DNA from: Nitrospira sp.
Lineage (GTDB): Bacteria; Nitrospirota; Nitrospiria; Nitrospirales; Nitrospiraceae
Assembly (NCBI GenBank): GCA_029194535.1
Contig: JARFXR010000001.1
Span: forward strand, 1,620,721-1,684,720
Direction of reading: 5' to 3'
Length of the DNA stretch: 64,000 nt
In this document: positions 1 through 64,000 of the stretch, piece by piece
Position numbering within the stretch: the stretch's first letter is position 1
Layout of the letters: the number at the start of each line of letters is the position of its first letter
The notes under the pieces: model-generated
The model's input: the letters and a program-made list of their open reading frames with translations, nothing else
The model's database searches: none
What the model was told of the DNA's origin: nothing
Position numbers and translations under genes: made by a program

Positions 1-266
1 TGCCGATGACGGCTCTCGCCGCCCTGGGCCTGGTGGCGGCCGTCGTGTACTCCCTGGCGCTGATCCAACGGACGTTTCACGGCTTGGTCGGTGAAAGCCG
101 GACGGTGCCGGATCTGCCGGCGCGTTATCTGGTCACCTTGGGCGCCATGATCGCCATTCAGGTCTGGCTGGGCCTCAATCCCCAACCGGTGCTGGAGACG
201 GCGGGACAGGCGCTGGAGAGTCTGCGCGGCTTCGGCGACAGGACCGCCGTCCTCTCGAGGAGATAA
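1..266 (+). CDS. nuoM: NADH-quinone oxidoreductase subunit M, C-terminal end (partial)
   Basis: This is the last ~87 codons of NuoM, an antiporter-like proton-pumping membrane subunit of respiratory complex I. The 5' part lies outside the window. The visible piece has a hydrophobic helix followed by YSLALIQRTFHG, which matches the conserved Y-x3-L-x2-R-x-F-x-G stretch near the end of NuoM, and then a second hydrophobic helix (TLGAMIAIQVWLGLNPQPV). It ends with TAA three bases before the nuoN start, so the two genes are co-transcribed in the usual nuoM-nuoN order. The identification rests on this short motif plus the neighbour. Confidence 0.85.
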   Translation, partial: PMTALAALGLVAAVVYSLALIQRTFHGLVGESRTVPDLPARYLVTLGAMIAIQVWLGLNPQPVLETAGQALESLRGFGDRTAVLSRR

Positions 267-269
267 GGC

Positions 270-1721
270 ATGGTCGAGGCGGATTTCATCGCGCTGCTGC
301 CGCTGCTCGTCACGGCCGTCTCGTCGTTGGTCGTGCTCCTGCTCGCGGCGTTTCATCGGGATCACGCAGTCGTCGCGATCGTGACATCGCTGGGATTGAC
401 GATCTCATTGCTGACACTCCCGGTCGCAGCCGGGGTCGCGCCGCGTCCCGTGACGGGGTTGCTGATGATCGACAGGTACGCGTTGTTCTATGCCGGGCTC
501 ATCATGGGCGCGAGCCTCGCCGTGACGATGCTGTCCTACGGATACCTGAAGAAGCAGGATGGCGAGCGCGAGGAATTCTACGCGCTTCTGCAGTTCGCAA
601 CCTTGGGGGCCATGACACTGGCCGCCGCGTCGCATTTCGCTTCCTTCTTTCTCGGGCTGGAATTGCTCAGCCTGTCCCTCTACGTGCTCATCGCCTATCT
701 GCGCGCCGATCCTCGTCCGCTCGAAGCCGGTATCAAGTATTTAATCCTGTCGGGCGCCTCGTCGGCGTTCCTCTTGTTCGGCATGGCCGTGATCTACTTC
801 CAATCCGGCACGATGGAGTTTGTCCGCACTGCGGCTTGGTTGGCCGGCGCGAGTGAGTTTTCGTCCACCTTTCTTGTCGGGTTGGTGCTCATCCTGACCG
901 GCGTCGGCTTCAAGTTGGCGGTGGTGCCGTTCCACATGTGGGCGCCCGATATCTATCAAGGCGCGCCGGCTCCGGTAACCGCCTTCGTCGCGACCGTTTC
1001 GAAAGGCGCTATGGTCGCGTTGCTGCTCCGCTATTTCGTGGAGATCGCGGCCTTTCGTTCCGAGATCCTTTGGTGGGCCTTGGCGGGAATTGCGACCCTG
1101 TCCATGTTCGCCGGCAATCTGCTGGCCTTGTTGCAGGACAATGTGAAGCGCCTGCTCGCTTATTCGTCGATCGCTCACATGGGGTATCTGCTGGTCGCGT
1201 TTCTGGCCGGCGGGGCGTTGGCGATCGAAGCCGTGACGTTCTATCTCGTCGCCTACGTCATCACGACCCTGGGCGCCTTCGGTGTCGTCTGCGTCTTGTC
1301 CAAACCGGGAGCCGAAGCCGAGGCCATGGACGACTACCGCGCTCTCCTCTGGAATCGGCCATGGATCGCCACGGTCTTCACCATTATGTTGTTGTCGCTC
1401 GCCGGCATCCCGCTCACGGCCGGCTTCATCGGAAAGTTTTACGTCATTGCCGCAGGGGTGGACTCTTCGCTCTGGCTGCTTATCTTGCTTCTTGTGGTCA
1501 ACAGCGTCATCGGCCTCTTCTACTATTTGCGGGTGATCGTCGCGATGGCCGCCGACGAGCCTCGCAGCGCTCGCGCAGCGGATCACGCTCAGGCCCCGCG
1601 CGTGACATACGCCGACGGTCTGGTGCTCGCTATGCTTAGCGGGCTCTTGTTCTGGCTCGGCCTCTATCCGGCCCCGCTGATCGGCCTCGTCCGTGCTGTG
1701 GAGCGGAGTCTCACGGGATGA
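270..1721 (+). CDS. nuoN: NADH-quinone oxidoreductase subunit N
   Basis: NuoN is an antiporter-like membrane subunit of complex I that takes part in proton translocation coupled to quinone reduction. The 483-residue product is almost entirely hydrophobic, with about 14 predicted helices. It carries the family signature GFKLAVVPFHMWAPDIYQGA at about residues 213-232 and the later KRLLAYSSIAHMGY segment with its conserved lysine. Length agrees with the family (about 480-500). A GAGGAG sequence lies just ahead of the ATG, and only three bases separate it from nuoM. It appears to be the last gene of its operon, because about 370 bases without a gene follow. Confidence 0.95.
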   Translation: MVEADFIALLPLLVTAVSSLVVLLLAAFHRDHAVVAIVTSLGLTISLLTLPVAAGVAPRPVTGLLMIDRYALFYAGLIMGASLAVTMLSYGYLKKQDGEREEFYALLQFATLGAMTLAAASHFASFFLGLELLSLSLYVLIAYLRADPRPLEAGIKYLILSGASSAFLLFGMAVIYFQSGTMEFVRTAAWLAGASEFSSTFLVGLVLILTGVGFKLAVVPFHMWAPDIYQGAPAPVTAFVATVSKGAMVALLLRYFVEIAAFRSEILWWALAGIATLSMFAGNLLALLQDNVKRLLAYSSIAHMGYLLVAFLAGGALAIEAVTFYLVAYVITTLGAFGVVCVLSKPGAEAEAMDDYRALLWNRPWIATVFTIMLLSLAGIPLTAGFIGKFYVIAAGVDSSLWLLILLLVVNSVIGLFYYLRVIVAMAADEPRSARAADHAQAPRVTYADGLVLAMLSGLLFWLGLYPAPLIGLVRAVERSLTG

Positions 1722-2092
1722 AGAACCCGAGCAGGCCGGCACTGTCGGCAGAGGCAGCAGAGATGGGGTCGTTCCAGAGCGGAAGCACATGAGGGAGCCG
1801 TCATGCAACTGGGCATAACACCGCGATATCTGGATCCTCGTTGCCAGGAGGCGTTCTATGAGGTCGACGTGGGGGTCAACGAGATGTCTGACGGGCTGGC
1901 GAGCGCCGTCGCAAGTCAAGCAGGCGCAGGAGATCGCAGGGCGGCGGCGAACAGCGCAAGCCGATCGCCGCAAGAAACACGGGCCGTGCGTCGATAGGAT
2001 CTCGCCGTGACGGCGCCGACCGGCCGACTGGCCGACTCGTTGAACGACGCGGCAGCAGCGGCAATTCCGTACGAACATGAAAGGAACGATCT
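1722..2092. other. Gene-poor spacer after nuoN
   Basis: No convincing gene is seen in this 371-base stretch. A 64-codon open frame at 1803-1997 has a composition unlike a real protein (Arg/Ala-rich, no recognisable motif), and I do not call it. No strong hairpin-plus-T-run terminator was noticed. The promoter of the following secreted protein presumably lies near the right end. Confidence 0.5.
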
Positions 2093-2923
2093 ATGACTGT
2101 CTCAGGAGTTCAGTCGAAGCGTAGGCCTGTTCTTCCTTCAACGGTGTGGGCCGGCATGAGCCTGGTTCTCTCGTTGGTGATGACGGTCGCCGCCTGGGCA
2201 GAAGACCCGACCAAGACGGAGGCCTATCCGGGCCATTTGGTTCTGCTGCCCGGAGAACGCATCGTGCTCGGAACCGTGGAAGCCGTCGAGGGCGGCATGA
2301 TCAGAGTGAATATCGGCGAGCTCGAGCCTCGCTTCATTCCGCTCAAGGCCGCCTTGGAAAAGGGAGAATGGTCGATCAAGAAGGGCGACCGGATCGAATT
2401 GGCGGTGAGCGCGGAGAATCTCGTGGTCGACTATCATCCGGTCAATGAGCCGGGTTGGCATCGGATCGTGAAAGGTCAACTGGCGCAGCCGCTGGTCGTG
2501 GGATACGAATGGGCGGTGATCAGGACGGAAGACGGCAAAGAGGAGGCATTCGCCGTTCGACCGTTGGCCCGCTTGAAGCTGGCGGCTCTCCCGATCGGCG
2601 TACCCGCACTCTTTTTGATCGGTGAGACCAACAAGATTCTGGATGCGACCTTTGCGGACGAAGCAGCAGCTCACCGGCAAGTCCAAGAATGGAAACGATC
2701 GGTTCCCAAAGCTCCGGACCGGCGGCTCGAAGCCACGCTCATCAGCCCGCCGGTCTTGATGGTGACGGTTCGCACCAACGACGGGAAAGAGCAGCATGTA
2801 GAAGTTCGGCCCTTTGTCGAGGACAAGCTCGGCAATTTGCCGAAAGGGAAGTCGGTGATCCTGCTTCTGGACGACGAGAACAAGGTCACGGATGTGGCCG
2901 TTCCCCCTACGTCCCAACGCTGA
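2093..2923 (+). CDS. Secreted protein of unknown function
   Basis: The product is 276 residues with an N-terminal basic region, a hydrophobic stretch (about residues 15-34) and a likely signal-peptidase site after AAWA (about residue 36). The mature protein should therefore be periplasmic or secreted. The mature part reads as repeated beta-rich segments of similar build: 'RIVLGTVEAVEGGMIRVNI', then two further copies of a pattern in which the protein speaks of 'T.DGKE..F/V.VRPLA..KL..LP.G.....L' (around residues 145-180 and 220-265). This suggests two or three tandem small beta domains, perhaps SH3- or OB-like. I do not recognise the family. It stands alone between nuoN and a PLP lyase gene. 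Confidence 0.75.
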   Translation: MTVSGVQSKRRPVLPSTVWAGMSLVLSLVMTVAAWAEDPTKTEAYPGHLVLLPGERIVLGTVEAVEGGMIRVNIGELEPRFIPLKAALEKGEWSIKKGDRIELAVSAENLVVDYHPVNEPGWHRIVKGQLAQPLVVGYEWAVIRTEDGKEEAFAVRPLARLKLAALPIGVPALFLIGETNKILDATFADEAAAHRQVQEWKRSVPKAPDRRLEATLISPPVLMVTVRTNDGKEQHVEVRPFVEDKLGNLPKGKSVILLLDDENKVTDVAVPPTSQR

Positions 2924-2990
2924 GCAGGACGGATTGGATGATGTGAGGGTGTCCGTCAGGAGTGATGGATACGGAGAGAGGAGTCGTTCC

Positions 2991-4157
2991 ATGCATGGAT
3001 TTACCACCAGACAACTGCACGCCGACGGGCGGACGAAGCCGTTGAACGCCCATACGATGCCGATTTTTCTGACGTCCACGTTTGCGTTCGATTCTCCCGA
3101 AGCCGGCGCGGACCTATTTCTGGGCCGCCGCACCGGATATGTCTACAGCCGGATGGGAAATCCGACCGTCGAAGCCGTCGAGCGGGTGGTCGCGGATCTG
3201 GAAAACGGGGAGGCTGCCGTCGCGTTCGCCTCGGGGATGGCGGCCATCCAGGCGAGCTTACTGAGCGTGCTGAAAGCCGGCGATCATGTGATCTGCGGAG
3301 AGGCGATCTATGGTCCAAGCCTCCATTTGATCACAAAGCGCTTGGCGGATTTGGGCGTGACCTCCACGGTGGTCGATACCTCGGATGTGCGGGCGGTCGA
3401 GAACTCGATCCAAGAGCACACCAGGGTGATGTTTTACGAGACTCCCGCCAATCCCACGTGCAAGATCACCGACATCCTGGCGATCGCCGAACTCGCCCGA
3501 CCCACGGGCATCTTGACGATCGTCGATAACACCTTCGCAAGCCCCTATTTTCAGCGACCGTTGAATCTCGGCGCGGATATCTCGCTCCATAGCGCGACGA
3601 AATATCTGAACGGCCATGGCGACGTGATCGGAGGTGTCGTCGTGAGCCGCGCTGAGCTGGCCGATAAGATTCGCCTGTACCGGCGCGACACCGGCGGGAT
3701 ACTCAGCCCGTTCGACGCCTATTTGCTCTTACGGGGCGTCAGAACCCTTTCGCTGCGCATGCAGCGGCATCACGACAACGCGATGAAGCTCTTCGAATTT
3801 TTGTCCGGCCATCCCAAAGTCAGCAGGCTGTACTATCCGGGCGATCCGAAGTTTCCCGGCCACCATGTCGCAGCCCGGCAGATGACCGGCTTCGGCGGGT
3901 GCTTCAGTGTGGAGCTGTCCGGCGGCTTCGAGGCGGCCAAGCGGCTGTTGAAAGGCCTGACCCTTTGTACGCTGGCGGTATCCTTGGGCACGGTGGATAC
4001 GTTGATCGAGCATCCGGTGTCGATGACCCATGTCACGACGCCGAAAGAGGTGATGGATCGGCAGGGGATCACGGGCGGGCTTGTGAGAATCTCCGTCGGC
4101 TGCGAGGACATCGAAGATCTGGTCGCCGATCTGGAGCGCGCGCTCAAGCCGGCCTAG
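2991..4157 (+). CDS. PLP-dependent trans-sulfuration family enzyme (Cys/Met metabolism lyase or synthase)
   Basis: This is a cytoplasmic fold-type I PLP enzyme of the Cys/Met metabolism family (methionine gamma-lyase, cystathionine gamma-synthase/lyase, O-acetylhomoserine sulfhydrylase). The ATG at 2991 is preferred because GAGAGAGGAG lies just upstream and the family start motif (GFTTRQLHADG) follows at once; the frame is open 99 bases further up. Visible family features are the Y-x-R motif region YVYSRMGNPT, the cofactor-stacking segment FASGMAAIQA, the aspartate in IVDNTFASPY, and the PLP lysine in SATKYLNGHGDVIGG (K204). The 388-residue length is normal. The exact substrate cannot be read from sequence alone; methionine gamma-lyase is a common annotation for this type. 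Confidence 0.88.
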   Translation: MHGFTTRQLHADGRTKPLNAHTMPIFLTSTFAFDSPEAGADLFLGRRTGYVYSRMGNPTVEAVERVVADLENGEAAVAFASGMAAIQASLLSVLKAGDHVICGEAIYGPSLHLITKRLADLGVTSTVVDTSDVRAVENSIQEHTRVMFYETPANPTCKITDILAIAELARPTGILTIVDNTFASPYFQRPLNLGADISLHSATKYLNGHGDVIGGVVVSRAELADKIRLYRRDTGGILSPFDAYLLLRGVRTLSLRMQRHHDNAMKLFEFLSGHPKVSRLYYPGDPKFPGHHVAARQMTGFGGCFSVELSGGFEAAKRLLKGLTLCTLAVSLGTVDTLIEHPVSMTHVTTPKEVMDRQGITGGLVRISVGCEDIEDLVADLERALKPA

Positions 4158-4214
4158 CACCAGTTGTCGGCTGCGCCTGCAGCAGGGCGAAATCACAGTG
4201 ACAGGGAGGACGAG

Positions 4215-5123
4215 ATGTTCAAGATGGAGCGGATCCTGTTAGCGAGCGATTTCTCGGCCGGCGCGACCCAAGCCTCAGCCTATGCGTCGTTCTTTGCGTC
4301 GGCATGGAACAGTCATCTGGATCTGTTGCACGTGATCCCGCTCTGGCCCGACGTCGACCTGCTGGGCGCGCTCGACCACCTGAGGCTTGCTCACATCCGC
4401 CAAGAGATCGGGGTCAAGCTCGAGAGTCTGGTCTCTCAGATGAGACGAACAGGGGTGCGTGCTCAGGCGCATCAGGATGAAGGCATACCCAGCGAGCGGA
4501 TCGTCGCCGCGGCAGCAACCCATAAATCGGATCTGGTGGTGGTCGGTTCTCACGGACACAGCGAACTGGAACATGTCCTGCTCGGCAGCACTGCAGAGCG
4601 GGTGGTCAAAGGAGCGCCTTGTCCGGTTCTGACGGTGCGGACTCATCATCTCGGCCGAAATGCACCGTCGGCTCGTGAATCGACTGATGCCATCAGAATG
4701 CGTCGCATCCTGCTCGCCACGGACTTGTCGGAATGGTCGCTGCCGGCAGTCGACTACGCCCTTCAGGCGGTCAGGACATTCAACGCCTCGGTGACGATTC
4801 TTCATGTGATGGAGTGGCGATCGCTCGGGGGCGACATCAGCATGAGCGCCTTCGCCGGCTGGGAAAAATTGCGAGAGTCGGTCGAGACGCGGCTATTGGA
4901 GCTGACGGAGCGGGTGAAATCGGAAGGTGCCGCCGCTCAGTGCGTGATCAGGGTGGGCTTGCCCGCCGACCTCATTCTGGAGGTTGCCCAGGAGCAGACC
5001 TGCGACCTGATCGTCATGGGCACGCACGGCCGTCGCGGTGTATCTCATCTGCTTCTAGGGAGTGTCGCAGAGGCGGTGTTGCGCAGGGCCGACTGTCCGG
5101 TGCTGACTGTGAAACATGTCTAG
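4215..5123 (+). CDS. Tandem-domain universal stress protein
   Basis: This 302-residue protein consists of two UspA domains (about residues 1-150 and 165-302). Each begins with a hydrophobic strand plus aspartate (ILLASDFS; ILLATDLSEWS) and ends with the ATP-binding pattern G-x2-G-x9-G-S (VVGSHGHSELEHVLLGS; VMGTHGRRGVSHLLLGS). USPs bind ATP and help cells cope with stress; the specific role is unknown. The ATG at 4215 follows AGGGAGGA at ideal spacing, so I prefer it to the in-frame ATG 51 bases upstream. A degraded copy of the C-terminal end of a similar gene is found at 6572-6688, beyond the next gene. Confidence 0.92.
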   Translation: MFKMERILLASDFSAGATQASAYASFFASAWNSHLDLLHVIPLWPDVDLLGALDHLRLAHIRQEIGVKLESLVSQMRRTGVRAQAHQDEGIPSERIVAAAATHKSDLVVVGSHGHSELEHVLLGSTAERVVKGAPCPVLTVRTHHLGRNAPSARESTDAIRMRRILLATDLSEWSLPAVDYALQAVRTFNASVTILHVMEWRSLGGDISMSAFAGWEKLRESVETRLLELTERVKSEGAAAQCVIRVGLPADLILEVAQEQTCDLIVMGTHGRRGVSHLLLGSVAEAVLRRADCPVLTVKHV

Positions 5124-5436
5124 AACCTATCTCAAAATGGGTGTTCCGGTCAGAACTGGTCATGCCCGCGAACGCGGGCATGCAGAATGACCTGAAAAGA
5201 CTGGATCCCCGCCTGCGCGGGAATGACGACCACCGGACAGCAAGGGGCGATTCTGGAGGAAATGCGGAGCAGCTAATCCCACGCAGGCGCTCGTCGCATC
5301 ATCGATACCTGCGCCGACAAACTGCAACAGGTGCTCGACTCTACACCGTAACTCACGCTGCGGTGCAGGGGTGAGTCGAGGGCCGACAATGAAAGTCCGA
5401 TGCGACAGTTCTATGGATTCCACAAAGGAGTTGCGC
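5124..5436. repeat. REP-like palindromes in the usp to enolase spacer
   Basis: The spacer carries a perfect palindrome at 5161-5182 (10-bp arms CATGCCCGCG/CGCGGGCATG with an AA loop), followed at about 5202-5227 by a second hairpin of the form CTGGATCCCCGCCTGCGCGG. The latter resembles the widespread REP-type sequence found in intergenic regions of many bacteria. A related element (CTGGATGCCGGCCTTCGCGG) occurs at about 10321-10348. The remaining bases (5240-5400) show no recognisable gene. Confidence 0.6.
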
Positions 5437-6567
5437 ATGTCTCCCACCTCCGCCAACGGCACCGCGGTGATCGCTACGATCGAGACGGTTCCGCTGCGTA
5501 TCCCGCTTAGGGCCGGCAGCATACTCGGTGCGTCCCTCTGGGGTGACAAGATGTCTGCCGCAGATTCGCTGCTCGTCAAGGTGACAACGCATGATGGAGT
5601 GGAAGGTTGGGGGGAAGCCTTCGGTTTTCGCGCCGTGGATGCGGCCAAGCTCGCCGTCGACGAACTGATCGCACCGCTATGCATCGGGCAGGACGCCACT
5701 CGTATCGGTCCGCTGATGCTGGAGGTCCAAAGGAAGCTGCACGTGTTCGGTCGCGGCGGCGCGCTGACCTATGGGCTCTCGGCGGTGGACATCGCGCTGT
5801 GGGATATTGCCGGAAAGCTCGCCGACGTTCCCGTGTGCGAGCTTCTTGGCGGCGGAGTGACGGTCATGCCCTGCTATGCAAGCCTGGCCTGCTATTTCGA
5901 TCCTAGACTGGTCCGCGCCGTGGTTCGGCAAGCAATCGATGCTGGATTTCGAGTGCTTAAGCTGCACGAGAAAGACATGTCGGCGATCCACGCAGCCCGC
6001 GAGGAGGCCGGCTTCGGCGTCGAGCTGATCGTTGACGCAGGCTGTCCATGGACCCTGCCCCAGGCGCGTGCTGTCGCCCCAGACCTCAAGGCCGTCGGGC
6101 TCAAATTTCTCGAGGAGCCACTGTGGCCGCCCGAGAATTTTGCCGGTCTCGCCGAACTGAGAAGAACCACCGGCATTCCGATCTCGAGTGGAGAAAACGT
6201 CTCTACGTTGATGGAATTCGAGCGCATGCTTGCCGAGGGAGCGGTAGACTTTGTTCAGCCAAGCCCAGCCAAGATGGGCGGCATAACCGAGTTGTGTAAG
6301 GTTTTCCCCCTCGCTGCTCTCCGCAACATCCCGGTGATGACGCATTCCTTCTACGACGGCCCCGGCTTTCTCGCGGCGGTCCATGCGACCGCCGCGCTGG
6401 GCACCGCTGACTCCATGATTGAGTGGCGCTGGTTTGATCTGGAAGCGTCCGTCTATGGCGATGCCCTCACTCCGACGGACGGACGGATTTTGGTCCCCCG
6501 TGGCCCCGGTCTGGGACTTGACCCGGATCCCGATGTCATAAGCGCTTACCGCCGGGAGAGGATATGA
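5437..6567 (+). CDS. Mandelate racemase/muconate lactonizing enzyme family protein
   Basis: This is a member of the enolase superfamily (MR/MLE branch), cytoplasmic enzymes that abstract a proton alpha to a carboxylate using Mg2+. The 376-residue product shows the capping domain (residues 1-125), then the barrel. Metal ligands are seen in IVDAGCPW (Asp), FLEEPLWP (Glu) and SSGENVS (Glu). A late histidine in MTHSFYDGPG is in the position of the family general base/acid. The usual K-x-K on the second strand reads VLKLHEKD, that is K-L-H, which narrows the reaction class but does not identify the substrate. The start is set by AAGGAG six bases before the ATG at 5437. It lies between a USP gene and a USP relic, so it may be a later insertion. 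Confidence 0.85.
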   Translation: MSPTSANGTAVIATIETVPLRIPLRAGSILGASLWGDKMSAADSLLVKVTTHDGVEGWGEAFGFRAVDAAKLAVDELIAPLCIGQDATRIGPLMLEVQRKLHVFGRGGALTYGLSAVDIALWDIAGKLADVPVCELLGGGVTVMPCYASLACYFDPRLVRAVVRQAIDAGFRVLKLHEKDMSAIHAAREEAGFGVELIVDAGCPWTLPQARAVAPDLKAVGLKFLEEPLWPPENFAGLAELRRTTGIPISSGENVSTLMEFERMLAEGAVDFVQPSPAKMGGITELCKVFPLAALRNIPVMTHSFYDGPGFLAAVHATAALGTADSMIEWRWFDLEASVYGDALTPTDGRILVPRGPGLGLDPDPDVISAYRRERI

Positions 6568-6571
6568 GGGC

Positions 6572-6688
6572 TCGGGTCTGCTCATCGGAAGTGTTGCAGG
6601 AGCCGTATTGCGCCGTGCCGATTGTCCGGTGATGCCGGTGAAACTGCTCCAGGATTCTCGGACTTCTGAAGTGTATGAAACAGATTGA
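6572..6688 (+). pseudogene. C-terminal relic of a second universal stress protein gene
   Basis: Read from 6572, the bases encode GLLIGSVAGAVLRRADCPV followed by MPVK. This is nearly the same as the C-terminal end of the upstream USP (HLLLGSVAEAVLRRADCPV, then LTVK). The frame continues about 15 more codons to a TGA at 6686. There is no start and no upstream half: the relic begins directly at the stop codon of the enolase-superfamily gene. The most economical reading is that a second usp gene stood here and its 5' part was replaced when the enolase gene arrived. The relic overlaps the start of the next gene. Confidence 0.8.
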
Positions 6689-7577
6689 TTTCTTCCTGTC
6701 GCCGATTCCGCCGTTTCGGCTTGCGCTGACGGTGTGGGCGTTGCGCCGGCGCCCGAACAATACCATGGATCGCTGGGAGGACGGGACCTATCGACGAACC
6801 CTCGTCGTCGACGCCTTGCCGATTCAGGTTGCCGTCAAACAGCCATGCGCCGCGCTGGCCGTCACCGTGAGCGGGGCCGCCCTGCCGTCTAGGGCACAGG
6901 CGGACGTGACGGCCGCATTGAATCAACTGTTGGGGCTCCGCGTAGACCTTCGGAAGTTTTATCGGGTGACCACTCGGGAAGCGAAGCTGCATCAGTTGGC
7001 ACGGCGCTTTCACGGGCTGAAACCGCCTCGTTTTCCCACTGTGTTTGAAGCGCTGGTCAATGCCATCTCATGCCAGCAACTCAGCTTGACGGTCGGAATT
7101 ACTCTGATGAATCGGCTGACGGAGCGCTACGGGTTAGGGAGCCGGGACGAAGGCCGGGCCTTCCCACGTCCGGAAGACGTGGCCAAGGCCGAGGTCAGGG
7201 CGCTGAGAACGTTGGGATATAGCCGGAGCAAGGGGCAGGCCCTGATTGACGCGGCTCGAGTGATTGAGGAAGGCAAGCTCGATCTCGATCGTCTCACAAT
7301 CATGGACGACGCTGAGATCGTGAGTCGGTTGATGGAGTTGCGAGGGGTAGGCCGTTGGACGGCGGAGTACACGTTGCTGCGCGGCCTCGGACGGATTCAC
7401 CAGTTTCCCGGCGATGATGTCGGCGCGCAAAAGGGTCTCCAACGCTGGTTACAGCTCAGACGGTCACCGGACTATGACCATGTTCGCAAGGTGCTGCGCA
7501 AGTGGCGACCCTATGCGGGGTTGATTTACTTTCATCTGCTGCTCGATGGTCTCGACCGAAGGGGATTGGTGGGATGA
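6675..7577 (+). CDS. AlkA-like DNA-3-methyladenine glycosylase
   Basis: This is a base-excision repair glycosylase of the HhH-GPD superfamily (300 residues). The N-terminal third resembles the AlkA N-terminal domain. The catalytic half starts near residue 115 (FPTVFEALVNAISCQQLSL). The helix-hairpin-helix is LMELRGVGRWTAEY at about residues 220-233, and the likely catalytic aspartate is D248 in FPGDDVGAQ. Such enzymes remove alkylated purines from DNA. The ATG at 6675 lies inside the USP relic, so its 5' sequence is borrowed. A start at the internal ATG at 6762 is possible. The downstream gene overlaps by ATGA, indicating a two-gene operon. Confidence 0.88.
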   Translation: MKQIDFFLSPIPPFRLALTVWALRRRPNNTMDRWEDGTYRRTLVVDALPIQVAVKQPCAALAVTVSGAALPSRAQADVTAALNQLLGLRVDLRKFYRVTTREAKLHQLARRFHGLKPPRFPTVFEALVNAISCQQLSLTVGITLMNRLTERYGLGSRDEGRAFPRPEDVAKAEVRALRTLGYSRSKGQALIDAARVIEEGKLDLDRLTIMDDAEIVSRLMELRGVGRWTAEYTLLRGLGRIHQFPGDDVGAQKGLQRWLQLRRSPDYDHVRKVLRKWRPYAGLIYFHLLLDGLDRRGLVG

Positions 7578-8233
7578 ATCAACGTCGCGAACGGCACAAG
7601 CCTGTCGTGCTGACCATCGGTCACAGCAATCGATCGCTGGAAGCCTTCCTTGATTTGCTGCGCGCGCACGGCGTCCAGCGAGTGGTGGATGTCCGGACGA
7701 TCCCGCGCTCGCGCCACAATCCGCAATTCAATCGGGAGACCTTGCCGCTCTCATTGAGGCTCGCGAAGATCGGCTACCTCCACATGAGCGGTCTCGGAGG
7801 CCTGCGGCGGGCGCGGCCCGATTCTCCGAACATGGGCTGGCGCAACGCCTCCTTCCGCGGGTACGCCGATTATATGCAGAGCGATGAATTTGAAACCGCG
7901 TTGAAGCGACTCATGAAGGCCGCGGCCGAGAAACGGGTCGCCCTGATGTGCGCCGAAGCCGTGCCCTGGCGTTGTCATCGATCACTCATCGCCGACGCGC
8001 TGACCGTCCGCGGCCTGGTCGTGGAGCACATCACGAACCTGACGCGCACCCGTGCGCATGCATTGACGCCCTTCGCACGGGTATCCGGAACGCGCATTCT
8101 CTATCCTGCCGACAACCTGGTTTCCCTTGACGGCGAGGAGCAGAGGGGCGTCCATCTTGATGTTTCGGCGGCCCAGCCTCGCCGGCAGGCCGTTCAAAGG
8201 AGGAGACGGAGCGAGCCGGGTGGTGGGCGCTGA
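7574..8233 (+). CDS. DUF488 family protein
   Basis: The 219-residue product belongs to the DUF488 family, whose biochemical role is not established. Signature elements are LTIGHSNRSLEAFLDLL at the N-terminus, VVDVRTIPRSRHNPQFN, and the motif LMCAEAVPWRCHRSLIADAL near residue 130. In this last motif the Cys, Glu, Trp and CHR residues are the family's most conserved positions. The start is the ATG overlapping the stop of the preceding glycosylase gene (ATGA), 72 bases inside a longer open frame. Coupling to a DNA glycosylase gene suggests a shared transcript, not necessarily a shared function. The C-terminus (RRQAVQRRRRSEPGGGR) is basic and unstructured. Confidence 0.85.
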   Translation: MNQRRERHKPVVLTIGHSNRSLEAFLDLLRAHGVQRVVDVRTIPRSRHNPQFNRETLPLSLRLAKIGYLHMSGLGGLRRARPDSPNMGWRNASFRGYADYMQSDEFETALKRLMKAAAEKRVALMCAEAVPWRCHRSLIADALTVRGLVVEHITNLTRTRAHALTPFARVSGTRILYPADNLVSLDGEEQRGVHLDVSAAQPRRQAVQRRRRSEPGGGR

Positions 8234-8403
8234 TCGTTAAAAGGGTCATCCGGACCACGGGCTGTCCGATTGGATACCCGCTAGCCTAACCCACATGCGT
8301 CATAAACGCTTTGCTGCGACAGCAGATTGGCTGCGTCGGGCGAGCCGGCATGCCAGACCATGCTTGCCGGAGAGCGAACCGAAGAAGAAAGGACACTGGC
8401 ACA

Positions 8404-8503
8404 TGGGCAAGAAAACGGTGGCGGAGCTATTCATCGACACACTGGTTCTCGCCGGAGTCAGGCGGATGTATGGTGTCGCAGGCGATTCCCTCAACTCCCT
8501 GAG
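8404..8503 (+). pseudogene. 5' fragment of a thiamine-pyrophosphate enzyme gene (pyruvate oxidase type)
   Basis: From the ATG at 8404 the reading frame gives KKTVAELFIDTLVLAGVRRM and then YGVAGDSLNSL. This is the classic N-terminus of ThDP-dependent pyruvate oxidase/dehydrogenase proteins (compare the T-V-A ... G-V-x-R-x-x-G-V-x-G-D-S-L-N pattern). About 33 codons are recognisable; after about 8503 similarity ends abruptly and the frame stops at 8537. An AGAAAGGA sequence lies upstream, so the original start region is preserved. A hairpin (CCGAGAG/CTCTCGG, 8514-8533) lies immediately at the breakpoint. The rest of the gene is absent from the window. Confidence 0.75.
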
Positions 8504-8664
8504 AAGCCAGCAACCGAGAGAGGCTCCTCTCGGCTGATTTCAGCCCATCCGTCTGAGACAACCGTCCGACCAACCAGGTTCTCGAAAGGCGCCCAAACAC
8601 CCCAACAACGCTCCCACGCGCATCGCCTCATCTGGCGCGGGAGCTTGAGGGATTTTGAAGGGGT

Positions 8665-8712
8665 TGTGGTGCCGAGGGACAGAATCGAACTGTCGACACC
8701 AGCCTGTTCAGG
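8665..8712 (-). repeat. Duplicated 3' end of tRNA-Phe (attachment-site copy)
   Basis: Bases 8665-8712 repeat 10035-10082 with one mismatch (8706, G against T). The right-hand copy is the 3' half of the intact tRNA-Phe gene, from the CCA end to the anticodon stem. A 48-bp direct copy of a tRNA 3' end about 1.37 kb away is the usual signature of integration by a tyrosine recombinase. This is the copy without the rest of the tRNA. Confidence 0.85.
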
Positions 8713-8717
8713 TCCAA

Positions 8718-9244
8718 TACTCTTCCTTGATATCACAGAGTTAGCGTCAGAGCCTTCCTCATCAGACCCCACTGAAATTCAACAACTTACAGACGGTGGT
8801 GCCACAGGTGGCACCGACGCTAGCGACGTCGACTCGCTGATCGCCGTCACGTCAGTGATGGGAGGGGAACGATGCCGGAGGCTTGTCGTGTGTCATCGAA
8901 CAATGAAGGGAGTTGGAGCAGAAAACCAAAGCGCGGCTATCATCGCGTGCGATCGCTTCTTCGGTGTGCGCAAACTTGACCACACCGAACTGTACTTCCA
9001 GTATGCTTATGTCAAGAGTGCTGTTTGGGGGTACGAGAGAGAATGGAGAGTTTGGGACCTGCGATCCCAGCCCTCGTCAACGCCTTACTATGACTATCCT
9101 CTCCTGGAGAAAGAAGTCGAAGCAGTCTATTTGGGATGCAATATTGCCTCTGAAAGCAAGGCCGCTATCATGTGTTTGCTTTCGAGAAATACCCAGAGGC
9201 AAATCTTTTCCAAGCCCGGAAACGGTCCGATAAGTACGGGCTAG
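8718..9244 (+). pseudogene. DUF2971-like C-terminal fragment
   Basis: An open frame runs out of the tRNA copy without its own clear start. From about 8960 it encodes YAYVKSAVWGYEREWRVWDL and then LLEKEVEAVYLGCNI. This is the ending typical of DUF2971 proteins (K-x2-x-W-x-Y-E-x-E-W-R followed by an x-V-x-x-G strand). DUF2971 proteins have no established biochemistry but are frequent in defence and mobile regions. The N-terminal part of the family is missing, which supports truncation when the element shrank. The first 80 codons of the frame read like non-coding sequence. Confidence 0.5.
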
Positions 9245-9363
9245 AGTTCAATGGAATATATTCGGTGGCTTGAGGCAACGCAGTGGATGTCAGTTAACTT
9301 TCAATAGTTCAGATCTGACAGTTCGCAAGGTGTACAGTTCGGGGAGGCAGTCCGTAATGCGAA

Positions 9364-9393
9364 TTGTGCGCTTGTTAGGGAGTCGTGTATTAT
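9364..9393 (+). promoter_or_regulatory. Putative sigma-70 promoter of hicBA
   Basis: TTGTGC (9364-9369) and TATTAT (9388-9393) are separated by 18 bases and lie 27-56 bases ahead of the hicB ATG. Two direct copies of ACAGTTCG (9318-9325 and 9334-9341) just upstream could be operator half-sites. Confidence 0.4.
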
Positions 9394-9419
9394 TGTTTTA
9401 AGACAAGCGAGGGAGGTCC

Positions 9420-9620
9420 ATGAAACTTCACGTGGTCATTGAAAAGGATGAGTCCGGGTACTATATAGCGGAGGTTCCAGCGCTCCCGGGATGTTTGTCT
9501 CAAGGCAAAACCCATGATGAAGCCTTGGTGAACGTCAAGGAAGCTATCGAGGGGTGGCTTGAGGTGATGGAATCCAAGCAGACCTTCGACCCCGCCCACA
9601 GTATTGAGGTCGTGGTTTAA
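9420..9620 (+). CDS. hicB: HicB-family antitoxin
   Basis: The 66-residue product is the HicB partial RNase H-like fold: a strand VVIEKDESGYYIAEVPALPG, the characteristic CLSQGKTHDEALVNVKEAI helix, and an ending in VEVV-type sequence. HicB proteins bind and neutralise the HicA mRNase and often repress their own promoter. This one lacks a C-terminal DNA-binding domain, as in many short HicB forms. GGGAGG lies just before the ATG. The stop codon overlaps the start of hicA, giving tight translational coupling. The gene order hicB-hicA is the reverse of the E. coli order but common. Confidence 0.9.
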   Translation: MKLHVVIEKDESGYYIAEVPALPGCLSQGKTHDEALVNVKEAIEGWLEVMESKQTFDPAHSIEVVV

Positions 9621-9841
9621 TGGCCCCTTCGCTTCGGCTCTGTTCTGGGGCCGAAGCCGTCAAAAAGTTTCAACGCGCAGGGTGGACAGTGGCCCGGCAA
9701 CGCGGGTCTCATGTCATGATGGTCAAACCCGGGTACGATTATACCCTGTCAATCCCTCAACATGACGAGCTTGGTATCGGGCTGTTGCGAAAGCTAGTCC
9801 GCCAGGCAAACCTCTCCATAGACGCTTTCAATAATCTCTAA
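9620..9841 (+). CDS. hicA: HicA-family mRNA interferase toxin
   Basis: This 73-residue protein has the HicA double-stranded RNA-binding-like fold: GAEAVKKFQRAGWTVARQRG, then SHVMMVKPG, and the ending LRKLVRQANLSIDAFNNL. The catalytic histidine is the H in the conserved GSH motif (R-Q-R-G-S-H, residue ~32). HicA toxins cleave mRNA and stop growth until HicB is restored. The pair looks intact, so it is probably active. It sits in an element bounded by tRNA-Phe copies. Confidence 0.9.
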   Translation: MAPSLRLCSGAEAVKKFQRAGWTVARQRGSHVMMVKPGYDYTLSIPQHDELGIGLLRKLVRQANLSIDAFNNL

Positions 9842-10036
9842 CTGCATAGTGGTGCTTGCTTCCGCCAGTGAGAACTCGGGCGTAGCGAGCGATTTCAGGG
9901 CATCGAGTGAAAGGAACGACGTTTGATTATTCGCATGGTGGGAAATCAGCGTTAAGAAGGGCTGTGACGCTGCTTGAAAGTGCCACCTCAAAAACCAAGC
10001 GAGCCAAAAAGCAACAGGCTAACTCATTGGAAAGTG

Positions 10037-10112
10037 TGGTGCCGAGGGACAGAATCGAACTGTCGACACCAGCCTTTTCAGGGCTGTGCTCTGCCAACTG
10101 AGCTACCTCGGC
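10037..10112 (-). tRNA. tRNA-Phe (GAA)
   Basis: On the minus strand the 76-base sequence folds as a complete cloverleaf. The acceptor arms GCCGAGG/CCTCGGC are fully paired, the D arm is GCTC...GAGC, and the anticodon arm is CAGCC-CTGAAAA-GGCTG with anticodon GAA. The T arm is GACAG-TTCGATT-CTGTC, and CCA is encoded. GAA reads phenylalanine codons. The 3' half is copied at 8665-8712. Confidence 0.95.
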
Positions 10113-10310
10113 GCTCCTAATGGCGGATTGGTTCTGAGGAGGAGGGACTTTTGCAGAAACCGACGGGAAAATCAAGGTCCCGCCGAAAATTGGTGGCAGG
10201 TCGGTTTGCCATCAGAAGCCCTGAAGTCTGACATTCCGCCCCCGATCGCTCTGGAGGGCAGGCTTCAGCGGGAGTCCAGTGAAGGCCGTCTCTTCAATAT
10301 TGATTGAGTC

Positions 10311-10350
10311 TTGATCGAGAACTGGATGCCGGCCTTCGCGGGCATGACGC
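10311..10350. repeat. REP-like palindrome
   Basis: The stretch CTGGATGCCGGCCTTCGCGG followed by GCATGACG is a diverged relative of the palindromic element at about 5202-5227 in the usp/enolase spacer. The two share the CTGGAT...GC..GCGGG...ATGAC frame. It lies between the tRNA gene and the end of the minus-strand regulator. Confidence 0.45.
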
Positions 10351-10365
10351 AAAAGGAAACTGACC

Positions 10366-11061
10366 TCAGGCTGACGCGGTGATCTCGGTCAGTCCGCACT
10401 GATGCGCGAACAGAAGAAGTTTTTGGCGGTTCGAGACGCCCAGTTTGTCGAAGATGCTCGTCAGATGATGACGCACCGTCGTCTCCGAAATGCAGAGTCG
10501 TTCTCCGATATCGCGATTGGAAAGGCCTTGTCCGACCAGCGCCACCACGGCACGCTCGCGGTCGGTCAACGAATCGGTCTTCGGACCCGGCACAGGCACC
10601 ACCTTTCCGTTCGGCGGCTTCTCACTGGTGGCCGCGCTTAGGGCGAGGGCCGGCGTGACGCTCGGCGGCGTGGTGTGATGGCGGCCCATGCTCTCCAGAA
10701 TGGCCAGGAGAATCGACGCGGGCTGACATTTCATCATGATCACGTCGGCGCCGAGTTCCAGCGCCTGCCGTCCCAATTCCATGTCGCCCCAGCCGGCCAG
10801 CACGACCACGCGCGCATGCGGAACGGATTGCCGGAATATGGTGACGATGTCGACCCGCTTCATATCCTGATCGAGATCGATGACGATGAGATCCGGACGC
10901 GTCTTCTGCACCAGGTCGTGTGCGGAGGGACCGGCGTGAGTCTCGCCCACCACCTCGATTCCTGGATGGGCGTCAAAGGTGCGATGCAAACCCACTCTCA
11001 AGAAGGTGTTGCTGCTCACGATCAGGACCTTGATGCCCGATGCCTGTTTCCCAATGGTCAT
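10366..11061 (-). CDS. LuxR-type transcriptional regulator with degenerate receiver domain
   Basis: The 231-residue protein has a response-regulator receiver fold (about residues 10-130) and a C-terminal LuxR/FixJ helix-turn-helix, from DSLTDRERAVVALVGQGLSN through the recognition helix SETTVRHHLTSIFDKLGVSN. The phospho-acceptor aspartate is present (D62 in LIVIDLDQD) and so is the conserved lysine (MMKCQP). The acidic pair that binds Mg2+ is replaced by serines (KVLIVSSNTF), and the switch threonine region reads VVLAGW. It may therefore work without normal phosphorylation. No histidine kinase is adjacent. It is divergent from the polysaccharide locus head and may control it, which is an inference from position. 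Confidence 0.88.
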   Translation of the reverse strand: MTIGKQASGIKVLIVSSNTFLRVGLHRTFDAHPGIEVVGETHAGPSAHDLVQKTRPDLIVIDLDQDMKRVDIVTIFRQSVPHARVVVLAGWGDMELGRQALELGADVIMMKCQPASILLAILESMGRHHTTPPSVTPALALSAATSEKPPNGKVVPVPGPKTDSLTDRERAVVALVGQGLSNRDIGERLCISETTVRHHLTSIFDKLGVSNRQKLLLFAHQCGLTEITASA

Positions 11062-11556
11062 GGACGAGTCCTCTGGATACCAGCTGGGTCCCGGAGGGCA
11101 ATTCGATTTGGGAAAAAGGTTCGAAGCATCCGGTCGCTGTTCGGGGCCGAATATACCAAACGGCGCTAGGGCATATTAGCCCTACCTAAGGAGGGGGGAA
11201 ATACGAAAAGCGGCCGGTTTGCCGGTATCGGCAATGGTTCCTCCCTGTTAACATAATCACCGTCTTTCAGCATCCGTCAGGCCCCGCCGCCGAGGCGAAG
11301 CTCGGTCAACGTCCTTAAGTGCTCGATATGTTTCGGTCTCCCAAATAATAGCTGCAATATTCTGCCAGCCCGGGCCGCCAGCCTTTATCCGGAGGCCTGT
11401 CTGGCACGGTTTTTTTTGCTGCCCACAGCCGGCACATATGTGCCGATTGGATTCCTTACTGCCTTGTCCGAGAAAAGCACATTCATCCGATGCGTGGCGA
11501 GTCGGACATCTTGTAGAAAGAGTGCCTCATCCGGATGGGACTGACGGGGCGAAGCT
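11062..11556. promoter_or_regulatory. Divergent intergenic region ahead of the polysaccharide locus
   Basis: No gene is seen in these 495 bases. They contain a perfect dyad TAGGGC-N6-GCCCTA (11167-11184) and a small hairpin TGCCG-GTAT-CGGCA (11220-11233), both nearer the regulator gene. A run of eight T follows TGGCACGG at 11402-11417. The region must hold the promoter(s) and the leader on which the NusG-like antiterminator could act. The dyad would be a reasonable operator for the divergent LuxR-type protein, but that is inference. Confidence 0.5.
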
Positions 11557-12117
11557 ATGCTGACAACTCACGAACAACCGAATCATGTGTGCAACGTGCT
11601 TCCCGAACCGCAGTGGTTTGCGCTGAAGACGCATTCACGCCATGAAAAGCAGGTGCGCGATCGACTCAGCGCCATCGGCGTCGAGCCGTTGCTGCCTCTG
11701 ACGAAGAGTCTTCGTCGATGGACGGACCGCAAGGTGTGGACGGTTCTGCCCCTTTTTTCCGGATACTGCTTCGCGCGGTTCTCGCTGTCGAACCGCCTGG
11801 CGATCCTGCAAACGCCGGGCATCGTCCGCATCGTCGGATGTCTGAATCCCGAGCCGATCCCCGAGGATGAAATCGCCGCGATCCAGAAGCTCTGCACGAG
11901 CCAACGTCACGCTGAATCGTGCGAGTACTTCATCGAAGGGGCCTGGGTTCGAGTCGTGCGAGGGCCTCTGGAGGGACTCCGGGGACAGATGGTCAGAAAA
12001 GACAGTCACAACTGCCTCGTGATCCGCGCTCACCTGATCCAGCAGGCGGCACTCGTCCATATCGACACGGACGAAGTCGTGCTGGATACGCATGCGGGAG
12101 AACTCATCTCCGCGTAA
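11557..12117 (+). CDS. NusG-family (UpxY/RfaH-like) transcription antiterminator
   Basis: This 186-residue protein has the NusG N-terminal domain: QWFALKTHSRHEKQVRDRL at residues 13-31, and LFSGYCFARFSLSNR, where housekeeping NusG has P-G-Y. It then has a C-terminal KOW segment (WVRVVRGPLEGLRGQMVRK). Specialised NusG paralogues of the UpxY/RfaH type sit at the start of long polysaccharide operons and keep RNA polymerase from terminating early. Its place as first gene of a ~50 kb plus-strand locus fits exactly that role. The HTH-like gene follows 38 bases downstream. Confidence 0.9.
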   Translation: MLTTHEQPNHVCNVLPEPQWFALKTHSRHEKQVRDRLSAIGVEPLLPLTKSLRRWTDRKVWTVLPLFSGYCFARFSLSNRLAILQTPGIVRIVGCLNPEPIPEDEIAAIQKLCTSQRHAESCEYFIEGAWVRVVRGPLEGLRGQMVRKDSHNCLVIRAHLIQQAALVHIDTDEVVLDTHAGELISA

Positions 12118-12155
12118 CCGACCTCGCTCTGCACTCTCCTCGTCGAACTCGCTCG

Positions 12156-12446
12156 ATGGCCAACAAACCCCGAAAACGGGCGTCGTTTACAGAGGCCGAT
12201 CGCCGGCGGATTGTGGCGGAGGGCATCCTCGCAACGCCAAAGGACGTGTGTGCACGCTACGGGATCTCGCGGCGTACGTTCAGCCGGTGGCTGGAAAAGT
12301 ACGGTGATCGACAACCGGCGAAAAAGGCGGGACGTGTCGCCGATCTCGAGCGGGAAAATCGCATTCTGAAAAACAAGGTGGCCGAATTGTGGGTGGACTA
12401 CAACAGCTTGCGAATGGCCTTGGTCAAAACGGGAAGCGAGTGTTGA
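12156..12446 (+). CDS. Small transposase-like helix-turn-helix protein (IS3 OrfA type)
   Basis: The 96-residue product has an IS3/IS911 OrfA-like layout. A basic N-terminus is followed by a helix-turn-helix, with FTEADRRRIVAEGIL, then VCARYGISRRTFSRWLEKYG as recognition part. A leucine-zipper-like segment follows (VADLERENRILKNKVAELWV). There is no OrfB downstream and no terminal repeat was noticed. The frame is intact and sits between the antiterminator and the Wzz/kinase gene, both core parts of the locus. It may be an IS remnant or a domesticated DNA-binding protein. The start is the ATG at 12156; the open frame extends upstream inside the NusG-like gene. Confidence 0.7.
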   Translation: MANKPRKRASFTEADRRRIVAEGILATPKDVCARYGISRRTFSRWLEKYGDRQPAKKAGRVADLERENRILKNKVAELWVDYNSLRMALVKTGSEC

Positions 12447-12512
12447 ACACACCTTCGCGTTCCAGACTTCCCCATTTGACGGCAATCTGGTTCAACTCAG
12501 CTTGACGACAGA

Positions 12513-14873
12513 GTGAAAATGAGCATGAACGAAATCAAGATGCCCGCTGTCCCAGATCCACAGGGAGAGCCATTGTCGGTGCAGATGCGGGAGTATTGGG
12601 GCAACATCTTGCGCCGAAAATGGCTCGTGCTTGGCTCTGTTGTGGCCGGGACCGCTCTCGCGGCCACGCTCTGCGCAGTCCTGCCGAAAAGCTATCGCTC
12701 CACCACCCTGATCCTGATTGAAAATCAGAAGATCCCCGAGGATTACGTCAAGGGCATCGGAGGGGCAAGCGTCGAGCAGCGGCTGACGATGATTCAGCAA
12801 CAGGTAATGAGCCGAACTATCCTGGGTCAGATTTTGGACGAATACGATCTCTATGAGGGACAGGTCGACCGAGAGGGGCTCGAGTCGGCCATCGAAACAT
12901 TTCGCAGAATGATCAGAGTGGAGACCGTAGGCACCCCTGGCGCAGGGGGCAGGAGCGTCGAGTCGGTCACGCTTTCTTTTGCTCATGAAGATCCGACGAC
13001 GGCCATGCAGGTGACGGCGAAGCTCGCCTCGCTGTTCATCGAGGAGAATGTCAAAGTACGGGAACAACTCGTGACCGGCGTGTCCAGTTTTCTCGAACAG
13101 GAATTGTTTGAGGCCAACAAGGCGCTGGAGGCACAAGAAGCGGCCATCAGCCGGTATAAGTCACAATATATGGGCCAGTTGCCGGAGCAAATGGAGGCGA
13201 ATCTACGAGCGTTGGATCGACTGCAAACGGAACTGACCGCGACCGATGATCTGCTGCACGGTCAAACCGACCGGTTGCGCAGGGTAGAAAAGTCGATCAA
13301 GGAGTACGAAGCGAGCGAGGGCACCAGTGCGGACTCAGACAATCCGAGGTCTGTGAAAACTACAGTGCTGAATCCGCTGCTCGCTCGTTTGCACGAATTG
13401 GAGCGGCGGCTGACCTCGCTCAGAGCAGAGTGGAAGGAGACCTATCCCGACATTGCCGTTACGAAGCGGGAGATCGAACATGTCAAGGCTCAGCTGGCTG
13501 AGAAATACGGCGCGCAACCGACCGACAAGAACGGCGGGAGCCAGAAAATCTATGATCCCTATTTGACAGAGCTGGTAAAGCAACAAAGCGACTTACGCAC
13601 GGGATTGTCGGCGGTCAAGGATCGTCGAGCGAAGCTTGTGGAACAGATCGTGAGTACGGAACGGTTTGTGGGACAGACGCCGTCGCGCGAACAGGAGCTC
13701 ATGATCTTGCTGCGCGACTACGAAAACAGAAAAAAGAACTACCAAGCGTTACTGGACAAACGATTGAACGCACACGTGGCAGAGAACCTTGAGAAGCGCC
13801 AACAAGGCGAACAGTTCCGCGTACTGGACCCCGCGAGTCTTCCGCGGAAGCCGGAGAAGCCGAATCGATTGATGATCATGGTGCTTGGCCTGATGGGAGG
13901 ATGCGGACTCGGTGTCGGTCTTGCGGTCGGTCTGGATCGGTTGAATCCGACATTCCGACGCCGAGAAGACGTAGAAGTCATGCCCGGCATCCACGTGTTG
14001 GCGACCATACCCCAGTTCTTTACCGTGAACCCTCAGATCAGCGCAATGCCGAAGAGCGGCCCTGGGGTGCCCGGCGACGAGAGATCCGGGGTGCCGGCGG
14101 TAAGAAGCGCGGCGAGAAGCATCTCCTGGACCTCATCCGGGAACAGGAACGAGATCACTCCGGCAAACCTGAATCTAGTCGCCAAGTGGCAACCCCGTTC
14201 GATTGCCACCGAACAATATAAGATGGCCGCTACGAAACTGGTCCTCTCCACCGAGGGTCGCCGTTCCACGATTGTGGAAATCACCAGCGCATTGATGGGC
14301 GAAGGCAAGACAACCACCGTGGTAAATTTAGGCTACGTCATTGCGCGAGACTTTGGGAAAAAGACCCTGCTCATCGAGTGCGACTTTCAACGGCCGGCCC
14401 TCCATCACTATGTCAGGACGCCTGCTCGATCCGGGTTGATTGAATTGCTGGATGGCCAGGCGTCACTGGATGATTGTCTGTCGGTGATCGACGAAAATCC
14501 ATGCTCAATTCTGACAGCCGGGGGAGACGAGGGAACGTGCGGCGAACGCAATGAACTCGGGATGATTCAGCAGCTGAAATCGATCCTGCCGGAGCTACGC
14601 GTACAATTTGAATATCTCATCATCAATACGCCACCGGTTCTGTCCAGCGCAACCACGAGCATCTTGGCGAGCCTGGCTGATGAGCTTGTGTTGGTGATCC
14701 GTGCGGGACATTCGCCCAAACATCTGGTGCAAAAGGCCTTCACGATGCTGAGCCTGACCACGCGACGGCAAGTGATTCTCAACGGGCTCGATGCGCAGAG
14801 CATGTCGAACTATCTGTACGGATATTCTATGTCCTACGGTCGTGACCCTTCGGTCGAGCATGCCAGGCAGTAA
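12513..14873 (+). CDS. Polysaccharide co-polymerase with tyrosine autokinase domain (Wzc-like)
   Basis: This inner-membrane protein (786 residues) controls polymer length and export by cycles of tyrosine phosphorylation. It has a Wzz domain with two membrane helices (about residues 35-58 and 450-475) flanking a long periplasmic coiled-coil region. The cytoplasmic BY-kinase domain has Walker A ALMGEGKTTTVV (about residues 593-604), Walker A' LLIECDFQRPAL and Walker B YLIINTPPV. The C-terminal tyrosine cluster is YLYGYSMSY (about 766-776), the autophosphorylation site in this family. The start may be GTG 12513 or ATG 12519. No separate Wza or phosphatase gene is present nearby. Confidence 0.93.
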   Translation: MKMSMNEIKMPAVPDPQGEPLSVQMREYWGNILRRKWLVLGSVVAGTALAATLCAVLPKSYRSTTLILIENQKIPEDYVKGIGGASVEQRLTMIQQQVMSRTILGQILDEYDLYEGQVDREGLESAIETFRRMIRVETVGTPGAGGRSVESVTLSFAHEDPTTAMQVTAKLASLFIEENVKVREQLVTGVSSFLEQELFEANKALEAQEAAISRYKSQYMGQLPEQMEANLRALDRLQTELTATDDLLHGQTDRLRRVEKSIKEYEASEGTSADSDNPRSVKTTVLNPLLARLHELERRLTSLRAEWKETYPDIAVTKREIEHVKAQLAEKYGAQPTDKNGGSQKIYDPYLTELVKQQSDLRTGLSAVKDRRAKLVEQIVSTERFVGQTPSREQELMILLRDYENRKKNYQALLDKRLNAHVAENLEKRQQGEQFRVLDPASLPRKPEKPNRLMIMVLGLMGGCGLGVGLAVGLDRLNPTFRRREDVEVMPGIHVLATIPQFFTVNPQISAMPKSGPGVPGDERSGVPAVRSAARSISWTSSGNRNEITPANLNLVAKWQPRSIATEQYKMAATKLVLSTEGRRSTIVEITSALMGEGKTTTVVNLGYVIARDFGKKTLLIECDFQRPALHHYVRTPARSGLIELLDGQASLDDCLSVIDENPCSILTAGGDEGTCGERNELGMIQQLKSILPELRVQFEYLIINTPPVLSSATTSILASLADELVLVIRAGHSPKHLVQKAFTMLSLTTRRQVILNGLDAQSMSNYLYGYSMSYGRDPSVEHARQ

Positions 14874-15011
14874 GCTGAAGCAATCGTCCTCACGGCTCAT
14901 ACCCCCGGTTGCGGGCCGCAATAGTTCCCGCTTCCTCTTCCGACTGCAGCAGCGCCTTTGTTCAAGGCTTCCGGGCTCACAACAGCCGATCTCATCATTA
15001 CGGAGAATTCG

Positions 15012-15620
15012 ATGGAACATACCACGCAACGAGTGCTCGGGCATAGGGACTCGAACACCGAGAACAACAATGGAACGGCTCCCCATCTGGCGCATCACAT
15101 CCTGGAATCGGCGATGAATGTGGTACCGAGCGACGGGTATCGCTGCATCGCACCCGATGTCAAGGTCGGGACGAATGTGAAATTTTCCAAGTTCGTCAAT
15201 CTCTACGGGTGTGAAGTCGGCGACGACACGAAGATCGGAGCGTTTGTTGAGATTCAGAAGAACGCCAAGGTCGGGAAGCGGTGCAAAATCTCGAGCCATA
15301 CCTTCATTTGTGAGGGGGTGACGATTGAAGACGAAGTCTTCGTCGGACATAACGTCACCTTCGTGAACGATACCTTTCCTCGCGCGACCACCCCGGCGGG
15401 CTCTTTACAGACCGAGGCGGATTGGAATGTCGAAACAACAGTGGTGAAGAGGGGCGCTTCGATCGGGTCCGGCGCGACGATTCTTGCCAGTGTGGTGATC
15501 GGGGAACATGCGCTGATCGGGGCCGGTGCGGTTGTGACGAGGGATGTGCCGGCGTATGCCGTCGTAGCAGGAAATCCAGGCAAGGTGGTGCGATATTGCG
15601 GGCTAGGGGGACAGCCATGA
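15012..15620 (+). CDS. Hexapeptide-repeat acyltransferase (WbpD-like N-acetyltransferase)
   Basis: This is a left-handed beta-helix acyltransferase of about 202 residues. Hexapeptide repeats run from IAPDVKVGTNVKFSKFVNLY through VVKRGASIGSGATILASVVI and IGEHALIGAGAVVTRDVPAY to the family ending VVAGNPGKVVR. The closest functional match by pattern is the WbpD/WlbB group, which acetylates the 3-amino group of UDP-2-acetamido-3-amino-uronic acids. The next gene, an aminotransferase of the WbpE type that overlaps by ATGA, would supply that amino group. The ATG at 15012 is chosen because hexapeptides start only ~40 codons later and the upstream extension lies in sequence without coding character. 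Confidence 0.82.
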   Translation: MEHTTQRVLGHRDSNTENNNGTAPHLAHHILESAMNVVPSDGYRCIAPDVKVGTNVKFSKFVNLYGCEVGDDTKIGAFVEIQKNAKVGKRCKISSHTFICEGVTIEDEVFVGHNVTFVNDTFPRATTPAGSLQTEADWNVETTVVKRGASIGSGATILASVVIGEHALIGAGAVVTRDVPAYAVVAGNPGKVVRYCGLGGQP

Positions 15621-16828
15621 CGAACGAGCGTATTTCGTTTCTCGATCTGGTCACGGTTCATCGGGAATTGCGTGACGAATTGGTCGAAGTGCTGACTGCC
15701 GCACTGAAGACCGCAGGATTTATCGGCGGCCCCATGGTTCAAGGATTTGAACAGGACTTCGCTCAGTTTTGCGAATCAAGGTTCTGCGTGGGAGTCAGCA
15801 GCGGCACGGACGCCTTGAGGTTTGCTCTCATGGCTGCAGGGGTACGATCAGGGGACACGGTGATCACCGTGCCGAACACGTTTATCGCGACGACCGAGGC
15901 GATCTCCCAGGCGGGAGCGCGTCCTGACTTTGTCGACGTTGATGAGAGGACCTACAATATGGATCCAGGGAGACTCCGCCGGTATTTGGAGAAGGACTGT
16001 TCGTGGGATTCGGACGCGAAGCGGGCCTTCCATAAGCAAACGGGCAATCCGGTGACGGCTGTCGTTCCTGTGCATCTGTACGGCCAGATGGCTGATATGG
16101 ACCCTATTGTTGATTTGGCCACCCGGTACAACCTGAAGGTGATCGAAGATGCATGCCAAGCTCACGGTGCGGAGTATTTCTCCAAGAAGGAGAACCGTTG
16201 GCGCAAAGCAGGGTCCATAGGCCATGCGGCGGCATTCAGCTTCTATCCAGGCAAGAACTTGGGTGCATGTGGAGAGGCCGGCGCCATTACTACAAATGAT
16301 GAACAGTTGGCTCAGACCTGCCGGCTGTTGCGTGACCATGGCCAGTCGAAAAAATATTGGCATGACATCGAAGGTTACAACGGCCGGCTGGATGCCATTC
16401 AGGCCGGTTTTCTGCAAGTTAAGCTCCGGCATTTAAAGAAGTGGAATGAGCAACGTCGAGAGATTGCCCATCGCTACAACGCACTCATTGCTGGGACGGC
16501 AGGAAGCTTGACGCTTCCTCATGAGCCGGAGTGGTCTCGTTCGGTTTACCACCTATATGTGTTGCGAGTGGATGATCGGACACAGCTTCAGAAACATTTG
16601 GACGAGTCCGGCATCGGTACTGGGATTCACTATCCCATCGCACTTCATCTGACCAAGGCTTACGAAGGGCTTGGCTTTCGCATTGGTGATTTCCCGATCG
16701 CGGAGAAAACAGCTTCACAGGTGCTGTCGCTTCCGATGTTCCCAGAACTCACTTCCCGACAGCAGGATCGAGTTGTGGCCGAAGTGCTGAAGTCTCTGGC
16801 AGTTGCTCCCGGCAGCGGATCGAGGTAG
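15617..16828 (+). CDS. DegT/DnrJ/EryC1 family sugar aminotransferase (WbpE-like)
   Basis: This is a PLP-dependent nucleotide-sugar aminotransferase of 403 residues. Visible family features are CVGVSSGTDALRFALMAAGV (cofactor phosphate region), VVPVHLYGQMADMD, VIEDACQAHGAEY (aspartate on the pyridine nitrogen) and the PLP lysine K213 in FSFYPGKNLGACGEAG. It probably transfers an amino group from glutamate to a 3-keto sugar nucleotide, which the overlapping acetyltransferase gene product would then acylate. A hairpin that could end this first operon follows 28 bases after the stop. Confidence 0.9.
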   Translation: MTNERISFLDLVTVHRELRDELVEVLTAALKTAGFIGGPMVQGFEQDFAQFCESRFCVGVSSGTDALRFALMAAGVRSGDTVITVPNTFIATTEAISQAGARPDFVDVDERTYNMDPGRLRRYLEKDCSWDSDAKRAFHKQTGNPVTAVVPVHLYGQMADMDPIVDLATRYNLKVIEDACQAHGAEYFSKKENRWRKAGSIGHAAAFSFYPGKNLGACGEAGAITTNDEQLAQTCRLLRDHGQSKKYWHDIEGYNGRLDAIQAGFLQVKLRHLKKWNEQRREIAHRYNALIAGTAGSLTLPHEPEWSRSVYHLYVLRVDDRTQLQKHLDESGIGTGIHYPIALHLTKAYEGLGFRIGDFPIAEKTASQVLSLPMFPELTSRQQDRVVAEVLKSLAVAPGSGSR

Positions 16829-16855
16829 GAAGCCCTCAAGACGAATCTTCAGATT

Positions 16856-16891
16856 AGGCACGCAACGGTAACGTCGCGTGCCTGATTCTTT
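16856..16891 (+). terminator. Possible terminator after the aminotransferase gene
   Basis: AGGCACGC (16856-16863) pairs with GCGTGCCT (16876-16883), with an inner ACG-GTAA-CGT extension, followed by GATTCTTT. The stem is strong but the T-tract is short, so read-through with the NusG-like factor is plausible. Confidence 0.45.
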
Positions 16892-16911
16892 GCTGGAGCT
16901 GGTCGAGTACA

Positions 16912-17361
16912 TTGAAGCCGAGTCGGGCAGCATGGATCATAGCCGCAGTCGCTCTTGTGCTACTGGTAATTGCGGCGGTGCTGCTCAGTGCGCCGCCACT
17001 CACCGGGTGCCGTTCGGAAGCGCCGGCTGCAACAAGGCAATATTGGTTCCGTGCGACGCAGACGGTTGTTCAGCCGTGGCGTGGCCCCCATCACGTGTAC
17101 GGTACATTCAGCGTCCCTAATCAATATAAGCGGGATCGTCTCTACACCACAAAGTTGAGCATTCAGGGATTCACTGAAGAGTTTCCCGAAGGCAGCCCTG
17201 AAGGGGGGGGCACGCACGACGCTAAAGCAGAGGCAGGGCATTATATTAAGCGCGTCTATCTCCCAACGAGAACAGCTTTGTGGTTCATACTGACAGGCCG
17301 ATTTGGCGACTTGAACACACCTTGTCACTGGTGGTTGGTCATTGCAGATCGGAAGGGGTGA
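16912..17361 (+). CDS. Putative small lipoprotein of unknown function
   Basis: The 149-residue frame begins with a TTG codon. It has a long hydrophobic N-terminal stretch (residues 6-28) ending in a lipobox LTGC at residues 30-33, so it is probably a lipoprotein anchored in a membrane. The mature part contains aromatic residues, a Gly-rich EGSPEGGG and a final conserved-looking CHWWLVIAD. I do not recognise the family. A run of eight G at 17203-17210 within the gene could favour slippage. No clear Shine-Dalgarno sequence precedes the TTG, so both the start and the gene call are moderately secure. Confidence 0.55.
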   Translation: MKPSRAAWIIAAVALVLLVIAAVLLSAPPLTGCRSEAPAATRQYWFRATQTVVQPWRGPHHVYGTFSVPNQYKRDRLYTTKLSIQGFTEEFPEGSPEGGGTHDAKAEAGHYIKRVYLPTRTALWFILTGRFGDLNTPCHWWLVIADRKG

Positions 17362-17495
17362 TGTTCAGTCCAAGTGCGAGGATGCCCGTTGTATTCATGC
17401 ACATCTGGCGATCGGTAGCTAGAAGCAATCATATCGATGGCCACTTCTGTAATGTGGCGGATGTCTCGTACATTCACTGACGAAGGAACGGATAG

Positions 17496-18608
17496 ATGAA
17501 CGCGGATGAAGTGGTAAGGCTTGATCTCGACTCGATGTGTGCGGACCTCAAGGAAGAGTTCTCGTGCTTGTCCGGCAGGCGGCTCTTGATTACGGGTGGG
17601 GCCGGATTTCTTGGACACTATTTCATCCAGTCGGCGCTTCATTGGAATAATCATGTTCACGCCCAAGGAGAGCCAATTCAGGTGGTGGTCTATGACAGTT
17701 TTGTCCGGGGAATGCCACAGTGGTTGTCAAGAATAGAAGCCGATCGAAACCTTGTGTTGGTTCGACACGACATCAGAAACCCTCTTCCGGCCGATGCAGG
17801 TGATTTCCAATTCATCATCCATGCAGCCTCGATCGCGTCACCGACGTACTACAAACGAGACCCAATCGGTACGATGGATGCGAATGTGAACGGGTTGCGC
17901 ATGTTGCTTGAATATGCTCGAGGGCAAAACGAGAAGGGGAGGCCAGTCGAGGCTTTCTTGTTCTTCTCAAGTAGTGAGATCTACGGAGACCCTTCCCCGG
18001 AGAACATTCCAACCCCTGAAACCTATAGAGGCTTAGTTTCATGTACCGGTCCCCGTGCTTGTTACGATGAAGCGAAGCGGTATGGTGAAACTCTCTGTGT
18101 GAATTTTGCGCACCAGTTTAGAATTCCTGTAAAGGTGGCTCGGCCGTTCAACAACTACGGGCCTGGGCTAAAAATCAGTGATCGTCGAGTGATCCCTGAC
18201 TTTGCGAGAAATATTATGGACGGTCGAGATCTTGTGATGCTCTCAGACGGATCCCCTCGTAGAACCTTTTGTTACGCCGCAGATGCAGTTACTGGCTACT
18301 ACAAGGTGCTGATAAAAGGCCATGTTGGGGAAGCCTACAATATTGGTGTCGAAGTGCCGGAAATCTCGATGGCCGAGTTGGCTGAGAAACTCGCGAGCTT
18401 GGCGAAGGAATTGTTTGGGTACAAAGGAAAGGTGATTCGACAACCTAGCCCAGACACGAATTACTTGATCGATAATCCTAACAGGCGGTGCCCGGTAATC
18501 ACTAAGGCACGGCTGCATCTCGGATACAATCCTACCGTAATCTTAGGCGAAGGCCTCAAGCGATCACTGATTTGGTACAACGACAATCGGGACGCGCCGG
18601 ATGCCTAG
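17496..18608 (+). CDS. NAD-dependent epimerase/dehydratase (UDP-glucuronate decarboxylase-like)
   Basis: This extended short-chain dehydrogenase (370 residues) acts on a nucleotide sugar. The NAD-binding motif is TGGAGFLG (about residues 32-39), the catalytic tyrosine and lysine are in YDEAK, and the serine is in FFSSSEIYGDP. The pattern ARPFNNYGPG followed by RRTFCYAADAV is shared with UDP-glucuronate decarboxylases and dTDP-glucose dehydratases. Next to a UDP-glucose dehydrogenase-like gene, conversion of UDP-glucuronate to a pentose is a sensible guess. An N-terminal extension of ~25 residues precedes the Rossmann fold. Confidence 0.85.
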   Translation: MNADEVVRLDLDSMCADLKEEFSCLSGRRLLITGGAGFLGHYFIQSALHWNNHVHAQGEPIQVVVYDSFVRGMPQWLSRIEADRNLVLVRHDIRNPLPADAGDFQFIIHAASIASPTYYKRDPIGTMDANVNGLRMLLEYARGQNEKGRPVEAFLFFSSSEIYGDPSPENIPTPETYRGLVSCTGPRACYDEAKRYGETLCVNFAHQFRIPVKVARPFNNYGPGLKISDRRVIPDFARNIMDGRDLVMLSDGSPRRTFCYAADAVTGYYKVLIKGHVGEAYNIGVEVPEISMAELAEKLASLAKELFGYKGKVIRQPSPDTNYLIDNPNRRCPVITKARLHLGYNPTVILGEGLKRSLIWYNDNRDAPDA

Positions 18609-18696
18609 CAGGGTGGCGCGTCTGCGGTAAAAGTATGACAGGCCGTTGAAGTAATTGAGAGTCGCCCCAGATTCTTGCTCCGTCGAAAGGAATAGC

Positions 18697-20043
18697 ATGA
18701 GGGTGTCGGTCATAGGAGCAGGTTATGTTGGGCTTGTAACGGCAGTTTGTCTTGCCGAGAAGGGGCATGACGTTACCTGTGTTGATGTCGATCAGGCCAA
18801 AGTGGACTCGATTAATAAAGGGGTGCCGCCTATTTATGAACAAGGATTGGAATATCTACTTAGGAAGCATGTTGGTGGACGATTACGCGCATCGACGGAT
18901 CTTTCAGGCTCTGTGCAACAGACAGATCTCTCCTTGATCGCGGTCGGGACCCCTTTTGACGGCCGCGAGATCGATCTTACTCACATCAAAGCCGTCTCGC
19001 GACAAATTGGACAGGCATTGCGGACGAAGTTGGGCTATCACGTCGTGATCGTCAAGAGTACTGTGGTTCCTGGGACGACGGATGACGTGGTGTGTCCCAT
19101 CCTCGAAGACGCCTCTGGCAAGAAAGCCGGGGTTGATTTTGGAGTCGGGATGAACCCGGAATTCCTCACAGAGGGGGAGGCCGTACATGATTTCCTGTTT
19201 CCCGACCGGATCGTTCTCGGGGGATTGGATAAGGCAACCACCGATGAGCAGGCGAAACTGTACGAAGGATTCCCAGGGGTCGAGGTGCTTCGAACGAACA
19301 ATAAGACAGCGGAGATGATCAAGTACACTTCAAACGCCTTACTAGCTAGCTTGATCTCATTCTCCAATGAAATAGCCAACCTCTGCGTAGCCGTAAAAGA
19401 TGTCGATGTCCTTGACGTCATGCGCGGAGTCCATTCCAGTCGCTACCTGTGTGTCGATATGCCGGATGGGAAAAGAGTTCAGCCACAGATTGTGTCCTTT
19501 CTGGCCGCAGGGTGCGGATTCGGCGGTAGCTGCTTTCCAAAAGACGTAAAGGCTCTGACGGCGCATGGCGAAAGAGTTCATGTGCCCATGCATGTACTCG
19601 ACTCGGTCCTCAAGGTGAATGAACAGCAGCCAGCACGGGTCATTCAACTGCTGAAGAAGCATTTTACGTTGCTAGAAGGAGTAAGAGTCTCGATTCTCGG
19701 TCTAGCGTTCCGGCCCGACACGAACGACATGAGGGAGTCGCCAGCCATTCCAATTGTGCGGAGGTTGCTGCGGGAAGGAGCAGTGGTGAAAGGCTACGAC
19801 CCTGTGGCCGCAGACGAGGCGAGGAAGATATTCTCCTTGCAAGATTTGGCATTGAGCGAGAGTCTTTCCGATGCTCTGACGGAAACTGATGCTATCGTGC
19901 TGGTAACCCGTTGGGATGAATTCAGGAAAGTTCCGGAGCTGATAAAGGGGAAGGTCCCGCAGCCACTCTTCGTTGACGGTCGTCGTTTCCTCGATAAGAC
20001 AACCATTGCGCGTTACGAAGGGATCGGGTTTGAGTCGAAATGA
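18697..20043 (+). CDS. ugd: UDP-glucose/nucleotide-sugar 6-dehydrogenase
   Basis: This oxidises the C6 hydroxyl of a nucleotide sugar to the uronic acid in two NAD+-dependent steps. The 448-residue protein starts with the Rossmann motif MRVSVIGAGYVGLVTAVCLA. It has the central KSTVVPGT segment and carries the nucleophilic cysteine C279 in GCGFGGSCFPKD, then the C-terminal NAD-binding domain (VSILGLAFRPDTNDMRESP). GAAAGG precedes the ATG at 18697; the longer frame upstream is not needed. The nucleotide sugar (glucose, N-acetylglucosamine or mannose) cannot be fixed by eye. The next gene overlaps by ATGA. Confidence 0.9.
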   Translation: MRVSVIGAGYVGLVTAVCLAEKGHDVTCVDVDQAKVDSINKGVPPIYEQGLEYLLRKHVGGRLRASTDLSGSVQQTDLSLIAVGTPFDGREIDLTHIKAVSRQIGQALRTKLGYHVVIVKSTVVPGTTDDVVCPILEDASGKKAGVDFGVGMNPEFLTEGEAVHDFLFPDRIVLGGLDKATTDEQAKLYEGFPGVEVLRTNNKTAEMIKYTSNALLASLISFSNEIANLCVAVKDVDVLDVMRGVHSSRYLCVDMPDGKRVQPQIVSFLAAGCGFGGSCFPKDVKALTAHGERVHVPMHVLDSVLKVNEQQPARVIQLLKKHFTLLEGVRVSILGLAFRPDTNDMRESPAIPIVRRLLREGAVVKGYDPVAADEARKIFSLQDLALSESLSDALTETDAIVLVTRWDEFRKVPELIKGKVPQPLFVDGRRFLDKTTIARYEGIGFESK

Positions 20044-20564
20044 TCTTTACGGAAACGAAGCTCAAGGGCTCGTATGTTATCGATCTTGAGCGAATTACAG
20101 ATGAACGGGGATTTTTCGCGCGAGGCTGGTGTGCCAAAGAATTCTCATCCCATGGATTGAGCCCCGTCATAGCGCAGGTGAATATTGGACATAGTACTAA
20201 GAAGGGGACGATCCGAGGCATGCACTTCCAGATTGCTCCTTACGCCGAAGTGAAAGTGGTGCATTGCAATAGGGGATCGTTGTACGACGTAATTATCGAT
20301 CTGCGGGAGGGCTCTTCTACTAGGGGTCAGTGGGTTGGTGTGGAATTAACTGCGAGCAACGGGCGCATGGTCTACGTGCCGGAAGGATTCGCACACGGAT
20401 ATCAGACGTTGGAGGATGAGACGCGCCTCGTCTATCAAACTTCGCAGTTTTATGTCAAGGAAGCTGCGAAAGGCGTGCGGTATAACGATTCGGCGTTTGC
20501 AATTGCCTGGCCGCTGCCCGTGAGCGTTGTGTCAAGTGGGGACGACAATTGGCCTGATTACTAA
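20040..20564 (+). CDS. dTDP-4-dehydrorhamnose 3,5-epimerase-like protein
   Basis: This is an RmlC/RfbC-type cupin of 174 residues that epimerises C3 and/or C5 of a 4-keto nucleotide sugar. Recognised elements are ERITDERGFFARGWCAKEF, the catalytic histidine region KGTIRGMHFQ, the strand VKVVHCNRGSLYDVIIDLR and YVPEGFAHGYQTLED. The usual length is about 180. The start overlaps the stop of the dehydrogenase gene. It belongs to the nucleotide-sugar cassette 17496-24381; no RmlA/B/D set is present, so the product is unlikely to be plain dTDP-rhamnose. Confidence 0.88.
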   Translation: MIFTETKLKGSYVIDLERITDERGFFARGWCAKEFSSHGLSPVIAQVNIGHSTKKGTIRGMHFQIAPYAEVKVVHCNRGSLYDVIIDLREGSSTRGQWVGVELTASNGRMVYVPEGFAHGYQTLEDETRLVYQTSQFYVKEAAKGVRYNDSAFAIAWPLPVSVVSSGDDNWPDY

Positions 20565-20582
20565 GAGGACTGGGCGGGAGTC

Positions 20583-21515
20583 ATGAGCGTATCTGACGAA
20601 TCCAAACGAGTACTGGTAACGGGAGCGACGGGATTTATCGGGTCCCATTGTCTGGCCCCTCTTCTCCAACGAGGCTACGAAATTCACGCAGTATCGACGA
20701 AATTGGCAATGAAAGCGGACTCGTCGATAGTCTGGCATCGGGCAGATCTTTTAGACGACTCATCTATTTTACATCTGATGCAATCGATAAAGCCGACACA
20801 TTTGCTTCATCTTGCCTGGTACGTCGTTCCGGGAAAACTGATTTCGTCCGATCTCAACTTCGATTGGGTTCGTTCAAGCATGGACTTATTGAGGGCGTTT
20901 CAGCAGCAGGGAGGGCAACGGGTGGTCATGTCCGGCTCCAGTTATGAATACGACTGGAATTTCGGATATTGCCACGAAACGAGAACGCCGACGGTGCCGA
21001 ATACAATTTATGGAGTGTGTAAACACGCCTTGAACGTGATGGCTCAGGCGTATTGCCGGATGCATGGAGTTAGCCAGGCGTGGCCCAGGGTCTTCTTTTT
21101 GTATGGCCCGAACGAACATCCTGATCGCTTGGTGTCATCCGTCATTCGTTCACTTCTGCAAGGTCGAGAAGCGCGATGTTCTCACGGGAAGCAGATTCGC
21201 GACTATCTTCATGTACAAGATGTGGCAGATGCGATCGTGTCTGTCCTGGACTGTGGAATTGAAGGCGACGTCAATATCGGATCCGGCACAGCCGTCACGT
21301 TGCGAGAGATGATCGCGACGATCGGCTGCACATTGGGCCGGGGAGATCTCGTCAAGCTGGGAGCCATTGCGAGCCGCGCAAACGATGCGCCGCTTGTGGT
21401 GGCCGATGTCGAACGCTTGAACACCGAGGTGAAGTGGATGCCCAGGTTTTCAATAGAAGAAGGGCTCAAACACACGATCGAGTGGTGGCGACACTCGTTC
21501 GTGGAAAACAGGTAA
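20583..21515 (+). CDS. NAD(P)-dependent sugar epimerase/reductase (extended SDR)
   Basis: The 310-residue SDR has the NAD(P) motif TGATGFIGSH (about residues 14-23), HLAWYVVPGK in the sugar-binding region, VMSGSSYEYDW (Ser) and the catalytic tyrosine/lysine in YGVCKHAL. It resembles the 4-ketoreductase or epimerase partner of RfbC-type enzymes, for example CDP-abequose/paratose or dTDP-4-keto-6-deoxyhexose reductases. It follows the RfbC-like gene by 18 bases, so the two probably act in sequence on a 4-keto intermediate. Confidence 0.82.
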   Translation: MSVSDESKRVLVTGATGFIGSHCLAPLLQRGYEIHAVSTKLAMKADSSIVWHRADLLDDSSILHLMQSIKPTHLLHLAWYVVPGKLISSDLNFDWVRSSMDLLRAFQQQGGQRVVMSGSSYEYDWNFGYCHETRTPTVPNTIYGVCKHALNVMAQAYCRMHGVSQAWPRVFFLYGPNEHPDRLVSSVIRSLLQGREARCSHGKQIRDYLHVQDVADAIVSVLDCGIEGDVNIGSGTAVTLREMIATIGCTLGRGDLVKLGAIASRANDAPLVVADVERLNTEVKWMPRFSIEEGLKHTIEWWRHSFVENR

Positions 21516-21524
21516 CGAGGACAA

Positions 21525-22850
21525 GTGGAACGGATCGCGATTTTGGGGTCAGGAATGGCGGGGTTCGGCGCCGCACATCGATTCCATGCTGAAGGCCATC
21601 GAGCGACTCTGTACGAAAAGCGTCCATACTACGGCGGGCACACGGCTTCCTACTCTTTCGCCAACGGATTTACGATCGACGAAGGACCGCATGTCTCGTT
21701 TACCCGAGTCGAACGAATTCAAAAGCTTCTTGCAGCGAGCGTAGACGAAAAGTTTGAGCGTCTCAGAACGAAGGTCAACAATCATTGGAAAGGGCACTGG
21801 ATCAAGCACCCGGCTCAGTGCAATCTCTACGGCCTTCCGCAGGACCTCATCGTCGACATACTGAAGGATTTTATCCATGCTCAGCACACGGAGTACGGTG
21901 AGATCAAGAATTATCAGGACTGGCTCTATGCGAGCTTCGGTAAAAGATTCGCCGAAACCTTTCCTATGGAATACACGGTCAAGTACCACACCACGACAGC
22001 GGCAAACATGAGTACAGATTGGGTTGGCCCGCGACTCTACCGAGCGAAGATCGAAGAGGTGTTGCGCGGTGCGCTCTCGCCATCCACACCTGACGTGCAT
22101 TATATCGACCAGTTCCGCTATCCATCTCACGGAGGTTTTGTATCCTATCTGAAAATGTTCATGAAACAAGCGGAGCTTCAGGCCGATCATGAGCTCATCC
22201 AAATTATTCCTAAGCGCAAAGAACTCCGCTTCAAGAACGGGAATGTCGTCGCGTATGACCACGTCGTTTCATCCATCCCCCTGCCGGATTTGATCAAGAT
22301 GGTTGACGGAGCGCCGACCGACGTGCTGGACGCTTCTCAGAGACTATCTTGCAGTACAGTCGTGATTGTGAGCGTGGGGGTTGATCGCGCCGATCTGATT
22401 GACGCGCACTGGACATATTTTTATGATCGTGACTACTTCTTTACACGGCTGAGCACGCCACATTTGCAGTCACCGAACAATGTGCCGGAGGGTTGCGGGA
22501 GTATTCAGGCTGAGTGTTACTATTCCGCAAAGTATCGCCCGCTCGACCGAAAACCTGAAGACTGTATTGAGCCGGTGATCAACGACCTAAAGCGCTGCGG
22601 CATCTTGCGTGAAGAGGATAGGATTCTCTTCAAACACGCGATGCTCGTGCCGTATGCGAACGTGATCTTCGACTTAGAACGTGCCTCTGCGGTCAAGACC
22701 ATTCATGGCTATCTTGACGACATCGAGATAGCCTACTGCGGGCGCTACGGCGATTGGGCATATATTTGGACGGATGAATCGTTCATGAGCGGCGAGAATG
22801 CCGCGCAAAGAGTGTTGGATCGTTTGGGGACAGGTGCGGCGAAGGTCTGA
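21525..22850 (+). CDS. FAD-dependent amine-oxidase-fold oxidoreductase
   Basis: The 441-residue protein begins with a dinucleotide-binding motif ILGSGMAGFGAAHRF followed by the acidic end LYEKRPYYGGHTASY, typical of the protoporphyrinogen oxidase/amine oxidase/UDP-galactopyranose mutase fold. A C-terminal FAD-contact region is around AYCGRYGDWAYIWTDES. The start is a GTG nine bases after the preceding stop. The substrate is not known. In polysaccharide clusters such enzymes are thought to act on nucleotide sugars or on lipid-linked intermediates. I could not find the UGM-specific arginine pattern, so I keep the general call. Confidence 0.75.
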   Translation: MERIAILGSGMAGFGAAHRFHAEGHRATLYEKRPYYGGHTASYSFANGFTIDEGPHVSFTRVERIQKLLAASVDEKFERLRTKVNNHWKGHWIKHPAQCNLYGLPQDLIVDILKDFIHAQHTEYGEIKNYQDWLYASFGKRFAETFPMEYTVKYHTTTAANMSTDWVGPRLYRAKIEEVLRGALSPSTPDVHYIDQFRYPSHGGFVSYLKMFMKQAELQADHELIQIIPKRKELRFKNGNVVAYDHVVSSIPLPDLIKMVDGAPTDVLDASQRLSCSTVVIVSVGVDRADLIDAHWTYFYDRDYFFTRLSTPHLQSPNNVPEGCGSIQAECYYSAKYRPLDRKPEDCIEPVINDLKRCGILREEDRILFKHAMLVPYANVIFDLERASAVKTIHGYLDDIEIAYCGRYGDWAYIWTDESFMSGENAAQRVLDRLGTGAAKV

Positions 22851-22880
22851 CACGTCGGCCATCCGACAAGTGAGGAATTC

Positions 22881-23675
22881 ATGAAGGTCGTTTTGTTTTG
22901 CGGAGGGTTGGGCATGCGGCTGCGGGAATACTCGGAGTCGATTCCAAAGCCGATGGTTCCGATCGGGTATCGACCCATCATGTGGCACGTGATGAAGTAC
23001 TACGCTCACTTCGGACACAAGGACTTTATCCTATGTTTGGGGCACGGAGCGGATATCGTCAAGCGTTATTTTTTGCAATACGACGAATGTCAGTCGAACG
23101 ATTTCGTCCTTTCCCAAGGTGGAAAGCATATCGATCTGATCAATTCGGATATTCAAGATTGGAACATCACGTTCGCAGATACCGGGGTGACCTCCAATAT
23201 AGGTCAACGACTGAAGGCCGTTGAGCGATATCTGGAAGGGGAGGACATATTCTTGGCAAATTACAGCGATGGCTTAACCGATCTATATTTGCCTGCTCAA
23301 ATCGAACAGTTTCGTGCGCATGGGAAGCTCGCGAGCTGTATTTGCGTCATCCCGCCCTTGAGTTATCACATCATCTCTATGGGCAAAGACGATCATGTTG
23401 AAAAAATCGAAGGTATGAGCCAGGGTAACATGAGGGTCAATGGCGGATATTTTATCTTCAGGAAGGATATATTTCGCTATATCAAGCCTGGGGAAGAACT
23501 TGTGGTCGAGCCTTTCCAGAGATTGATCAAAGAGCACCAGTTGCTTGGCTATAAGCATGATGGTTATTGGGAGTGCATGGATACGTTCAAGGATAAACAA
23601 CGGTTGGATGAGATGTATGGACGAGGAGATGCGCCTTGGGAATTATGGAAGGCGAATCGGGCAAGTACTGTGTGA
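22881..23675 (+). CDS. Glucose-1-phosphate cytidylyltransferase-like nucleotidyltransferase
   Basis: This enzyme (264 residues) makes a CDP-sugar (or other NDP-sugar) from a sugar 1-phosphate. The nucleotidyltransferase signature is FCGGLGMRLREYSESIPKPM (residues 6-25), followed by VPIGYRPIMWHVMKYYAHFG as in RfbF. Metal and sugar binding are suggested by LANYSDGLTD, and the ending YWECMDTFKDKQ is typical of RfbF. It is the best hint that the cassette makes CDP-linked sugars. It is preceded by AAGTGAGGAA. Confidence 0.88.
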   Translation: MKVVLFCGGLGMRLREYSESIPKPMVPIGYRPIMWHVMKYYAHFGHKDFILCLGHGADIVKRYFLQYDECQSNDFVLSQGGKHIDLINSDIQDWNITFADTGVTSNIGQRLKAVERYLEGEDIFLANYSDGLTDLYLPAQIEQFRAHGKLASCICVIPPLSYHIISMGKDDHVEKIEGMSQGNMRVNGGYFIFRKDIFRYIKPGEELVVEPFQRLIKEHQLLGYKHDGYWECMDTFKDKQRLDEMYGRGDAPWELWKANRASTV

Positions 23676-23724
23676 TCTTCGATAGCTCCTCAGGTTACAC
23701 CATAACGTCATAGGTCAATGGCTC

Positions 23725-24381
23725 ATGCCCGTGCAGGGTATTTTTCAGGTTCCCCATAAACCTCTCAAGGTTTTATGCCTCGGAGCACATTCCGACGATA
23801 TCGAGATAGGATGTGGTGGGACGGTGCTCAAGCTTTTGCGCGAACATCCTGGCAGCGAAGTACTGTGGGTGATATTCAGTGCAAGGGGAAAGCGCAAGCA
23901 AGAGGCAATGTCTAGCGCGAAAGCCTACCTTGCTCAAGCGGGCTCTGCACGTATCGAGGCAAAGTCATTCAAGGAAAGCTTCTTTCCATACCATGGTGAG
24001 GTCATCAAGGAATATTTTGAGAGTCTCAAATTACTGATCTCCCCAGACATCATTTTTACCCATTATCGTCATGATTGCCATCAGGACCACCGAATCATTT
24101 GTGAATTAACGTGGAATACATTCCGTAGGCATCAGATCCTTGAGTTCGAAATACCAAAATACGACGGCGATCTCGGCCAGCCGAATTTGTATGTGCCGCT
24201 AACGGACGCCGTGTGCAAAACCAAGGTGAAGCTACTCATGACTGGCTTTTCTTCGCAGCGAAGCAGGCAGTGGTTCACAGAGGATACCTTCTATGCGCTG
24301 CTTCGGCTTCGAGGCATCGAATCATACGCGACGGAGAAGTATGCTGAAGCTTTTTATGGCCGGAAGATTGTAATTGGGTAA
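23725..24381 (+). CDS. PIG-L/LmbE-like deacetylase
   Basis: This is a zinc-dependent N-deacetylase of the LmbE/PIG-L family (218 residues), which removes acetyl groups from amino sugars such as GlcNAc in carrier-linked form. The metal-binding motif AHSDDIEIGCGG lies near residues 20-31 and the second motif THYRHDCHQDHR near 115-126. The length is normal. It lies 50 bases after the cytidylyltransferase-like gene and closes the conserved nucleotide-sugar cassette. Confidence 0.88.
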   Translation: MPVQGIFQVPHKPLKVLCLGAHSDDIEIGCGGTVLKLLREHPGSEVLWVIFSARGKRKQEAMSSAKAYLAQAGSARIEAKSFKESFFPYHGEVIKEYFESLKLLISPDIIFTHYRHDCHQDHRIICELTWNTFRRHQILEFEIPKYDGDLGQPNLYVPLTDAVCKTKVKLLMTGFSSQRSRQWFTEDTFYALLRLRGIESYATEKYAEAFYGRKIVIG

Positions 24382-24509
24382 AGAGAGTATTTAGGAGATC
24401 AGGCCGTATCTATTACTTGACGAGCGACTGCGGGTGAGATCTGGGACGATAATCTAGCCGCACGGCTCAGGGCAGTGGAGGGGCCAGCCAAAAGGCATTC
24501 GCCTAGAAA

Positions 24510-25637
24510 ATGAAAAACTCTGTCCCATCAAGCGGCGGCATCTCTCGCGTGCTCATGTTCTCGCATGGCAATGTTGCAGATAAGCTGCTCGTCAGATGTA
24601 TCAATTACGAGTTCGAGGAAGTAATTCGCCGAATAGATACAGTGACGGCAATCGTCCCGTCGCCAAAGAAATGGTTTAAATACGGCACGCGCATTTCACA
24701 GAGACTGGCAAAAGATACTCCGATCGCTCTAAATCCAGGAATTGACGAAATTATTGTAGAAGGCAGATATGATTTATTTTTTACTGTGTGTGAATTCGTC
24801 AAGGACTTGTTAGCCCTAAAGGCCTTGAAAGGCTGGCGGGAGCGATGCGGTAAAGCAGTGTGCTGGATAGATGAGATTTTGTTGAGTGAGTGTCTTCATC
24901 GGGCCTGTTTGGCGAAGCTGATATCCCAATTTGATCACGTTATAGTTGGGTGTAAGCAGGGAGTAGACCTAATAAAACCACTAATTCAGGGCGAATGTAT
25001 CTTTTCGCGGCCGGGTGTGGACGCATTCAAATTTTCCCCATTTCCCCATCGCCCTGAAAGGGGGATTGATGTGTTAAGTATAGGTAGAAGGTCAGAGGTA
25101 ACCCATAGAAAGTTGATACGAATGGCAGAAGACAATCGAATCATGTATGTATTCGATTCCACGAATGGGACTGAGACAAGCTCTCCAGCAGAACACAGGC
25201 TCTTATATGCAAATTTATGCAAACGGAGCCGATATTTTATCGTCAACCCAGGCAAAATCGACCAGCCTGAAGCCATTGGTAGGGAGCTCATTATTGGCGC
25301 AAGATACTTTGAGGGTGCCGCTTCAGGATGCATACTAATCGGAGAAATACCCGGAGAGGAGGGGTTGAGAGGGTTTTTCCCTTGGCCCGATGCAGTGATT
25401 CCATTGCCTTACAATTCTGAAAATGTAGATAAGGTAATGGAAGAGATAGACCTGCAACCTGATTGGCAGAAGAGAATCCGCAAGAATAATATTGTTGGGT
25501 CCTTGCTTAACCATGATTGGGTATATAGGTGGGAAATTGTTCTCGGTCTCGCGGGGATGGAGCCTTTACCTGCACTCGTGAGGCGAAGGCAACGCCTAAG
25601 CGAACTGGCAGAGTCCGTCGAGGCCAGGGGTGTGTGA
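24510..25637 (+). CDS. Glycosyltransferase, GT4-like
   Basis: This 375-residue protein looks like a GT-B fold glycosyltransferase. It has an N-terminal half with VLMFSHGNVADKLLVR, and a C-terminal half with DVLSIGRRSEVTHRKL and RYFEGAASGCILIGEIPGEE. The last is the Glu-containing UDP/NDP-binding segment of group 1 glycosyltransferases with C-terminal domains of this type. It would add one sugar to the lipid-linked repeat unit at the inner face of the membrane. Donor and acceptor are unknown. It is separated by 128 bases from the PIG-L gene. Confidence 0.7.
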   Translation: MKNSVPSSGGISRVLMFSHGNVADKLLVRCINYEFEEVIRRIDTVTAIVPSPKKWFKYGTRISQRLAKDTPIALNPGIDEIIVEGRYDLFFTVCEFVKDLLALKALKGWRERCGKAVCWIDEILLSECLHRACLAKLISQFDHVIVGCKQGVDLIKPLIQGECIFSRPGVDAFKFSPFPHRPERGIDVLSIGRRSEVTHRKLIRMAEDNRIMYVFDSTNGTETSSPAEHRLLYANLCKRSRYFIVNPGKIDQPEAIGRELIIGARYFEGAASGCILIGEIPGEEGLRGFFPWPDAVIPLPYNSENVDKVMEEIDLQPDWQKRIRKNNIVGSLLNHDWVYRWEIVLGLAGMEPLPALVRRRQRLSELAESVEARGV

Positions 25638-26230
25638 GCAATTGGCGTTGTTTGGTTAGAGATGGACTGGTGTGTGCGCTCTCCGGTCAAGGAGACACTG
25701 TTGGTAACCTCCTCCCAGAAAACGAGACCACCCAAAGCTGGGAAAATCAGCTGAGCTGCAGCGTTCTCAACCAGGAAGGCGACAATGGGGAGCTTACTAC
25801 GGCGACCTGCCCGACTCACCATCCCTACACCTGCGGGCGCGGGCTCGATGACCATTGATGTACGAATCACCGCTTCTCCGTCAGCTTCTTGATCTGCTCC
25901 TCCTTCACGGCGTCTCCGTCATTCGCCCGCCCCCGCTGGGTGTTTCGGCCCCACGGAGCAATTTTCCCCCGCCAGTCTTCGTCCTCGACCGCAGGCAGCC
26001 CGTCGCGACGCGTCGCTTAGGCGTCATAGTCAAGCGTTCAATGGGATCTGCGGTTTCTGATGCCCTCTCCACTTCCTCGATTCATGCAGGACCATGTCGT
26101 AGAGGTGGCCTCAATTTCAAGGGGAGCAGGAAAATGTAGTTGTACCAGCTACGATGTGAGTCAGGGGTATTGTGGCGTAAGGGATTCATGTGGATGTGAA
26201 ACACCTATCGTACGGGGCCTGGGATACAGC
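25638..26230. other. Gene-poor stretch with a possible minus-strand peptide relic
   Basis: No intact gene is recognised in these 593 bases. On the minus strand, from about 25999 down to a stop at 25867, a short frame reads GLPAVEDEDWRGKIAPWGRN and ends in VKEEQIKKLTEKR. It has the character of a real protein end but is interrupted by a stop upstream and belongs to no family I know. Plus-strand frames look non-coding. The stretch may be the scar of a lost module. Confidence 0.4.
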
Positions 26231-26692
26231 ATGAAAGCCATGACAACGAGACTGTTGAGGTGCATTGAAGTAGTCGTGTTGAGCCTTGGGAAGCCGCCGC
26301 TGTATGAAATCTATCTCGCAGCGATCGGCTACTTGATGTTTCCTCTATACCATCGCCTCTTTGGCCAGTATTTGGGATACCTCTCTATTTGGTTCATTTT
26401 CGGTGTTTTACTTGGACTTAAACTGGTCCCGGCAATCGTGAGAGGATTGCTACCCTTCTCGGAAAGGGCTCAAAGATGTTGGGCCAACCACCGTCTGCTT
26501 GGGAAGAGATATGACTCCTACCAGCTTCGGAAGCTGTTGTGGATTGGGCTGGGCCTGGTCGGATACCTGGCCATGTTCGGCAACTTCGGCGGCCTGAGAG
26601 GCCTACTCGCAGTGACATGCCTGCTAGCCGGCGGAATCGGATGGTTGGTTTGGCAGAACAAGGGGATTAGTGGCTTAGGATGCCATGATTGA
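26231..26692 (+). CDS. Small multi-pass membrane protein of unknown function
   Basis: From the ATG at 26231 the 153-residue product is strongly hydrophobic, with about four membrane segments: around YLAAIGYLMFPLYH, LSIWFIFGVLLGLKLV, LLWIGLGLVGYLAMF and LLAVTCLLAGGIGWLVW. A short positively charged loop (RCWANHRLLGKRYDSY) separates the halves. A longer open frame begins at 26060, but its first 57 codons look non-coding and Cys-rich. No family is recognised. It precedes the Cys-rich duplicated protein gene on the same strand by ~210 bases. Confidence 0.5.
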   Translation: MKAMTTRLLRCIEVVVLSLGKPPLYEIYLAAIGYLMFPLYHRLFGQYLGYLSIWFIFGVLLGLKLVPAIVRGLLPFSERAQRCWANHRLLGKRYDSYQLRKLLWIGLGLVGYLAMFGNFGGLRGLLAVTCLLAGGIGWLVWQNKGISGLGCHD

Positions 26693-26903
26693 GGAATGAT
26701 TGACCTCTCATGCTTCACCAATGACGTCGACAGGTTGCTTGGCATTACTAGCTCGAGGAAACGCCTGATGGTTCGTTGATCTGAGGCAGGCGCCAAAGCG
26801 TGATGACATCACGACAGTGTGATAGACCTGTCGCCGTGAATGGGCGCAGAGACAGCATTACAATTATCCAAGGGGGGCCGAGGCGAGTGAGTCGGGAAAT
26901 GAC

Positions 26904-28001
26904 ATGAATGACTGCTCAAAACTTCGTGCCGGTGAATGGGTTCGGGTCAAGAGCAAGATCGAGATCTTGAAGACTCTGGACAATAGCGGCCAACTGGAGC
27001 AGCTCCCCTTTATGCCGGAAATGTTTCAGTATTGCGGGCAGCGCATTAGAGTATTTAAGCGGGCCCATAAGACCTGTGATCCACCGAATGGTCTTGAGGG
27101 ACGGCGGGTGACGAACGCGGTGCATTTAACTGATGTTCGTTGCGATGGGCGAGCCCATGGCGGCTGCCAGGCGGGGTGTTTAATATTCTGGAAGGATGCC
27201 TGGTTAGAGCGGGTAAACGATGAAGCAGAATCTCTTTCAAGGTTCGAGATTGCGAAGGCACAGCTGAATGAAAAACAATGCGGCACGCTCAGTGGTTGTA
27301 CTGAGCGAGAGGTGTGGGCAGGGACTCTTGCTTCCCGCGATGAAACAGATCCAGCTGAAGTGACGTATGTGTGCCAGTCCACCAATTTAGCAAAGGCCAC
27401 TCACCCATTGTATTGGTGGGATCCGAGGCAATACATGGAGGACTACACCTCCGGTAACGTTCGGCTCTCTCAGATTCTAGCTACCTTCCTGTTCTTTATT
27501 TACTCCACCATAGCCCGAGGGGGGTTCGGTGTGGGGGCTGCCATGCGCTGGGCGTACGATTGTTTTCAGAAACTCCGTGGAGGAGTCGTGTATCCCATAC
27601 GTGTGGGTAAGATTCCAAAGGGAGCGCAGACACCGGCGGCCCGCTTGAATCTCGAAATAGGCGAACTCGTTAGAGTAAAGAGCTACAAGGAAATTCTGAG
27701 CACCTTAAACGAGATATCACATAACCGCGGGATGTATTTTGACGCAGAGGCAGTTCCTTATTGTGGTGGAGCCTACGAGGTGCTTGGGCGCGTAGAAAAG
27801 ATTATCAATGAAAAGACAGGGAGAATGATGAACATAAAGAACGATGCGGTAATTCTGAAAGGGGTAGGCTGTCAGGCTCGGTATGCACAATGCCGCAGGT
27901 TTTGTCCCAGGAGCATTTATGTCTATTGGCGAGAGATCTGGCTCGAAAGGGTCACCAATGAAGGTCACCATACGGCGAGCAAGGCCCGGAACAGCCCATA
28001 G
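26904..28001 (+). CDS. Cys-rich protein with two tandem copies of an unknown domain
   Basis: The 365-residue protein contains the same ~100-residue domain twice (about residues 8-105 and 245-350), joined by a ~130-residue linker that also has cysteines and, near the middle, a hydrophobic stretch (LATFLFFIYSTIA). Each copy starts GE-x-VRVKS-x2-EIL-x-TL, has YCG in its middle, and ends C-x6/7-C-x3-C-x5-W-[KR]-[DE]-x-WLERV. The four repeated cysteines (one in YCG, three in the C-x-C-x-C group) suggest a metal or Fe-S site in each half. From memory the single-domain form is a conserved uncharacterised family; I cannot name a function. Its place inside a polysaccharide locus points to a role in modifying the product. 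Confidence 0.75.
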   Translation: MNDCSKLRAGEWVRVKSKIEILKTLDNSGQLEQLPFMPEMFQYCGQRIRVFKRAHKTCDPPNGLEGRRVTNAVHLTDVRCDGRAHGGCQAGCLIFWKDAWLERVNDEAESLSRFEIAKAQLNEKQCGTLSGCTEREVWAGTLASRDETDPAEVTYVCQSTNLAKATHPLYWWDPRQYMEDYTSGNVRLSQILATFLFFIYSTIARGGFGVGAAMRWAYDCFQKLRGGVVYPIRVGKIPKGAQTPAARLNLEIGELVRVKSYKEILSTLNEISHNRGMYFDAEAVPYCGGAYEVLGRVEKIINEKTGRMMNIKNDAVILKGVGCQARYAQCRRFCPRSIYVYWREIWLERVTNEGHHTASKARNSP

Positions 28002-28232
28002 GCGTTTGTTTGTCCCGGTCCATCTACACGGCTGAGCACACGTGGGGCAGCAGCCAAGATGTGAAAATGTCAGGGGCAGCGTTTAACAACTAAACCAAAT
28101 GGCTGTGAAGAGTTCCGGGAAGTCCGCCCTGCAAGAGCAACGACGACTTGCTCATCCAGGGAGCGCACACGCGCTCCATACATGATGCGACCTCCTTCCT
28201 CTTCTTCTATCAATGAAAAGACTATATGAGGC

Positions 28233-29735
28233 ATGAGTTTGAAAGCTGATACATCAAATGAATCCTACCGCCAGATCCTGAGGTCTACGACCATTCTTGG
28301 CGGGGCATCATTTATCAGTATAGTGCTAAGAATGCTGAGAACGAAGTTCCTGGCTATTCTCCTTGGCCCGGCCGGCATAGGGTTATGGGCAATTTTTAAT
28401 TCGATTGCGGAGATGGCAGGGGCGGTAGCGGCGATGGGTATCGATAGTAGCGGCGTGAAACGAATCGCCGAATCGGCAGGTAGTCCTGAGCAAGAGAAAC
28501 TTGCTCGTACCGTTCATGCGATCCGAAGGGCGATGTGGTGTCTGGGGGTCGGTGGGATGATCATCGTCATCCTACTAAGTCCCCTGATTTCCCAGTTCAC
28601 ATTTGGAAACGAAGTGCATTCGTTTGAAATCATGCTCCTCTCCATTGTGATTGTCTGCGGGACGATAATGAATGGAGAGATAGCTCTGATTCAGGGAATG
28701 CGCAGGGTCGGCGATCTAGCGAAGGTGAATATCATCGGTGCATTTTGGGGAACGCTTTTGGCCGTTCCAATTGTGTACATATGGGGGCAGAAGGGGGTTG
28801 TCCCCTCCTTGATAGCTGTTTCTGGAATAAGTCTACTGGCCACATGGTGGTATGCCAGGAAGATTGAGGTAACCTGCATACGCATGGGCTGGACAGAGGT
28901 TTTGAGAGAAGTCAAGCCTGTGCTTGCTCTCGGTGCGGCGGTAATGGGTAGTGTGTTTGTATATAGAGGTACACCGTACCTGGTCAATGTCCTTGTTAGA
29001 AAGCGAATTGGCATAGAAGGGGTGGGCTTACTCCAAGCTGCGACGGTTTTATCTTCGATTTACGCGGGGTTTATTATCGATTCTATGGGCAAAGACTATT
29101 TGCCACGCCTATCCGCCATTGCGAGCAACGATGCGGCATGCAACAAGCTCGTCAATGAGCAACTCAAGATTGCTCTTCTCATAGCCGTGCCAGGAATCGT
29201 TGCCACGCTTACTTTCGCACCTCTGATCCTACAAATCTTTTACTCGAGCGAGTTCATTGCTGCCTTTGAAATTCTGCGATGGCAGGTTATGGGAATATTA
29301 TTGCAGGTAGTAAGTTGGCCGATCTTCAGCATTCTGTTAGCCAAAGGATATGGGAAGTTGTTTTTTGCGACGTTTGCGATATCGAACGTCCTTTATATTG
29401 GGTTAGCTGTGGTAGCGATCTCTTACGCTGGATTGGACGGCGTCGGAATGGCTTTCTTCGGCATGTGGGCATTCTATACGGTGCTCATTTACAGTATTGC
29501 AAAGTATTTGACGGGGTTTACCTGCTCAAGTGCGAATGCTCGAGTTGCCTTGGTGACCTTCTCCGCCGTAGTAGGCGTCTTCGCTTCCGGATTTCTGTTC
29601 AAACCGTTCTGGTCCATGGTTATCGGAGGCACCATGCTCATAGCCATGGTTCTCTACTTACTTAAGTCATTATCAGGAGTCATGGGTCCTGGTGGACTTC
29701 TCCCTATCTTGAAGTCAAGCAAAGCGCTCGGCTAG
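28233..29735 (+). CDS. Lipid-linked oligosaccharide flippase (Wzx family)
   Basis: This inner-membrane protein of 500 residues with about 12-14 hydrophobic segments flips undecaprenyl-diphosphate-linked repeat units to the periplasmic side. The N-terminus (ILGGASFISIVLRMLRTKFL, then AILLGPAGIGLWAIFNSI) is typical of the MATE-like O-antigen translocase/WzxE subfamily. Middle features include VVPSLIAVSGISLLATWW and YFSE-type loops. It is the export step that links the glycosyltransferases with the Wzy polymerase at 52927-54288. It is preceded by ~230 bases without a gene. Confidence 0.88.
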   Translation: MSLKADTSNESYRQILRSTTILGGASFISIVLRMLRTKFLAILLGPAGIGLWAIFNSIAEMAGAVAAMGIDSSGVKRIAESAGSPEQEKLARTVHAIRRAMWCLGVGGMIIVILLSPLISQFTFGNEVHSFEIMLLSIVIVCGTIMNGEIALIQGMRRVGDLAKVNIIGAFWGTLLAVPIVYIWGQKGVVPSLIAVSGISLLATWWYARKIEVTCIRMGWTEVLREVKPVLALGAAVMGSVFVYRGTPYLVNVLVRKRIGIEGVGLLQAATVLSSIYAGFIIDSMGKDYLPRLSAIASNDAACNKLVNEQLKIALLIAVPGIVATLTFAPLILQIFYSSEFIAAFEILRWQVMGILLQVVSWPIFSILLAKGYGKLFFATFAISNVLYIGLAVVAISYAGLDGVGMAFFGMWAFYTVLIYSIAKYLTGFTCSSANARVALVTFSAVVGVFASGFLFKPFWSMVIGGTMLIAMVLYLLKSLSGVMGPGGLLPILKSSKALG

Positions 29736-29847
29736 TACGCGTTATCTACCACAGAATCTGACTGGATGGGTGGGGAAAATGCAACGTTGCTTGCCGTCCA
29801 CGCTCACAGAGTCCTTGTGAAGGCAATTGTTATGGGGGTGGGCTACG

Positions 29848-30918
29848 ATGAGTTCTATCCAAAGAATCAGAACAATATGGATAGACCTGGACAATTCTCC
29901 GCACGTACCCTTCTTCTTCCCAATTATTAAGGAGCTGGAAAAAAAAGGGCATCCCATCATTGTTACCGCTCGTGATACGTTTCAGGTACTGGGACTCGCG
30001 GACTACTACAAATTGGGCTACATAACGGTAGGGAAGCACTATGGGGCGAATAAGCTCCTTAAGGTTCTCGGCACGATATGGCGAAGTGTGCAGCTGGCAC
30101 GGGTGATTTTCAGGTACAAACCAGACATATCGATATCCCACGGTTCGCGCTCTCTTATCTTGCTCTCTGCGGTGCTCGGCATTCCGACGGTACTTCTGTT
30201 CGATTATGAGCACTCCAGAAATCTCCCCTTCATCAAGCCAATATTGGGAATTTCACCAGAAGTCATAAATGATCCCCGCTTAACCGAGCATTTTAAACGG
30301 GGCCATCGAGTGTATTCTGGGATCAAGGAGGATGTCTATGTGCCCTCGTTTAGGCCCGATTATTCAATTGTTCAACAGCTGAATCTCAGAGAGGAAGATA
30401 TCGTAGTCACAATTCGTCCTCCGGCCAGTGAGGCCCATTACCACAATCCAGACAGCGATAAACTATTTACTAGAGTCGTAGAATTCTTGGGGAAAAGTCC
30501 AGGGGTTCGAATGATTATTTTGCCACGTAATGAAAAGGCTCAGAAAGATCTTGTGCTTGGGACTTGGCCTAAGTGGTGCCAAGAGGGGAAAATCACTATT
30601 CCCGACAGAGTCGTAGACGGGCTTAATTTGATATGGCATTCCGATTTGGTGATTAGCGGTGGAGGAACTATGAACAGGGAAGCTGCGGCATTGGGCATTC
30701 CTGTGTACAGTATCTTTAGAGGAACTCTTGGGGCAGTGGACAAGTATTTAGCCGAACGTGGACGCCTGATAATGATTGAAAACCAGGAAGAGGTGGAGTC
30801 AAAGATTCGTTTAGTCAAGAGGCGTGAAGGAACGGCGGAACTCTTTGGGCACAGCGTGCCTCTAAAACAAATCATGACTGCAATTGGAGAAGTCATCGAA
30901 GACAAGAATGAAACCTAA
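29848..30918 (+). CDS. DUF354 family glycosyltransferase-like protein
   Basis: This 356-residue protein belongs to the DUF354 family (GT-B fold, related to MurG/UDP-GlcNAc 2-epimerase-like enzymes). It starts with the typical TIWIDLDNSPHVPFFFPIIK and contains SISHGSRSLILLSAVLGIPT and the late LVISGGGTMNREAAALGIP (nucleotide-binding region). Such proteins are found in capsule and archaeal surface-glycan loci and are thought to be glycosyltransferases; the sugar is not known. The ATG at 29848 is preferred over an upstream TTG. It lies 74 bases before wecB, probably in one transcript. Confidence 0.8.
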   Translation: MSSIQRIRTIWIDLDNSPHVPFFFPIIKELEKKGHPIIVTARDTFQVLGLADYYKLGYITVGKHYGANKLLKVLGTIWRSVQLARVIFRYKPDISISHGSRSLILLSAVLGIPTVLLFDYEHSRNLPFIKPILGISPEVINDPRLTEHFKRGHRVYSGIKEDVYVPSFRPDYSIVQQLNLREEDIVVTIRPPASEAHYHNPDSDKLFTRVVEFLGKSPGVRMIILPRNEKAQKDLVLGTWPKWCQEGKITIPDRVVDGLNLIWHSDLVISGGGTMNREAAALGIPVYSIFRGTLGAVDKYLAERGRLIMIENQEEVESKIRLVKRREGTAELFGHSVPLKQIMTAIGEVIEDKNET

Positions 30919-30992
30919 TCACAGATGCGTCTGATTCCCCATGGTACGCCGAGGTATTTGGTACGGATAGATAGTATAGGCGGAATCGAAAT

Positions 30993-32117
30993 ATGCTGAT
31001 TCACATTGTCTGCGCGGCAAGGCCAAACTTCATGAAAGTAGCGCCTCTGTATCATGCATTGAAGGAAGAGCCTTGGGCGGAACCCGTTCTTATCCACACC
31101 GGTCAGCACTATGATGCGAATATGTCCGATGCATTCTTCGAGGATCTCGGTCTGCCGCTTCCGGACACTTATCTTGATGTGAAAAATGGATCTCATGCAG
31201 AGCAGACCGGCAGGGTCATGATGTCATATGAAAAGGTTCTGGCCGATCAGAGGCCCGAATTAGTTGTTGTTGTTGGAGATGTAAACTCGACGATGGCGGC
31301 GACGATTGCGGCGACGAAATTGGGCATAGCGGTCGCCCACCTTGAGGCTGGCCTACGGTCCTTTGATCGAAGTATGCCAGAGGAGATTAACCGCTTGGTC
31401 ACCGATGTGCTCGCGGATATGCTATGGACACCTTCGAGGGACGCTTCCGAGAATCTACTGAGAGAAGGGATATCTCCAGATAAGATTCATTTGGTTGGCA
31501 ACATCATGATCGATTCCCTTGAGATGCTGAGAAGCAAGATCGAGCGTCTTGATGTGTGTCGCACTTTCGGGTTGGAGGCCGGAGAGTATGGAATTGTCAC
31601 CCTTCACCGGCCTTCAAACGTGGATAGTCCCATTGTTCTGAGGAATATCTGTACGGTCCTCGTAGAAATAGCAGAGAAAATGTCCCTTGTTTTTCCGGTA
31701 CACCCAAGAACCAGAAAGCAAATGGAGGAGCATCGTCTCTTGTCCCTACTGGAAAGATCATCGAACCTGTTTATGCCAGAACCGCTCAATTATATTCGCT
31801 TTATGAATCTGGTGCTTAATTGTCGCTTTGTTATAACGGATTCCGGTGGCATTCAGGAAGAAACAAGCTACCTTGGGATCCCGTGCCTGACGGTGAGGAA
31901 GAATACCGAGAGGCCAGTTACCACCATACACGGAACGAACCAGCTCTGTGACCTGGGTCAGTTAAAGCAGAAAACGGCCGATATTCTCAATGGGCCCACT
32001 CGGAGACAGGTAGATATCGAGCTTTGGGATGGGAAAACTGCAGGAAGAATTGTGGAGGTCCTTCGAAGGCATAGAGTTGCCTCTGATGCTCCGGAAGCGA
32101 GTCGATCCTATTGTTAG
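30993..32117 (+). CDS. wecB: UDP-N-acetylglucosamine 2-epimerase (non-hydrolysing)
   Basis: This enzyme interconverts UDP-GlcNAc and UDP-ManNAc, or the corresponding uronic/diacetamido derivatives (WbpI type). The 374-residue length is normal. Motifs are ARPNFMKVAPLYHAL, HTGQHYDANMSDAFFEDLG, HLEAGLRSFDRSMPEEINR, VHPRTRKQ and TDSGGIQEETSYLG. The last is the conserved substrate-binding/catalytic region. With the WbpD/WbpE-like pair at the locus head it could complete a ManNAc3NAcA-type pathway, an inference from gene content. Confidence 0.93.
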   Translation: MLIHIVCAARPNFMKVAPLYHALKEEPWAEPVLIHTGQHYDANMSDAFFEDLGLPLPDTYLDVKNGSHAEQTGRVMMSYEKVLADQRPELVVVVGDVNSTMAATIAATKLGIAVAHLEAGLRSFDRSMPEEINRLVTDVLADMLWTPSRDASENLLREGISPDKIHLVGNIMIDSLEMLRSKIERLDVCRTFGLEAGEYGIVTLHRPSNVDSPIVLRNICTVLVEIAEKMSLVFPVHPRTRKQMEEHRLLSLLERSSNLFMPEPLNYIRFMNLVLNCRFVITDSGGIQEETSYLGIPCLTVRKNTERPVTTIHGTNQLCDLGQLKQKTADILNGPTRRQVDIELWDGKTAGRIVEVLRRHRVASDAPEASRSYC

Positions 32118-32241
32118 GTGAAATTGCGAAGCGGCCTCCTCTGCGGTTCCTGTCCGATTCCCGTCATCAGCGGGCAAGTCGGGGGGTGCGGCAGAAAATC
32201 GGCCTCCCTATTTGGGTAACAGGTGAGGAAAGATCAATTAT

Positions 32242-33429
32242 ATGAATATGGCACAGGTAGTGATCATAGGTGCGGGGCCGTACGGGCTCTCACTCGCGGC
32301 ATATCTCAAGGCACGGGGTGTCAACTTTCGAATCTTTGGCAACCCGATGGGCTTTTGGTTGAAGCACATGCCCAAAGGCATGCGGTTAAAATCAGAGGGT
32401 TTTGCCTCCTTTCTGTATGATCCGGATTCGGCCTTCACTCTTAAGCACTACTGTGAGCGGGCAGGGCTTGCATATGCTGACCTCGGACTTCCAGTCCCGT
32501 TGGAGACGTTTACCTCTTACGGTTTGGAATTTCAAAAGAGATTTGTGCCTGAGCTTGAGGACAAGCTCGTCGTTTCAGTGCGCAGAGCCGGTATGGGCTT
32601 TCAAGTGAGCATCGAAGACGGAGAAATCGTCAAGACTCAACAGGTGGTACTAGCAGTGGGATTGACCTATTACGCGTATCTTCCTCCCATCTTGTCCTCG
32701 CTTCCAAAAGAACTCGTAAGTCATAGCTCCGCACACAACTGTCTTGACCGATTTAAAGGGCGTGAAGTAGCCGTAGTGGGAGCAGGGGCATCGGCTCTGG
32801 ATTTGGCAGCGTTGCTTCATCAGGCTGGAGCTCTTGTCCAATTGGTCGCTAGAGGATCGGAAATTCACTTTCATACGCAGCGAATCAAGCCACCGACCCT
32901 GATTGACCAGCTTCGCGCCCCAATTACGGGAATCGGACCTGGCTGGAAATTGTTTTGGTGTACAAACTTACCGCTGGTCTTCCGTCTGATGCCAGAGCGA
33001 TTTCGGTTCCTTGTTGCGCAGAAGATCCTCGGTCCGGCCCCAGGTTGGTTCATCAAGGAAGAGGTGGTAGACAAGGTGCCGTTCAACCTAGGGGTGACCA
33101 TCACGGAGGCAAGCGCTAAAAATGGCCGTGTATATCTTCAGTTAACTGATAGTTCGGGTTCTCCTAGGACGCTGGTAACAGATCACGTAATCGCGGCGAC
33201 CGGCTATAAGGTCGATCTACGGCGGTTGACCTTCTTGGATTCAGAAATCCAATCAGGAATGCGATCCGTCGATCACACGCCGATATTATCCTCCAAGTTT
33301 GAATCTTCTGTGCCAGGCCTCTATCTGGTCGGTGTTTCCGCAACACACACCTTCGGGCCCCTGCTTCGCTTTGCTTTCGGAGCCAGATTCACCGCAGCCC
33401 GGCTATCGAGGCACCTCGCAAAAGTCTGA
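32242..33429 (+). CDS. FAD/NAD(P)-dependent oxidoreductase (flavin monooxygenase-like)
   Basis: The 395-residue protein has two dinucleotide-binding motifs. The first is VVIIGAGPYGLSLAAYLKA at the N-terminus for FAD. The second is VAVVGAGASALDLAALLHQA (about residues 175-194) for NAD(P)H, followed by the ATGYKVDL motif typical of N-hydroxylating and Baeyer-Villiger-type monooxygenases. The resemblance is to proteins that hydroxylate or oxidise small substrates. The substrate in this locus is not known; an N-oxidised or otherwise oxidised sugar or amino acid decoration is possible. A long spacer (about 125 bases) separates it from wecB. Confidence 0.82.
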   Translation: MNMAQVVIIGAGPYGLSLAAYLKARGVNFRIFGNPMGFWLKHMPKGMRLKSEGFASFLYDPDSAFTLKHYCERAGLAYADLGLPVPLETFTSYGLEFQKRFVPELEDKLVVSVRRAGMGFQVSIEDGEIVKTQQVVLAVGLTYYAYLPPILSSLPKELVSHSSAHNCLDRFKGREVAVVGAGASALDLAALLHQAGALVQLVARGSEIHFHTQRIKPPTLIDQLRAPITGIGPGWKLFWCTNLPLVFRLMPERFRFLVAQKILGPAPGWFIKEEVVDKVPFNLGVTITEASAKNGRVYLQLTDSSGSPRTLVTDHVIAATGYKVDLRRLTFLDSEIQSGMRSVDHTPILSSKFESSVPGLYLVGVSATHTFGPLLRFAFGARFTAARLSRHLAKV

Positions 33430-33537
33430 GCGGTCATGTCAGCGAGAGTTTGGATACTCGACACGAATCCGCTGAGAGATCTGAGCTAGGAGCCTGTCCG
33501 CGTAATGCGCCGGTATTGACGGGACAGCCAGAGCGCA

Positions 33538-33888
33538 ATGTGGTTTCTAGGCCGCCTGGCTAGAACATTACCGGGCCGCGGCGACCAGCCTGGATGGAGG
33601 TTGGAGGAAACCTTTATGCTGCATCGACTGGGCCTCGTCAACACGCAGGGTATCAGTCTCAAGACCACGAATTGTCTGGAGTCGCAGCTGTCCTGGGTGA
33701 GTCAGTTGACCGATCGTGTGGATCTCTGGCGTACGCCCGAGAAAAAACACCGCTGGGTATCGAGTGCCTTGCTCGCAATTGAGCCGGGCTTGCGTCGCGT
33801 CAAAGGCTATCGGCATGTGTCTCAGCTCCAAGAGGCGCTCCGGCGTGAGATCCAACAAGAGTCGGCGAGCGAGCACCGGATCGCCTGA
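33538..33888 (+). pseudogene. IS256-family transposase C-terminal relic
   Basis: From 33588 the frame reads RLEETFMLHRLGLVNTQGIS, then LKTTNCLES and DRVDLWRTPEKKHRWVSSAL, and ends IEPGLRRVKGYRHVSQLQEAL. These are conserved C-terminal blocks of mutator/IS256-type transposases. The preceding ~16 codons (WLEHYRAAATSLDGG) lie in another frame, so at least one frameshift has occurred. The catalytic N-terminal two-thirds are absent. The relic separates the FAD oxidoreductase from the ATP-grasp gene. Confidence 0.75.
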
Positions 33889-34005
33889 CCCGAGCGACCC
33901 AGGGGGCGGTATGGACCGCATGCTGATCGTTGATCCTAGGCCAAATATGGAAGCTAGTTTTCTTCCGCACCCTCCGATTTCCCCTCTGATGACGGGAGAT
34001 CGGGC

Positions 34006-35316
34006 ATGAACTACAGAGGAGGCCGCTTCGCAATTTCAACTGCGAATGGGATCGCCTCTGAGTTGCAGAATTCTAATTATAAAGGCCGAGCAGTTGGGCC
34101 TCCGAGAGTGCTTTTGACGAATACAAATCGCTGGCACAATGCTGCACGACTTTCGATCAACCTCTCCGAGGCCGGCTGTATTGTCGCAGCCGTCTGCCCA
34201 ACGCATCACCCTGTATCGAGGACGGGTGTTGCCCAGCGAATATTCCCCTACAGCGGCGTTCGTCCGCTAAACTCTTTGAGAACTGCGATTGATGCAATTG
34301 CTCCCTCTATCATTATCCCTTGCGATGACCTTGCCGTAGAACATCTGCACGAATTGTATGCGTATGAGTACAAAGGAGAGTCGCCTGGAAGCGAAATCGA
34401 TGACTTGATAGTGCGGTCCTTAGGCTCTCCCGAAAGCTACCCGATAGTCTCCGCTCGCTACGACCTCACCCAGACGGCCGCTCAGGAAGGGATACGTGTG
34501 CCCGATACAGCTCTTCTCAATACAGTGAACGACCTGGAGTCATGGCGCGCACGACAAGCATTCCCCTGGGTGTTGAAGGCCGATGGGACATCGGGTGGCC
34601 GTAGCGTGAAGATCGTATACACTTTAACGGAAGCTGAGCAAAGATTCTCGGAACTGTCCAAGCAGCCTAACTTCGGCCAGGTTCTCAAATGGTTGCTCGT
34701 GGATCGTGAGTCATTCTGGCTACGACATTGGTTGAACCGATGGAGTCCGAGGATCACTATTCAGTCTTACATTAACGGGCATCCGGCGAATTGTGCCGTC
34801 GTATGCTCAGATGGAAGGGTTTTAGCTGGGATTAGCGTTGAGGTGCTTTGTGCGAAGGAACAGACCGGTCCCGCCATTGTTGTACGCGTAATTGACAACA
34901 CGGAGATGATGGGCGCCGCTGAGCGGATTGCGCGCAGGCTGAGGTTGTCCGGTTTATTCGGATTAGATTTTATAATTGAGGAGGGTAGCGGTATGCCCTA
35001 CCTGATTGAGATGAATCCGCGATGTACTCCTCTTTCCCATCTGCGACTTGGCAAGGGAAAAGATTTGATTGCAGCGATTATCGCCCAAATATCGGGTCAA
35101 CCTGCCCAAGAGACTCGGTCGGTCACGTCGAAAGACATAATCGCGTATTTCCCTCAAGCATTGAAAAGCAAAAGCCCAATTCTAGAGTCGGCTTTTCATG
35201 ATATCCCAGAAGAAGCACCAGAATTGGTCCAGGAGATTCTCCATCCTTGGCCAGCACGATGTCTTCTCTTTCGCGCGTACAAACATATCAGCCGCAGTCG
35301 CGACCGACAAATCTAG
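34006..35316 (+). CDS. ATP-grasp domain protein
   Basis: ATP-grasp enzymes join a carboxylate to an amine, thiol or other nucleophile via an acyl phosphate. The 436-residue product has an N-terminal pre-ATP-grasp region (VLLTNTNRWHNAARLSINLS, the Rossmann-like first domain). The ATP-binding strand/loop is FPWVLKADGTSGGRSVKIV (about residues 185-203). The C-terminal metal-binding part is GLFGLDFIIEEGSG then YLIEMNPRCTPLSHLRLGKG. It may attach an amino acid or amine to a uronic acid carboxylate in this polysaccharide, which is inference from the neighbours (dehydrogenase, AsnB, FemAB). Confidence 0.85.
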   Translation: MNYRGGRFAISTANGIASELQNSNYKGRAVGPPRVLLTNTNRWHNAARLSINLSEAGCIVAAVCPTHHPVSRTGVAQRIFPYSGVRPLNSLRTAIDAIAPSIIIPCDDLAVEHLHELYAYEYKGESPGSEIDDLIVRSLGSPESYPIVSARYDLTQTAAQEGIRVPDTALLNTVNDLESWRARQAFPWVLKADGTSGGRSVKIVYTLTEAEQRFSELSKQPNFGQVLKWLLVDRESFWLRHWLNRWSPRITIQSYINGHPANCAVVCSDGRVLAGISVEVLCAKEQTGPAIVVRVIDNTEMMGAAERIARRLRLSGLFGLDFIIEEGSGMPYLIEMNPRCTPLSHLRLGKGKDLIAAIIAQISGQPAQETRSVTSKDIIAYFPQALKSKSPILESAFHDIPEEAPELVQEILHPWPARCLLFRAYKHISRSRDRQI

Positions 35317-35880
35317 TGCGACGTCGGTATCCTGATCAATTCAGAAGTCAGTAAGTTGCACTGCACCAACGTCGTCGTCACCGGTTGACTAGGCCTAGCA
35401 TACAGCGACTCTCCCAATACTATTCGAGCAAGGACATATCTGAATTTCCAGCCCATGTATTACATCCCTAGGTGTTGGTGCAACGCTAGGCGGCGGTATC
35501 AGCTTGGCGAGGGAATGGCAGCGGTCGGGGGAGAGGTTCTTACGGGGGGGCAGGGTGTGGTGCTGTCCCTTGGTGGAGACGAAGTTCTTGCGGCAAGGTG
35601 ATGCTGATCACGATGGTGAACTTCGTCGAGCGCGTCAACGAGGTGGGGGCGGGCGATGTGGAACTTGCGAAGATACGGATGATCCGGATGGCTGCAACGA
35701 AGCCCAGCAGCGAGACAAGGGCGTGCATTGATGTGGGGCGTTCATGTGCTGACTCTGCTTCAGAAGTTGCCCCAATTTGAAGCGGTGTATAACGTCAGGA
35801 ATGCCGGCATCCGGCATAGAGAAGGCGCCCATGCAGATCGGACCATAGAATGACCTGCTCGGAACTGCGGCAACCCGATT
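35317..35880. other. Gene-poor stretch
   Basis: No gene is recognised in these 564 bases. They contain a 9-bp inverted repeat (TGCACCAAC at about 35362, GTTGGTGCA at about 35474). A GC-rich part (35500-35750) has only short frames of low complexity on both strands. It may be a decayed insertion, but no transposase motif could be read. Confidence 0.4.
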
Positions 35881-36651
35881 ATGATACACCTTGCATACGC
35901 CCTCATTAAGTCGTTGTTGTATCCCGAGGTGTGGATACTTATTGGGTTGGGAGTGGGATGCCTTATCTCCTGGTTGAGGCCTTGTCCATATCTAACGCGA
36001 TGTCTCCTCCTTCTGATGGTGGGATTCTACTATGCGCTCACCACATCCCCCTTGACGCATGCACTCGTATGGCCCATGGAATCCTACTATCACTCCCCAC
36101 CTGAGATGCCCATCAATCAAGATGCTCTGGTCATTTTCGGATCGGATAGCCCGGGTCGTCCCGACCACGGAGAACCGACGATCATTGGAACCGGGAACGT
36201 CGATCTTCTCGTCTGTGGGCTTGTGTATGCGAAAGCAGGCGCTGCTCGAAAGGTCGTATTCACAGGTAGCGCAACCGGTGTGTTTCAACGCAGTACCCCG
36301 GGGTCCATCGTGATGGAGAAGTGGGCTGGGGTATTGGGATATCCCCTTGAGTCAATCATCGTTGAGGATACTGCTAGCGCAACGCACGAAAGGGCACGTG
36401 CCTTGAAGCAGATTTTGGGATCGAGCAATCAAATCCTGCTGGTTGACTCAGCAATCCATCTGCGGCGTTCTGTGGCCGCTTTTGAAAAGGAAGGGTTTAA
36501 TGTGACGCCGATTCCCTGCAACTACATCACGTCGACCGATTCTTGGGACCTTGGTGATTTCGTGCCTTCGGCGAGTAATCTTGGCGCTAATGCGGCCGCT
36601 ATTCATGAGTATGTCGGTCTTCTAAAGTATTGGATGGCTGGACAAATTTGA
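35881..36651 (+). CDS. YdcF/ElyC (DUF218) family membrane protein
   Basis: The 256-residue protein has two N-terminal membrane segments (about residues 12-33 and 40-58) and a periplasmic DUF218 domain. Visible motifs are ALVIFGSDSPGRPDHGEPTI, VVFTGSATG, the acid motif IIVEDTASATHERARAL and LLVDSAIHLRRSVAAFEKEG. ElyC and SanA relatives influence cell-envelope polymer assembly and undecaprenyl-linked intermediates. This member could serve the lipid-carrier economy of the polysaccharide, which is inference. It ends just before an asnB relic. Confidence 0.85.
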   Translation: MIHLAYALIKSLLYPEVWILIGLGVGCLISWLRPCPYLTRCLLLLMVGFYYALTTSPLTHALVWPMESYYHSPPEMPINQDALVIFGSDSPGRPDHGEPTIIGTGNVDLLVCGLVYAKAGAARKVVFTGSATGVFQRSTPGSIVMEKWAGVLGYPLESIIVEDTASATHERARALKQILGSSNQILLVDSAIHLRRSVAAFEKEGFNVTPIPCNYITSTDSWDLGDFVPSASNLGANAAAIHEYVGLLKYWMAGQI

Positions 36652-36797
36652 GTACCGGTTTGATCGCAAGATGCAGAGAGGGTCTGCATCAATTCACTCT
36701 GCAGGGCGAGTCAGGCAGTTTTCGTTGGCATCTCATGGGAATTCACCTCCTTATGATCTGCTGTAAGGCGGTCTCGAAGTACTACATAGGGGTAAAT

Positions 36798-36945
36798 AGG
36801 TGTGGGATCGCAGGGGTGCTCCATTTCGAAAATGAGAGAAAGATCGACAAGGGAATCCTCGAATGGATGACGAAGGTGTTGTCCCATCGAGGTGACCGTC
36901 CCCCCGAAAACGAGACCATTGGCTTGGGAAGTCCGGCTGTCCTGA
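36798..36945 (+). pseudogene. Truncated asparagine synthase gene start
   Basis: Bases from 36801 encode CGIAGVLHFENERKIDKGIL, then EWMTKVLSHRG and shortly NETIGLG. This matches the N-terminal glutaminase domain of the complete asparagine synthase at 45870 (CGIAGILHFDEGKKVDEVTL, NVLSHRGPDGE, NIGLG). The initiator position reads AGG instead of ATG, the middle is deleted, and the frame runs directly into an IS3-type relic. It is an independent, older asnB copy, not a recent duplicate, since the DNA has diverged. Confidence 0.8.
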
Positions 36946-36956
36946 GATGGGCCCAC

Positions 36957-37700
36957 AGGAGGGGTCAGGAAACGGAAACAGCTTATGGAGGAACAGCTCA
37001 TCACGATGCTCAAGGATGCCCAGGGGGGCATCGGAGCCCCAGAGATTTTCCGCAATCACGGCATCTCGGACGCTACGTTTTATACATGGCGGCGAAATCT
37101 GCCGGCCTTGAAGTCAGTGACGTGAAGAAACTCCGCCAGCTGGAGGACGAAAACCGGCGGCTATAACAGACGGTGGCTGAGCCGGCGCTCTACGTCCAGG
37201 CGCTGAAAGCGATCACCGCAAAGCACTGGTAGGGTCCAAGACGAAGCGAACGGCGGCGCGGTGGATGGCCGAGCGCTTTGGGCTGAGTCAGCGATGGGTC
37301 TGTCGATTGCTCGGGTTGGACCGGAATACGCTCCGGTACCGCCATCACCGTCAGGAGGATAGGGCCTCCAGACGCGGATTGGTGAGATTGCCGAGACCAA
37401 ACGACGCGATGGCTGCCCGCGGATCTATGTGCGGTTACGGCGGGAGGGTTGGCGGGTGAATTACCAGAAGGTGGAGCGGATCAATTGAGAAGAAGGACTC
37501 TCGTGTCGCCGTCGGGCGACGAAGACGGCCACGGCCGTTGCCCTAATGCTTGACAATAGTTCGGAATGCGCCGGGACGACCTTGTATGCCTTGGCGGTTC
37601 AGCACGGCGTGCCTCCCCACTTCATTCAGCCAGAGAAACCGGTGGGAATGTGTCACCCCAGGAGTTCATTCACAACTATCAAACCAGGACCCAGTTGACA
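36957..37700 (+). pseudogene. IS3-family element relic (OrfA and OrfB)
   Basis: An OrfA-like sequence starts around 36960 (RKRKQLMEEQLITMLKDAQG, then RNHGISDATFYTWRRNLP). It then shifts frame (GLEVSDVKKLRQLEDENRRL), with a nonsense codon at the leucine-zipper. OrfB follows from about 37220 (MAERFGLSQRWVCRLLGLD), then RRDGCPRIYVRLRREGWRVN in another frame. The DDE core is deleted; a last piece (VQHGVPPHFIQPEKP) shows the conserved 'FI-PGKP' region. It therefore cannot be active. Confidence 0.75.
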
Positions 37701-37852
37701 CAGGAGTTAACTTCTTCGGCTTTGGTGTAATGAACGGGGGAGGGTCAGAACAGCGATCGATGCTGCTCCGTTAGTGGTTTGGTGAAGAACGGCAACATAA
37801 CAGGGTTGTTCACATTAACAGATCGTATCGGGTCTTTCATGGATTGTGCGAA

Positions 37853-39073
37853 ATGACTCACAACCCAGCGACAGGCATCAGAGACTGTATCGCCAGCCTT
37901 ATGGCTTACTGTGGCGGGAATAACTGGGCGGGGTTTGATCCCTACGATGCCTTAAATAGTCGACTGTTCAGCCTTACACCATTTGCAAGAAGCAGGGTCT
38001 GCAGAATAGCGATCACTCAAATCATGAAACGGCTTCCGCTCAATCTTCGACCTCTTCTTCTCGTACCACGCGAACAGAACCCAAAAGCGATCGCACTATT
38101 TCTGGTGGCGTTACTGAAACTCTCAAAGCTCGGGCTGCTTGAGCCGAAAGATCTTGTCGAAGGCATGGTCGAAAGGTTAGTCACGCTTCGGTCACCAAAT
38201 ACTTCTTACTGGTGCTGGGGGTACAGCTTTCCTTGGCAGACGCGGACAGATCTCGTGCCTCGCTGGGCACCGAATCTCGTGTGCACAGCATTCGTAGCCG
38301 ATGCCTTGCTAGATCTTTATGAGGAAAAGCATGAGCCGCGGTACTTGAATATGGCGGTCAGCGCGGGGGAGTACATCATAAATGATCTCTATTGGACTGA
38401 GGACGGTTCTGCTTGTGGATTTAGCTATCCCATCCCCGGGATACGAGCGCGGGTTCACAATGCGAACTTTTTAGGTTCCGCTCTGTTAAGTAGGATTTAC
38501 AAGCTCACCGGCGAGAAACAGTTCATCGAGCCGGCCCTAAAAGTAGCGCGCTACTCAGCTAGGCGACAACGGGATGACGGATCGTGGGACTATGGAGAAT
38601 TGCCAAGCCAGAGATGGGTCGATAATTTTCACACCGGGTACAATCTTTGTGCCCTACGGAGTATTGTCCGCCATGGAGAAGCGGGAGAATTTGAATCCCA
38701 TCTTCGCCTAGGGTTTGAGTTCTACAGAAAGCATTTTATCAATGTAGATGGTGAGCCAAGATATTTTCACAACCAAACATATCCTATCGATATTCATAGT
38801 GTGGCTCAAAGTATTATTACACTACTAGAGCTTAGGGACCTCCGTGAGGACAATGCCGATCTTGCATTTGCAGTTTATGGATGGGCAATGAACCATATGT
38901 GGAATGAGCGAGGGTACTTTTACTATCAGGTCCTCCCTTTGGTTACGAATCGCATCTCGTACATGAGATGGTCTCAAGCATGGATGCTCAAATCGCTTGC
39001 GACGCTTCTGGAGGACCGCGAACATGGGCCTGAGGGCACGTGCCGTCATGAGTCGAGAGAAGTGTCTACATGA
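37853..39073 (+). CDS. Alpha/alpha-barrel protein of polysaccharide loci, function unknown
   Basis: The 406-residue product is helix-rich and has repeating hairpins with aromatic and Arg/Asp-rich turns: APNLVCTAFVADALLDLYEE, then HNANFLGSALLSRIYKLTGE, DDGSWDYGELPSQRWVDNFH, and WAMNHMWNERGYFYYQVLPL. This is like the six- or seven-hairpin toroids of AGE-epimerase, prenyltransferase and glycosidase folds. Proteins of this type occur in many exopolysaccharide clusters, where they are sometimes mislabelled as aminolevulinate dehydratases. Catalysis is unproven. The start ATG at 37853 follows a weak region with a TTG three codons earlier. The stop overlaps the start of the next glycosyltransferase gene. 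Confidence 0.75.
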   Translation: MTHNPATGIRDCIASLMAYCGGNNWAGFDPYDALNSRLFSLTPFARSRVCRIAITQIMKRLPLNLRPLLLVPREQNPKAIALFLVALLKLSKLGLLEPKDLVEGMVERLVTLRSPNTSYWCWGYSFPWQTRTDLVPRWAPNLVCTAFVADALLDLYEEKHEPRYLNMAVSAGEYIINDLYWTEDGSACGFSYPIPGIRARVHNANFLGSALLSRIYKLTGEKQFIEPALKVARYSARRQRDDGSWDYGELPSQRWVDNFHTGYNLCALRSIVRHGEAGEFESHLRLGFEFYRKHFINVDGEPRYFHNQTYPIDIHSVAQSIITLLELRDLREDNADLAFAVYGWAMNHMWNERGYFYYQVLPLVTNRISYMRWSQAWMLKSLATLLEDREHGPEGTCRHESREVST

Positions 39074-40185
39074 CTCGAGTCCTTCTCATTCACGCGGGTA
39101 AGATTCCACACTATCGGGTTCCAATATACTGCTACCTGAGTTCCTATCTCAAGCGTTGCGACTTTGACCTCACCGTTGTGTCGGATGGAATCGAGTCGGG
39201 CAATCCGCACGCCGTCGATTTTCAATATACGGAGATGCCCCTTTCCCTCCTTAGTATCGCTCGGTTCATCTATCGGCATCAGATTGAAGCGATCATTGAT
39301 TATATGGAATTGAGACACTCGTATTTGTTTCCGACATATCTGATCGTAAAGGGAATCATGAGGCGGAAGATTGTTTACTGGGGGCAAGGGTGTGATCTCG
39401 CCGCTACGGACGCTGTCATCAAGAATCTGGCTTACTGGTTCGAGCTACGCATGTGTGACGCCATTATTTTGTATGCGGAACATTTGAAGAAATTTGTGTC
39501 GAGGCAGTTTCACAAAAAGCTCTTTGTAGCCAACAACACGCTTTATTTAAGGTATCGAGGGCTTCCGACCGGTGTGAAGAAAGAGCACGTCCTCCAGAAA
39601 TACGGAATTACGACGAGGAAGAACATTATCTGCGTCGGTCGTATCCAGAAGCGGAAGAGATTGGAACGTCTCGTAGAAGCATTTGTTTACATGAATCGGC
39701 CCGATATCGGGTTGATCCTTGTCGGGCCCGATCCAGACCGAATTCTCGACAAGTTTGTCGGCGGCAATATCTACAAACTCGGCTCCCTCTACGGAGACGA
39801 GAAGTTCGACATTCTTTCTTCGGCGGATGTCTACTGTCTTCCCGGTGCGGTTGGATTAAGCATTATCGACGCCTTCCACTGTGGGCTGCCTTTTGTGACT
39901 GAAGAGGGTGACGAGTCTGCGGAGATTATGTATTTGAAGGATGAGGTGAATGGTTTCATCACACCGAGAGATAACGTGCCGGAAATGGCTCAAACATTGC
40001 TTCTTCTCATCGACAACGACGAGCTTCGGAGCCGCTTCTCTGATGCGGCAAAGCGAGAAATTGCAGACAATGGGAACATCGACAATTTGTGCGCTGGTTT
40101 TAGAGATGCGTTGGCCTATGCCACTGGCCGGGTCGGCGGACTATCGTCCGATGACATAATAATGGGTAAGGCCAAAGGCGGTTAA
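39070..40185 (+). CDS. Glycosyltransferase, GT4 family
   Basis: This is a retaining GT-B glycosyltransferase of 371 residues acting on the lipid-linked repeat unit in the cytoplasm. The C-terminal donor-binding half contains IICVGRIQKRKRLERLVEAF, IGLILVGPDP, VYCLPGAVGLSIIDAFHCGL and then a glutamate-containing segment PFVTEEGDESAE, as in the E-x7-E motif region. The N-terminal half shows the KIPHYRVPIYCYLS acceptor side. It is translationally coupled (ATGA) to the preceding toroid protein gene, and the two probably act in the same step or complex. Confidence 0.87.
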   Translation: MTRVLLIHAGKIPHYRVPIYCYLSSYLKRCDFDLTVVSDGIESGNPHAVDFQYTEMPLSLLSIARFIYRHQIEAIIDYMELRHSYLFPTYLIVKGIMRRKIVYWGQGCDLAATDAVIKNLAYWFELRMCDAIILYAEHLKKFVSRQFHKKLFVANNTLYLRYRGLPTGVKKEHVLQKYGITTRKNIICVGRIQKRKRLERLVEAFVYMNRPDIGLILVGPDPDRILDKFVGGNIYKLGSLYGDEKFDILSSADVYCLPGAVGLSIIDAFHCGLPFVTEEGDESAEIMYLKDEVNGFITPRDNVPEMAQTLLLLIDNDELRSRFSDAAKREIADNGNIDNLCAGFRDALAYATGRVGGLSSDDIIMGKAKGG

Positions 40186-40263
40186 GCGATTGTGATGTCG
40201 TGGAATAGTGTCTAATCTGATTAAGCTCGCACACTTTCCAGTAATCCGCCAATAGAGAAATCC

Positions 40264-41481
40264 ATGATAGGGCTCACGCCCAGGGATCACTGGGAGTACA
40301 GTCTCAGCGACCTTTTTTATGGTTTGGCTGAAACGCTGGCGCCGAGAAATCGAACCGGTAAGCTGAGGATATCGGGACTCGGCGGTTGTATTCCGGTCAG
40401 ATCAGGCAGGGCGGGGCTTGTCACAGCCATTCAGGCACTTAACCTGCCGTCGAAAGCACGGATTGGAGTGCCTCTGTACTGTTGCTCAGCCGTGTTCAAA
40501 GCGATCGAGGAGGCCGGTTGTACGGCCCGCTTCATTGACGTCGAGCCAGAGACGTTTTGTCTGTCCACTGAAGACTTCTTAGCGAAGCGCTCTCAACTGG
40601 ACGCTGTCATCGCCGTTCACATGTATGGAAACCTCTGCGACGTGCCAGCCTTGCGAGAGGTGGCGCAGGGCAAACCGATTATTGAAGACTGCGCGCAGGC
40701 TCTCGGGAGCAAAATTCGTGGCCGCATGGTCGGTTCGTTCGGCAACATTGCGTTTTTCAGTTTTCGCTCCGGGAAATACCTCTCCGTGGGAGAAGGCGGA
40801 GCCTTGTTTTCCATGGATGCGGATATAAACGCTCGAGTCCTTCGATTGACCGATGGAATGATAGCCCCCAGCTACACGGACGAATGCGCTCACGCAGCGA
40901 CAACCTATGTTAAGTCCATTCTTCGGAGGAAACCTCTCTATGGAATCGCAGGTTACCCCCTTTGGGAATTCTTAAATCGAAAGAGACGCTTGTCGGAGAA
41001 ACCCAGCGTCGCACTCGGCCAAATGTTCAGGGTTGATTTTGCTCTCATCCGAAAACGGCTTCCTCTCCTGGACTCGGCGATCATGAGACAGCGGGACAAC
41101 GCCGATTTCTACTCCAACGCGCTCAAACTGGAGTCCGACATGCTCTGCACGGAAAAGCCCGGCATGTTTTATAACCGATATCATTTCCCGGTCGCATTTC
41201 CTTCGATGGAGAGCCGCGACCTGATCGCCGGCTATCTCCTCAAACGGCGGATCGATACGATGAAATACCTTGGCGACATAGTGGAGATTGCCACTGAACA
41301 ATATGGCTATACGGGCGATTGCCCCGTGGCTGAACGCCTATCAAAAAGGACACTCATTATTCCAAGCTACTACAGCCTCCAGAAAAGCGAGATCGAGCGC
41401 ATCGCTGAGCGTCTGAACGAAGGGTGGGCTGAGGCGAGAGGACGCAGCAAGGTTGTCCGTAGTATGGAACTCCTCCGATGA
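40264..41481 (+). CDS. DegT/DnrJ/EryC1 family aminotransferase (second copy)
   Basis: This 405-residue PLP enzyme is more divergent than the copy at 15617. It has SGRAGLVTAIQALNLPSKARIG for cofactor phosphate, VIAVHMYGNLCDVPALREV, PIIEDCAQALGSKIRG (aspartate), and the PLP lysine K171 in FFSFRSGKYLSVGEGGAL. The N-terminus carries ~30 extra residues (HWEYSLSDLFYGLAETLAPR), as seen in a group of polysaccharide-locus aminotransferases that may transfer to non-nucleotide substrates. It opens a short module of deacetylase, FemAB-like protein and GT2. Confidence 0.83.
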   Translation: MIGLTPRDHWEYSLSDLFYGLAETLAPRNRTGKLRISGLGGCIPVRSGRAGLVTAIQALNLPSKARIGVPLYCCSAVFKAIEEAGCTARFIDVEPETFCLSTEDFLAKRSQLDAVIAVHMYGNLCDVPALREVAQGKPIIEDCAQALGSKIRGRMVGSFGNIAFFSFRSGKYLSVGEGGALFSMDADINARVLRLTDGMIAPSYTDECAHAATTYVKSILRRKPLYGIAGYPLWEFLNRKRRLSEKPSVALGQMFRVDFALIRKRLPLLDSAIMRQRDNADFYSNALKLESDMLCTEKPGMFYNRYHFPVAFPSMESRDLIAGYLLKRRIDTMKYLGDIVEIATEQYGYTGDCPVAERLSKRTLIIPSYYSLQKSEIERIAERLNEGWAEARGRSKVVRSMELLR

Positions 41482-41551
41482 GGGAGGTGTCTTCAAATAG
41501 AAACCGGGTCACATAACCTGGAACATTCGAGCGGATGTCCTTGGTTTAGTC

Positions 41552-42547
41552 ATGATTGAATGCATCTTCACAATTGATTATGAAATATACGGGAATGGAG
41601 AAGGGTCTCTAAGAGAACTGGTTTATGAACCATCGGAGCGCCTGAGGGCGATCTTCCGAAAATGGAACACCCGTTTCGTGGTGTTCGTTGAAGTCGCAGA
41701 GTTGGAGATGATAGAGGCTGAACGCGCGGACCTCGGTATCGACCTGGTGAAACGACAGATAAGGGAGTTTTACGAAGAGGGGTTCGAACTGGGACTTCAC
41801 ATCCATCCGCAGTGGTATCAAGGCCGGTACGAAAATGGAAGGTGGTTGCTCGACCACGAAGAATATAACCTGTGCAAACTGCCGCGGGAGCGAATCGTGC
41901 TCATAGTCGATCGAGCGATCGCTTACTTCCGGAAAGTGTTGGGTGACGCAGATTTTACCCCTGCTTCCTTCAGGGCGGGAAACTGGTTATTTCAGCCGAC
42001 AAAGGATGCCGCGGCTGTCTTAGCAGACAGAGGAATAAAGATAGATTCTTCGGTTTTTAAGGGCGGTTTGCAACATAACCATGGATTAGATTATAGGCCG
42101 GCGCGTAAGAACGGATACTATTGGCGCTTTCAGGAAGATGTTAATAAGCCGAATTCCGATGGCCGGTTGATTGAGCTGCCGACCTATTCAGTGATGACTC
42201 CGAGTTGGAAGATGGTAACTCTCAAGCGTATCGGGATGGGTCAGAAGAGCTCCGCCTCTTCGCTAAGAGGTCTGAAAAAGCTTAGACGCTATCTCGATTT
42301 TCTTCGCTTCCGATGTCCCCTCAAATTGGATTTCTGCCGAATGACAATCGGAGAACTAACCGACATGATGGATGAAATAGTCTTCGAAGACCGGAAAGAT
42401 CCGACCGGATTTAGGCCTATCGTCGCAATTGGTCACACCAAGGATTTGGTCGACCTGGATACAGTCGAGTCCTTCCTTAGCTACTTGAAAGAAAAAGGAA
42501 TCGCGGTAACCACATTCGGCGGAGCGTATCCCCGGTGTCAGCGGTGA
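41552..42547 (+). CDS. Polysaccharide deacetylase (NodB homology) family protein
   Basis: This 331-residue protein has a NodB-type barrel with IFTIDYEIYGNGEG at the N-terminus (metal-binding aspartate), LGLHIHPQW (histidine pair), and SFRAGNWLFQPTKDAAAVL, which corresponds to the conserved R-P-P/G region. These enzymes remove N- or O-acyl groups from glycans. No signal peptide is seen, so it may act in the cytoplasm on lipid-linked sugar. Its last codons overlap the start of the FemAB-like gene, indicating coupling. Confidence 0.82.
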   Translation: MIECIFTIDYEIYGNGEGSLRELVYEPSERLRAIFRKWNTRFVVFVEVAELEMIEAERADLGIDLVKRQIREFYEEGFELGLHIHPQWYQGRYENGRWLLDHEEYNLCKLPRERIVLIVDRAIAYFRKVLGDADFTPASFRAGNWLFQPTKDAAAVLADRGIKIDSSVFKGGLQHNHGLDYRPARKNGYYWRFQEDVNKPNSDGRLIELPTYSVMTPSWKMVTLKRIGMGQKSSASSLRGLKKLRRYLDFLRFRCPLKLDFCRMTIGELTDMMDEIVFEDRKDPTGFRPIVAIGHTKDLVDLDTVESFLSYLKEKGIAVTTFGGAYPRCQR

Positions 42548-43530
42548 CGAAGAGCATATGGGCAGAGCCGACAAAAATAGACTGGCGGCCTGACCTCTCC
42601 ATATACGCTTCCGAATCTTACTTGAAATCGGTAAGCGACGAATATGGGTGGATCGGGGGGGTGGACAATTCAGGGAAGCTCCGCTGCGTACTCCCCTATA
42701 CGATCATTCGGAAAACGATGTTTCGCATGGTCCGGTTCCGAGCTGAAACCATTCCATGGGGAGAGGTGCTTGAGAGAGAAGAGGAGAGGCTGTTTTTGAA
42801 CAGGGCCGTTGAATACCTTCGTTCCACCGGGGCTGATATGATCATTCCGGCGACAAATAATGCGATTTTTCGCGTCTGTCCTGACGGTGCGATAGCGGCA
42901 CCCTATGGCACGTTCATCATTGACCTGACCCAAGCGGAGGAAGCACTCTGGACGAATCTTCACTCAAAACATCGCAATGTCATTCGCAGCGCAAAGAACA
43001 AGGGCGTGGAGATCCGATGTGGGACGGAGCATCTTTCGACCGCTTATGATCTGACACGGGAAACGCTTAAGCGATCCAAGCTCAGATTTATGTCAGAGGG
43101 AGAATTTGAACATTTCGTGTGTGGGCTTAATGAGCATGTGAAAATCTTCGTTGCATTTTATCAAGGCTCGCCGCAGGGATGCGCTGTGCTACCTTTCAGC
43201 AGCCATAGCGCGTACTATTTATATGGCGGTAGCGTTTTGAGTCCACTGACCGGGGCGATGAATCTCCTTCAATGGGAAGCAATTCGGACATTCCAAAGTC
43301 TTGGAGTCAAACGTTACGATTTCGTCGGAGTTCGAATTAACCCAGAAAAAGGTTCAAAGCAGGAAGGACTCATGACGTTCAAACAACGTTTTGGAGGAAG
43401 ATTGACCCAGGGGTACATGTGGAAATATTCCTTCAACCCGGTCAAATTTGCAGCATATTCTCTGTCAGTCCGCTTCATGAGGGGCGGCGATATTGTAGAT
43501 CAGGAGAGTCATAAGCTTAAGAATGCCTGA
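42535..43530 (+). CDS. FemAB-like acyltransferase
   Basis: The 331-residue protein belongs to the FemAB/GNAT double-domain family, which transfers an amino-acyl (from tRNA) or acyl group to an amino group. Typical segments are HSKHRNVIRSAKNKGVEIR (residues about 140-160, like the conserved K/R-rich helix), IFVAFYQGSPQGCAVLPFSS, YLYGGSVLSPLTGAMNLLQW, and YDFVGVRINPEKGSKQEGLM with a final FKQRFGG. The start is a GTG overlapping the deacetylase gene. A deacetylase followed by an acyltransferase suggests removal of one N-acyl group and its replacement by another. Confidence 0.82.
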   Translation: MSAVTKSIWAEPTKIDWRPDLSIYASESYLKSVSDEYGWIGGVDNSGKLRCVLPYTIIRKTMFRMVRFRAETIPWGEVLEREEERLFLNRAVEYLRSTGADMIIPATNNAIFRVCPDGAIAAPYGTFIIDLTQAEEALWTNLHSKHRNVIRSAKNKGVEIRCGTEHLSTAYDLTRETLKRSKLRFMSEGEFEHFVCGLNEHVKIFVAFYQGSPQGCAVLPFSSHSAYYLYGGSVLSPLTGAMNLLQWEAIRTFQSLGVKRYDFVGVRINPEKGSKQEGLMTFKQRFGGRLTQGYMWKYSFNPVKFAAYSLSVRFMRGGDIVDQESHKLKNA

Positions 43531-43546
43531 ATTGTAGCGATGACTT

Positions 43547-44461
43547 ATGCCAAGAACGAATCACATATCGGTATGCATCTGTACGTACAAAAGGCCTGAA
43601 CTGCTCAGGCGATTGCTGTCCAAGCTGGAAGAGCAAGAAAAGGCAGGTCTCTTTGAGTACTCCATCGTTATCACCGATAACGATAAGTCTGAATCGGCGC
43701 GTGAGACGGTGGAGTCGTGTTCTCGACAGTCCAGGATTTGCCTCGAGTATCATGTGGAGCCAGAGCAGAACATCGCGCTAGCGAGGAACATGACGGTGAG
43801 GCACGCCACCGGCGACTTCGTAGCCTTTATCGATGATGATGAAATCCCAACTAGGGAGTGGCTCCTCAGAATGCATGCGACGCTATTAAAATACGGGGCA
43901 GATGGAGTTCTTGGGCCGGTGAAACCACTATTCCAGGCTGTGCCTCCACAGTGGATTAGCAAGGCCGGGCTTTTTGACCGGCCTAACTCCCAGTGTTATC
44001 AAACAGGGGTAGTGCTGGATTGGAGACAGACAGGTACGGGGAACGTGCTCGTTAAACGCGGTGTTCTTAACGAGGTGGCTGGCCCTTTTAACAGGGAGTT
44101 CGGCAGTGGAGGAGAGGATTGTGATTTCTTTCGAAGGGCGATGGAATTGGGCAAGGCATTTGTTTGGTGTGAAGAAGCGGCTGTATATGAAATTGTGCCG
44201 ATTGAACGAACTCGCCTATCCTTTCAGTTAAGACGAGCGCTACTGAGGGGGAAGGCGTCCCTGACAAGCCCAGCCGGGAATGTGCTTGGGATTGCGCGAT
44301 CTTTTGCCGCCTGTGTTCTCTATACGATGATGCTTCCTGTTTTTCTAATAATGGGCCGACACGTGTTCGTAAAGTACCTGGTTTCCGATTTTGATCACCT
44401 CGGGAAACTTTTAGCTGCATGCAGGATAGAAATTGTCAAGGAACAATACGTGGTCAAATAA
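43547..44461 (+). CDS. Glycosyltransferase, GT2 family
   Basis: This is a 304-residue inverting GT-A glycosyltransferase. The N-terminal signature is HISVCICTYKRPELLRRLLS, with NIALARNMTVRHATGDFVAF and the metal-binding DXD-type motif IDDDEIPTREW (about residues 88-98). A late GGEDCDFFRRAME carries the catalytic base region. A C-terminal hydrophobic segment (LYTMMLPVFLIMGRHVFV) may anchor it. It is 16 bases behind the FemAB-like gene and ends the aminotransferase, deacetylase, FemAB, GT2 module. Confidence 0.9.
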   Translation: MPRTNHISVCICTYKRPELLRRLLSKLEEQEKAGLFEYSIVITDNDKSESARETVESCSRQSRICLEYHVEPEQNIALARNMTVRHATGDFVAFIDDDEIPTREWLLRMHATLLKYGADGVLGPVKPLFQAVPPQWISKAGLFDRPNSQCYQTGVVLDWRQTGTGNVLVKRGVLNEVAGPFNREFGSGGEDCDFFRRAMELGKAFVWCEEAAVYEIVPIERTRLSFQLRRALLRGKASLTSPAGNVLGIARSFAACVLYTMMLPVFLIMGRHVFVKYLVSDFDHLGKLLAACRIEIVKEQYVVK

Positions 44462-44564
44462 TGCGGTTCATGAGCATGTGCAGCGTTGATCAGCCAAGAC
44501 CTCTGCGTACCAGTAATTTTAGAGGCGCTGTCTTGGTCAATGGTAATGGTAAAAGGTTACTCCT

Positions 44565-45644
44565 ATGGGGGGACAGCTAATTGAGCAGGTCATCAGAAAC
44601 GCTACGAAACCATCCCCGTCCTTGTTGGAGGATGCATTGAGTCGTAAGGTCGTGTTTTGGGGAATCATGTTGTCACTAGCGGTTGTCGTGCCACTCCTCT
44701 GTTTTGAGATTTTGGTTCGGTTGATCGCGCCGCAGACGGAGCTATATCCACGGTACCAGTACTCTGAACGCTTTGGTCATCGGATGGCAGAGTCCGCGAC
44801 TATCGTTAACCAATTACCGGGCGTGTGGCGTTTCAACTATCGCACCAACGAGTACGGGTATCGTATTTCTAGGACCAAACTGTCAAATAGCTACGACCGC
44901 CTGAACGTCGTTGTACTGGGGGACTCGAATACCTTCGGGATCGGAGTGAATGACGGAGAGGAATATTCCGCTGTTTTGGGGGAAGAGTTGGCGGAAATGG
45001 CGAATGTTATTAATCTTGGCGTGGGAGGTTTCGGTCTGACCAATGAGATACGAACTTTCTACGAGTTCGGGCTCTTGTTTCAGCCCGCCGTGGTGGTGCT
45101 GCAATTCGCATCGAGTGATCCCAACGATAACCTCTACGAAATGGTAACGACGGTCGAAGAAGGTCGCTTCAGTTTTCATCTTGCCCACTCTATGAGTGAC
45201 ACGATGGGAAAGGTCAAGCAGTGGTTGAGTGATTCTATTTTGCAGCGGAGTGCTGCATACAATTTGACTAGGAACTACGTTTATTCATTCTGGCGGACGC
45301 AAGTGGTTGAGCAGAGTTTGTCTGGAGTCAAGCAGGACAAGGAGGCATTCCATAACATGCTGCTCATGACGTTCGCCAAAGATCTAAAACGACGGGGAAT
45401 TCCTCTGATCCTATTCGATGTCCCTGGCGACTTCGCCATGTGGCCAGGGATTCTGTGGGAGGTCGAAGCAATGGGCCGCCAAGGTTTGTTGCGGCATCTG
45501 CAAACAGACAACTGGTTTGAGGGGGTCACCGACTACGGCACGCCGGAAGGCCATGCCTGGGGTGCAAAGGGTCACCGCACAGTTGCAGGCCATCTTGTTG
45601 CTCCGCTGCGCACCGCTTTGGCGGAAAGCAAAATGGTCCAGTGA
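44565..45644 (+). CDS. Membrane-anchored SGNH/GDSL hydrolase-like protein
   Basis: The 359-residue protein has an N-terminal membrane segment (about residues 31-55) and an SGNH fold. Block I VVLGDSNTFGIGV carries the nucleophile S121, followed by block II INLGVGGFGLTNEIRTFYEF, and a late GHAWGAKGHRTVAGHLV that could supply the catalytic His/Asp. SGNH enzymes in such loci add or remove O-acetyl groups on sugars at the periplasmic side. It is separate from the other SGNH-like protein at 50458. Start GGGG lies just upstream. Confidence 0.82.
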   Translation: MGGQLIEQVIRNATKPSPSLLEDALSRKVVFWGIMLSLAVVVPLLCFEILVRLIAPQTELYPRYQYSERFGHRMAESATIVNQLPGVWRFNYRTNEYGYRISRTKLSNSYDRLNVVVLGDSNTFGIGVNDGEEYSAVLGEELAEMANVINLGVGGFGLTNEIRTFYEFGLLFQPAVVVLQFASSDPNDNLYEMVTTVEEGRFSFHLAHSMSDTMGKVKQWLSDSILQRSAAYNLTRNYVYSFWRTQVVEQSLSGVKQDKEAFHNMLLMTFAKDLKRRGIPLILFDVPGDFAMWPGILWEVEAMGRQGLLRHLQTDNWFEGVTDYGTPEGHAWGAKGHRTVAGHLVAPLRTALAESKMVQ

Positions 45645-45869
45645 TTCCACCGTACCCTGAACGGGCGCCGCTGAAGACTAGGGGTCTGGCCGAAGCGTGG
45701 CCTGATTTGGGTCTCCAAAGAAGTCAGGTGCTCTGGACGAGAGTTGTTTTGTTGCGGAACTGATATCCCATATATCCCACACCGCGTACATCAATCGACC
45801 AGCCTGGTTGGTTTCGAAGGCGCACGACAGGCGATCGCAATTATCGAGCGATGGGGTGAGCACGCTATT

Positions 45870-47735
45870 ATGTGTGGCATAGCAGGCATACTGCATTTTG
45901 ACGAAGGCAAGAAGGTTGACGAAGTAACCCTTCACGGCATGACGAATGTTCTGTCGCATCGAGGGCCAGATGGGGAAGGATATTATGTTGCAGGCAACAT
46001 TGGGTTAGGACATAGGCGGCTAGCAGTGATTGATCTATCCACGGGCTCGCAACCGATGATTAGTAAGGATAAGACTCTTGCGGTCGTCTTTAACGGGGAA
46101 ATTTACAATTATGTTGAATTGCGAGACGAGTTGAGAACCTTGGGCCATAGGTTCGACACAGCTTCCGACACTGAAGTCGTCCTCAAGGCCTATGAACAGT
46201 GGGGTTTGGGATGTCAGGAAAAGTTCAATGGCATGTGGGCTTTTGCGATTTGGAATGCGCGAAATAGATCGCTCTTTCTTTCTCGTGACCGGCTTGGGGA
46301 GAAACCAATCCACTATTCGGTACAAGACGGTTCATTCATCTTTGGTTCGGAGATCAAGAGCATTCTTGCCGCTGGCGGCCGATATCGATGTGCACATGAA
46401 TTGCTACATATATATGTATCTCTGGGCTATATACCCGCTCCATACACCTTCTACAAAGGTATATTCAAGCTTATGCCCGGGCACTTTTTGCTAGTGAAGA
46501 ACGGAAGGATGGACGACAGGGTTTATTGGGATCTTCCGGCGATCAGTGAAAGAGACATGCGAAACGATTCACAAAGAATATGTGACGAGTTTGAGGAGCA
46601 TCTGCGTCACTCGGTCAGGCTCAGAATGCGGAGTGATGTGCCCTACGGCGCATTCCTTAGTGGAGGGTTGGATTCTTCTAGTATTGTGGCAGCCATGACT
46701 GAAGTAAGTGCGATGCCAATCGAAACCTTTACGATCGGATTCGCTGAGAAAGCATTTGATGAACGAGGGTTGGCCAAGCAAGTCGCCATGCACTGTCGCA
46801 CGAATCACCATGAGCAGGTGGCAAAGCCTGAAGCCTTCGATGAATCATTGGAGGCCATCCTGTTTCATTTTGATGAACCATTCGGCGACGCCTCGGCGAT
46901 TCCAGTTGGATTGGTCTCACGTCTGGCAAGGGAAAGAGTCACAATGGTTCTGACTGGAGATGGCGGAGACGAAGTGCTCTCGGGGTATACAAGTTACGTC
47001 ACGGAAAAACTTACTGGGGAATACCGCCGGGTACCTCGCATGGCCAGAACTGCCTTGTATAGCGCAGTCAACTTTTTGTGCTCGAGCACAAGAGGAGATA
47101 TGCGATACAAGCTAAATCGGTTGAAGCGGTTCCTGCACTTGTCAGGGGCTTCGTTTCAAGACAGATTTGTTTCAAAGCTATCTTTGCTCGACCCATTATC
47201 CATCAGAAGACTCGTATCAATTGATGAGCCTCAGATAAGTATCGATGACTACTTGTCGGACGTGTTCGGAAAGTGCAAACTGACCGACCCATTTTACCAG
47301 CTAATGTTTTTCAATCTTAAAGTGTCATTGCCGGATGATATGCTCACGAAGGTGGATCGCATGAGCATGGCGCATTCTCTCGAGGCGAGAGTACCTTTTC
47401 TGGATCACCGTCTCGTTGAGCTATCGTACTGCGTAGACAAGAGCATCAAGTTGCCAAATTGGGAGCGAAAGAACTTGCTCAAGCGTACTTTTGGGCCAAA
47501 GCTTCCTTTGTCGATAGTAAAGGCACCGAAAATGCCATTTAGCGTTCCACTACGTGAATGGTTTGTGCAGGATCAGTTTGAACGAAGGCTGAAAGATCTA
47601 GCTAGCGCTGATTTTGGACTCGATTGTGGAGTTATGCATAATCTTGTGAACGCCAGCAGGAGCGGGCGCGAAGATTATGGCGATTTTATCTGGAGATTGT
47701 TCGTGCTTAAACATTGGCATGACAAAAGAGGCTAG
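45870..47735 (+). CDS. asnB: Asparagine synthase (glutamine-hydrolysing) family amidotransferase
   Basis: The 621-residue enzyme has a class II glutaminase domain whose nucleophile is Cys2 (MCGIAGILHF, start ATG at 45870), with LSHRGPDGEGYY and VVFNGEIYNY. It also has a C-terminal ATP-pyrophosphatase domain with the SGGLDSSSIVA P-loop-like motif (about residues 262-272) and LTGDGGDEVLSGYTSY. Besides making asparagine, relatives in surface-glycan loci (WbpS type) amidate uronic acid carboxyl groups. That role fits the nearby dehydrogenase, but I infer it from context. The longer open frame upstream (45744) is not used. Confidence 0.9.
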   Translation: MCGIAGILHFDEGKKVDEVTLHGMTNVLSHRGPDGEGYYVAGNIGLGHRRLAVIDLSTGSQPMISKDKTLAVVFNGEIYNYVELRDELRTLGHRFDTASDTEVVLKAYEQWGLGCQEKFNGMWAFAIWNARNRSLFLSRDRLGEKPIHYSVQDGSFIFGSEIKSILAAGGRYRCAHELLHIYVSLGYIPAPYTFYKGIFKLMPGHFLLVKNGRMDDRVYWDLPAISERDMRNDSQRICDEFEEHLRHSVRLRMRSDVPYGAFLSGGLDSSSIVAAMTEVSAMPIETFTIGFAEKAFDERGLAKQVAMHCRTNHHEQVAKPEAFDESLEAILFHFDEPFGDASAIPVGLVSRLARERVTMVLTGDGGDEVLSGYTSYVTEKLTGEYRRVPRMARTALYSAVNFLCSSTRGDMRYKLNRLKRFLHLSGASFQDRFVSKLSLLDPLSIRRLVSIDEPQISIDDYLSDVFGKCKLTDPFYQLMFFNLKVSLPDDMLTKVDRMSMAHSLEARVPFLDHRLVELSYCVDKSIKLPNWERKNLLKRTFGPKLPLSIVKAPKMPFSVPLREWFVQDQFERRLKDLASADFGLDCGVMHNLVNASRSGREDYGDFIWRLFVLKHWHDKRG

Positions 47736-47808
47736 GGTGGGTGCGGTCGATCGTCAGGGCGCGTACAACAATCCTGCCTTTATGGGCGCTCCATCTAATC
47801 CAGCAGAA

Positions 47809-47836
47809 GGTCCCCGCCTGTAAAGGCGAGGGGACC
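47809..47836 (+). terminator. Hairpin after asnB
   Basis: GGTCCCC-GCCT pairs with AGGC-GA-GGGGACC (47809-47836), with a GTAA loop and a two-base bulge. An AT-rich segment with TTTTT follows ten bases later. It may end the transcript or be part of the neighbouring IS relic. Confidence 0.4.
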
Positions 47837-47837
47837 T

Positions 47838-48150
47838 ATATAATCATTTTTCCTCGCCGTTTGGCCGATCTTCGCGTGAAGCGTTTTGAGATCGGGCGTG
47901 TCCGGTGGCGCCTTCGTCTCACCAATTGCGTCCCTGGCTCGGGCCATCAATTACTGCTTCGGATCGGTGATCTGGGTGGGATGCACATTGAACTGGTCGG
48001 CCAATTCGACCAGCGTACTGTCGCCTTTGACCACGGTCGACGCCACCTGCGCCTTGAAGGACGCTCGGTGATTCCATCTCCATCGCTTCATTGCCTCGCT
48101 CCTCTGGTTCGCCACCACGCGGTGGCTTCGGTGAGGCCCGGCTCCCAATT
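47838..48150 (-). pseudogene. IS3-family OrfA relic
   Basis: On the minus strand the frame from about 48096 reads KRWRWNHRASFKAQVASTVV, then KGDSTLVELADQFNVHPTQI. This is the standard IS3 OrfA helix-turn-helix. It is followed after a stop codon by APPDTPDLKTLHAKIG (leucine-zipper end) and a frame break. OrfB is missing. It lies between asnB and the next epimerase gene. Confidence 0.75.
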
Positions 48151-48242
48151 ATCACGCTGCCCGAATTACCGGATCCCCCTCTGACTTTCCGGAGTCTCCT
48201 CGCTCTTGAACTGAAGTTCGAGGAGCTTGGGGTGCAGAAATT

Positions 48243-49346
48243 ATGAGTTCAGTGAACATGAATGATTTCGATGTGAGGATCTCACCTGAGGATCGTGCTG
48301 AATTTATCGTGAAACCCAACGAGCCAGTGCTTGTAACTGGGGCGAATGGATTTATTGGTTCGCGCGTTGTTCGTACGCTGCTATTGTATGGATTCAGACG
48401 AGTCCGATGTCTGACGAGGCCAACAACAGGTGCCGGATTGCTTGATGAAGTCATGAAGAATTTCAGCGCTGATCGCCTTGAGATTGTAAGGGGAAATTTG
48501 CTGTCCCCTGATACGTGTAAAAGGGCAGCAAAAGGAGTTTCTGTCGTATATCACCTTGCAGCCGGTATAGACAAGAGTTTCCCCGGATGTGTCTTGAATT
48601 CTGCTGTAACGACGAGGAACCTGCTCGATGCGTTGACGGAAAGGAATTCCCTAAAACGGTTCGTGAATGTCAGCTCGCTTGCTGTGTATTCCAATCAGCA
48701 TATCCGGCGGGGTGGTTTGTTGGACGAGTCGTGCGAGATAGACTCTGAGTTAATGGAGAGGTTCGACCCTTACGCGTATGGCAAGGCCAAGCAGGATGAG
48801 GTGGTCCTAGACTATGCACGAAGAAGGAACCTGTCATATGTGATTGTTCGTCCTGGCCTTACATTCGGTCCAGGAAAGCCCAAAATCCCTGGTAGGGTGG
48901 GGATTGATACCTTTGGTGTGTTCCTACATCTCGGATTGTTCAACAGGATGCCCTTTACCTACGTTGATAATTGCGCCGAGGCAATTGTCTTGGCTGGATT
49001 AAGAAAAGGAATCGAAGGGGAGGTATTCAATATTGTCGATGACGATCTCCCACAGAGTTGGACGTTTCTCCGTCTCTACAAGAAGCAGGTTCGTCGTTTT
49101 CCGTCATTACCCATTCCGTACGCGTTGTTCTACTTCTTCAACTATATATGGAAAAACTACTCGGAGTGGTCAGAGGGCCAATTGCCTCCAGTATTTAACC
49201 CGAGAACGTGTGCAGCCTATTTTAAAGGCAACACCTACTCCAACGAAAAGGCGAAGACGTTGCTAGGGTGGCGTCCAAGGGTAAAGATGGCCGAGGGGTT
49301 AGACAGATTTTACGCGTACGCTCGAGACGTGGTGAACCGAAAATGA
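48243..49346 (+). CDS. NAD-dependent epimerase/dehydratase
   Basis: This 367-residue extended SDR has the NAD motif VTGANGFIGSRVVRTLL (about residues 32-48), YHLAAGIDKSF, VNVSSLAVYSN (Ser) and YAYGKAKQDEVVLDYARRRN (catalytic Tyr and Lys). Then come VIVRPGLTFGPG and FNIVDDDLPQ near the C-terminus. The substrate is probably a nucleotide sugar or a lipid-linked sugar; the exact reaction is not known. The last codon overlaps the start of the next Gfo/Idh/MocA gene by ATGA. It has a ~30-residue N-terminal extension before the fold. Confidence 0.83.
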   Translation: MSSVNMNDFDVRISPEDRAEFIVKPNEPVLVTGANGFIGSRVVRTLLLYGFRRVRCLTRPTTGAGLLDEVMKNFSADRLEIVRGNLLSPDTCKRAAKGVSVVYHLAAGIDKSFPGCVLNSAVTTRNLLDALTERNSLKRFVNVSSLAVYSNQHIRRGGLLDESCEIDSELMERFDPYAYGKAKQDEVVLDYARRRNLSYVIVRPGLTFGPGKPKIPGRVGIDTFGVFLHLGLFNRMPFTYVDNCAEAIVLAGLRKGIEGEVFNIVDDDLPQSWTFLRLYKKQVRRFPSLPIPYALFYFFNYIWKNYSEWSEGQLPPVFNPRTCAAYFKGNTYSNEKAKTLLGWRPRVKMAEGLDRFYAYARDVVNRK

Positions 49347-50461
49347 TCAAAGTCGGCATCATCGGTTGTGGCAAAGTGGCTGATCAGCACGCAACCCAAA
49401 TCCAAAGGATCCGAGGCGCGGAAATCGTGGCGGTGTGCGATAGCGAACCATTAATGGCGATTCAGATGTATGAACGAGTTAAGGCCAAGAAATACTTCAT
49501 GAACGTGAAGGAAATGCTTGAGGGCAGGGGTGTAGAGGTTGTTCATATTACGACACCTCCGCAAAGTCACTTTCAGTTGGGAAAGATGTGTCTACAAGCC
49601 GGATGTCACGTATATATTGAAAAGCCGTTTACCTTGAATGCGGCGGAGGCTGAAGAACTAGTAAGCATTGCAACTCAGAAAGGACTCAAGCTGACCGCCG
49701 GGCACAACGCTCAATTCACTCATGCCATGGTGCGAATGCGGGAGCTGGTGAGGAAGGGCTACTTGGGTGATAAACCAATTCACATGGAAAGCATCTATTG
49801 TTACGATTTGGGTGATATGAGCTATGCCAAGGCTTTCTTGGGCGACAGTGGACACTGGGTCAGGAAGCTTCCGGGATCATTATTGCAAAATATCATCAGC
49901 CACGGCATCAGCAAGATAGCGGAATTCATACGGAGCGAGAGGCCTCTGGTAATAGCCCATGGTTTTAGCAGTCCATTCCTCAAAAACATTGGACAAGGGG
50001 ATATTGTCGATGAAGTGAGGGTAATCATTAAGGATGAGGACTCAACAACTGCCTACTTCACATTCTCTTCGCAAATCCGGCCCGCGCTCCATCAATTGCG
50101 ATTGTATGGGCCAAAACATTCGTTGATTGTTGACGATGATCATCAAATTGTCATCACGGTGAAGGACCGTGAGTACAAGAGTTTTGCAAGGTATTTTCTC
50201 CCACCACTCGACTATGCAAGGCAGTACCTTGGGAATTGGGGTCAAAACGTTAATAAATTTCTGCACAACGATTTCCACCTGCCGTTTGATGCGGGCATGA
50301 AAACTTTAATAGCAGGGTTCTATAGTTCGATAGTCAACAATAAACCTTTGCCGCTATCGTATAGGGAAATTATCGTCACAGCAAGGATCATGGACGACAT
50401 ATTCGCACAGATAAAGAACGAACAAGCTCCAAATCGGTCTGTAGCGCCAGAGTACGTATGA
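49343..50461 (+). CDS. Gfo/Idh/MocA family oxidoreductase
   Basis: This NAD(P)-dependent sugar oxidoreductase of 372 residues has the Rossmann motif VGIIGCGKVADQHATQI. The conserved E-K-P is in HVYIEKPFTLNAAEAEELV (about residues 92-110), and the C-terminal sheet contains SLLQNIISHGISKIAEF, where the H/D of the active site normally lies. Such enzymes oxidise or reduce nucleotide sugars (WbpB-like) or related molecules. It is coupled to the epimerase upstream and to the SGNH-like gene downstream, all by ATGA overlaps. Confidence 0.85.
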   Translation: MIKVGIIGCGKVADQHATQIQRIRGAEIVAVCDSEPLMAIQMYERVKAKKYFMNVKEMLEGRGVEVVHITTPPQSHFQLGKMCLQAGCHVYIEKPFTLNAAEAEELVSIATQKGLKLTAGHNAQFTHAMVRMRELVRKGYLGDKPIHMESIYCYDLGDMSYAKAFLGDSGHWVRKLPGSLLQNIISHGISKIAEFIRSERPLVIAHGFSSPFLKNIGQGDIVDEVRVIIKDEDSTTAYFTFSSQIRPALHQLRLYGPKHSLIVDDDHQIVITVKDREYKSFARYFLPPLDYARQYLGNWGQNVNKFLHNDFHLPFDAGMKTLIAGFYSSIVNNKPLPLSYREIIVTARIMDDIFAQIKNEQAPNRSVAPEYV

Positions 50462-51477
50462 ACCGCGGGTTACAGTTAGCGATCATCCTAGTCACGGTGA
50501 TCGCGCTAACCGCAGTTGTAAGCCACGGTATAACCGCATGGCTGAGGATTGAGACGACCCCTAGTGGCTACTGGGTGCTCGGGCAAGGCGAGGGTAGAAC
50601 TTCCGTGTTTGTGGCAGGGTCTTCTCTCGCAGGGGATGGGCTTTCCTGGGGGCGGATCGCAGACGAACTTAATCTGACAGTTGGTGGGTGGGGGATTGCA
50701 GGGTCTTCGCCCGGAGAGTGGGAGCACTTTCAGGATTCGGTGACGGGCGCTAAGCTGATCATCATCGTGGTGTCACCATATGATCTGAATGAATACTTCC
50801 TGTCGGATTTCCGAGCCGAGGTGGTCCCTTTTGGGCAAACGCTGAAAGACCTTCGGGAAAGCAACTCTGAATGGTCTTTCTGGAAGCGCGTGCTCAGTAT
50901 GTACCCGCAGAATTATCTTAGGACACTTTTCCCTTCGGTCGGACGCTCCTTCGGCGTGATTGGAGGGGTTCGTGAGAAGTTCGAAAGGTATGCAAAGTCA
51001 TTTGTCCCCTTGGAGTCCGAAGCAGGTCCCACATTGTCATTCAATGAAACTGCTTCTACCCCGGAGTTTAAGAGAGCAAAAATCAGCAATTGGTCGCCCA
51101 GCATGATGGCTCGACGACTCGTTGGAATGCGTAGCGCCTCTCAAGGCATGCAGGGGTTCAACGGGCCAAAGCGGTTGGCTTTTTCGCGGATGCTGCGACA
51201 AGCGCAGGAGCAGAGCAGCGGGGTTGTGGTGATGCTCCCGGTTTCTCCTGCGTATGTCAAGGAGTTTATGACTTTGGAGGTAACGCGTGAATTCGAACAA
51301 GCGTTGGTTGACGCCCAACACAGCTTTCCGAATGTGCAGTGGATTCGTCTGGATCAGTTGAATAAGTTGAACTCAAATGAGTACTTCTGGGACCTCGTGC
51401 ATATGAATCCCTTCGGCCAGCAAATTGCAACAGAGGAATTCCTGCGTCAACTTGTGGCGGTGAAGAGCCGTCAATGA
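50458..51477 (+). CDS. SGNH-like membrane protein, probable partner of the O-acyltransferase
   Basis: The 339-residue protein has one N-terminal membrane segment (about residues 6-28) and a periplasmic SGNH-type fold. The block I equivalent is FVAGSSLAGDGLSW, strand IIVVSPYDLNE follows, and the late DLVHMNPFGQQIATEEF holds a Asp-x2-His pair near residue 313. This is the order of catalytic residues in AlgJ, AlgX and DltD-like proteins. It overlaps the MBOAT gene directly downstream (ATGA), the typical partner gene order. It probably passes acetyl groups from the MBOAT protein to the polysaccharide; that is inference. Confidence 0.75.
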   Translation: MNRGLQLAIILVTVIALTAVVSHGITAWLRIETTPSGYWVLGQGEGRTSVFVAGSSLAGDGLSWGRIADELNLTVGGWGIAGSSPGEWEHFQDSVTGAKLIIIVVSPYDLNEYFLSDFRAEVVPFGQTLKDLRESNSEWSFWKRVLSMYPQNYLRTLFPSVGRSFGVIGGVREKFERYAKSFVPLESEAGPTLSFNETASTPEFKRAKISNWSPSMMARRLVGMRSASQGMQGFNGPKRLAFSRMLRQAQEQSSGVVVMLPVSPAYVKEFMTLEVTREFEQALVDAQHSFPNVQWIRLDQLNKLNSNEYFWDLVHMNPFGQQIATEEFLRQLVAVKSRQ

Positions 51478-52898
51478 TTTTTACGTCCTTCGAATTTGTC
51501 GTGTTTTTTGCAGTGGTGATTTCTGTACGAAGCTGTATCCATAGCTTTACGGTAGATAAGTGGTTTCTGCTGCTATCCAGTTACTTCTTCTACATGAGTT
51601 GGAGTATTCCCTATGCAGCCTTGATTCTCTTAACCTCGACGGTCGACTTCTTGGTCGGAGTGGGGTTGGGGCGAGTTGAGGACCAGGGAAGACGCAAACT
51701 ACTATTACTAGTATCCATTGTGGCAAACCTCGGGGTCCTCGGATACTTCAAATATACAAATTTTGTGCTGGATAACATTTGGTTGGGAGTAACTTCGCTT
51801 GGCGTTAGGGCATCTCATTGGCACTACGAAATAATACTCCCGGTAGGCATTTCATTTTTTACGTTTCAAAGCATGACATATACAATCGAAACCTACAGAC
51901 GAAACATTCAGCCCTGTCACAGTCTGCGGGATTTTCTCCTTTTCTCCGCGTTTTTCCCGCAACTTCTAGCCGGACCAATTAATCGAGCCGTCAATTTGCT
52001 TCCGCAATTTGGGCGGCACATTCGTTTCGCTGCAATAGATTTTGAAACAGGACTTGCTCAGTTCGCTGTGGGAGCGATCAAGAAACTGGTGATTTCCGAC
52101 CGAATCGCGCCGCATGTCGATATGATCTTTGCATCGCCAGGCAATTATGACGGATTCACTCTGCTTCAAGGATTATTGGGTTATGCCATCCAGATATACT
52201 GTGATTTTTCAGGCTACTCGGACATGGCAATTGGTGCTGCTCGTATGTTGGGCTTCCGATTTATGGAGAACTTTCAGATGCCTTACAGCTCTGTGAATAT
52301 CACCGAGTTCTGGCGGCGTTGGCACATCTCCCTTTCTACGTGGTTTCGTGATTACTGCTACGTCTCTTTAGGAGGGAATCGCATAGGCATAGGGCGAACT
52401 TTTGCAAATTTATTGATTACGATGCTCCTATGCGGATTGTGGCATGGTGCCAGTTGGAATTTTGTGTTCTGGGGAGGCCTTCACGGCGTCTCGCTTGCGA
52501 TTCATAAGGCATGGAAAGCATGGGCTCCGCTTGCTTCAGTAGAGAATCGTCCGGCTTTCCGGTTTGGGTGGGTGGTGTTCTCGCGTGTGTTGACCCTCGG
52601 TGTAGTGCTTGTGGGATGGGTGTTCTTTCGAGCGCAATCCTGGCCGTCTGCCATCGAATACCTCAGCCGGCTTGCGATGTGGAATCTTGACGGTATTCGG
52701 TTTGTGTCGCCCTATATATTTCCTGCCCTAGTCGCTGTATTCCTCACACACTTGCTAGTGCATAAGGATCGCAACTGGGCACAAGAGCTTCCTCAAAGGT
52801 CGATCATGGCTCGTGTAGCCAGTTATTCTACTCTAGCGATCCTAATCGTTTGTCTTGGCGCCACGGAATCCGTGCCGTTTATTTACTTTCAGTTTTAG
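51474..52898 (+). CDS. MBOAT family membrane-bound O-acyltransferase (AlgI-like)
   Basis: This multi-pass inner-membrane protein of 474 residues (about 10-11 helices) moves acyl groups across the membrane for O-acetylation of a glycan. It has the AlgI start FTSFEFVVFFAVVISVRS, the IYCDFSGYSDMAIGAARMLG segment, TEFWRRWHISLSTWFRDYCY, and the invariant histidine in LLCGLWHGASWNFVFWG (about residue 323). It is paired with the SGNH-like gene 50458-51477, overlapping by four bases. The two together form a typical acetylation unit. Confidence 0.93.
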   Translation: MIFTSFEFVVFFAVVISVRSCIHSFTVDKWFLLLSSYFFYMSWSIPYAALILLTSTVDFLVGVGLGRVEDQGRRKLLLLVSIVANLGVLGYFKYTNFVLDNIWLGVTSLGVRASHWHYEIILPVGISFFTFQSMTYTIETYRRNIQPCHSLRDFLLFSAFFPQLLAGPINRAVNLLPQFGRHIRFAAIDFETGLAQFAVGAIKKLVISDRIAPHVDMIFASPGNYDGFTLLQGLLGYAIQIYCDFSGYSDMAIGAARMLGFRFMENFQMPYSSVNITEFWRRWHISLSTWFRDYCYVSLGGNRIGIGRTFANLLITMLLCGLWHGASWNFVFWGGLHGVSLAIHKAWKAWAPLASVENRPAFRFGWVVFSRVLTLGVVLVGWVFFRAQSWPSAIEYLSRLAMWNLDGIRFVSPYIFPALVAVFLTHLLVHKDRNWAQELPQRSIMARVASYSTLAILIVCLGATESVPFIYFQF

Positions 52899-52926
52899 TT
52901 CAGTAGTTTTTGGGAGCCGTGATGCT

Positions 52927-54288
52927 ATGCCTCCTTCTGTTGCGCTCATACTTTGCATAGCGCTGGTAATAGTATTGCTGCGCATTGAACGCAAACAAAA
53001 TTCAGCGGTCTCACTCGCTGTTTGGGTACCGACGCTGTGGGTGCTAATCAGTGGGTCAAGGCCAATTGAGAGATGGTTTGAGACCAGGCCGCTAGACACG
53101 CTAGGTGGCGAGGGAGGAGGCAGTCCGCTTGACCGATTAGTGCTCGGCATCTTTATTGTTCTCATGCTGTTTATCATTTTCAGGAGAAAGATCGATTGGT
53201 CTGGAATATTGAAAGATAATCTTTGGCTTGCCGTCTTGGTCCTATATACGGGTCTCAGCATTTTATGGTCGGATATCCCATTTGTGTCCTTCAAGAGATG
53301 GGTGAGATCTGCGGGAGATATTCTCATGGCTTTGGTCGTTCTGAGTGAACGGATGCCATTCCAAGCCCTGGAGAGCGTTCTTCGTCGCTCGGCGTATATA
53401 CTGATTCCATTTTCCCTTATGCTCATTCATTACTTTCCCTTCTATGGGCGCGCCTATGGCCGTTATAGCGGGATAGAAATGTGGACTGGGGTTACGTTGC
53501 ACAAGAGCAGTCTCGGACCGTTGTGCGCCATTTCTGCATTGTTTATGATTTGGGCGCTTCTGCGAGAATGGCGAGCAGGAACTCTCTTCAAAATCAGCCC
53601 TCAAAACTTAGCCGACGCTTTTGTACTGATCATGACGATCATCATGCTTTGGGGGCCAGGCGTATCCTTCAGCGCGACATCCGTCAGTATAGTAGTTGTC
53701 AGTACTGTTGTAATGTTGGTGCTGTATCGCATGCAAGCTCTTGCCAGGTATGTTGGGAGGCAGCTGAAAGCTATCACGGTGGTCTTCGTATCGCTGTACC
53801 TACTCCTCTTTGACTCATTGGTGGAAATATCTGCTTCTATATTGGGGCGTGATACAACTTTGACCGGTCGCACAGACATTTGGCGCCCCCTCCTTGATTT
53901 TGCGTCCCAAAGCCCCATATTCGGAGTTGGTTACGGAGGATTCTGGGCACCAGGGAATCAGGAGTTGGAAGAACTTTTCAGCCCTCAATTCATTCTGGCT
54001 CAATCTCACAATGGTTATCTGGCCGTTTACGTTGAGCTTGGGATCACAGGAATTGTGTTGCTTGCACTGTTTATTCTGGCCTACTGCGGCAAAGTTGGGA
54101 GAGAACTAAGTCATGCATCAGAATGGGGGGTTTTTGGAATATGTTTCCTAGTGATGTCGATGCTCTATAACAACACTGAGGCTAGTTTCCTACAGTCAGT
54201 CGGCAATCTTTGGCCTATTATGGCTCTTTTGGCGGTCGTGTGTTCGCGGCAATCCTTGGCTACAGACAGAAATCGATTCTGCATGTGA
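52927..54288 (+). CDS. O-antigen ligase/polymerase family protein (Wzy-like)
   Basis: This is a polytopic membrane protein of 453 residues. About 10-12 hydrophobic segments and a Wzy_C domain are seen. The larger periplasmic loop between helices has GRTDIWRPLLDFASQSPIFG, then VGYGGFWAPG and FILAQSHNGYLAVYVELGI, the conserved H-N-x-Y-L motif of this family. It polymerises repeat units delivered by the Wzx protein at 28233. The ATG at 52927 is chosen because it follows GGGAG at 52911-52915, and because the frame upstream overlaps the MBOAT gene; an earlier start is possible. Confidence 0.85.
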   Translation: MPPSVALILCIALVIVLLRIERKQNSAVSLAVWVPTLWVLISGSRPIERWFETRPLDTLGGEGGGSPLDRLVLGIFIVLMLFIIFRRKIDWSGILKDNLWLAVLVLYTGLSILWSDIPFVSFKRWVRSAGDILMALVVLSERMPFQALESVLRRSAYILIPFSLMLIHYFPFYGRAYGRYSGIEMWTGVTLHKSSLGPLCAISALFMIWALLREWRAGTLFKISPQNLADAFVLIMTIIMLWGPGVSFSATSVSIVVVSTVVMLVLYRMQALARYVGRQLKAITVVFVSLYLLLFDSLVEISASILGRDTTLTGRTDIWRPLLDFASQSPIFGVGYGGFWAPGNQELEELFSPQFILAQSHNGYLAVYVELGITGIVLLALFILAYCGKVGRELSHASEWGVFGICFLVMSMLYNNTEASFLQSVGNLWPIMALLAVVCSRQSLATDRNRFCM

Positions 54289-54419
54289 CAGGGAGGTATC
54301 GTCTTTTGGTGTGGAAATCTGGGATCTCAGTAAGTCTGGACGATGGAAGGCTGTCTCTATTTAGTCGTTCTACTGGATCTCTAGTCACGAGCCGTGGTGC
54401 GCTGGGTTATCGGGCCCGG

Positions 54420-54757
54420 AGCACGGGCGAGTTGACGCAGCAGGGGCCTTACAGATGGCGCTGCGCCGACGGCAACCGAACCCAAGCCTGCTCGATAATT
54501 CGGATCGCGGGAAACAGTGTGCAGCCATCGCTTACCAAGAGGCGCTCACAACGGCGGGAATCACCGTCAACATATCGCAGAAGTGGAATTGGTCAGACAA
54601 CGCCTGCGTGGACAGTTTCTTCGGCATCGTGAAACGGGAACTGATTCATCACCGCCAGTACCGGACGCGGGAAGAGGCCAGACAAGAGATCTTTGAATGC
54701 CTCGAAGCGTTCTGTAAGCGACAGCGCCGCCACTTGGCGCTCGGCCATTTTAGTTAA
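54420..54757 (+). pseudogene. IS3-family OrfB C-terminal relic
   Basis: The frame encodes ALRRRQPNPSLLDNSDRGKQ, then WNWSDNACVDSFFGIVKREL, HHRQYRTREEARQEIFECLE and RQRRHLALG. This is the standard C-terminal end of IS3 OrfB, including the DDE glutamate region (D-N-A-x-V-[ED]-S-F-F). The N-terminal two-thirds of the transposase and the left end are missing. It lies directly after the Wzy-like gene, at the edge of the cargo region. Confidence 0.8.
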
Positions 54758-54804
54758 GCGGATAATCGATTAGGTGCATGGTGTCGATAGCTCTGGCTGG
54801 GCAG

Positions 54805-56217
54805 TTACAAAATTCTTAATCCAACGGGAGGTTGAGGAGGAGCTGTATCCGTTCCGCTCCCGCTTCCACTCCGCAACGGATGAGGGTAGGCATACGGCCT
54901 GTAGTACAGTGTCCATGAGTTCGTAGACGTACATTTGTAGAATGCTCCATTTTGAATAACGCTGGGATCAACCGTCGGCGTGGGAGTGCTCGCCACCCAG
55001 TATCCCACCCCTGTTGTACACGTACCTGTGGGAGCCGTGATCCCACGCCCTATTCCTGCGGTACAGGCCGAGGAGGTGCAGCTCGGGTTATACTTCCACC
55101 AATTCACATTTTCCACGGGCGGACAATTCGAGTTGTAGTTATCCGCGGCGGGATAAGGTGTGAGATCGACATTCGATCCGTTGTTCGTGAAGTTCCACCA
55201 GTAGGTGTTGTCAGTCTGGATGTAGGGCAGCGGCCAGGTGCTGTCGACGGATTTGTTACAGCCCGCATCGTGGTTGGAGACGTTCGCCCCAGACCCACTC
55301 AGCCCGGTCATCACGTTGTTGTGGTATAACCCCCAGCCTCCACGATGAAACAAGGTGCGATAGCCCGCCTTATTCGTGATAGTGTTGCCGTAATATTCGA
55401 CGACCATCGTGCCGGTCTGTCCACTCGGCCAATTTTGGAAGCCGTGGACATCCCAAATTTCATCTTGGCCGGCTGCGTTTTTCATCGCCCAAGTGTTGTA
55501 TCGCATTACGACACGCCCGCCCTGCCCACATTCGACCCAGCCAGGAAAGCCATCGGTGGAGCCTGGCGTGGGCCATTGAATCGTATTATCCTCGTAGTAG
55601 AGATTGTCGCCGCTCCCGTAGGTCCGGGGAAAAGTGCCGCTGGAATGCTCAATCTTGTTGTCATTTCCAAAACAGCGGAGCAGGATTCGGGGGCGATCGA
55701 AGAGATTATTGGCGACCACGCCTCGCACTTGACCAGTCTGATAGATGACCGAACTACTGGACTGCGAGGGGTCTTTGAATCGATTGTCCATGAGCACGAG
55801 CTTCTTAAAGGGTTTACTGGAACTCGCCCCCGCACCAGTAACGTGAATTATCTCCGATGAAATATTGTTGCCGTCAAACGTAAAGCCAGATACTTTGATG
55901 GTTTCTTCGTTGTTGATCGCCGTGGCGTCGGGGGCGATGGAAATGCCGGTGTTGGCGATGGTGACGGTCAGCCTATCTCGGCCTGGGCCGATGAGGAGCA
56001 CACCCTTGGTGAGGGACAATGTACTGCCCCAGGTTTCCGCGCCATCCCCGGCAGTGACATTAATGGTATCGCCACGGGAGGCGGAGGACACGCATGAACG
56101 GACCGATGCAAGATCCGGCGTGCTCACCCACGTCGGGGTCGAGCCGCTACAGGCGGCCCATGTTGGACCCGCCCAGAGCCCGAAGATTACAGCGAACGTC
56201 ACATACAGTCGTCGCAT
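54805..56217 (-). CDS. Secreted right-handed beta-helix protein
   Basis: The 470-residue product has a signal peptide (MRRLYVTFAVIFGLWAGPTW, cleaved after TWA) and a body of short parallel beta-strands with repeated Asn/Gly turns (GFTFDGNNISSEIIHVTGAG, NNLFDRPRILLRCFGNDNKI). These are typical of pectate-lyase-like or C5-epimerase-like helices. It ends APPQPPVGLRIL without a PEP-CTERM anchor. It may cut or modify the exported polysaccharide. The ATG at 56217 is preferred over GTG 56223 because AAGGGAGG lies at good spacing. It is the only minus-strand gene in the polysaccharide region after 11062. Confidence 0.8.
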   Translation of the reverse strand: MRRLYVTFAVIFGLWAGPTWAACSGSTPTWVSTPDLASVRSCVSSASRGDTINVTAGDGAETWGSTLSLTKGVLLIGPGRDRLTVTIANTGISIAPDATAINNEETIKVSGFTFDGNNISSEIIHVTGAGASSSKPFKKLVLMDNRFKDPSQSSSSVIYQTGQVRGVVANNLFDRPRILLRCFGNDNKIEHSSGTFPRTYGSGDNLYYEDNTIQWPTPGSTDGFPGWVECGQGGRVVMRYNTWAMKNAAGQDEIWDVHGFQNWPSGQTGTMVVEYYGNTITNKAGYRTLFHRGGWGLYHNNVMTGLSGSGANVSNHDAGCNKSVDSTWPLPYIQTDNTYWWNFTNNGSNVDLTPYPAADNYNSNCPPVENVNWWKYNPSCTSSACTAGIGRGITAPTGTCTTGVGYWVASTPTPTVDPSVIQNGAFYKCTSTNSWTLYYRPYAYPHPLRSGSGSGTDTAPPQPPVGLRIL

Positions 56218-56982
56218 GCTCACCTCCCTTTAACCCTGAATCCATTATCAAATATCAAGAATCGTCCCTTAACAACCGAGGTTACACACGATGGAGTCAG
56301 TGCCTCGGTTGGGAGAAAATGCTTACGAATTCGGCAAATCGGTGCTCCAGGGCACCGCTCGTCTTGAGAACATAAAGTATATCGTCACTGAGTCTAGCCA
56401 TGATATCTGCGCGGCCAAGACCATAATGATGTAGATACTTTCGGTCATACGAAATAAGCAATCTGCATGCCTGTCGAGACTAGGAGGTGGATATTTGCAA
56501 ATGGCGAGTTAACGCATGGAATAATAATGAACTATTTTCATTTTCCCCTTCTGAATAAACCGGTTAACTTATGCGCCTGTGACCCCTGCAGTGTATGCCA
56601 CATCCTATACACAGACTGTGGCAAATTGCGTGTCAACTACTCGCGTGACTGAATTGTCTTCGTCGGTATGACACGTCTGAGCCTGGAGCCCCTCGCGTAG
56701 CTCCTGTGATCGGCTCATGATCCGAGGCTCTGGCCGTCTCAGCTTGGTCATGCGGGATGCCACCGTGGACGGATGCGACGGACAGGACCTTTACAGTTGA
56801 AGACCAAGGACGTCATCACCGCACGAGGGGGGTGTCGGGCATCCCGCTCAATGGTGTCCTGCCTTCGATACCTGAGGACACCGGCGAGGCACAACATATT
56901 CCACGCACATCAATGACAGGATGCTAGTTCAGCCTTGTCTTGACGAAGATTCGGTTGGAACAGGGGACAAGACTAAACCGCC
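56218..56982. other. Long spacer between the beta-helix gene and the conserved tail
   Basis: No gene is recognised in these 765 bases. A 9-bp perfect inverted repeat, CAACCGAGG (56273-56281) and CCTCGGTTG (56303-56311), lies 50-90 bases ahead of the beta-helix gene and could be an operator or attenuator on its minus-strand transcript. Short frames at 56467-56652 have no recognisable similarity. A promoter for the plus-strand tail operon is expected near the right end. Confidence 0.5.
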
Positions 56983-57912
56983 ATGACGAAGGCATACTAT
57001 CTTCTAAAGCCTGCTATCCCGTGGGCCATTAGAATACGAGCACGACGCCTGATCGCCAATCATCTGCGGAAACAAGTCAGCGGTTCCTGGCCTATTTCAT
57101 CGCCTGCAGCTCGACCGCCGGAGGGTTGGCCCGGATGGCCGAACGGCAAGCAATTCGCCTTCGTCGTGACACATGACGTCGAGGGAGCGCGTGGGTTGGC
57201 GCGCTGCCGGAAGCTGGCCGATCTCGACAAAGCGTTGGGGATTCGCGCAGCGTTCAACTTCGTTCCGGAAGGAGAGTACCGAGTTTCCGACACGTTCCGG
57301 GCTTTTCTCGAACACGAAGGCTTTGAAGTCGGTGTCCATGATTTGTATCACGATGGGTCGCTGTATCGTTCACCGCGGCACTTTGAGGCTCAAGCTCCGA
57401 AAATCAATCAGTATCTCAAAATGTGGGGGGCATCGGGGTTCCGGTCTGGCTACATGTTTCACAACCTCGATTGGCTTGAAAAACTCGATCTACTCTACGA
57501 TGCCTCCACATTCGATACCGACCCGTTCGAGCCGCAACCGGATGGAGTCGGGACGATTTTTCCCTTCTGGATTCAACGCAACGGCTCGAGAGGCTATCTC
57601 GAACTCCCCTATACGCTTCCGCAGGATTTCACGTTGTTCGTACTCCTGAAAGAAAGGACGATCGACCTATGGACGAAGAAACTTGATTGGATCGCTTTGC
57701 ACGGCGGCATGGCTTTGGCGATTATCCATCCTGACTACATGTCTTTTGACGGCAAACCGAATTCCTCGGAATATTCCGCCGATCTGTATGAAGGTCTTCT
57801 CAAGTACGTCGTTACCCACTACGGGGATACCTGTTGGTACGCCCTGCCCCGCGAGGTGGCGGCGTTCGCTTCGCACTTCGCACCTTCGCTAGTTCACCGC
57901 AAACTCGGTTGA
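56983..57912 (+). CDS. Polysaccharide deacetylase-like protein (second copy)
   Basis: The 309-residue protein has a NodB-type fold: FAFVVTHDVEGARGLARCRK (metal aspartate, about residue 65), FEVGVHDLYHDGSLYRSP with the histidine pair, and the FRSGYMFHNLDWLEKL segment. Members of this type accompany exosortase/sugar-transferase loci. No signal peptide is evident, so it probably works on a cytoplasmic or membrane-linked sugar. It heads the conserved tail of the locus; its only upstream neighbour on the same strand is far away. Confidence 0.8.
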   Translation: MTKAYYLLKPAIPWAIRIRARRLIANHLRKQVSGSWPISSPAARPPEGWPGWPNGKQFAFVVTHDVEGARGLARCRKLADLDKALGIRAAFNFVPEGEYRVSDTFRAFLEHEGFEVGVHDLYHDGSLYRSPRHFEAQAPKINQYLKMWGASGFRSGYMFHNLDWLEKLDLLYDASTFDTDPFEPQPDGVGTIFPFWIQRNGSRGYLELPYTLPQDFTLFVLLKERTIDLWTKKLDWIALHGGMALAIIHPDYMSFDGKPNSSEYSADLYEGLLKYVVTHYGDTCWYALPREVAAFASHFAPSLVHRKLG

Positions 57913-57989
57913 GGGCGCCGGCCCAGCGACGAGCGCATCCCGTCCTTCGCAAACGCCCTATTCCTAGGGCGATATCATCTTCTGACGAC

Positions 57990-58496
57990 ATGCTCATGGG
58001 TTCAGAAAATCTCCTCGCGTTTGTGCTTGGTCTGATGAGGGGCAACAAGTCCTGCTCTTCTGCAGGCATCTATTCTGAAACGGTATATCGAGATCTCGTC
58101 CACCGAGAGTGGAAGCGTTCCGAGCGATCGGGTCACCTCTGCCAGATCCTGCTCGTCTCTCGCACAAACGCACAAGGACTAGTCGTGCCATTAGGATCGG
58201 AACTTTCCGGGAAGGCGATCTCGCTGTTGGCTATGAGCGTTCGTGACACTGATTACATCGGGTGGTATCGGCACGGCCGGACCATTGGGCTCTTGTTGAC
58301 GACGGTACGGCCAGGTTCGCCCAGAGATGGGCGCGATAGCGTGAAGCGCCGCCTGGAGGACAGGTTCCGTGGCGGCCTCATGTTGACGAACGGCGACTCC
58401 CTTCAGACACATCTGCTCGAGCACGATCGGCTCTCAGCATCAAACGGAACCGACCCTCTCGTTCCGTTTTCTCGGTCCCAAGGACAGGTCCGCTAA
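57990..58496 (+). CDS. Stand-alone degenerate GGDEF-like domain protein
   Basis: This 168-residue protein is similar to the N-terminal domain of the sugar transferase encoded at 59584. YRDLVHREWKRSERSGHLCQ corresponds to FKQSVTRERKRADRSGLTMV, DTDYIGWYRHGRTIGLLL to EFDILGWFEPSSIIGLIV, and both have a following helix RDSVKRRLEDRF / DQACICDRLEST. The pattern (R-E-x-K-R-x-x-R-S-G ... D-x-I-G-W) is that of GGDEF-fold domains that lack the GGDEF signature. It cannot make c-di-GMP in the usual way. Its function could be regulation or assembly with the sugar transferase. The start ATG at 57990 is one of several possible. Confidence 0.65.
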   Translation: MLMGSENLLAFVLGLMRGNKSCSSAGIYSETVYRDLVHREWKRSERSGHLCQILLVSRTNAQGLVVPLGSELSGKAISLLAMSVRDTDYIGWYRHGRTIGLLLTTVRPGSPRDGRDSVKRRLEDRFRGGLMLTNGDSLQTHLLEHDRLSASNGTDPLVPFSRSQGQVR

Positions 58497-58517
58497 CCTC
58501 TTTCAAGGAGTGTCGTT

Positions 58518-59519
58518 ATGCTAAGCCTCGGTGTGATCGGCTATGGGTATTGGGGTCCGAACGTGGTACGGAATTTTATCGGACATCACGATTGCAAGGT
58601 CGTCACGGTTTGCGACAGGTCTCCCGCTGCCTTGACGCGTGCGTTGGCGGCACATCCCGGTGTCGGTGTGACGACTGACCCGGATGCTGTGCTTCTCGCG
58701 CCGGACATCGACGCGGTGGCGATCGTGACGCCGGTGTCCTACCACTACGAATTGGCTACCAAAGCGCTTGAGAATGGAAAACATGTATTTGTGGAAAAAC
58801 CTTTTACCGCAACCTCCGCTGAAGCCGAGGACTTGATCGAACTGGCGGATCGTCGTGGGCTCCAGATCATGGTAGACCATACCTTCCTCTTTACTGGAGC
58901 CGTCCGCAAGATCAAGCAACTCATTGATGCGGACACGTTGGGTCGGCTGTACTACTACGATTCGACGCGTGTGAATCTGGGACTCTTTCAGCACGATGTG
59001 AACGTGCTCTGGGATCTGGCGCCGCATGACCTGTCGATTATGGATTATTTGATCGGGCTTGAGCCCGAGCTGGTCGTGGCTACCGGCGGTGCCCACGTGA
59101 ACAATCTCGAAAACATCGCCTACCTCACGGTGTATTTCCCCGACAATGTGCTTGCGCACATCAACGTGAATTGGCTCTCTCCTGTGAAAGTGCGCACGAC
59201 GCTCGTCGGCGGCCAAAAGCGAATGCTGGTCTGGAATGACCTCGACCTGGCGGAAAAGCTTCGCATCTACGATAAGGGCGCCGACGTCAAGAATGAATCA
59301 GGAAAGCATGCGGCCTTGGTCAGCTATAGGACCGGCGATATGTATGCGCCTAAAATCGAAGAGGCCGAAGCGCTGAGGGTGGAAGCACGATATTTCTTGG
59401 ACTGTGTCATGAATGGGACAAAGCCGATCAACGATGGACTGGCGGGGCTGCGTGTCGTACGCATTCTCGAGGCGGCAGAGCAATCGCTCAACCAGCACAG
59501 GGAGATTATGTTGGCTTAG
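58518..59519 (+). CDS. Gfo/Idh/MocA family oxidoreductase (second copy)
   Basis: This 333-residue NAD(P)-dependent oxidoreductase has the Rossmann motif SLGVIGYGYWGPNVVRNFIG, the EKP motif in VFVEKPFTATSAEAEDLIEL (about residues 93-112), and LWDLAPHDLSIMDYLIG, which carries the active-site H-D. It resembles the WlbA/WbpB branch that oxidises UDP-GlcNAcA at C3, giving the keto sugar for a WbpE-type aminotransferase. It follows the GGDEF-like gene by 21 bases with AAGGAGTG as ribosome site. It could supply the WbpE/WbpD-like enzymes at 15.0-16.8 kb, which is inference. Confidence 0.87.
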   Translation: MLSLGVIGYGYWGPNVVRNFIGHHDCKVVTVCDRSPAALTRALAAHPGVGVTTDPDAVLLAPDIDAVAIVTPVSYHYELATKALENGKHVFVEKPFTATSAEAEDLIELADRRGLQIMVDHTFLFTGAVRKIKQLIDADTLGRLYYYDSTRVNLGLFQHDVNVLWDLAPHDLSIMDYLIGLEPELVVATGGAHVNNLENIAYLTVYFPDNVLAHINVNWLSPVKVRTTLVGGQKRMLVWNDLDLAEKLRIYDKGADVKNESGKHAALVSYRTGDMYAPKIEEAEALRVEARYFLDCVMNGTKPINDGLAGLRVVRILEAAEQSLNQHREIMLA

Positions 59520-59583
59520 CCCACACTATTCATGAGCGCTTCTAGTACAACCGCCGATATGCCGATGCGATGGGAAGGTTTAC

Positions 59584-60675
59584 GTGACGGGACAATGCCC
59601 AATGCTGCTTGACGAGCGGCTCTTCAAACAGTCGGTCACGCGCGAGCGGAAACGTGCAGATCGTTCCGGGCTGACAATGGTGCTGCTCTTGGTCGGCCTT
59701 CCAACCATGTCGGGCAAGCAGGCCATGGCTCACGCCGACGTCGTGGCAAAGGCCTTGTCGACGGCCACGTCGGAGTTCGATATTCTCGGTTGGTTTGAGC
59801 CATCGTCGATCATCGGCCTGATCGTGCCCGAGATCGCCTCAGCCGACCAGGCCTGCATCTGCGATCGCCTCGAAAGTACGGTCCGGAGTGCGATCAGGCT
59901 TCAAGGTCACGAGGAGCTTGCGCAACACCTCTCGATCCGGTTGCGTGTGTACCCGGATCCTGCCACATCAACGGAGGAGCAGGTACCCTCCATGGATCCG
60001 CTGCTGTATCCGGAACTCTCAGTGGATCAGTCTGCGGTCCTGAATTTTCGAGTCTTCAAGCGGGGCATGGATATTGTGATCTGTACCCTGTTGTTACTCT
60101 TCATGTTCCCAGTGTTAATCCTCCTTGCCGTCCTTATCAAACTGTCCTCACCAGGGCCGGTCCTATTCAGGCAGATACGGATCGGGCATCTGATGAGGCC
60201 CTTCACCATGTATAAGTTCCGAACAATGTATGCCACCGCGGATCATCAGGTACACCACGACTATGTGAGCTGGTTCATCACCGCCAGCGACAAGGCGCCG
60301 TCGCAAGAGAAGCCGGTCATCTTCAAGCTCACGAATGATACGAGGATCACCCCCATCGGCTGGTTTCTCCGAAGGACGAGTCTGGATGAACTGCCTCAAC
60401 TCTGGAATGTGCTGATCGGCGACATGTCTCTCGTGGGGCCACGGCCGCCGCTCCCGTACGAACTGCAACGGTATAAGCCATGGCACCGAGGTCGCGTGTT
60501 AGAGGCCGTGCCGGGCATGACCGGTCTCTGGCAGGTGGTTGGCCGAAGCCGCACGACGTTCGATGAGATGGTGCGCCTCGACTTACGGTATGCCAGGACG
60601 ATGTCCCTGTGGTGCGACACCAAAATCCTGCTGGCGACACCGGCTGCAATGATCACCGGCAAGGGGGCCTGTTGA
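59584..60675 (+). CDS. Initiating sugar transferase with N-terminal GGDEF-like domain
   Basis: The 363-residue protein is a fusion. Residues 1-130 form the same GGDEF-like domain as the gene at 57990. Residues 155-363 form a WcaJ/PglC-type polyprenyl-phosphate sugar phosphotransferase with a membrane hairpin (FKRGMDIVICTLLLLFMFPV), the signature SSPGPVLFRQIRIG, MYKFRTMYATAD with the catalytic D-E region, RRTSLDELPQLWNVLIGDMS, VGPRPPLPYEL and the final PGMTGLWQVVGR. It attaches the first sugar phosphate to undecaprenyl phosphate and so starts the repeat unit. GGGAAGG precedes the GTG at 59584. Confidence 0.88.
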   Translation: MTGQCPMLLDERLFKQSVTRERKRADRSGLTMVLLLVGLPTMSGKQAMAHADVVAKALSTATSEFDILGWFEPSSIIGLIVPEIASADQACICDRLESTVRSAIRLQGHEELAQHLSIRLRVYPDPATSTEEQVPSMDPLLYPELSVDQSAVLNFRVFKRGMDIVICTLLLLFMFPVLILLAVLIKLSSPGPVLFRQIRIGHLMRPFTMYKFRTMYATADHQVHHDYVSWFITASDKAPSQEKPVIFKLTNDTRITPIGWFLRRTSLDELPQLWNVLIGDMSLVGPRPPLPYELQRYKPWHRGRVLEAVPGMTGLWQVVGRSRTTFDEMVRLDLRYARTMSLWCDTKILLATPAAMITGKGAC

Positions 60676-60718
60676 GATGCAGGCGTCTTCGCGGAGACCT
60701 CCGACATGACAACGTCAC

Positions 60719-61681
60719 ATGTACTCGTCCATGACAAAGCCTCGTTCGGACAATAGCAGAACCGATTTAGGATACACGACCTCCATGGTTGCTCTTCCTG
60801 ATCTCGGGCTGCCGAGTCACACCTTGCCCTGGCGCCCGGGTCAGCGGAATGTCCTTGCGCTCCTGTTGTTGGTTGGTCTGTGCGCGTGGTTTTGGGCGCC
60901 GCTCGTGGCGCTCTCCGTCCTTGCCTGGGACAACGAGCATTTTTCCCATGTGTTGTTGATTCCGGCGCTGACAACCTGTCTGTTGCTTATGAATCGAACC
61001 GCCATACTGACTTCCCGCGCATGGACTCCGGCGGTCGGCACATTGGTGATGGCAGGTGGCGGCGTCTGCTACTGGGTCGCCGATGGGCAAGACTGGACGC
61101 CCGATCGACTAGCTGTGGCGATTTTAGCCTTTGTGGTGATGTGCTGGGGCCTGTTTCTCTTCAGTTTTGGAGCGGGATGCTTTCGAACGGAGTTGTTTGC
61201 GCTGGTGATGCTCCTCTTCATGGTTCCCTTTCCCACTATGCTCCTGGATGCGGTTATCGGGTTTCTGCAGCGTAGTTCGGCGGAAGCGACTCAGGTTCTC
61301 TTCTGGTTGCTCGGCATCCCTGTGGTCCGGGAGGGGTTCGTGTTCAGTCTGTCGGACTTCACGATCTATGTGGCGGAAGAATGTAGCGGCATCCGATCGG
61401 CTCTCTCGTTGTTCATTACCAGTCTGGTCGCGGGCCATCTGTTTCTTAGATGCACCTGGGGAAAAATTGGACTCGTGTCGATGGTTGTTCCCCTGGCGAT
61501 CGTGAAGAATGCCTTCCGAATCGTCGGCTTGGCGCTGCTGGCGAACTATGTCGACCCCGCCTTTATTACCGACAGCGCGCTTCATCGCAATGGCGGCATT
61601 CCCCTCTTTGTCTTGTCGCTCTCAGTACTCTTTTGTGTTGTCTGGCTGCTGCGTAAGTTGGAGCAGCGTGAGCGAACCTGA
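60719..61681 (+). CDS. Exosortase family transpeptidase
   Basis: This is a polytopic membrane cysteine protease/transpeptidase of 320 residues with about eight membrane segments. The three catalytic residues of the exosortase family are visible: Cys222 in AEECSGIRSAL, Arg267 in VKNAFRIVGL and His289 in LHRNGGIPLF. Exosortases cut and attach PEP-CTERM-like proteins to the cell surface. The EpsI-type C-terminal domain is not present, and no PEP-CTERM-tailed protein was seen in this window, so its substrates must be elsewhere. The gene lies between the initiating sugar transferase and the FemAB-like gene. Confidence 0.9.
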   Translation: MYSSMTKPRSDNSRTDLGYTTSMVALPDLGLPSHTLPWRPGQRNVLALLLLVGLCAWFWAPLVALSVLAWDNEHFSHVLLIPALTTCLLLMNRTAILTSRAWTPAVGTLVMAGGGVCYWVADGQDWTPDRLAVAILAFVVMCWGLFLFSFGAGCFRTELFALVMLLFMVPFPTMLLDAVIGFLQRSSAEATQVLFWLLGIPVVREGFVFSLSDFTIYVAEECSGIRSALSLFITSLVAGHLFLRCTWGKIGLVSMVVPLAIVKNAFRIVGLALLANYVDPAFITDSALHRNGGIPLFVLSLSVLFCVVWLLRKLEQRERT

Positions 61682-62754
61682 TGCGGAGCGGGGACGCGAT
61701 GGTCTTGGAACGGGGTCGTGTGTGGACGATAAGCCCTCTTCGGGATAATCGGTGGCCCGAATTCGTCGATAGACATCCGATCTCTTCCGTCTTCCATACG
61801 ATCGGTTGGCTTGATGCGTTGCGCACTACTTATGGATATGAACCGGTCGCATTTACGACCTCTTCGCCATCTGAGAAGCTGACGAACGCCCTCCTGTTTT
61901 GTGTGGCGCGAAGTTGGCTGACCCGCGGCAGATTGGTCTCGCTGCCGTTCACGGACCACTGCGAACCGCTTGTCGAGAACATCGAGCAACTCCGGGTGCT
62001 CTGTACTCATATCGAAAGGCTGCGAAAAACACAGCGGTGGAAGTATGTCGAAGTGCGGACCAGCGGCGCCCTCATCGGTGTCGAGGGTGGCCTTAGGGAG
62101 TGCAAGGTCTTTCGATGGCATCGGCTCGACCTTCGCTCCAGCCTCGATGCCCTGTATAAGGGATTCCACAAAAGCTGTATTAGGCGGAGAATTCGTCACG
62201 CGGAACGCCAAGGACTGAGGTATGAGGATGGCAGGGACGAACGCCTAGTACGCTCATTTTATGATCTCATCGTACTGTCGAGGTCGCGTAAACATCTTCC
62301 GCCGCAGCCGTTGGAGTGGTTTCAAAACCTTGCCTCCTGTATGGGAAAGAATGTCTGTATTCGGGTTGCGTTTAAGGGGGAACAGCCCATTGCAGGAATC
62401 TTGACCATGAATCACGGGAAAAAGATGTATTACAAGTACGGCGGCTCCGATGCCCGGTTTAACCATCTGGGGGCGACCCCGATGCTTTTGTGGAAAGCCA
62501 TCCAAGCAGCGAAAATGGCCGGGATAGAAGATCTGGACCTTGGTCGCTCGGAGCTCGACAATCCGGGGTTGATTAGGTTCAAGGAGCGCTGGGGTGCCCA
62601 CGGCGTGCCTCTTAGCCAGCGGCGTGGTGCTGCCGATGTGGTGTCACCGGGTTTGGAACGTCTGAAACTGCGTCTGGCAACTGCCGTTTGTGCCCGCGTT
62701 CCTCGCAAGATGCTGGTCTTGGTGGGTCGGCTCTTGTATCGACATGTCGGCTGA
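61681..62754 (+). CDS. FemAB-like protein of the exosortase locus
   Basis: This 357-residue protein is from the FemAB/GNAT family often found with exosortase systems. It starts ATGA-coupled to the exosortase gene. Recognisable parts are SSVFHTIGWLDALRTTYGYE, SLDALYKGFHKSCIRRRIRH (basic helix), the second-domain RVAFKGEQPIAGILTMNHG and KKMYYKYGGSDARFNHLGAT, and the ending ELDNPGLIRFKERWGAHGVP. It would transfer an acyl or aminoacyl group to the polysaccharide or its precursor. It resembles, but is not a close copy of, the FemAB-like protein at 42535. Confidence 0.85.
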   Translation: MRSGDAMVLERGRVWTISPLRDNRWPEFVDRHPISSVFHTIGWLDALRTTYGYEPVAFTTSSPSEKLTNALLFCVARSWLTRGRLVSLPFTDHCEPLVENIEQLRVLCTHIERLRKTQRWKYVEVRTSGALIGVEGGLRECKVFRWHRLDLRSSLDALYKGFHKSCIRRRIRHAERQGLRYEDGRDERLVRSFYDLIVLSRSRKHLPPQPLEWFQNLASCMGKNVCIRVAFKGEQPIAGILTMNHGKKMYYKYGGSDARFNHLGATPMLLWKAIQAAKMAGIEDLDLGRSELDNPGLIRFKERWGAHGVPLSQRRGAADVVSPGLERLKLRLATAVCARVPRKMLVLVGRLLYRHVG

Positions 62755-62807
62755 GTGATATGGCCCGGCATAGAGATTATAGAGATTGAGGATGTGAGAG
62801 GTGTAGC

Positions 62808-64000
62808 GTGGCTTCCCTGGTGTGGTTTGTCATAGCCCCGAGTCTTGCCGGAGTGACAGCAGCCGGGATGGCTACGGTCTTGTTTGTCCAGAGGCGAAGA
62901 TGCGTCTTTAATCGGAGTCTTGCGGGTCTCCTGGCCCTCGCTGCAGTTGCAAACCTTGCTGATGGAATCGGATTAGTAGATGAGGCTCACGCACTGTTCT
63001 GGCGAGAAGTTGCCATGGCCGCCGGGCTTCTTCAGCCGGCTGCCGTTCTGTATGCCGGACTTACCTTCCTAACTCCGGTCGGATCAACTAAGGATCTCTC
63101 GCCGGTCTGGCGTGCCCGCATAGTCGGGATCGCGGGCGTGGTCATGGCGGTCGTCACCATCACCGGCTTCGTCTTTCAGTGGGAAGTCGCTGACGACGAA
63201 CCGGGCGCGATGTCTCTGACCTCATGGGGACGTGTCCCATACGTGTTCATCGTCGTTGGGATGGCGTTAGCGTTGGCCCAATTGGAACTGGTCCTGCGAG
63301 CCAGCCGTGAGCCGTTCCGCCACAAGCTGAAATTCATCGTGATCGGGATGGGCGGGCTGGCAGGGTATCAAATCTATCAGGCCGGCCAAGTGTTGCTGTT
63401 CCCGGTCTGGCAAGCGGAGCATGTGGTGGTGTCCAGTATCGTGACGTTCGTGGCGCTCTGCCTGATCGCTCATGGGCTCTGGCGAAGCCGGCTTGGAGAG
63501 GTGCTTGTTCATGCGTATGTGTCCCACCAAGCTCTGGTGGGGTCGGTGACCTTTATCATCATCGGGCTCTACCTCCTGACAATCGGCGCTGTGGGAACCT
63601 GGCTGCGGGAAGCGAATCAACCGCTGGGTGTCGGGCTCAGTGTGGTCGTGACATTCACGGCGATCGTCGGGTTGGTGGTTGCCGCGTTCTCCAAGACGGT
63701 GCGCGCTGAGATTCGACGGTTCATGACGAGAAATTTCCATCGATCGAAATACGATTACCGCATGCAGTGGCTTCAAACCACCGAGGCGTTTCAAGGGGCG
63801 GCCGACAAGAATTCCATCATGGACCGCTTGTTGGATGTGCTGATCACGACTTTCCCGGCCACCGATGTTTCCATCTGGTCGTTTCGCGAGGCTGATCAGC
63901 GATTTTGTCGGGTTCGCTCGATGACCGGCAAGATTGAACCGGAGCCGATCGAACTATCTCATCCAATCGTCACAGCACTCACATTGCGGGATAGCGCGGT
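62808..64000 (+). CDS. prsK: PrsK-type membrane histidine kinase (partial, cut at window end)
   Basis: Translated from GTG 62808, the frame stays open to the window end (about 397 codons). It has eight or so N-terminal membrane segments followed by MTRNFHRSKYDYRMQWLQTT, the marker of PrsK, the sensor kinase of the exosortase/PEP-CTERM system. A GAF-like segment begins with NSIMDRLLDVLITTFPATDV. The histidine kinase core lies beyond the window. PrsK works with PrsR, a sigma-54-type regulator, to control exopolysaccharide and PEP-CTERM genes; no prsR is visible before the cut. The GTG start is weakly supported by the upstream bases. Confidence 0.85.
   Translation, partial: MASLVWFVIAPSLAGVTAAGMATVLFVQRRRCVFNRSLAGLLALAAVANLADGIGLVDEAHALFWREVAMAAGLLQPAAVLYAGLTFLTPVGSTKDLSPVWRARIVGIAGVVMAVVTITGFVFQWEVADDEPGAMSLTSWGRVPYVFIVVGMALALAQLELVLRASREPFRHKLKFIVIGMGGLAGYQIYQAGQVLLFPVWQAEHVVVSSIVTFVALCLIAHGLWRSRLGEVLVHAYVSHQALVGSVTFIIIGLYLLTIGAVGTWLREANQPLGVGLSVVVTFTAIVGLVVAAFSKTVRAEIRRFMTRNFHRSKYDYRMQWLQTTEAFQGAADKNSIMDRLLDVLITTFPATDVSIWSFREADQRFCRVRSMTGKIEPEPIELSHPIVTALTLRDSA

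Follow-up and report, generated by a model that had tools for sequence, protein, structure and literature searches.

What does a cysteine-rich protein built of two similar halves contribute to an EPS locus? The question is raised by a gene of Nitrospira sp. that lies within the stretch of DNA analysed here (64,000 nucleotides; hereafter the window). An initial annotation, made from the sequence alone, had placed this gene at positions 26904-28001 and in an EPS setting, both of which were confirmed together with the open reading frame itself. The gene, whose product is called the Cys protein below, is present in one copy in the genome to which the window belongs, and a search of that genome for a single-domain paralogue found none. 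The relevant features of the window are the following.

20040..20564, + strand: RfbC-like 3,5-epimerase, conserved neighbour (similarity cluster that includes Mesorhizobium rfbC)
20583..21515, + strand: NAD-dependent epimerase/dehydratase, conserved neighbour (Pfam PF01370)
22881..23675, + strand: sugar-phosphate nucleotidyltransferase, conserved neighbour paired with PIG-L (Pfam PF00483)
23725..24381, + strand: PIG-L family deacetylase, conserved neighbour (Pfam PF02585)
26060..26692, + strand: small hydrophobic protein, directly upstream (no Pfam match)
26904..28001, + strand: gene of the two-domain Cys protein, 365 residues (open reading frame, dN/dS, 29 relatives, hydropathy scan)
26916..27224, + strand: N-terminal domain, predicted SH3-like barrel, residues 5-107, with C58, C80, C88 and C92 (alignment, AlphaFold2, Foldseek)
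27075..27077, + strand: codon of the invariant Cys58 (KTC motif; 29 of 29)
27141..27179, + strand: C80-x7-C88-x3-C92 cluster (RCDGxAHGGCQAxC), all three cysteines invariant (29 of 29)
27225..27632, + strand: linker, mostly helical and variable, with the invariant Cys157 (Y-x-C-Q; 29 of 29) at 27372-27374
27633..27959, + strand: C-terminal homologous domain, residues 244-352, with the codons of C323 (27870-27872) and C334 (27903-27905) and WREIWL at its end (alignment, hhalign against the N-terminal domain, dN/dS)
28233..29735, + strand: Wzx-type flippase (Polysacc_synt_3), next gene, 232 bp off (Pfam)

Duplication, selection and distribution

The two halves of the Cys protein, of about 105 residues each, are homologous. 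They are 35% identical by BLASTP (E 2e-16), their local alignment score of 137 compares with at most 47 (mean 25.5) over 1000 shuffles, and the alignment by hhalign of family-wide profiles of the two halves gave a probability of 99.9 and an E value of 6e-36. The duplication claimed in the initial annotation is thus borne out, and the YCG and GE-x-VRVKS-x2-EIL motifs that it described as common to the two copies are found in both. In a tree of the domains, the copies of the first half form one group (SH-aLRT 99), separate from those of the second half (77), which indicates that the duplication is old and predates the spread of the protein over phyla; the single-domain forms fall outside the first-half group, at positions without confidence. 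Purifying selection acts on the gene, as indicated by a dN/dS of 0.13 in the comparison with its 87%-identical counterpart at locus L002 (Nitrospira sp. isolate RSF11), in which the second domain displays the lowest value within the protein (0.05).

In Pfam and NCBIfam, the Cys protein of the window scored above the cut-off of no family, and 28 relatives yielded no credible family; no convincing match by sequence was obtained in the PDB, and no Fe-S protein family was matched in any of these three collections. No characterised family having been matched, the earlier claim of unknown function holds, and, as judged by sequence comparison, the family is undescribed in the libraries tested. The predicted fold is a known one and the locus is of a known kind; it is the protein family itself that is undescribed, and with seven invariant cysteines over four phyla it would merit a family entry of its own.

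A search for single- and double-domain relatives, which the initial annotation had proposed as a check, yielded both kinds, namely 29 two-domain proteins, the window's included, most of which are encoded in EPS-type loci, and two single-domain proteins (L062, 7744-8307; L072, 1738-2253). Their hosts are Nitrospirota (10 of 198 genomes), Acidobacteriota (11 of 247), Alphaproteobacteria, on chromosomes as well as plasmids, and one actinomycete (Nonomuraea). In the class of Dongia the protein was found in three of 289 genomes, and in its phylum, Pseudomonadota, in three of 398; the plasmid-borne relatives are those of Mesorhizobium and Bosea. WP_024505408 is the orthologue of Mesorhizobium ciceri. 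A CQ motif heads the single domain of the L062 protein, which therefore looks like the linker followed by one domain. Viral contigs (three scans) and phage records (one scan) contained no relative, and an anti-phage defence search gave no credible match. Selenocysteine encoded by an in-frame TGA was considered for three relatives and rejected: for L011 and L012 the alignment had overrun an ordinary stop codon, and L010 ends at the same place.

Predicted fold and invariant cysteines

Structure prediction, also suggested in the initial annotation, produced a usable model of the first half. Computed with AlphaFold2 from an eight-row alignment with rows from both halves, this model reached a pLDDT of 84.5 and a pTM of 0.76 and displays the SH3-like strand order (strands at domain positions 8-11, 43-49, 68-75, 89-93, and 97-99); the full-length model, computed from four sequences, was poor (pLDDT 45). 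Among solved structures, Foldseek ranked first the MZM-REP region of Mind bomb 1 (4xi6; probability 1.00, E 0.05, TM 0.51), and Mind bomb entries recurred at ranks 4, 9, and 14. Further matches were to ribosomal, nitrile hydratase beta (2ahj), and NdhS entries, which we take to be small SH3-like barrels, and a comparison with viral models repeatedly brought up proteins named 'Mind bomb SH3 repeat domain'. By sequence, the sole Pfam match was to SH3_15 (PF18346, Mind bomb), with 16 bits and an E value of about 0.015 against a gathering cut-off of 24 bits. At E values of at most 1, SH3_15 matched four of the 29 family members (best E 0.013), and a search with it in 190 genomes of the class of Dongia found no match, the controls likewise remaining without match. 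With good confidence, the first half is predicted to be an SH3-like barrel.

The Mind bomb repeats (SH3_15/MZM-REP; 4xi6, 4xi7, 4tse) appear to resemble the Cys protein in being SH3-like barrels arranged in tandem, and they are its best match by sequence as well as by structure. In contrast, Mind bomb is a eukaryotic ubiquitin ligase, the Cys protein remains below the Pfam cut-off, and we know of no four-cysteine knuckle in the Mind bomb repeats. Since the E value given by Foldseek is weak and the TM score is 0.51, the likeness is regarded here as an analogy and not as a shown homology. The C-terminal domain of nitrile hydratase beta (PF02211) shares with the Cys protein the predicted SH3-like barrel and a GDxVxxR-type start, but it does not have the cysteines. 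Kinship to it was tested and not supported: with a nitrile hydratase beta profile built from 14 sequences, hhalign gave 14-20% over 15 columns, compared with 0.1-0.8% for unrelated families, and there was no Pfam match.

Seven cysteines are invariant in all 29 proteins, namely C58, C80, C88, and C92 in the first half, C157 in the linker, and C323 and C334 in the second half. Of the 24 invariant columns, 7 are cysteines, compared with an expectation of about 0.9 from the 13 cysteines among the 348 positions. The idea that the cysteines are conserved in homologues is thus correct for the key ones, which are kept over four phyla, but not for C330 (9 of 29) or for the two cysteines of the YCG motifs, C44 (23 of 29) and C287 (24 of 29), which the initial annotation had counted as retained, while it had overlooked the invariant C58 and C157. 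The remaining relatives have Ile or Phe in place of C44, and this position would thus seem to belong to the core rather than to provide a ligand. The x5-W spacing ascribed to both halves proved inaccurate, the actual arrangements being C80-x7-C88-x3-C92-x3-W and C323-x6-C330-x3-C334-x7-W. Similarly, the cysteines were said to be kept in both halves; invariant ones do occur in each, but the two sets are not equivalent and do not match one to one. In the profile alignment of the halves, C80 pairs with C323 and C88 with C334, C92 lies opposite I338 and has no Cys partner in most second halves, and C330 falls within an insertion.

All four candidate ligands of the first half, C58, C80, C88, and C92, are thus invariant. 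The second half could draw on C157, C323, and C334, likewise invariant, and on a variable fourth position, 327, where five Acidobacteriota relatives have Cys and most other proteins Tyr. In the single-domain L062 protein the KTC cysteine is absent, and the CQ motif and three domain cysteines provide four potential ligands. Such a shifting source of the fourth cysteine is what a metal site would allow, which is suggestive of a metal but is not proof. The four cysteines of the first half and the three-plus-one of the second probably form metal sites; the 'metal or Fe-S' role put forward in the initial annotation may apply, and zinc would seem likelier than iron-sulfur.

Linkage to one kind of surface-polysaccharide locus

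The neighborhoods of 30 loci were compared, with genes clustered by similarity and counted at distances of at most 12 kb from the Cys protein gene. PIG-L is found in 18 of these loci, the nucleotidyltransferase in 17, the epimerase and the Wzx-type flippase in 14 each, RfbC and DUF4910 in 11 each, and a C-methyltransferase in 10. As gene order and strands vary among loci while the neighbors are kept, the linkage appears to be maintained by selection. The Mesorhizobium plasmids and Nonomuraea have the same neighbors as the window locus, and the presence of the whole locus on the former provides a culturable organism for its study. Wzx is the most frequent immediate neighbor of the Cys protein, although fewer than half of the loci have the two side by side. 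The two genes are at most 150 bp apart in six of the 30 loci; they abut or overlap in Mesorhizobium and Nonomuraea, are separated by 29 bp in L060, and lie about 100-140 bp apart in L003, L045, and L049. On the Bosea plasmid, Wzx is the only recognizable polysaccharide gene near the Cys protein.

Two other genes of the window locus recur elsewhere. The small hydrophobic protein encoded directly upstream has relatives in L002, L052, and L060, adjacent to the Cys protein or in its vicinity, and L002 and L049 contain, in the corresponding position, relatives of an FAD amine-oxidase-like protein (21525-22850).

For loci of this type, a study of DUF4910 proteins has proposed a modified surface carbohydrate (PMC4000134). 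The sugar locus of the DUF4910/M28-like protein CA_C2195 is the same kind of modified-surface-sugar locus, CA_C2195 itself being unrelated to the Cys protein; the word 'cysteine' is absent from the main text of that article, which thus appears not to describe the Cys protein family (PMC4000134).

In Nitrospirota, the association with this kind of locus is nearly perfect. Among 198 genomes, in which the nucleotidyltransferase was counted at 59% identity or more, 12 harbor both the nucleotidyltransferase and PIG-L, and the Cys protein is present in 10 of these 12 compared with none of the 186 others (Fisher p about 3e-15, an optimistic value as related genomes are not independent). The Cys protein is a conserved component of the nucleotidyltransferase/PIG-L surface-polysaccharide locus. 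The two genomes without it (G187 and G141; loci L085 and L086) have the nucleotidyltransferase/PIG-L pair alone, outside an EPS locus, which suggests that the pair is a unit with a use of its own. A separate observation concerns the Nitrospirota genome G050, in which one contig has an intact Cys protein gene beside a PIG-L copy. Another has a PIG-L that is 99% identical, together with the nucleotidyltransferase and a Cys protein gene reduced to its first ~43 codons, as if a partial duplication or rearrangement had cut through it (loci L087, G050:C13, about 7080-7208, and L050, G050:C9).

Possible roles and relatives in other settings

The reading favored here, which is held tentatively and with a probability of about 0.42, is that the Cys protein is a soluble tandem SH3-like adaptor with two Cys-ligated, probably zinc, sites, that couples glycan-precursor assembly to Wzx. 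It would serve as an accessory to surface-polysaccharide loci of a single, widely exchanged class, and its location would be cytoplasmic: no signal peptide is evident in the window protein, whose domain, like that of most relatives, begins no more than about six residues from the N-terminus, and a hydropathy scan of the family found no conserved transmembrane segment. Each half would form an SH3-like β-barrel with a cysteine knuckle at one end, composed of C58/C80/C88/C92 in the first half and, in the second, of the linker residue C157 folding back, C323, C334, and the variable fourth position, and each knuckle would most likely hold one structural zinc ion. The tandem barrels would serve as a docking adaptor rather than as a catalyst, keeping the nucleotidyltransferase, the PIG-L deacetylase, and glycosyltransferases near Wzx at the inner membrane face, and the finished modified repeat unit would then be handed to export.

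Three points favor an adaptor: docking of partners is common among SH3-like barrels, which bind more often than they catalyze; the sets of sugar enzymes with which the protein is retained differ; and none of its immediate neighbors is as constant as Wzx. Being encoded next to a Wzx-type flippase is a property that it shares with accessory proteins of Wzx/Wzy pathways. To our knowledge, no component of these pathways is a cytoplasmic Cys-rich tandem SH3-like protein, and a literature search combining SH3-like, Wzx, zinc, and exopolysaccharide returned no such component. The specificity and control of the flippase step are long-standing open questions, and if the Cys protein does act on Wzx, it would represent a missing cytoplasmic part of that step. 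The 'undescribed biochemistry' announced in the initial annotation goes beyond the data, as an SH3-like barrel with structural zinc would account for the pattern no less well than a new enzyme.

The main rival, which we find doubtful, is an enzyme of the sugar pathway that would modify the sugar or the carrier lipid, its cysteines binding either an Fe-S cluster or a catalytic zinc, one coordination site of the second half being left open. The strict invariance of the cysteines, a second-half site of three cysteines and one variable position, the invariant polar residues R336, R343, and E344 close to it, and the tight linkage to modified-sugar genes (C-methyltransferase, DUF4910, PIG-L, and nucleotidyltransferase) would all suit such an activity. 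On the other hand, it would be unusual for SH3-like barrels, C-x7-C-x3-C resembles no Fe-S motif known to us, relatives occur without a sugar pathway (L065, L066, and L068-L070), and the Cys protein is retained in the window, L002, and L049, where the C-methyltransferase and DUF4910 are absent. A metal or redox sensor, reshaped on loss of zinc or oxidation of its cysteines and controlling export, for instance via Wzx or a glycosyltransferase, is in our estimation unlikely. The Cys-rich tandem barrels are compatible with it, as are the metal/RND efflux genes near L045 and L065, the PepSY gene and response regulator at L065, and ScdA/hemerythrin at L066 and, by sequence likeness, at L069; yet the metal-related neighbors vary between loci, no DNA-binding domain was found, and the four invariant cysteines of the first half fit a fixed structural site equally well. 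The same low credence is given to a metal-dependent gatekeeper of export, in which the tandem SH3-like protein, with its four-Cys and three-Cys-plus-one sites, would license the Wzx flippase after sensing the metal or redox state or checking that the modified sugar is finished; we know of no metal-dependent licensing step in Wzx/Wzy pathways.

That the gene is a passenger, moved with the locus by horizontal transfer and devoid of any polysaccharide role, would account for its patchy distribution in Nitrospirota (10/198) and Pseudomonadota (3/398) and for its carriage on plasmids, but is improbable in view of its retention with the same partners over four phyla, in gene orders that vary, the purifying selection, and the co-occurrence described above (10/12 vs. 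0/186). Least probable of all are structural disulfides of a secreted protein, to which the presence of a Cys-rich protein in a surface locus, and nothing more specific, would point, whereas the lack of an evident signal peptide, the start of the domain so close to the N-terminus, and the odd number of invariant cysteines across the family argue against them.

The docking adaptor preferred here was proposed for EPS loci, but the divergent Acidobacteriota relatives often lie outside such loci, beside PII, ScdA/hemerythrin, or PepSY genes, with EPS-like settings at L067 and perhaps L071. From these varied settings, the Cys domain is not tied to a single pathway, and its role cannot be entirely EPS-specific. 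The relative at L065 (9718-10812) is flanked by a PepSY gene on one side and a two-component response regulator on the other, and RND-efflux-like genes lie nearby, neighbors that hint at a possible metal link. FemAB-like acetyltransferases adjoin the relatives at L062, L071, and L072, and an AMP-ligase/carrier cluster hosts those at L061 and L062. The latter are two family members on one contig of a Bryobacteraceae genome, in a natural-product-like cluster that comprises an AMP-binding ligase, a homoserine O-succinyltransferase-like gene, a TPP enzyme, FemAB-like transferases, and an FAD enzyme related to that encoded at 32242-33429 in the window.
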